Of a DNA stretch of 22,041 nt, positions 1-22,041 are shown piece by piece. Made by a program: the position numbers and the translations under genes. The notes below the pieces were generated by a model. That model was not told the DNA's origin. It ran no database searches and saw nothing but the letters and a program-made list of their open reading frames with translations. Position 1 is the first letter of the stretch; every line of letters starts with the position of its first letter. The stretch covers positions 1 through 22,041 of the IMG/VR virus record IMGVR_UViG_3300032297_000560. One strand, 5' to 3'. Origin of the DNA: a virus.

Positions 1-3000
1 CTAATTACTACATGAATCCAGCCACAGAAACTTACCTATACGGTGGTATCTGGAACAATGGTGGTCACGGAAATTCTAGTATTAAAAATAGACTGTTGGC
101 TAGTCAAAACGGTGCCGTTACAGGCGAAGTTAGACTACAGATGTGGTGTAGTGAGCCAGGCAATACTTGGGACTGGGCAGGATTCGGCTACAACGTTGAT
201 AATAACAGTAACAGCAGTGCTCCGGCATATTACTTTGGACGTCCTAACCCTAGCTTTGGCCAGGCGTATATGCGATTCGGCACAGGCGGCCAATGGTATT
301 TCTATACATCATCGTCTGGTGGTACTCGTTACACAAACATGTATTTGGCTCCAAACAACGGTGTTGAAGTATATGGTAGATTATATAGCGACAGTAGAAT
401 GGACGCTCCTATATACTACGATGCCAATGATACTGGTTATTATGCAGACTTTAACAGTACCAGCCATAGTGCAATGCGAGTTCGCGGTGGTACTCTGTAC
501 GGACCAAACCCAACCTGGGGTGAATATCTACAGGTAGGTGGTAACGGTGATAACGGTACCTGGGCACAGGTTGTAACCACAAACGGTAACTTACACCTTG
601 ACGGACGTCGTGGTGGTTATGGTATCTATCTACAATGGTATAACGGTGGTCCAGTATATGTAGAGAATAGAATTGACGCTACAATCTTCTACGATAGAAA
701 CAACACAGGATACTATACAGACCCTGCCAGTTATTCTAACATGAATGAAGGTAACTTCGCCGGTAGAATGTGGTACAGTAACTATCTAGTCAGCCGAAAC
801 AACGGTGGTTTGATGGGCGACTACAACGTCAACGGTACTTCAAGCAAGGTTATTTGGACCATTGGTGAAAGCTGGCCTCTGGGCAACATGTATGGTATCG
901 GTTATGAATATGCCGGTACTTCATTCTTACCAAGTGATCCGCACGTTATTGCAATAAGATACAATGGTGGAACTAATACTAGATTGCAGCTGAATGGTGG
1001 TATTTGGACCAGCGGAAATATATACACCCCATCGGCGTTTTATGGCCCGATTTATTACGACACGGAAAATACCGGTTATTATACCAATCCCGCTACCACA
1101 TCTTATATGAATGCTATCCAAGGAGGTAGATATTCTGTAGGTTGGGCTAACCCCTACGATCAAGTCAGTAACAGTCCGTGGTATGGTCTAGGTCAAAGCG
1201 ATGCAGGAGGACCTTGGGGTCCTGGCATGGTTCAATTGGGCGGCTATTATGGTATTAGAAATAGAACCGCTCACGGTGTATTTGATATCAGTGCACCGGG
1301 ATGGGGTACAAGCTGGATCTTCTCAGACTTTAATATAGCTTCATCCGGTCAGATGAGATCTGCGATCTTTTATGACTATAATAATACAGGATTCTACTCA
1401 GACTTAAACAGTGATACCAACTGGCAGGGTCTAACAGACTACGGTAAGATGCGTATTGGCCTAACTGGCAGAGGTAACTTCCGTAGAAACGACTATACAG
1501 GCGATACTGGTTATTGGGTAGGCTCCATGGGCTGGGGCACCACCGACATGAACTCAGTGGCCAGTTGGGGTTCGGGATTCATTGATTCTTGGGGTAATCC
1601 AGCCAATCAGCCAAGCGGAACAAGTCACTGGGTAGGTACGCAGGCGTATCATTATGCATACGGTGGAAATAGTAACACTGGATGGCAACTAGTAGGCGGC
1701 CCGATCAGTAATCTGAGATTTAGAAATGCTTGGGGCGGCTGGAGCGGTTGGACCACAGTTGCCATGCACGATCGCAACGACGGCAGCGGTGGAGCATTGT
1801 ACGCTGGTATATACTATGATAGTAATAATACTGGATACTACGATGATCCAGCCAGCACCAGTCGTTTAAATCAAGTTGAAAGTAATAGAACCTACGGATT
1901 TGATGATATTCGCAGTCCTATCTTCTACAATTATAGTGATACTGGATGGTATTGTGATCCAAACAGCGAAAGCAATCTTTTCAAACCCACATACTATACT
2001 CAACAAAACTGGAGTGTAAGTTATAGAGCAGTTGGTCGTAGTAGAATTACCAGCGATCAGAATCACTGGACCAATACAGTAGGTTGGGGTACTAGCTATG
2101 GCACTTGGGATACCTTCTGGGAACACGGCGGTGGCTTCTTTGAGTGCTGGGGCGGAGGCACCGGACACCCGCAAGGTGGTGGATATATTCACGCACAGGG
2201 TATTCAGTCTGGTCTGCACTACGCCACATCTGGCGGTGGCTCTGCTTACGGTTGGCAAATGGTCGGTGCTGCTGACGCAACTGCTAATAGATATTGGGCA
2301 CGAGGCAAGTGGGGTGGCGGCATAAGCGGTTGGCGCGAGTTTGTCATGTCAGATAGTAATCCTGGATACACATTGTACTCTTATATCATGTACGATGCTA
2401 ATAACACCGGCTACTACTGCGATCCAAATGGTTATAGTCAGATGAGCTCGGGTGAATTTAATAACTACTTGAGATCGTCGAGGTTAACATTTGTTGGCGA
2501 AGGCGGCAATAGTGGAAATGGAACCCATGCATACGCCATTTTCCAAGAAGGCGGCGGATGGGGCTATCCATATCCTGACTTGAGAATCGCTTTCCACACT
2601 GGTATTAAGTTTGGTGCAAACCCCAGTTACGAAGGTATGCGTTTTTACACAGACTACGATATGGGTAGTCGTGTCATGCAGGTCAACGGTGGCAGTAACT
2701 ACATCTACATGGATCGTTGGATGAACGTCCAGGCCGGCCAGGGTATGTACTCTGGAGAAAACGGTGCTCACATCTATCCAAATAACGGAACTTACGGTGC
2801 TTGGAAAATCGACGGTCAGCGTAACGGATGGCGCGGCATTGAATTCCAAGATGGTTTAGAACTGATGATGAACTACAACGCCCACGGTATTCATAGAAAT
2901 GATACAGGGTGGATGTTTTACTCGGAAAGTCGTAATTTTTACGTGCCCGGAGATGTTACAGCATTCTGGTCCGATCGTAGGTTGAAGAAAAATATCAAAC

Positions 3001-3323
3001 CATTAGAAAAAGGATCCGGTCTTGCATTAGTCAGCAAACTTGTTCCGTCTAGTTTCCAATGGAATGAGACCGCAGTTTCAGTATATGAAGGATTCCGTGA
3101 CGGTCAAGAAGAAACTTCACTGATTGCCCAAGAAGTACAAGAAATTTTACCAATTGCGGTTGCAGAAAACAAATCAGGTAGAAAGGCGGGCAAGAATTCT
3201 AGCGCCGAGAGTTACTTGACAGTTAAATACGACAAGATAACGCCTTATCTAATTCAGGCGATAAAAGATCTACAAGCAGAAATAGAAGAACTCAGGGAAA
3301 TAATAAAAAATGGCTCTAATTAA
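1..3323 (+). CDS. Tail fibre protein with TGYY repeats and C-terminal S74 chaperone (5' partial)
   Basis: Distal adhesin of a myophage tail, expected to be a trimeric receptor-binding fibre. The frame is open to the left edge of the window (codons N-Y-Y before the first ATG at 12). Those codons continue a repeat unit (NYYMNPATETYL compares with TGYYTNPATTSYM later in the protein), so the true start lies upstream. Counting from the ATG at 12, seven full repeats of the type IYYDxNNTGYYxDPxS follow. Two related W/G-rich domains (nt 1509-1772 and 2064-2354) end in WSGW/SGWREF motifs resembling pyocin-knob domains. The C-terminus is a Peptidase_S74 intramolecular chaperone, starting at SDRRLKKNI, with a terminal coiled coil (AIKDLQAEIEELREII). 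The stop overlaps the next start by 14 bases. Fibre and S74 calls are firm; the receptor is unknown. Confidence 0.9.
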   Translation, partial: NYYMNPATETYLYGGIWNNGGHGNSSIKNRLLASQNGAVTGEVRLQMWCSEPGNTWDWAGFGYNVDNNSNSSAPAYYFGRPNPSFGQAYMRFGTGGQWYFYTSSSGGTRYTNMYLAPNNGVEVYGRLYSDSRMDAPIYYDANDTGYYADFNSTSHSAMRVRGGTLYGPNPTWGEYLQVGGNGDNGTWAQVVTTNGNLHLDGRRGGYGIYLQWYNGGPVYVENRIDATIFYDRNNTGYYTDPASYSNMNEGNFAGRMWYSNYLVSRNNGGLMGDYNVNGTSSKVIWTIGESWPLGNMYGIGYEYAGTSFLPSDPHVIAIRYNGGTNTRLQLNGGIWTSGNIYTPSAFYGPIYYDTENTGYYTNPATTSYMNAIQGGRYSVGWANPYDQVSNSPWYGLGQSDAGGPWGPGMVQLGGYYGIRNRTAHGVFDISAPGWGTSWIFSDFNIASSGQMRSAIFYDYNNTGFYSDLNSDTNWQGLTDYGKMRIGLTGRGNFRRNDYTGDTGYWVGSMGWGTTDMNSVASWGSGFIDSWGNPANQPSGTSHWVGTQAYHYAYGGNSNTGWQLVGGPISNLRFRNAWGGWSGWTTVAMHDRNDGSGGALYAGIYYDSNNTGYYDDPASTSRLNQVESNRTYGFDDIRSPIFYNYSDTGWYCDPNSESNLFKPTYYTQQNWSVSYRAVGRSRITSDQNHWTNTVGWGTSYGTWDTFWEHGGGFFECWGGGTGHPQGGGYIHAQGIQSGLHYATSGGGSAYGWQMVGAADATANRYWARGKWGGGISGWREFVMSDSNPGYTLYSYIMYDANNTGYYCDPNGYSQMSSGEFNNYLRSSRLTFVGEGGNSGNGTHAYAIFQEGGGWGYPYPDLRIAFHTGIKFGANPSYEGMRFYTDYDMGSRVMQVNGGSNYIYMDRWMNVQAGQGMYSGENGAHIYPNNGTYGAWKIDGQRNGWRGIEFQDGLELMMNYNAHGIHRNDTGWMFYSESRNFYVPGDVTAFWSDRRLKKNIKPLEKGSGLALVSKLVPSSFQWNETAVSVYEGFRDGQEETSLIAQEVQEILPIAVAENKSGRKAGKNSSAESYLTVKYDKITPYLIQAIKDLQAEIEELREIIKNGSN
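405..2445 (+). repeat. Seven TGYY-type repeats in the tail fibre
   Basis: Copies of about 20 residues with consensus [IF]xYDxNNTG[YFW]YxDPxS begin at nt 405, 678, 1044, 1359, 1803, 1914 and 2379. A partial copy lies at the very left edge of the window. Spacing is irregular (111 to 465 bases), so each repeat acts as a separator or knot between variable domains rather than forming a regular tandem array. The copies are diverged at the nucleotide level. Confidence 0.85.
1509..2354 (+). repeat. Duplicated pyocin-knob-like adhesin domain (two copies)
   Basis: Copy A is at 1509-1772 and copy B at 2064-2354. Both run in the same order: VGWGT or MGWGT, a WG-rich stretch ending in SWG/CWG, a G/H-rich loop, GWQ[LM]VG, an aromatic strand with RxxWGG or RGKWGG, then SGWxxxxMxD. 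The sequences are diverged, so the duplication is old. The ending (R...G.WSGW) is what suggests a pyocin-knob-like fold; this is a visual match only. Confidence 0.6.
2970..3323 (+). other. Peptidase_S74 intramolecular chaperone domain (self-cleaving)
   Basis: The residues SDRRLKKNI (S987 to I995, counted from the ATG at 12) match the S74 autocleavage motif. In the endosialidase family the Ser-Asp bond is cut using a Ser/Lys dyad with Lys five residues after Ser; both are present here (S987, K992). Cleavage would release about 116 residues after the fibre trimer folds. The following LIAQEVQEILP segment is also typical of the family. Confidence 0.88.
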
Positions 3324-3708
3324 AAGATATGAACTGGCCAACGGTATCGTTGCCGAAGAAGCATATCACGTCGTAAGTGATGTTATAACGCATAAAATTC
3401 CAACAGATATCCCAGATCCTGGTGGTGCCCGACCCGATAATGCACCAGATCATGTATGGAAAAAAGGTTATTACGGACGAGTATGCGTACAAGTATTTTA
3501 CAACAAGGCCACAAGGGATGCGGGGAAAATGCCAATTGCACATATGGGTGTATACCCAACTGATATCGCGGCGGATTTACGAGTAGAATTTAGATCTGAA
3601 ACCAATTTAATTATGACAATAGATATCAACTCTAGTGCCAGCGTTATTGATCAGGCCTATGAATTTTTAAAATCTACTCAATACTACCGCGATGCAGTAG
3701 AGGTCTAA
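3310..3708 (+). CDS. Conserved-looking small protein downstream of tail fibre, function unknown
   Basis: 132 residues, no signal peptide, no membrane segment. I do not recognise the family. The start ATG at 3310 lies inside the last codons of the fibre gene (14-base overlap) with an AGGGA a short distance upstream, so it is probably co-translated with the fibre. The middle contains a GYYGRVCVQVFYNK segment followed by a helix-prone C-terminus (ASVIDQAYEFLKSTQYYRDA). Genes in this position in T4-like phages often encode fibre-assembly or fibre-tip proteins, but nothing in the sequence proves that here. Confidence 0.75.
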   Translation: MALIKRYELANGIVAEEAYHVVSDVITHKIPTDIPDPGGARPDNAPDHVWKKGYYGRVCVQVFYNKATRDAGKMPIAHMGVYPTDIAADLRVEFRSETNLIMTIDINSSASVIDQAYEFLKSTQYYRDAVEV

Positions 3709-3715
3709 AAAATTT

Positions 3716-3723
3716 AATAAATA
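3716..3723 (+). promoter_or_regulatory. Candidate T4-type late promoter (AATAAATA)
   Basis: AATAAATA differs from the T4 late -10 element TATAAATA by one base. It lies 25 bases before the ATG at 3749, with AGGAG at 3737-3741 between them. This is the leadered class of promoter in this window. Confidence 0.5.
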
Positions 3724-3748
3724 AACACAACTAATCAGGAGATTATAA

Positions 3749-4132
3749 ATGGCTATTACATATACCTGGAAATTAACAGGATTGAAGAAAATGGATAAAG
3801 GCGGCATCGAAGGTGTCGTGTTCCAAACATATTGGAAAAAAATTGGCACAGATGAAAATGGAAATACCGGCGAATTTGTTGGTGCAACTCCCATCCCCGC
3901 CGACAGTGTTACAGAAGACGATTTTGTTCCCTACGAACAACTAACTGAAGAAGTTGTTCTAAGTTGGGTAAAACCTGCAGTTACTGGAACCTACGAAGCT
4001 CACGTTAATGGCGTAATTGCCAAACAAATCGCAGAGAAAGTTAACCCGGTAGTAGATGTTAGTGAAACCCAACTTCCTTGGGCAGAACCAGTAACACCGC
4101 CACCGACTGATCCGGCAGCTGTTACGCCATAA
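3749..4132 (+). CDS. Small conserved phage protein with proline-rich tail, function unknown
   Basis: 127 residues. The N-terminus (MAITYTWKLTGLKKMD) and the VVFQTYWKKIGTDENGNTG segment look like a compact beta-rich domain that I associate with hypothetical proteins of T4-like aquatic phages; no function is known to me. The last 20 residues are proline- and threonine-rich and probably disordered. It has its own AGGAG ribosome site (3737-3741, seven bases before ATG) and a late-type promoter motif upstream. The strong site and position among virion genes suggest an abundant late protein, possibly structural; this is inference. Confidence 0.8.
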   Translation: MAITYTWKLTGLKKMDKGGIEGVVFQTYWKKIGTDENGNTGEFVGATPIPADSVTEDDFVPYEQLTEEVVLSWVKPAVTGTYEAHVNGVIAKQIAEKVNPVVDVSETQLPWAEPVTPPPTDPAAVTP

Positions 4133-4156
4133 TTTGTGTCTGTGATAAACTACATA

Positions 4157-4164
4157 CATAAATA
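4157..4164 (+). promoter_or_regulatory. Candidate T4-type late promoter (CATAAATA)
   Basis: CATAAATA lies 22 bases before the ATG at 4187. AGGAG at 4172-4176 sits between the motif and the start. It would let the 73-residue gene be transcribed separately and end at the terminator at 4428. Confidence 0.5.
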
Positions 4165-4186
4165 AAAGCATAGGAGATCTTTTTAT

Positions 4187-4408
4187 ATGCAAAACAGTAC
4201 TGCACAACAACCTACTAGAGTGAAACTAGACCTTACCATTGATGAATTAAACATTCTAATCATGGGTCTAGTAAAATTACCATACGAGACCAGCGCCGGT
4301 CTAGTTGAAACAGTTAGAACACAAGCTAACCAACAACTACAACAAGGGCAACCACCTCAGGGTGGCGCACAGCCACTAAGTGGCGGTCCAGCTGGTAATT
4401 TACAATAA
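4187..4408 (+). CDS. 73-residue conserved small protein, function unknown
   Basis: Short protein with a predicted amphipathic helical core (VKLDLTIDELNILIMGLVKL followed by a second helix ending in TQANQQLQ) and a Q/G/P-rich disordered tail. Similar very small proteins occur in T4-like aquatic phages, but I know of no assigned role. It has a clear AGGAG site ten bases upstream of the ATG and its own late-type promoter, and it is followed closely by a rho-independent terminator, so it is probably a monocistronic late gene or the last gene of the fibre unit. Confidence 0.75.
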   Translation: MQNSTAQQPTRVKLDLTIDELNILIMGLVKLPYETSAGLVETVRTQANQQLQQGQPPQGGAQPLSGGPAGNLQ

Positions 4409-4427
4409 TTTGTAAGTTGTTAATAAC

Positions 4428-4459
4428 AAAACAGGGCTTTTTAAGCCCTGTTTTCTTTT
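4428..4459. terminator. Bidirectional rho-independent terminator
   Basis: Twelve-base perfect stem AAAACAGGGCTT / AAGCCCTGTTTT (4428-4439 with 4443-4454), loop of three T, then a T-rich tail. It has A-runs on the left and T-runs on the right, so it can stop transcription from both sides. It lies between the convergent 73-residue gene (plus) and the Nudix gene (minus), whose stop codon is in the T-rich tail. Confidence 0.88.
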
Positions 4460-4883
4460 ATACTAGTTCTAACAACAATTCAAGTTTTGCCCGTATAACC
4501 TTATTAGCAAGACTGTTTTTTACGCCCTGATGTAAAGGTTTGGGCCACGAGTCATAGTTGCACCATGCAAACCCGCTGTGTTCTTCATTGAGAGTGGGAA
4601 TAAATTCTCTGTCAACAATCAATACATAGGTATTGTATTGAAAATTTTGATCGTTACTGGTAAACAATTCTAGGGGAATAATTTTGTTTATTTGAGGAAT
4701 GTTACCGACTTCTTCTTGTATTTCTCTAGTCAGTGCATCAACTGGTGTAAGGTCAGTGGGTTCTTTTTTGCCACCTACTAATCCCCAAGTTCCTGCAGTC
4801 TTTCCCTGAGTTCGCAGTAGCAGTAAAAATCTTCCAGTTTCTCTAGATAGAAATAAACCACCACTACAAACTATTTTACTCAT
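4458..4883 (-). CDS. Nudix hydrolase
   Basis: Predicted pyrophosphohydrolase that cleaves a nucleoside diphosphate linked to another group. The Nudix box spans residues 37-61: GGKKEPTD, then REIQEEVG with the metal-binding RE (53-54) and EE (57-58). The spacing between the glycine part and REIQEE is one residue longer than the classic pattern, and the usual middle Glu is Asp. I chose the ATG at 4883 (141 residues) over a GTG at 4898, because the ATG overlaps the gp15 stop as ATGA and gives a normal Nudix start (MSKIVCSGGLFL). It is the last gene of the gp14-gp15-Nudix operon. Substrate unknown; nucleotide or cofactor turnover during infection is plausible. Confidence 0.87.
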   Translation of the reverse strand: MSKIVCSGGLFLSRETGRFLLLLRTQGKTAGTWGLVGGKKEPTDLTPVDALTREIQEEVGNIPQINKIIPLELFTSNDQNFQYNTYVLIVDREFIPTLNEEHSGFAWCNYDSWPKPLHQGVKNSLANKVIRAKLELLLELV

Positions 4884-6280
4884 AGAATTAAACGCCACGT
4901 ACCATTATCATAAACACCTTCAAAGCTCTTTGACCATTGCTCTCCGTCCCACTTGTATTGAACGTTGGTGTATATATTAGTTATGTAAGTTGTGTCAGGT
5001 GAGGTTGTAGAATCAAACACAATGCTCCATTCAGTGCCATCCCATTCTATAACGTCATTACCGTGTGCTTGGAAATCACTGTCGTCGGCATTTTTCCAAG
5101 CTACAGGTCCGCTGTAGTCTACACCACCAAACTGATCGTTGATGTTTATATCTTCTAAAATTAGATAGCGTGTTCCAGCAGACTTAGTAGAAGGATTAAA
5201 TGTTTCAGGATTTACAATGGCATCAACTGTGCCTCTTCCAGCAATGACAGTATTGCTGGGCACAGTGTCTTGATCTATGGAAATTTGCATACTGTGATCG
5301 TCTGTGGGATTTAGGCTTATGTAAGCTACAATTTCGCCGCCTTCGGGTTTTTGTAATCTCAGTTGACTGTAACCTGCCCTAAATTTTCCAGGATAAAAAC
5401 TCAGTATGCTGTGCCAGTTATGTTTGTTTTTAGCATCCGAAATATCAATGTCATCACCTGCTCCATTGGACCATTTTAACAATGTGGCAGTGTTGTTTAA
5501 TATCAATAGATCGAAATTACCAGGAGACACTGTGACTCTTTCATTGGCATCTCCGGAGAAATCTACCTGTGTCAATGGGTTTCCATAATTTTCAGCAATG
5601 GTATCTTGACCCACAGCGTGAACATCTGTGATAATCTTAGTTATGATACCTAATTTTTTAACCTTAGCAGGAGGGGTGATCCAAACAGGTGCTTTGAATA
5701 CCATATTTAGAATATCAATGTCCTGCTCCAGTCCTTGAGGAATAGTACGACTACTCCACGTTTGGCTTTCTAAATTTAAAACACTTAAACTGGTCCAGTC
5801 AATGTAATTGTCCGTGGTCTGTATTTCTAAACTGGGATTAAAAATCACAGCAATCTGTTCCCACAACTGCATTTTTTGATCTGTGTTAGTGGTCCATATA
5901 TCAGCGGCAAAGGTAATTTCAAATGGACTGGGCATTATACGCTCAACAGTGTAATTTGCACCTTGTATGTCTAAATATTGACCTGTTGCTTCATTGTATT
6001 CACGCTCACGCACATTTATTTTACTGACAAATGTAGGATCCTGCATACGTGCGCGATCAAAATTGATATCTTTAATATAGCAAGCAATCAGCGGAGCACT
6101 GGGAATTGAGTTCTCACTGTTTTTTCTCAATATCTGTGCCACTTGTCTGTTCATATCACCATAGCGAACAGGCACTTGAACCAATTGTCCTTTGGCATCT
6201 TTGTAACTAAAGTTGCTGAGAACACGCATAAATTGAACTAGATATCTACGTACCTGTCCATCATAGAAATATGAACTCAT
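4880..6280 (-). CDS. 15: Tail completion / sheath stabiliser protein, gp15-like
   Basis: Relative of T4 gp15, which caps the head-proximal end of the tail and joins it to the neck. The N-terminus (YFYDGQVRRYLVQFMRVLSNF, then VPVRYGD, then the IPSAPLIACYIKDINFDRARMQ region) follows the layout of T4 gp15 (YFYNSSFRRY..., VPITYAS...). It is 466 residues against 272 in T4. The extra part is a C-terminal extension from about residue 220, which ends in two W-rich units, EWDGTEWSIVF and YKWDGEQWSKSF. The start ATG at 6280 overlaps the gp14 stop as ATGA, and the end overlaps the Nudix start the same way. Family call is good; the function of the extension is unknown. Confidence 0.85.
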   Translation of the reverse strand: MSSYFYDGQVRRYLVQFMRVLSNFSYKDAKGQLVQVPVRYGDMNRQVAQILRKNSENSIPSAPLIACYIKDINFDRARMQDPTFVSKINVREREYNEATGQYLDIQGANYTVERIMPSPFEITFAADIWTTNTDQKMQLWEQIAVIFNPSLEIQTTDNYIDWTSLSVLNLESQTWSSRTIPQGLEQDIDILNMVFKAPVWITPPAKVKKLGIITKIITDVHAVGQDTIAENYGNPLTQVDFSGDANERVTVSPGNFDLLILNNTATLLKWSNGAGDDIDISDAKNKHNWHSILSFYPGKFRAGYSQLRLQKPEGGEIVAYISLNPTDDHSMQISIDQDTVPSNTVIAGRGTVDAIVNPETFNPSTKSAGTRYLILEDININDQFGGVDYSGPVAWKNADDSDFQAHGNDVIEWDGTEWSIVFDSTTSPDTTYITNIYTNVQYKWDGEQWSKSFEGVYDNGTWRLIL

Positions 6281-7488
6281 GAATTATCTGCCTTTGCTCG
6301 CAATGCTTTTGATAGTGATTGACGCTCTTTTACAACGTTACCAGCAATAGTTGCAGTAGTTGTATTATTAATGAATCCACCTTTGAGTGTTTGTTTAGTT
6401 GCACTATTAGCCCACTGACCTTTGAGATCTTCACTGCCAAAATTATTCAGGGTCATACGCACATTGTCTTCATAGGCAACCCAATGCTTACCATCATGTC
6501 TAAACAATCTATTCGGCAAGTAATCTGACCTTAAGAAAAATTCACCTTTTTGGGGATTGGCTGGAAATTCAATACCAAAACTGTATTTGGCAGCATTAAC
6601 AGGTGGCTTACCATCTCCTGTGAGATATCCGACATATAGATCTCTAGTAGGACTGTTTAATACAATACTGGCATCTAGAGCATGGCGATCATCTATACTG
6701 GCATCATCTAAGGTATTGCTGGTATCAGCAATGTCAATTAAACCAGAATCTCTAGTAGGAAGAACAAAGTAAGATTTTGTCTCGTAACCGCTCAAAGGAG
6801 CATCTGCTTCAGCCTGTGCAATGACTTGATTGTTGATGTCAATGCTTTGTTGATAATTAGTCAGCAAATCACGCAGTGTGCTACCGTCTTCTGCACCCGA
6901 ATCACTGTCAAGAATTTCCTTGTATTCTTGACTGTCTATCAACGGTACGCATTTTGCTCTGACTAGATGTGGGTACCACGTCTGACTGTAACCAGCACTA
7001 GGACGAGTTACATCTTGCACTACATAAAATCTACGCAGAGCTGAAGTACTGTCGTCTAAGGCGTATTCATCCTTTTGATGCGGAAGTTCTATGACATCTC
7101 CCGCCATAATTTTTCTACCAAGTGCTTCAAAATGTCCACGTAAATGGAACATAATTAAAATTGTATCATTTTGTAAGAATAGACCAAACTGACTTAGATT
7201 AAATTCTAGGTCACTCATTTGATAAATTCCGCGAACTACATAAACGTCAGGATCGTAGTGGCGATCTCTGTTTTCCATTAACAGCACATCTTGTATGCCT
7301 AATTCTGGAATAGAATTGCCATTAGAAGGAGTGACAGGAGTTGATTCTCCATCAGCAGGATTTACTGGTCCTAGGTATTTGTGTATGTAGACATCCGTCC
7401 CGCCCACTTGAAATTGTTCGTTGATTACACGATCTAGGAATTTAAAATCCGAGCCCTTTTCTGGCTTGTATAATGAGAGTCTTGGCAT
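6277..7488 (-). CDS. 14: Neck protein, gp14-like
   Basis: Relative of T4 gp14, part of the head-tail neck with gp13. The N-terminal half has the gp14 layout: NEQFQVGGTDVYIHKYLGP, then IQDVLLMENRDRHYD, FNLSQFGLFLQNDTILIMF, and AGDVIELPH. It is 403 residues against about 256 in T4. The extra C-terminal part includes a module at residues 308-342 (GEFFLR...RLFRHDGKHW) like those in the sheath gene. It is the first gene of the minus-strand operon. A TAAATA late motif lies only seven bases before the ATG and no Shine-Dalgarno sequence is visible. It is in the opposite direction from gp13, whereas T4 has 13-14-15 in one direction. Confidence 0.83.
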   Translation of the reverse strand: MPRLSLYKPEKGSDFKFLDRVINEQFQVGGTDVYIHKYLGPVNPADGESTPVTPSNGNSIPELGIQDVLLMENRDRHYDPDVYVVRGIYQMSDLEFNLSQFGLFLQNDTILIMFHLRGHFEALGRKIMAGDVIELPHQKDEYALDDSTSALRRFYVVQDVTRPSAGYSQTWYPHLVRAKCVPLIDSQEYKEILDSDSGAEDGSTLRDLLTNYQQSIDINNQVIAQAEADAPLSGYETKSYFVLPTRDSGLIDIADTSNTLDDASIDDRHALDASIVLNSPTRDLYVGYLTGDGKPPVNAAKYSFGIEFPANPQKGEFFLRSDYLPNRLFRHDGKHWVAYEDNVRMTLNNFGSEDLKGQWANSATKQTLKGGFINNTTTATIAGNVVKERQSLSKALRAKADNS

Positions 7489-7495
7489 AGTCTTA

Positions 7496-7503
7496 TATTT
7501 AGC
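7496..7503 (-). promoter_or_regulatory. Candidate late promoter for gp14 operon (GCTAAATA)
   Basis: On the minus strand GCTAAATA ends seven bases before the gp14 ATG (A at 7488). With T4 late geometry the transcript would start about two bases before the ATG. No ribosome site is visible. Confidence 0.55.
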
Positions 7504-7515
7504 GCACCATAAACT

Positions 7516-7523
7516 GATAAATA
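7516..7523 (+). promoter_or_regulatory. Candidate late promoter for gp13 (GATAAATA)
   Basis: GATAAATA ends five bases before the gp13 ATG at 7529, so a start six bases after the motif falls on the A of ATG. There is no Shine-Dalgarno sequence. It is back-to-back with the gp14 promoter inside a 40-base gap. Confidence 0.55.
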
Positions 7524-7528
7524 TTCGT

Positions 7529-8287
7529 ATGACTGAAACTGAAAATCACCGCCAAAAAGTTATCGACTATGTACAGGCCATGTTAGGCGCAGGTATGGTA
7601 GATGTAGAGTTAGACCCTATTCACTACAACACAGCGATAGATCGTGCTCTAAATAAATTCCGCCAACGTAGCAGTAACAGCGTTGAAGAAAGTTTTGCAT
7701 TTTTAACACTAGAAGTAGATCAAAATAACTATGTTCTAGCACCAGAAATTGAAAACGTTCGCAAAATTTATCGTCGTAGTATAGGTAGTAGAACAGGTGG
7801 CGGAGACGGTGGCAGTTTGTTTGAACCATTCAACCTAGCCTATGCTAATACATACTTGTTGACCAGCACAAATATGGGCGGTTTAGCCACATATTTTGCG
7901 TTTGCCAGTTATCAAAAGCTAGTAGGTAAAATGTTTGGCAGTGAGATTAATTTTATATTCAATAAAACTTCTAGACTGTTAACCATAGATCAACGCCCAC
8001 GTGGTCCTGAAGAAGTGCTACTTTGGATAGATAATTATAGACCAGATTTTAATCTATTAGAAGATAGATTTGCTGGGCAGTGGTTAAAAGACTATTCATT
8101 GGCCACCTGTAAAATCATGCTAGGCGAAGCACGAGAAAAATTCGCTACAATCGCCAGTCCACAGGGTGGTACTCAATTAAATGGTGCGGCTCTAAAAGCA
8201 GAAGGCAAGGCCGAACTTGATATGCTAGAGCAAGACCTAATCAATTACAAAGAAGGTGGACATCCACTTACATTTGTAATTGGCTAA
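7529..8287 (+). CDS. 13: Neck protein, gp13-like
   Basis: Relative of T4 gp13, the neck protein that with gp14 closes the filled head before tail attachment. Recognisable features are the N-terminal KVIDYVQAMLGAGMVDVEL helix region, DRALNKFRQRSSNSVEESF, the RKIYRRSIG strand, and the C-terminal LEDRFAGQWLKDYSLATCKIMLGEAREKF helix. I chose the ATG at 7529 (252 residues). The frame stays open further upstream to 7421, but that stretch is antisense to gp14, lacks gp13 similarity, and crosses both promoters. T4 gp13 is about 309 residues. The stop is followed by a sigma70-like promoter for the next gene. Confidence 0.85.
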   Translation: MTETENHRQKVIDYVQAMLGAGMVDVELDPIHYNTAIDRALNKFRQRSSNSVEESFAFLTLEVDQNNYVLAPEIENVRKIYRRSIGSRTGGGDGGSLFEPFNLAYANTYLLTSTNMGGLATYFAFASYQKLVGKMFGSEINFIFNKTSRLLTIDQRPRGPEEVLLWIDNYRPDFNLLEDRFAGQWLKDYSLATCKIMLGEAREKFATIASPQGGTQLNGAALKAEGKAELDMLEQDLINYKEGGHPLTFVIG

Positions 8288-8294
8288 AAAATTC

Positions 8295-8323
8295 TTGACA
8301 ACTTAATCTAAATGTAATAAATT
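8295..8323 (+). promoter_or_regulatory. Candidate sigma70-type promoter for the dNMP kinase
   Basis: A perfect TTGACA at 8295-8300 is followed by a 17-base spacer and TAAATT at 8318-8323 (4 of 6 against TATAAT). A better TATAGT at 8323-8328 is five bases too far. This is the only consensus -35 box I noticed in the intergenic gaps, and it precedes the only nucleotide-metabolism gene on the plus strand. Confidence 0.45.
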
Positions 8324-8343
8324 ATAGTATCGCAGGAGATACT

Positions 8344-8976
8344 ATGATAGTAGGTTTTGTTGGATTTATTGGTTCGGGCAAAGATACAGCCGCAGATTAT
8401 TTGGTTAACTTTCACGGATTCCGTAGAGATAGTTTTGCCAATACACTCAAAGATGCTGTGGCAAATGTATTTGGTTGGGACCGCACCTTGCTTGAAGGTC
8501 GTACAGCAGAAGCTCGTGCATGGCGTGAAGAAGTTGATACTTGGTGGGCACAACGACTGAACATGCCTAACCTAACTCCAAGATGGATTCTACAATACTG
8601 GGGTACAGAAGTTTGTCGTCAAGGCTTCCATGATGATATCTGGATCGCCTCAGTAGAAAATAAAATGCGTAAAACCAAAGACAGCATTGTTATCAGTGAT
8701 GTACGATTTCCCAATGAAATTAAGGCCATTCACAACGCAGGCGGTATTGTAATTTGGGTACAACGTGGAGAACTACCTAGCTGGCATATCATGGCAGCCA
8801 AGGCAAATAACGGTGATATATTTGCCGCTGAAAAGCTCAAAGCTCTAGGTGTTCATGCCAGCGAAACTGCCTGGGTTGGCGGCAAGATTGATCACATAAT
8901 TTCTAACAATACCAGCATAGACGGCCTGTATGAGCAGATTAAAAATCTGGTCTCAAATCACCTTGTCGCCACTTAA
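8344..8976 (+). CDS. 1: Deoxynucleoside monophosphate kinase (T4 gp1-like)
   Basis: Predicted to phosphorylate dNMPs, including modified ones in T4, to dNDPs for DNA synthesis. The P-loop GFIGSGKDT is at residues 7-15. The mid-protein signature TPRWILQYWGTEVCR and VISDVRFPNEI is typical of the phage dNMP kinase family. It is 210 residues against about 241 in T4. AGGAG at 8334-8338 lies five bases before the ATG. It sits between virion genes, but a sigma70-like promoter just upstream could allow early expression. The 3' end overlaps the convergent zinc-protein gene by 38 bases. Confidence 0.9.
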   Translation: MIVGFVGFIGSGKDTAADYLVNFHGFRRDSFANTLKDAVANVFGWDRTLLEGRTAEARAWREEVDTWWAQRLNMPNLTPRWILQYWGTEVCRQGFHDDIWIASVENKMRKTKDSIVISDVRFPNEIKAIHNAGGIVIWVQRGELPSWHIMAAKANNGDIFAAEKLKALGVHASETAWVGGKIDHIISNNTSIDGLYEQIKNLVSNHLVAT

Positions 8977-9274
8977 CTCCTTCACGATGTAGGTAGCGTT
9001 GACAATTGGCACAAACAGTTTTAAGATTTGTAGGTCTATTATTTGTTAGATTACCATCAACATAAAAGACATTAAACACTTCGCTGTATTTGCTTTTAAA
9101 TCCGCACTTATCACAAGAGTCTTTTTTCTTATAACCAGCTAAGGCCCACAGTGGCCTTTCTTCTTTACTGCCTCTAGCACAATGATCACACTGTGACCTA
9201 TAAAAAGGTCGGCCCTCTTTATAATAGTTAATAGCTACAGGCCTTTGTTGACAATTTTTACAAAGTTTCCTCAT
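8939..9274 (-). CDS. HNH-fold zinc protein with altered catalytic site
   Basis: 111 residues with four CxxC pairs (C5/C8, C29/C32, C54/C57, C88/C91), enough for two zinc sites. The second half follows the HNH endonuclease pattern: CDKCG, then FNVFYVDGNLTNN, NLKTVCANCQRYLH. In active HNH enzymes the strand before DGN carries Asp-His; here it reads F70-Y71, so the general-base His is missing. Asn84 of the NL motif is kept. It may therefore bind DNA without cutting, or have a changed mechanism. It is convergent with the dNMP kinase (38-base overlap). A GTTAAATA motif and a weak AGGG lie upstream on the minus strand. Confidence 0.72.
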   Translation of the reverse strand: MRKLCKNCQQRPVAINYYKEGRPFYRSQCDHCARGSKEERPLWALAGYKKKDSCDKCGFKSKYSEVFNVFYVDGNLTNNRPTNLKTVCANCQRYLHREGVKWRQGDLRPDF

Positions 9275-9304
9275 TGACTGCCCTTTTTGACCCCTTTTAC
9301 CTAG

Positions 9305-9312
9305 TATTTAAC
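9305..9312 (-). promoter_or_regulatory. Candidate late promoter for the HNH-fold gene (GTTAAATA)
   Basis: The minus-strand motif GTTAAATA ends about 30 bases before the ATG at 9274. The predicted leader of about 25 bases contains AAAAAGGGC as a weak ribosome site, so this belongs to the leadered class. Confidence 0.35.
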
Positions 9313-9334
9313 CTCTGTTTTTTTAGGTGCCGGT

Positions 9335-9342
9335 GCTAAATA
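9335..9342 (+). promoter_or_regulatory. Candidate late promoter for the tail sheath gene (GCTAAATA)
   Basis: GCTAAATA lies 27 bases before the sheath ATG. The strong ribosome site AAGGAG at 9357-9362 lies seven bases before the ATG. This is a leadered late promoter for an abundant virion protein. Confidence 0.55.
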
Positions 9343-9369
9343 TAACAAAGTCCATTAAGGAGATATAGA

Positions 9370-12300
9370 ATGGCTACACTTAGCTCACCAGGCGTATCAG
9401 TTTCAGTAATTGATGAAAGTTTTTACACACCCGCAGCCCCGGGAACTGTTCCTCTAATTTTTGTAGCATCTGCTGCTAATAAAGCAAATGCTTCCGGAAC
9501 CGGAACAGCACAAGGCACACTCAGCGCTAATGCTGGTAATGTTTACGTTATCACAAGTCAACGTGATTTAGCCGACACATTCGGAACACCATTGTTCTAC
9601 ACTGACACCAGTGGCAATGCAGTACACGGCGGCGAATTAAATGAATACGGTCTACAAGCTGCCTACAGTTTGTTAGGCGTAAGTAGCAGAGCTTATATTG
9701 CTAGAGCAGACATCGATCTAGCACAACTTGCTCCCCAGTCTAGTGTACCTACTGGAGATCCTACAGCCGGAACATATTGGATTGACACAGCTAATACCAA
9801 GTTTGGTATTAACGAGTGGAATTCAAGTGGTCAAGGTTCTTTCACAGTTAAGACTCCATTGATCATTAACAATGACAACTATCTAACAGACGCAGATAGC
9901 GGAACACCAGTTGATGCTTTTGGTCAGCAAGGCGATTATGCGATGTTTGTTACATCACAAAACGCAAATCAACTATGGTACAAAACCAGCACCAGCACCA
10001 ATGCTTGGGTTGAAGTTAAACAAGGATTTAACGGTGGTAAGAGTTTAACAATTAGTCCTCACTATCAGTATCCTACATACACAACAGCTACCACAAATGG
10101 CAGTGTATGGGTTAAGACAACTACTCCAGGTCTTGGAGCTAATTGGTCAATCAAATATTACAATGGTTCTACAGAAAGCTGGAACACTGTAAGTGCTAAC
10201 ATCTATGACAGCGTAGAAAAAGCAACAGGTACTATTGATGCCGCAGGTGGCGGTGTTAACATTCCAGTAGGCACATTGTTCATTGATTCTAATATAGAAA
10301 ATTCAACTGGTACAAACTTTACTGCTAACTTTAACGTTTGGAGACGTAACAGCACTTCTCCAACTACAGTGGTATTTGCAGCCAGCACAGCTACAGAAAA
10401 CAATGACAGCACATTCATGGTAAGAGAAACTGTTAAAGGTTCAAGTGTTTGGAGTGCAGGTGTTGAAGTAGTTGTTCAAGGTTCTCCTACAATTCCTGTT
10501 GCTCAACGAATTCCAGCGGCTCTAAGTGCTGCCGGACTAGCCAACGTTACTGCTACCTATGATGCTGCCGCAGGCACATTGACGTTCAGACACGCTCTAG
10601 GCGGTGACTTTGAATTAATGGACGGTGATAATACTCCGTTAGATGTATCTGTAGATGCTACTGCTGCCTATCCAGGATGGACGGCTTATAATCCAGTTGC
10701 TAAAACAGGTACACCAGGAGTAAATGCTGCCCCAACTAATGACAACGGTTATGAGTGGTTGATCAGTAACTGGAGACCATTGGTATATGTAGCACAAGCT
10801 TCTGCACCATACACTACTCCTGCAGATGGTTCATACTGGTACAGCTCTGTCCTTGACGCCGATGTTATGATCAATGACGGCACACATTGGAGAGGTTACA
10901 GACAGTTCTATCCAGCTACAGACGTAAATGGTCCTATCATTGCTGCCACTGAGCCTACAGCACAGAGCACAGGTGGTGCATTGGTAACAGGTGATATTTG
11001 GGTCAGCACAGCTAACATGGAAATGTATGGTAAAGAAATTTATACCTACAACGGTGTTACCAGCAAGTGGGAACTACAAGATGTAACAGATCAAACAACA
11101 CCAACAGGTTGGTTGTTTGCTGATGCACGTTGGGGTGCTTCAGGTCAGGCTCAAAGTCCTGCTACAATTACAGCACTATTAACCAGTGATTATGTAGACC
11201 CAGATTGTCCTGATCCTGCTTTATACCCACGTGGTATGAAACTATGGAACACACGTCGCAGTGGCTACAACGTCAAGCGTTATGTTGCTGGTCACATCAA
11301 CATCAGTGCTAACAGTGGTGCTAACCTACGCTACACAATCGACGGTTCAGACGTTATGAACCAAGTTGGCAGCGAATACTTTGCTGATCGTTGGGTAACA
11401 TTCAATGGTACCAATGAAGATGGCAGTGGTAAGTTTGGCCGTCACGCACAGCGTGGTCAAGTTGTTGCCGCAATGAAAGCTATGATTGATACAAATGCCG
11501 CTATCCGTGATACAGATACATTGGTATTCAACCTAATTGCTGCTCCTGGTTATCCAGAAGCAATTGCAAACATGGTTTCATTCAATACCGATCGTGGTCA
11601 AACAGCGTTTGTAGTCGGTGATACACCATTCCGTTTACAGCCAACTGGCACTACATTAACGGCCTGGGGTAACAACACAGCCAATGCCTTTGACAACGGT
11701 GACGATGGAGCAGTAAGCTATGACAATTATATGGCTATGTTCTATCCAAGTGGTTTCACTAATGACAACACAGGTAATAACATTGTTGTTCCTCCAAGTC
11801 ACATGATGTTACGTACAATCGTTAACAGCGATGCTAAGAGCTATCAATGGTTTGCTCCAGCAGGTACACGTCGTGGTGGTGTTGACAATGCTACCAGCGT
11901 TGGATACATTGACAGTGCATCCGGCGAGTTTAAAACAGCAAGTCTACACCAAAGTCTTCGCGATGTACTACAAAGCGTAAACGTTAACCCAATCGCAACT
12001 CTACCAGGAGTTGGAATTGTAAACTTTGGTCAAAAAACTAGAGCTCCGAACGCTAGTGCTTTAGATCGTATTAATGTAGCCCGTCTAGTAGCTTATCTAC
12101 GTAGACAGTTATCAATACTTGCTAAACCATATTTGTTTGAGCCAAACGATGCGCAGACACGCAGAGAAATTAAAGCAGCCACAGACAGCCTATTACTAGA
12201 GTTAGTAGGTCAACGTGCTCTATATGACTTCTTAGTAGTCTGCGACACAAGCAACAATACACCAGCTAGAATTGATCGTTCTGAGCTATGGTTAGACATT

Positions 12301-12384
12301 GCTATTGAACCAGTTAAGGCAGTAGAGTTTATCTACATTCCTTTGAGAATTAAAAATACTGGTGATATTGCAGCCGGACTATAA
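9370..12384 (+). CDS. 18: Contractile tail sheath protein, gp18-like
   Basis: Forms the contractile sheath around the tail tube. The N-terminus (MATLSSPGVSVSVIDESFYTPAAPGTVPLIFVASAANKANA) and the C-terminal third (DALVFNLIAAPGYPEA-like DTLVFNLIAAPGYPEA, then LNVARLVAYLRRQ-like INVARLVAYLRRQ, then KAVEFIYIPLRI) are typical of T4-type sheaths. It is 1004 residues against 659 in T4. The extra length lies roughly between residues 120 and 600 and contains five short W-rich units of the form G[TDS]xW/A..., starting near residues 134, 188, 244, 487 and 541. These should be in the outward-facing protrusion domains. It has a strong AAGGAG site and is followed 31 bases later by the tube gene. Confidence 0.95.
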   Translation: MATLSSPGVSVSVIDESFYTPAAPGTVPLIFVASAANKANASGTGTAQGTLSANAGNVYVITSQRDLADTFGTPLFYTDTSGNAVHGGELNEYGLQAAYSLLGVSSRAYIARADIDLAQLAPQSSVPTGDPTAGTYWIDTANTKFGINEWNSSGQGSFTVKTPLIINNDNYLTDADSGTPVDAFGQQGDYAMFVTSQNANQLWYKTSTSTNAWVEVKQGFNGGKSLTISPHYQYPTYTTATTNGSVWVKTTTPGLGANWSIKYYNGSTESWNTVSANIYDSVEKATGTIDAAGGGVNIPVGTLFIDSNIENSTGTNFTANFNVWRRNSTSPTTVVFAASTATENNDSTFMVRETVKGSSVWSAGVEVVVQGSPTIPVAQRIPAALSAAGLANVTATYDAAAGTLTFRHALGGDFELMDGDNTPLDVSVDATAAYPGWTAYNPVAKTGTPGVNAAPTNDNGYEWLISNWRPLVYVAQASAPYTTPADGSYWYSSVLDADVMINDGTHWRGYRQFYPATDVNGPIIAATEPTAQSTGGALVTGDIWVSTANMEMYGKEIYTYNGVTSKWELQDVTDQTTPTGWLFADARWGASGQAQSPATITALLTSDYVDPDCPDPALYPRGMKLWNTRRSGYNVKRYVAGHINISANSGANLRYTIDGSDVMNQVGSEYFADRWVTFNGTNEDGSGKFGRHAQRGQVVAAMKAMIDTNAAIRDTDTLVFNLIAAPGYPEAIANMVSFNTDRGQTAFVVGDTPFRLQPTGTTLTAWGNNTANAFDNGDDGAVSYDNYMAMFYPSGFTNDNTGNNIVVPPSHMMLRTIVNSDAKSYQWFAPAGTRRGGVDNATSVGYIDSASGEFKTASLHQSLRDVLQSVNVNPIATLPGVGIVNFGQKTRAPNASALDRINVARLVAYLRRQLSILAKPYLFEPNDAQTRREIKAATDSLLLELVGQRALYDFLVVCDTSNNTPARIDRSELWLDIAIEPVKAVEFIYIPLRIKNTGDIAAGL

Positions 12385-12385
12385 T

Positions 12386-12393
12386 GGTAAATA
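12386..12393 (+). promoter_or_regulatory. Candidate late promoter for the tail tube gene (GGTAAATA)
   Basis: GGTAAATA begins two bases after the sheath stop and ends 22 bases before the tube ATG. AAGGAG at 12402-12407 provides the ribosome site. It would allow the tube to be made in excess, independent of sheath read-through. Confidence 0.45.
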
Positions 12394-12415
12394 TACAGAA
12401 TAAGGAGCATTACAC

Positions 12416-13048
12416 ATGCCAATCTCAAGTTTAAACAGATTTACAGTTCCGCTGTCAACAAACCAGAGTGCATCAACTCAAGGTTTGTTGATGCCAAAGC
12501 TCAAGTATCGCTTCCGCGTTACTTTAGAGAACTTTGGCGTAGCTGGAACACCTACAACAGAAATGACCAAGCAGGTAATGAACGTTACAAGACCGGATAT
12601 TACTTTCACAGAAATACCAATTCACGTTTATAACAGCACTATCAAGTTATTAGGCAAGCACAGTTTCGGTGATGCTAAGTTATCTTTACGTGATGATGTA
12701 ACCGGTGCAGTAAGTAAGAAAGTTGCTGAACAACTACAGAAACAATTTGACTTCTTTGAGCAAAGCGGTTCTGCTAGTGGTATTGACTATAAGTTCACTA
12801 TGTTAGTAGAAATTTTAGATGGCGGCAACGGTGCATACGAGCCAGCAACATTAGAAACTTTTGAGTTTTTAGGTTGTTTTGTCAAGCAAGCTACATACAG
12901 TAACGTAGATTATTCTAGCAACGAGCCTGTATCAGTTGATCTATCAATTGCCTACGATAACGCAATCCAGCTAACAAGCCCAGGCGGTGAAGTAAGCGGC
13001 CTAGGACAAGCAGTAGGACGTACAATCCGTACATTAGCTACTGGTTAA
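12416..13048 (+). CDS. 19: Tail tube protein, gp19-like
   Basis: Builds the inner tube through which DNA passes. 210 residues against 163 in T4. The layout fits the family: LKYRFRVTLENFG strand near residue 30, NVTRPDITFTEIPIHVYNSTIKLLGKHSFGDAKLSLRDDV in the middle (the LP/T-E-x-x-x-Y-N-S segment), a helix (VAEQLQKQFDFFEQ), and the final EFLGCFVKQATYSNVDYSSNEPVSVDLSIAYDNA strand pair. It directly follows the sheath gene, as in T4, has its own AAGGAG site, and is followed by a strong terminator. Confidence 0.93.
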   Translation: MPISSLNRFTVPLSTNQSASTQGLLMPKLKYRFRVTLENFGVAGTPTTEMTKQVMNVTRPDITFTEIPIHVYNSTIKLLGKHSFGDAKLSLRDDVTGAVSKKVAEQLQKQFDFFEQSGSASGIDYKFTMLVEILDGGNGAYEPATLETFEFLGCFVKQATYSNVDYSSNEPVSVDLSIAYDNAIQLTSPGGEVSGLGQAVGRTIRTLATG

Positions 13049-13065
13049 TATTAATTATCACTGAC

Positions 13066-13095
13066 AAAAAGCCTGGCTTAAAACCAGGCTTTTTT
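13066..13095 (+). terminator. Rho-independent terminator after the tail tube gene
   Basis: Stem AAAAAGCCTGG / CCAGGCTTTTT with loop CTTAAAA, followed directly by T residues. It ends the sheath-tube transcription unit. The promoter of the next gene begins six bases after the stem-tail. Confidence 0.9.
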
Positions 13096-13100
13096 ATTTG

Positions 13101-13108
13101 ACTAAATA
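13101..13108 (+). promoter_or_regulatory. Candidate late promoter of the leaderless class (ACTAAATA)
   Basis: ACTAAATA ends five bases before the ATG at 13114, so a start six bases after the motif is the A of ATG. The region upstream is a terminator, so this gene needs a new promoter, and no Shine-Dalgarno sequence fits between motif and ATG. Confidence 0.6.
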
Positions 13109-13113
13109 TTACT

Positions 13114-14292
13114 ATGAGTAATGCCTTTACAAATTTTCTTGGTTCAGTGGGTTCGGGTCTGTTTTCTGCTGAGGGTGACCTGCGTGACTATCAACATGCC
13201 AGCAGACTTTACGTACAGAATAACTATGCCAGAGCGCCCAAAGCAGGCTTCATGTTTTTTGTGGCATTTACTCTTGATGAAAAAAATATTTTAAATCAAA
13301 AGTGGAGAGAAAAAGGTCTCAGAGATTTTGGATACCTAGTTAAAAGATGTGACCTTCCTAAATTTACAATTAAAACAGAAACACTTAATCAATACAATAG
13401 AAAAACAGTGGTTCAAACTGGTCTAAACTATGCTCCTATTAGCATGGAGTTCCATGATGATAACAGCAACATCACTCGAGGCTTCTGGGAAAATTATCTC
13501 AAATATTATTATGTGGACAGCATCTACGGTGACAAGAAAAAAGCCCGAGGCACATTATCTCGACAGATGGAAACTCCTGACTCGTTTGGTGATACCAAGT
13601 ACGGAAGTAAAAACTACGATTACGGTTTTAACAATTATCAATCAACTCCATTAATTAAAAAAATTGACATCTATGTCTTACATAAAAAACGTTTCAGCCA
13701 ATTTACACTAGTCAACCCTTTGATATCAGAGTGTGCATTTGATTCATTGGATCAAAGTGAAGGCAGTAAAATACTAGGCATTAAAATGAATGTGGCCTAT
13801 GAAGCAGTATTGTTTAGTGCAGGAAAAATAAGAAAAGGACGTAGTCCAGAAGGATTAACAGAAGCCTACTATGACGTATCCCCGAGTCCGCTAACTGCCG
13901 GCGGACTTGCTTCGAATCAATTGTTTGGTGCCGGCGGAGTGCTCAACGGGCTTGATGAAATCTTCGGCGAAGAAGGTGATTTTGAAGAAGCCAGTACTCC
14001 ATTAGATTATCTTGGTCTAGCATTGAGAGGTGCAAACATAGCTAAGAGCATTGGGCAAATGTCCAAAGCAGGATTGAAACAAGAAGGCTATAGCATATTA
14101 ACAGGCGTCTTAGGAAACATAGCTGCCAGCGGCAATCAACCGGGCAGTCCTCGAAGTGTGATCAATGAAGGATTGACTAGTGCAGGGCGAGTTGGAGTTA
14201 ATTTATTTTCCAGCAGTAACTCCGGTGTTAATAACACTATAACTGGCAAACCTTCAAACTTAACAGGCCGCGGCGGCCTAGGTGGTATATAA
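13114..14292 (+). CDS. Tail-tube-fold baseplate protein, possibly gp54-like
   Basis: 392 residues. Residues 40-240 have the pattern of the tube-protein fold shared by gp19 and gp54: a strand GFMFFVAFTLDE, then LPKFTIKTETLNQYNRKTVVQTGLNYAPISMEFHDD, a W/Y-rich helix (FWENYLKYYY), a strand KKIDIYVLHK, and FTLVNPLISECAFDSLDQSEG ending in MNVAYEAVLF. The remaining C-terminal part is G/S-rich and helix-prone. In T4, gp54 starts tube assembly on the baseplate and has this fold. The position after the tube gene agrees. Gp48 or another tube-fold protein cannot be excluded. The stop overlaps the next ATG as TAATG. Confidence 0.6.
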   Translation: MSNAFTNFLGSVGSGLFSAEGDLRDYQHASRLYVQNNYARAPKAGFMFFVAFTLDEKNILNQKWREKGLRDFGYLVKRCDLPKFTIKTETLNQYNRKTVVQTGLNYAPISMEFHDDNSNITRGFWENYLKYYYVDSIYGDKKKARGTLSRQMETPDSFGDTKYGSKNYDYGFNNYQSTPLIKKIDIYVLHKKRFSQFTLVNPLISECAFDSLDQSEGSKILGIKMNVAYEAVLFSAGKIRKGRSPEGLTEAYYDVSPSPLTAGGLASNQLFGAGGVLNGLDEIFGEEGDFEEASTPLDYLGLALRGANIAKSIGQMSKAGLKQEGYSILTGVLGNIAASGNQPGSPRSVINEGLTSAGRVGVNLFSSSNSGVNNTITGKPSNLTGRGGLGGI

Positions 14293-14669
14293 TGTCAACT
14301 AATATCTACAGCAATTTACCCTTACCAAGTGCAAACACAACTAATAAAACAGTGGCAGTATTTGACAGTTATTACACAGCACCGTTAGAATTAGATGCCA
14401 GTACATTTGATGCTATCAAAGGATTTTTTTCTAGTAGGAATTTCGGAGACGTATCTGCCGAAGCCATTGCTGTACTATTAATCAAACAGGCTAAAAAAGA
14501 TAATCTCAATCCTATGTCTTTGTTAGACACCCTCAAAGGATTAGATAGCATAGACCTCAGTGCATTGGTAGCAGAAATTATGAATTATAATAGATTGAAG
14601 ACCAGCTTTTTAGGTTATGCTACAAAATTCACTCCACACAATGAAATTGTAAGAAACATCTTGCCATGA
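14292..14669 (+). CDS. Small conserved structural-type protein, function unknown
   Basis: 125 residues. After a short variable N-terminus it reads VFDSYYTAPLELDASTFDAIKGFFSSRNFG, then a helical domain (AEAIAVLLIKQAKKDNLNPMSLLDTLKGLDSIDLSALVAEIMNYNRLKTSFLGYA). I recall similar proteins in T4-like aquatic phages without an assigned role. It is coupled to both neighbours: its ATG overlaps the stop of the tube-fold gene (TAATG), and its TGA overlaps the gp4 ATG (ATGA). The fixed place between a baseplate-type gene and gp4 suggests a virion assembly role. In T4 the baseplate wedge gene 53 is next to gene 4, but I see no clear gp53 similarity. Confidence 0.75.
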   Translation: MSTNIYSNLPLPSANTTNKTVAVFDSYYTAPLELDASTFDAIKGFFSSRNFGDVSAEAIAVLLIKQAKKDNLNPMSLLDTLKGLDSIDLSALVAEIMNYNRLKTSFLGYATKFTPHNEIVRNILP

Positions 14670-15109
14670 GTCTAAAGTTTGCCAAAGACAGATTTGTAAT
14701 TAAAAATCCTGAAAAATATGTCGGGGCAAGAGATCCAATTTATAGAAGCAGTTGGGAACAGACATTTATGTTGTTCTGTGATAATAACCCAGCTATTCAA
14801 CAGTGGAGCAGTGAGCCTTTAAAGATTCCTTATAGGGATCCACTCACAGGCAAACAAACAGTTTATGTACCTGATTTTTTAATCATGTACACAGATCGAA
14901 ATAGCAAAAAACACGTTGAGCTTATTGAGATTAAACCAGCTAGTCAAATGCTTGTAGAAAAAGTTGGTAAAAATCCCTACAATCAAGCACAGTTTGTAAA
15001 GAATCAAGCCAAGTGGCAGGCGGCCAATGAATGGTGCAAGCAACAGGGGATCAAATTTAGAGTAATCAACGAGCACGACATTTTTCATAATGGTAGTAAG
15101 AAAAAATAA
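14666..15109 (+). CDS. 4: Head completion protein, gp4-like nuclease
   Basis: Relative of T4 gp4 (head completion, also called gene 50/4), needed to make packaged heads ready to accept tails. The matching order is NPEKYVG, YRSSWEQTFMLFCD, WSSEPLKIPYRDP, VPDFLI, VELIEIKPA, and KWQAANEWC...GIKFRVI. These include the residues of a TnsA/PD-(D/E)XK-like nuclease: E31 in SSWE, D70 in PDF, E88 and K90 in EIK. 147 residues, about the T4 length. Its start overlaps the previous stop as ATGA. The nuclease may trim DNA ends at the portal; that role is inferred. Confidence 0.88.
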   Translation: MSLKFAKDRFVIKNPEKYVGARDPIYRSSWEQTFMLFCDNNPAIQQWSSEPLKIPYRDPLTGKQTVYVPDFLIMYTDRNSKKHVELIEIKPASQMLVEKVGKNPYNQAQFVKNQAKWQAANEWCKQQGIKFRVINEHDIFHNGSKKK

Positions 15110-15117
15110 GTAATAAT

Positions 15118-15588
15118 ATGACCAAGAAACTCGAAACCTTATTAAATCTTCCACCCAGTGAAGAACCGTTGATCCCACCTAGTGCTCCGGCAGTTCCTAC
15201 AATTGATCTTCAAGAAAAGCTGGAAGAATTTGACAAAATTGCATCAGCCCTGCCCAAGGTAAAGGGTCTAGGCGATATGGCAGACAGCGAGTTAGATGCA
15301 CTGGCAGCTAAAGCAGAACAGGCCTACGATGATCTCATGGATCTAGGTATGAATGTAGAAGCTCGTTACGGTTCAAAAATGTTCGAAGTTGCGGCACAGA
15401 TGATGAATGCGGCTATTACAGCTAAAACCAACAAAATTGACAAGAAGTTAAAGATGGTTGATCTACAGCTTAAAAAATTAGCCATAGATAAAAAGAGCGG
15501 GACCAGTGACAACCCAATAGAAGGTGAAGGTTACATACTAACAGATCGTAACAGCATCTTGGAAAAGTTAAAGAATCTGAATAAATAA
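15118..15588 (+). CDS. 16: Small terminase subunit, gp16-like
   Basis: 156 residues against 164 in T4. Expected to form a ring that recognises DNA and stimulates the gp17 packaging motor. The N-terminal part is proline-rich, then comes a long helical hairpin. The segment EARYGSKMFEVAAQMMNAAITAKTNKIDKKLKMVDLQLKKL compares with the T4 gp16 helix [28 protein letters not shown]. The C-terminus has a short motif like TDRNSILEKLKNL, similar to the gp17-contact end. Unlike T4, the large subunit does not follow directly: two other genes lie between. No clear ribosome site; it starts nine bases after gp4. Confidence 0.75.
   Translation: MTKKLETLLNLPPSEEPLIPPSAPAVPTIDLQEKLEEFDKIASALPKVKGLGDMADSELDALAAKAEQAYDDLMDLGMNVEARYGSKMFEVAAQMMNAAITAKTNKIDKKLKMVDLQLKKLAIDKKSGTSDNPIEGEGYILTDRNSILEKLKNLNK
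15580..15587 (+). promoter_or_regulatory. Candidate late promoter of the near-leaderless class (AATAAATA)
   Basis: AATAAATA overlaps the gp16 stop codon and ends seven bases before the ATG at 15595. With T4 late geometry the leader would be about two bases. No Shine-Dalgarno sequence is visible. Confidence 0.5.
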
Positions 15589-15594
15589 TACACT

Positions 15595-16185
15595 ATGAAA
15601 AACTTCAAAGAATACCTATCTGAGTCGAAAAAACAGTACCCTTTTAAAATCAAGGTTGCTGGTGAATTCAGTAAAGATCAAGAAAAGACTCTAGAGTCTT
15701 TGCTAGATCGCTATGCTGTGACTAACTTTAAAAAATCTACAACAACGCCAGTTCAAGAATTGCCGTTAGATTTTCCGCAACTTAAAAATTGCGAAGTTCA
15801 TATCTATGAAGTAACGTTAGATTATCCTAGCACTCAATTTGAATTAACAGAATACCTAGCCACTGGTTTATCTGTTCATAAACAAAATTTAGTTGTCCGT
15901 CGTCCTGGCGAACCACTTGAAGAATATCAGCACCAAGAAGGCGAAAAGCGTGAAGGTGCTCTATTAGATGATCCTGATTACAAAGAAGCCGGTAGTCCTA
16001 AATTTGAAGATTACTATGGTGACAAGTATAACACCGGATTTGTCAAAGAACTAAATGATCTTCTCAAACTAGAGCGTAAAGCTCGTGGAGAACAAATCCC
16101 CACGGAAGGTGTTGCAAAATACAACACTGACTCCGATGCTAATACAACCGGCATCTTGAAGCAAGCCGAAGAAACAAGGAAATAA
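15595..16185 (+). CDS. Probable head-interior or capsid-associated protein with capsid-targeting-like N-terminus
   Basis: 196 residues, function not known. The first ten residues, MKNFKEYLSE, closely resemble the capsid-targeting sequence of T4 internal proteins (MKTYQEFIAE), which is cut by the gp21 prohead protease after a [L/I]xE motif. Here LSE precedes S11. The rest has an alpha/beta-looking domain (YPFKIKVAGEFSKDQEKTLESLLDRY, VHIYEVTLDYPS, LATGLSVHKQNLVVRRPGEP) and then an acidic, charged tail. It lies between the two terminase genes. Packaging into the head is inference from the N-terminus and location; a plain structural role is the alternative. Confidence 0.72.
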   Translation: MKNFKEYLSESKKQYPFKIKVAGEFSKDQEKTLESLLDRYAVTNFKKSTTTPVQELPLDFPQLKNCEVHIYEVTLDYPSTQFELTEYLATGLSVHKQNLVVRRPGEPLEEYQHQEGEKREGALLDDPDYKEAGSPKFEDYYGDKYNTGFVKELNDLLKLERKARGEQIPTEGVAKYNTDSDANTTGILKQAEETRK

Positions 16186-16187
16186 CC

Positions 16188-17459
16188 ATGCAAATGATTG
16201 ATGTAATGAAGCGTCTTGCTGAATTAGATGCAACTAATCCAAATATTGTAAAAGAGAGTCAACAGCCTGTTGAAGAATGTGGAATGATGCCTATGGAGAA
16301 ACCACATACTCCTGCTACAATGAATATCACAGCCAACAGCGGTGAAGAACTAGGCGACATGCTAAGTGCTCTTATGCAATTAGCTGGTGTACACAAAGTT
16401 GGTGATGAGCATATGGGCACAGAGCCAAAGCCAACAACGATGACTTCTGAGCCAAGTATGAGATCTGTGATTGACAAAATGCACGGCGACACAGAAATCG
16501 TTCACGGTGACGGCGAAGAAGAAACAGAAGAAGGCCTCGTTACAACTGTAGGCGGTGCCGCACTAGGTGCCAAGGCCGGAGAAGTAATTGGCAACATGAT
16601 TGCTCCTGGAGTCGGCGGTGCATTAGGCAGCGCACTTGGTGGTCTTGCTGGCGGTTATGCGGGCGCCAAAGTGGAAGAAACGGGCGACGAAGCTGGATGG
16701 TATGTTACACATGAAAAGCGCACTGGTGATCCAGATCGTGTTGCTGGCCCTTTTGCTGATCAACAAGAGGCGCAAGCATGGATTAACGATAATGTACCGT
16801 ATCCAGAAGAAGAACCTTACGGCACAACTGAAGTCGGTGAAAGTGACGCAGAAGAAACAGAAGAAGGTCTTGGTGGTGCAGTGGCCGGCGGCCTAATTGG
16901 TCGAGGTATTGGTATGGCAGTACCTGTTCCTGGTGCATCACTAGCTGGCGCTTACATTGGTAGTAAATTAGGCAGTGCAGCCACTGATGCAGCCGATGCA
17001 GTAAGCGATGATGACAAAGAAAAGCCAACAGAAACTGTTGACAATACGCCAACAGGTGTACGTGATATTCCTCCATTTAGCAAAGATGCTATGATTGATA
17101 AATCTAGACATAATCAAACACAGGCAGGATATCCCGGAGTAGGTGATAGAATGGATGGAGACCGTCCTAAAGCATTTGCCACAATGGAAGATCGACTAAT
17201 GGCTGAATACAAACAGTTCATCGGTGAGTCTGTAGAAGAAGTTGAAGAAGATGAAGATGTAGAAGAAGGCATCATGGACAAAGCCAAAGAATTCGGTAAG
17301 AAAGCTGTTAAAACAGCTGACAGAATTGTAACTGGTGGCGATAAAGAAGATCTAATTAAAGATCTACAGAAGAAAGCCGGAGTTGAACCAACTGGTAAAA
17401 AGCCAGAGTCAGCCAACGAAAGCATGGCAGATATTTTAAAACTATCTGGTCTAAGATAA
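16188..17459 (+). CDS. Acidic head-associated protein with two glycine-zipper segments, function unknown
   Basis: 423 residues. The N-terminus MQMIDVMKRLAE contains an LAE site that could be cut by a gp21-type protease. Residues 57-68 read DMLSALMQLAGV, and the last residues read SMADILKLSGLR, a related motif. Two hydrophobic G/A-rich segments (about residues 119-161 and 227-272, each preceded by ETEEG) have glycine-zipper spacing such as GGALGSALGGLAGG and could insert in membrane. Between them is a compact unit GWYVTHE...AGPFADQQEAQAWI. The C-terminal part is very acidic, then has a basic amphipathic helix (MDKAKEFGKKAVKTADRI). AAGGAA precedes the start by about eight bases. It may be a scaffold or an ejected internal protein; neither is proven. 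Confidence 0.72.
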   Translation: MQMIDVMKRLAELDATNPNIVKESQQPVEECGMMPMEKPHTPATMNITANSGEELGDMLSALMQLAGVHKVGDEHMGTEPKPTTMTSEPSMRSVIDKMHGDTEIVHGDGEEETEEGLVTTVGGAALGAKAGEVIGNMIAPGVGGALGSALGGLAGGYAGAKVEETGDEAGWYVTHEKRTGDPDRVAGPFADQQEAQAWINDNVPYPEEEPYGTTEVGESDAEETEEGLGGAVAGGLIGRGIGMAVPVPGASLAGAYIGSKLGSAATDAADAVSDDDKEKPTETVDNTPTGVRDIPPFSKDAMIDKSRHNQTQAGYPGVGDRMDGDRPKAFATMEDRLMAEYKQFIGESVEEVEEDEDVEEGIMDKAKEFGKKAVKTADRIVTGGDKEDLIKDLQKKAGVEPTGKKPESANESMADILKLSGLR

Positions 17460-17478
17460 TACATTAGGATGTAATCCA

Positions 17479-17505
17479 AATAGCCTCTTCGGAGGCTATT
17501 TTTTT
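17479..17505 (+). terminator. Rho-independent terminator with UUCG loop
   Basis: Nine-base perfect stem AATAGCCTC / GAGGCTATT closed by the stable loop TTCG, followed by a run of T. It ends the transcription unit starting at 13114. The next promoter motif begins two bases further on. Confidence 0.92.
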
Positions 17506-17506
17506 C

Positions 17507-17514
17507 ATTAAATA
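17507..17514 (+). promoter_or_regulatory. Candidate late promoter for large terminase (ATTAAATA)
   Basis: ATTAAATA ends four bases before the ATG at 17519, directly after a terminator, so the gene needs a new promoter. With T4 geometry transcription would start on the start codon. No ribosome site is present. Confidence 0.55.
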
Positions 17515-17518
17515 AAAT

Positions 17519-19105
17519 ATGGGATCAAAAAATTTAGACGGCAAACTGGTAAAAACTGCGCATTCAACGCAGAGGTATACCGAACAAGATATTGAAGACT
17601 TGATGAAGTGTCAAGATCTTGTCAATGGTCCTCACCACTTTTTAGATAACTTTTTCTACATTCAACACCCAGTTAAAGGTAAACTACGCTACGAGGCTTT
17701 TGAGTACCAACGTCGATTAATTGACAGTTATCACCAGCACAGATTTAACGTTAACTTATTACCACGACAAACAGGCAAGACTACTACAGCCGCAGGTTAT
17801 CTGTTGTGGTACGCTATGTTTATGCCAGACAGCACTATATTAATTGCGGCGCACAAATACACAGGCGCTCAGGAGATTATGAACCGTATTCGATATGCCT
17901 ATGAGCTTTGTCCTGATCATATTCGATGCGGTGTTACCAGTTACAATAAACAAAGTATAGAATTCGACAACGGTAGTCGTATCGTAGCACAGACAACTAC
18001 AGAAACTACAGGTCGTGGTATGAGCTTGTCAATGCTGTACGCTGACGAGTTTGCGTTTGTGGCACCTAATATTGCCAGTGAATTCTGGACTTCTATTTCG
18101 CCCACATTGGCCACAGGTGGTAAAGCTATTATTACCAGCACACCAAACAGCGACGAAGATCAGTTTGCTCAAATATGGCATGAAGCCAACAAACGATTTG
18201 ACGAGTTTGGCAATGAACAGACTACAGGAAAAAATGGATTCTTTCCGTTTAAAGCACATTGGACAGAGCATCCAGAGCGTGATGAAAAATGGGCAGAGAT
18301 AGAACGCAGTCGTATTGGAGAGGAACGTTTCCGCCGAGAACATGAATGCGAATTCTTGATCTTTGATGAAACATTGATCAATAGCATAGCCCTTTCAGAC
18401 ATGGTAGGCGGTGAGCCCATAATGAAAATGGGCCAGGTTCGGTGGTATAAAAAGATTGATCCAAAGTGTACCTATATTGTAGCACTAGACCCTAGTCTAG
18501 GCACAGGTGGCGACCCGGCAGCCATACAAATTCTCGAATTACCTACATTTGAACAGGTAGCTGAATGGCATCATAATCTTACACCTATACAAGGACAGAC
18601 TCGAATACTGCGGGATATCTGCAGATACATTGCCGATGAATGTTCAGCCAAAGGTTCGCAACCTAGCATATATTTCAGTGTTGAAAATAATGCAGTGGGA
18701 GAAGCCGCGCTGGTGTCTATCAGTGAAATCGGTGAAGAAACCATACCCGGATTATTTGTCAGCGAACCTATTAAAAAGGGACATGTACGACGCTTCCGTA
18801 AAGGATTTAACACCACACACTCTAGTAAAATTTCTGTTTGCGCCAAACTCAAACAACTCATTGAAGCTAAAACACTTAAAATACACAGTAAAAGTTTAAT
18901 CAGTGAATTAAAAACATTTGTGGCCAAAGGCATTAGTTTTGAAGGAAAAACTGGTAATCACGATGACTTAGTTAGCAGTCTATTGCTGGCATTACGTATG
19001 ATTATTCTTTTACAAGACTGGGATCCTGCAATTTATGAAAAAATGCGTGAAGAAAGTTACGATGATTTGATCATGCCCATGCCTATATACATCAGCAATT
19101 ATTAA
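17519..19105 (+). CDS. 17: Terminase large subunit, gp17-like packaging ATPase and nuclease
   Basis: Motor that drives DNA into the prohead and cuts the concatemer. The ATPase domain has Walker A LPRQTGKTT (residues 81-89), Walker B MLYADE with D176 and E177, and the coupling motif ITSTPN (205-210). The RNase H-like nuclease domain has D324 (VALDPSLG), E389 (SVEN) and D482/D483 (HDDLV). 528 residues against 610 in T4; the N- and C-terminal ends are shorter. The start at 17519 gives the conserved beginning before the KCQDLVNGPHHFLDNFFYIQHP region. It lies between a terminator and the 927-residue gene, and starts just after a TAAATA motif with no ribosome site. Confidence 0.96.
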   Translation: MGSKNLDGKLVKTAHSTQRYTEQDIEDLMKCQDLVNGPHHFLDNFFYIQHPVKGKLRYEAFEYQRRLIDSYHQHRFNVNLLPRQTGKTTTAAGYLLWYAMFMPDSTILIAAHKYTGAQEIMNRIRYAYELCPDHIRCGVTSYNKQSIEFDNGSRIVAQTTTETTGRGMSLSMLYADEFAFVAPNIASEFWTSISPTLATGGKAIITSTPNSDEDQFAQIWHEANKRFDEFGNEQTTGKNGFFPFKAHWTEHPERDEKWAEIERSRIGEERFRREHECEFLIFDETLINSIALSDMVGGEPIMKMGQVRWYKKIDPKCTYIVALDPSLGTGGDPAAIQILELPTFEQVAEWHHNLTPIQGQTRILRDICRYIADECSAKGSQPSIYFSVENNAVGEAALVSISEIGEETIPGLFVSEPIKKGHVRRFRKGFNTTHSSKISVCAKLKQLIEAKTLKIHSKSLISELKTFVAKGISFEGKTGNHDDLVSSLLLALRMIILLQDWDPAIYEKMREESYDDLIMPMPIYISNY

Positions 19106-19111
19106 TAAATA
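19104..19111 (+). promoter_or_regulatory. Candidate late promoter of the leaderless class (AATAAATA)
   Basis: AATAAATA overlaps the terminase stop codon and ends five bases before the ATG at 19117, so a start six bases after the motif is the A of ATG. The five bases between (ACAAA) hold no Shine-Dalgarno sequence. Confidence 0.55.
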
Positions 19112-19116
19112 ACAAA

Positions 19117-21900
19117 ATGCAAGCTATACAAATTATCAGCCAAGATTTATTCGACAAAGTGCGTAGTCGCTTTGAAAACCTAGAAATGGGCGACAGCACC
19201 GGTGCTGTGACCATTGACCCCAAAGAAGCAAGATTCTTTGATTTTGACTTTGTCTTAGAAGGTGCAGACCTTGGACGAGTAAGCGTCAGTCTTGGAGAAT
19301 TAGGCAGTCTAAAAGTTTTCTACAGTCAAGGTATTACAGAAAACAAAGATGACTTTGCCAAAAAAATATGGTATAGTTTTTTAAAAGAAATGCGTCTTTT
19401 TGCAATGCGTAGATTACTGCGCTTTGATACACGTGATATTGCTAAAACAAATTTAGAGCAAAAAGATTTTCAATATTTGGCCAGTAAAAGCCCCAAGGAA
19501 GAACCAATGTCTACAATGAACGAATCACGATGGAATCAAAAAAGCACTAAAAAGACTAGTCGTGCTGTTAAAGGAAAAACTGAAGTTATTGTTCGCCATG
19601 CAAAAGCAGTAGAAGAAACATATCCAGGCGCACGTAGTCAAAGTAAAAACATCAAGGCAATCTTTATTCAAAATGCCGATGGTGAACGCTTTAAGTATCC
19701 ATTCATTCATCCAGCTGGAGCATTTGCCATGGCTCAACACGTTGATCACGGTGGCGTTCCGCATGATCCAGCAGGCAAAGCTATCATTGAAATGAGTGAA
19801 CAAATTGCTCAACTACAAGAATTCAGTCGCCATGTTCGCCGCGCTACATTACACGACGATGCAATGAGTATCAGTGAAAAAGCCATGAGCAAGTTAAACG
19901 AACTCAAAGAGCGAGTAGCGGCATTGAGTAAAAGACATCACTATGAAAGTTGGATAGCAGAATTCAATGAAGGTTCAGACGACCTAATGACAGAACTAGA
20001 TGCTGTCACAATGGAAGACTACAAATCAAAATTTACTCAAACAAACTTTCAAGAAGAATTATCTAAATTTTTCCCCTTGCTACATAGAATCGTGGGCGAA
20101 GCCAACGCAGTTAATTTAGATGAGTTAATAAAAGAAAACGAAGAAGAGCAAGACATGGATCAAGACCAAGACATGGCTCCTGGCAATGTTGATCCTTCTG
20201 ATCAATTTAACAATTGGGCAGATTCTGTCGAAACAGGCACACTATCCAATGACCAAGCCGAAGATTTAAAACAAGAATTAGATGGAATGGAAACAGACAG
20301 TGAAGGTTTGCCTAAAATTGATCTAGGTACAGATGGTACTATTGCTGTAAGTTTTTTCCAAGATCACGGATTAGATAACAGCGATTTAGCGGCAGCATTA
20401 CAACAGGCTGCCGGCAGTGATTCCACACAAAACGCCTATCGTGTATTTGCTGATTGGGCTACATCACAGGGTCAAGAACAACTAGTACAGTTTTTAACTC
20501 CACAATTGTTCCAAGAACCTGAACCACAAGCTCCTGCTGTTGATCAAGAACAACAACCAGTTTCTGAAGCTCCGGAAGATTGGACTAGCTATAAGGTTGC
20601 TAAAATATTATTCGACAAAGGCATGAAGTATACTTCTGCCAAAGATGAAGGTCCGTTAATAAACGCAATCGGCGATGTTTTAGAAGAATTGGGTATGAAT
20701 AAGAAACAAGTAAGATATCTTATCAGATACGATGATGATTTCCTTGCTGACACACTAAGTGCTTTATATGACATGTCACAACAACAAGAAAATACAGACA
20801 TGGTTCCTCCTCTAAACGCAATGGAAAATAACCAGTTTGTTGTATGGTATATGATCGACGACGGCGAATGGGACGAGCACGGTACATTCGACAACGAAGC
20901 CGCCGCCGATGCGTATATTCAACAACTTGCGGCCAAAGGTTATGACGACGATAACTTTGAAGTGCTCAAACCTGGTCAACACCCTGACGATGACTATGCA
21001 TACACTGGGTCTCAAGAAAACACAGACATGGTTCCTCCTCCTGGCGCAATGAGCGAAAGTGAAGAGTCAGTTGAAGAAATGGTACACAGAATTGTACATC
21101 AACACTTCAATGAAGACAACCCCAACGGTGGCCCATTCCCTAAAGGAGAAGAAGGCATTGCCATAGAAGTTAAAACAGAAGTTGAAGACGTGCATGGCGA
21201 AGAAGCTGCCTTGGCTGCTGAAGAAATGGCTCGTGCTGAAATGGCAAAATGTGCGGCAGAATGGGATGAAAAACACAACGGTGGTGGCCAAGATGGTCTT
21301 TCCAGAATACGAGAAATTATTTCTAAAATGGAAAAAGGTATGGAAGGTATTGGGGATCAAGGTCATGGTGGTAAAGACTTTAACAAAAATATCATGCCAG
21401 CTGAAGGACAGGGCGATCTTGCTACAGCACTTAGTAAACTCAGCGGTAATTGGAGCGGATGGCACAAAGAAGAAGACATGTCAACACCCGAGGTTGATCA
21501 TTACGAATATGATGACGGTGAAGGCGGCTACTACGGCCGTGGAACTATCGAACACAATTTGAAGACCGGAGAAGTTAAAGTTGAATATCATGACAGCGAA
21601 AATGATATGGATGTCGATGGCACCTTTAAGAACATGGGCGATGCTATGCGAGCACTACGTGGCGACCTTGGCGTTAATCACGGTGGTAAAGCACCTAACT
21701 TTGACAGACTAGGTCACCGTAAACAACATGGTCCAGATGACCTACGTAAAACAGATAGAACTGGGCGTAAAGGCTCATTAGCCGGCGGACCTACTAATAG
21801 TTTAAAACGTGATATTGAATTCAACAAAGGTAAACACGGTCCAAAAGGACCTTTACCAGAAATGGCTGAGATTTTACGTTTAGCTGGATTGGCAAAATAA
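19117..21900 (+). CDS. Large acidic multidomain protein, probable virion component, function unknown
   Basis: 927 residues. The N-terminal domain (about 1-125) is basic and aromatic (KKIWYSFLKEMRLFAMRRLLRFDTRD). A second region (about 130-340) has H-rich loops and helices (IHPAGAFAMAQHVDHGG). From about residue 345 it is very acidic with short domains separated by Q/E/P linkers, including SYKVAKILFDKGMKYTSAKDEG and VVWYMIDDGEWDEHGTFDN. The peptide QENTDMVPP occurs twice, flanking that last domain. A HRIVHQHFNEDNPNGGPFPKGEEGI unit and a GYYGRGTIEHN unit follow. It ends LPEMAEILRLAGLAK, like the end of the 423-residue protein; LPE fits a prohead-protease site. A scaffold or packaged protein is possible; I cannot name the family. 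Confidence 0.75.
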   Translation: MQAIQIISQDLFDKVRSRFENLEMGDSTGAVTIDPKEARFFDFDFVLEGADLGRVSVSLGELGSLKVFYSQGITENKDDFAKKIWYSFLKEMRLFAMRRLLRFDTRDIAKTNLEQKDFQYLASKSPKEEPMSTMNESRWNQKSTKKTSRAVKGKTEVIVRHAKAVEETYPGARSQSKNIKAIFIQNADGERFKYPFIHPAGAFAMAQHVDHGGVPHDPAGKAIIEMSEQIAQLQEFSRHVRRATLHDDAMSISEKAMSKLNELKERVAALSKRHHYESWIAEFNEGSDDLMTELDAVTMEDYKSKFTQTNFQEELSKFFPLLHRIVGEANAVNLDELIKENEEEQDMDQDQDMAPGNVDPSDQFNNWADSVETGTLSNDQAEDLKQELDGMETDSEGLPKIDLGTDGTIAVSFFQDHGLDNSDLAAALQQAAGSDSTQNAYRVFADWATSQGQEQLVQFLTPQLFQEPEPQAPAVDQEQQPVSEAPEDWTSYKVAKILFDKGMKYTSAKDEGPLINAIGDVLEELGMNKKQVRYLIRYDDDFLADTLSALYDMSQQQENTDMVPPLNAMENNQFVVWYMIDDGEWDEHGTFDNEAAADAYIQQLAAKGYDDDNFEVLKPGQHPDDDYAYTGSQENTDMVPPPGAMSESEESVEEMVHRIVHQHFNEDNPNGGPFPKGEEGIAIEVKTEVEDVHGEEAALAAEEMARAEMAKCAAEWDEKHNGGGQDGLSRIREIISKMEKGMEGIGDQGHGGKDFNKNIMPAEGQGDLATALSKLSGNWSGWHKEEDMSTPEVDHYEYDDGEGGYYGRGTIEHNLKTGEVKVEYHDSENDMDVDGTFKNMGDAMRALRGDLGVNHGGKAPNFDRLGHRKQHGPDDLRKTDRTGRKGSLAGGPTNSLKRDIEFNKGKHGPKGPLPEMAEILRLAGLAK
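20785..21051 (+). repeat. Direct repeat flanking a small domain inside the 927-residue gene
   Basis: The 39-base copies at 20785-20823 and 21013-21051 both encode QENTDMVPPxxAM. Their first 27 bases differ at one position. The repeat period is 228 bases, and the unit between them encodes a W/Y-rich domain of about 63 residues, so the domain looks like an in-frame cassette. Confidence 0.8.
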
Positions 21901-21938
21901 ACCATATTTCCAGCACCTTTTAGGTTGCGTTAATAAAT

Positions 21939-21980
21939 AAAACTGTGTATAGTTAACTCTATGCACAGTTTTTCTTTTTA
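21939..21980 (+). terminator. Rho-independent terminator after the 927-residue gene
   Basis: Fourteen-base stem AAAACTGTGTATAG / CTATGCACAGTTTT with one G-U pair, six-base loop, then a T-rich tail (TTCTTTTT). It ends the terminase transcription unit. Confidence 0.88.
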
Positions 21981-22006
21981 GTCAGTGGGCTTTAAAGAAG
22001 AGGCAT

Positions 22007-22014
22007 AATAAATC
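22007..22014 (+). promoter_or_regulatory. Weak candidate late promoter for the next gene (AATAAATC)
   Basis: AATAAATC differs from TATAAATA at two positions, including the last base. It lies between a terminator and the next ATG at 22034, where a promoter is expected. AAGGA at 22021-22025 would be the ribosome site. Confidence 0.25.
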
Positions 22015-22033
22015 AACATTAAGGAAAAACATT

Positions 22034-22041
22034 ATGGCAAC
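22034..22041 (+). CDS. Start of the next gene (3' partial)
   Basis: ATGGCAAC at the window edge, preceded by AAGGA eight bases upstream and by a terminator. Only two codons (M-A) are visible, so no function can be given. In T4 the portal and capsid genes (20-23) follow the terminase-sheath-tube block, which makes a head gene plausible but unproven. Confidence 0.5.

Follow-up and report, generated by a model that had tools for sequence, protein, structure and literature searches.

In phage lambda, gpC and gpNu3 share a C-terminal scaffold domain that targets the protease into the procapsid. The herpesvirus scaffold and protease precursor share a C-terminal tail through in-frame gene overlap, and in the scaffold a protease site precedes this tail. 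The 25 C-terminal residues of the herpesvirus scaffold UL26/UL26.5 bind the major capsid protein (PMC12005531). The scaffolding protein of P22 carries a C-terminal hook, a helix-turn-helix that contacts coat and portal, and co-assembly with the scaffold is probable for the P22 ejection proteins (PMC12005531). The T4 internal proteins IPII and IPIII carry an N-terminal capsid targeting sequence (CTS) of about 10 residues, which is removed by gp21 (PMC9958956, PMC5694885), and protein sorting into the scaffold core has been called mysterious even in T4 (PMC9958956). Virions of phAPEC6, a 121Q-like phage, yielded two scaffold peptides and contain an inner body made of protein; the inner-body proteins of 121Q-type phages are unidentified (PMC7247149).

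Here, we analysed a stretch of viral DNA of 22,041 nucleotides (the window), which comes from a jumbo myophage related to T4, a giant freshwater phage. Two proteins of 423 and 927 residues flanking its large terminase gene end in the same short peptide (the tag). Judged by sequence, the same peptide closes the head scaffold of relatives, and this shared ending of scaffold and head proteins is a new result of this analysis. The tag resembles the T4 CTS, a short peptide that places otherwise different internal head proteins in the scaffold core, in that it too is found on otherwise different proteins, which are putative internal head proteins. Unlike the N-terminal, gp21-cut CTS, the tag is C-terminal or internal and, on cargo, is not linked to an L/I-x-E site. 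It resembles the scaffold's own tail, whereas no other T4 protein carries the tail of T4 gp22. As in herpesviruses, a conserved C-terminal scaffold tail follows a candidate protease site; unlike UL26/UL26.5, unrelated genes carry separately evolving copies of the tag, and binding to the capsid is putative. The P22 hook is also a C-terminal scaffold element, differing in sequence and length, and no copy of it is known from the P22 ejection proteins. The lambda proteins share a whole domain through an in-frame overlapping gene, compared with a 12-residue motif here. The tag is a putative capsid targeting peptide, and it suggests, in a form open to test, how such phages select the contents of their heads.

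Two proteins flanking TerL end in the same peptide

Among the 20 proteins of the window are those of the tail sheath and tube, a head-closure protein (phrog_218), a head protein of 196 aa, TerL, the two tagged proteins of 423 and 927 aa, and possibly a small terminase. TerL (17519-19105, plus strand; Pfam Terminase_6N/6C) is flanked by both tagged genes. The 5' gene (16188-17459, plus strand) encodes a member of an acidic head/virion protein family and ends ESMADILKLSGLR. The 3' gene (19117-21900, plus strand) encodes a protein with a conserved N-domain, a long variable region and the C-terminal tag, ending PLPEMAEILRLAGLAK. The tag of the 423-aa protein, MADILKLSGL (17424-17453, plus strand), is followed by R and the stop codon, and that of the 927-aa protein, MAEILRLAGL (21862-21891, plus strand), by AK and the stop codon. 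Across all 20 window proteins, the pattern [ML]xxILxL[AS]GL has exactly two matches, one at each of these C-ends. Shuffling of these proteins gave a mean of 0.0003 matches, and no run of 3000 produced two C-terminal copies. Sequence and shuffles thus bear out the initial annotation, which had described one short motif at the ends of both TerL-flanking proteins. The third copy that it placed inside the 423-aa protein is likewise present, as LSALMQLAGV (16362-16391, plus strand). This internal copy is the one conserved in the 423 family, and the motif, although it ends both proteins, is not strictly C-terminal. The 423-aa protein also begins with a weaker fourth copy, IDVMKRLAEL (16197-16226, plus strand), which is similar to the scaffold N-end of two relatives.

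At the DNA level, the two C-terminal copies are identical at 20 of 30 bases and differ at synonymous sites, which rules out a recent duplication of the gene end and indicates that the peptide is kept, not the DNA. Searches for the tag by a guessed exact DNA pattern, and by a degenerate pattern, gave few matches.

The tag core is kept among divergent relatives

Close relatives of the window proteins are numerous in IMG/VR. The strict motif was located within 8 residues of the end in 70 of the 94 distinct C-ends of the 927 family, against a shuffle mean of 0.045, and the relaxed motif letters were present in 81 of them; the terminal lysine was found in 69 of these 81 tagged relatives. In the window and in relatives, the C-end density of the motif is far above chance. 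In the 927 family, position entropy stays near 3.7 bits until the tag begins and drops in the tag core to 0.0 for L, 0.4 for G, 0.55 for I and about 1 for A/S: the sequence ahead of the tag has diverged and the tag core has been kept.

Among named phages, relatives of the 927-aa protein occur in PA5oct and its kin, Phosso and Vibrio phage 2.275. The N-domain is homologous to PA5oct gp278, a virion protein by ESI-MS/MS; fold comparison of this domain found nothing in the PDB at E below 0.001, and only phage proteins in BFVD. PA5oct gp278 is untagged, and its presence in the virion indicates that the N-domain needs no tag. The tag is absent from the short gene 3' of TerL in PA5oct, RaK2, 121Q, GAP32 and Vibrio 2.275, suggesting that in the 927 family it is tied mainly to the long extension. 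It is also absent from the 863-aa Atu_ph07 gene of the 3'-of-TerL family.

In the 423 family, an internal copy of the LxxI[ML]xLAG type was found in 64 of 71 distinct relatives (LxxIMxLAG[VM], nearly universal), and a C-terminal copy occurred sporadically, in about 9 of 74. The internal copy is positioned similarly in RaK2, 121Q, Vibrio 2.275 and Phosso. Homologous or positional counterparts of the 423-aa protein are PA5oct gp281 (detected by ESI-MS/MS), RaK2 ORF050 and 121Q gp560; the last two, annotated as structural, belong to the family by N-terminal pattern and layout. The 121Q gp560 protein is also encoded by Sharanji, a phage of this group whose host is the E. coli K-12 strain MG1655. 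Mutual exclusion of modules between the 423 and 927 genes of a locus, striking at 0 of 213, was dropped as a candidate; when the count was restricted to loci holding both genes, 1 case was found against 2.3 expected (P 0.31).

The scaffold of relatives ends in the tag

A motif scan of long contigs from relatives revealed a third tagged protein, of 360-369 aa, in 5 of 6 contigs. Its gene follows the gp20 portal (PF07230) and lies between the gp21-type protease (Peptidase_S77/gp21, PF03420) and Gp23 (PF07068), which is the position of the gp22 scaffold. The 121Q scaffold gene carries the annotation scaffolding (T4 gp22-like). Compared with named scaffold families, the protein had no Pfam match and matched only phrog_10922 ('unknown function'). 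The scaffold gene lies outside the window and the scaffold evidence is drawn from relatives. A 103-kb relative, in which the scaffold, 423-family and 927-family genes are all tagged, is the best proxy, because the window stops short of its own scaffold gene.

The scaffold of the relatives closes with VGLDNILDIRKLAGLK, a near-invariant ending across 77 complete IMG/VR relatives; after a variable linker, the C-terminal block of 13 residues was invariant in the first five aligned. Homologous scaffolds with a diverged tag are found in the PA5oct, RaK2, 121Q, GAP32, Atu_ph07, Phosso, XacN1, SCTP-2 and Vibrio 2.275 types. The scaffolds of isolated jumbo phages are 27-41% identical and end in diverged versions of the tag (PA5oct, VEELRRLAGIK; Atu_ph07, INDLKRLAGIKK; Phosso, IHELRRLAGIEK; RaK2, LEELSILSGIIKK; 121Q, LKELDVLSGINKK). 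The AF2 model of the scaffold, which is indicative only because its mean pLDDT is 69 and the tag region scores low, shows a long helical rod followed by a linker predicted to be disordered (316-348) and then by a short helix (349-356) that corresponds to the tag.

We consider it fairly probable that the tag is the C-terminal docking helix of the scaffold, shared by internal head proteins to join the prohead core. The docking element would consist of an amphipathic helix and a glycine cap, hydrophobic-x-x-I-x-[KR]-L-[AS]-G-[LI], with a terminal lysine, and would form the C-terminal tail of the gp22-type head scaffold of this phage group. Internal head proteins carrying the tag C-terminally or internally would bind the partner of the scaffold tail and be built into the prohead core. 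The shared peptide would then point to a shared receptor on the prohead, which by analogy with the P22 and herpesvirus scaffold tails may most likely be the coat protein gp23 or the portal. During maturation, the protease would cut the scaffold at L-x-E and free the rod from the hook, and the cargo would retain its tag. The proposal of the initial annotation, a shared tag by which head cargo is docked or packaged, is the best reading and is strengthened by the like ending of the relatives' scaffold; the protease part of that proposal found no support.

Cleavage sites near the tag

In the scaffolds, L-x-E/[SGA] (the slash marks the candidate cleavage point) is conserved about 30 residues before the C-end. 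The variable linker is followed by this site, then by VTG[ND]R (TG[NDK]R) in nearly all scaffolds, and then by the tag. From its sequence, L-x-E/[SGA] is a good candidate for a gp21-type site. In the window, the tripeptide LPE (21853-21861, plus strand) stands immediately 5' of the 927-aa tag. It had been noted as a fit to the prohead-protease rule and is a candidate gp21-type site that finds no support in relatives: L/I-x-E occurs within 15 residues before the tag in 10 of the 81 tagged 927 relatives, compared with about 11 in control windows. On these counts, maturation cleavage between LPE and M was rejected as a general trait of tagged cargo, and LPE is probably confined to a few close relatives.

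The same counts bear on the possibility that the tag docks the prohead protease, in which case the scaffold and internal proteins would recruit gp21 for packaging and substrate finding. The scaffold tail does lie near the conserved L-x-E site, and T4 gp21 digests core proteins (PMC9958956). However, L/I-x-E is not enriched near the tag in the 927 family, and gp21-type proteases cut at short local sequence motifs, a docking tag being undescribed for them (PMC5694885), which makes this explanation unlikely in our judgement. It is similarly improbable that the tags of scaffold and internal proteins associate with one another in the core and dispense with a separate receptor. An amphipathic helix, present in several copies per protein, would be suited to such self-association, but so nearly invariant a scaffold tail suggests a partner that is folded and evolves slowly.

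Proteome-wide comparison with the scaffold tail

The last 13 residues of the scaffold were compared with every 13-residue segment of every protein in each genome, with the C-ends of all other proteins as control queries. In 9 of 10 genomes, each with about 90-700 proteins, a member of the 423 or 927 family took a rank of 1-3. The combined p of about 1e-8 is optimistic, because the families were picked after the motif had been seen and the five close contigs are not independent. For the distant isolates alone, p was 0.013 in PA5oct, 0.009 in RaK2, 0.002 in Vibrio 2.275 and 0.003 in Atu_ph07, where the target was picked by the motif; the 121Q target ranked 40th (p 0.11). The matched peptides of Vibrio 2.275 are DLDRLTKIAGIRK in the scaffold and DLDRLGKLTGLTE in the 423 homologue, and the Nudix hydrolase of Atu_ph07 has MNIDKLKKLAGIKK at its N-end. 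The 423 homologue of GAP32 contains DDDFDMSRMSSLAGI, yet it does not rank among the six proteins that match the scaffold tail best. Phosso served as a partial out-of-sample check: its scaffold tail was known earlier, and its TerL-flanking genes were unread until then. The gene 3' of TerL has EHIARLRKLAGI as its very C-end, and the gene 5' of TerL contains ELHRMLDLAGV. In T4 and S-PM2, used as negative controls, no other protein of the same phage shares the scaffold tail.

These results weigh on whether the tag is a common helix-cap pattern devoid of shared function, reached by convergence on an amphipathic helix with a glycine cap. Some matches probably lie in folded domains (the PA5oct ATPase gp149 and a helicase-like protein). 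In the 423 family, the internal copy follows a conserved pattern, possibly a strand and a helix; it may end a folded beta-alpha unit, and its Gly-capped helix could then be structural. Convergence is nevertheless highly unlikely given the C-end density far above chance, the invariant core amid divergent surroundings, the lack of enrichment in T4 and S-PM2, and the Phosso check.

Tagged proteins in PA5oct virions

According to the GenBank notes of PA5oct, the virion proteins detected by ESI-MS/MS comprise gp282, gp281, gp279 and gp278, which are encoded around TerL, together with gp249, portal, protease and MCP; the scaffold gp330 and TerL are unmarked as virion proteins in these notes. PA5oct gp281 contains two copies of the motif, INDILRLAGV at the N-end and LDEISKLAGI inside, and gp249 contains one, IDRIKKLAGI. 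Moreover, the N-end of gp249, KIKLEQILKEQ, resembles the scaffold N-end, VKFEHILNEQ. The motif is thus common to the 423 and 927 families, gp281 and gp249, with the virion location documented for the PA5oct proteins; on the docking reading, the PA5oct, RaK2 and 121Q counterparts would sit inside the head. Internal and N-terminal copies in the virion proteins gp281 and gp249 leave hardly any credence for a C-terminal degron or proteolysis tag read by a host or phage protease, even though a short hydrophobic C-end would suit a scaffold that presumably must disappear.

It is conceivable, though somewhat doubtful, that jumbo phages of the PA5oct/RaK2/121Q type have a general code for entry into the head, in which a short C-terminal or internal copy of the scaffold tail would mark proteins, possibly enzymes such as the Atu_ph07 Nudix hydrolase, for the head and inner body, and the TerL-adjacent genes would be exchangeable cargo carriers. 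A tag shared by scaffold and cargo would, if true, name candidate inner proteins from sequence and provide a simple handle to load foreign proteins into very large phage heads.

The 196-aa head protein (15595-16185, plus strand) has the T4-CTS-like N-terminus MKNFKEYLSE/S, and a similar N-end pattern recurs across 87 distinct relatives. Its profile matches are phrog_14802 (virion structural) and, weakly, phrog_2667 (internal head protein). The CTS-like N-end of this neighbour represents a targeting signal different from the C-terminal tag.

Possible N-terminal signals resembling the scaffold or the capsid targeting sequence

The 196-aa protein of the window (gene at 15595-16185) begins with MKNFKEYLSE|S (15595-15627), which closely resembles the capsid targeting sequence (CTS) found at the N-terminus of T4 internal head proteins. 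A similar pattern is present at the N-terminus in 87 distinct relatives, and this recurrence suggests that a T4-kind N-terminal signal and the C-terminal tag may coexist in these phages.

PA5oct gp249 (L342 8221-8847) carries the tail motif together with an N-terminus resembling that of the scaffold of the same phage, gp330 (L330), with which it was compared. Shared signals may also include the N-terminal propeptides of the scaffold and of cargo proteins. Within the searched part of the Atu_ph07 genome, the top match of the scaffold tail INDLKRLAGIKK was the N-terminus MNIDKLKKLAGIKK of gp257, a Nudix hydrolase (L431 1574-2020), and this match exceeded those of 100 permuted tails. This enzyme may be destined for the head.

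Variable regions and further motif carriers

The relatives of the 423-aa and 927-aa proteins, whose genes flank TerL, have exchanged modules in common in their variable regions. A match was found for 42 of 74 members, for example one of 72% over 79 aa; genes sharing modules include L132:8995-9942 and L177:11550-13799. It is as if one pool of cargo domains fed both TerL-adjoining genes. The 423-aa protein itself contains two glycine-zipper-like stretches (approximately 16530-16680 and 16870-17040) with weak matches to Pfam and to tape-measure PHROGs, which could be a sign of membrane contact or ejection.

Motif-bearing proteins annotated as hypothetical are also encoded by Phosso (L491 5463-6677 and L492 1476-3299). 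One of these, gp460 (607 aa), contains ESVDAMLKLAGV and is an additional cargo candidate. Two small proteins of the related contig G002 (L233:9587-9817 and L233:16897-17202) bear the motif, with LDHIKKLAGIR forming a C-terminus and MARMKKMAGL lying close to one. Their genes are located in a tail/fibre-like cluster, away from the head cluster.
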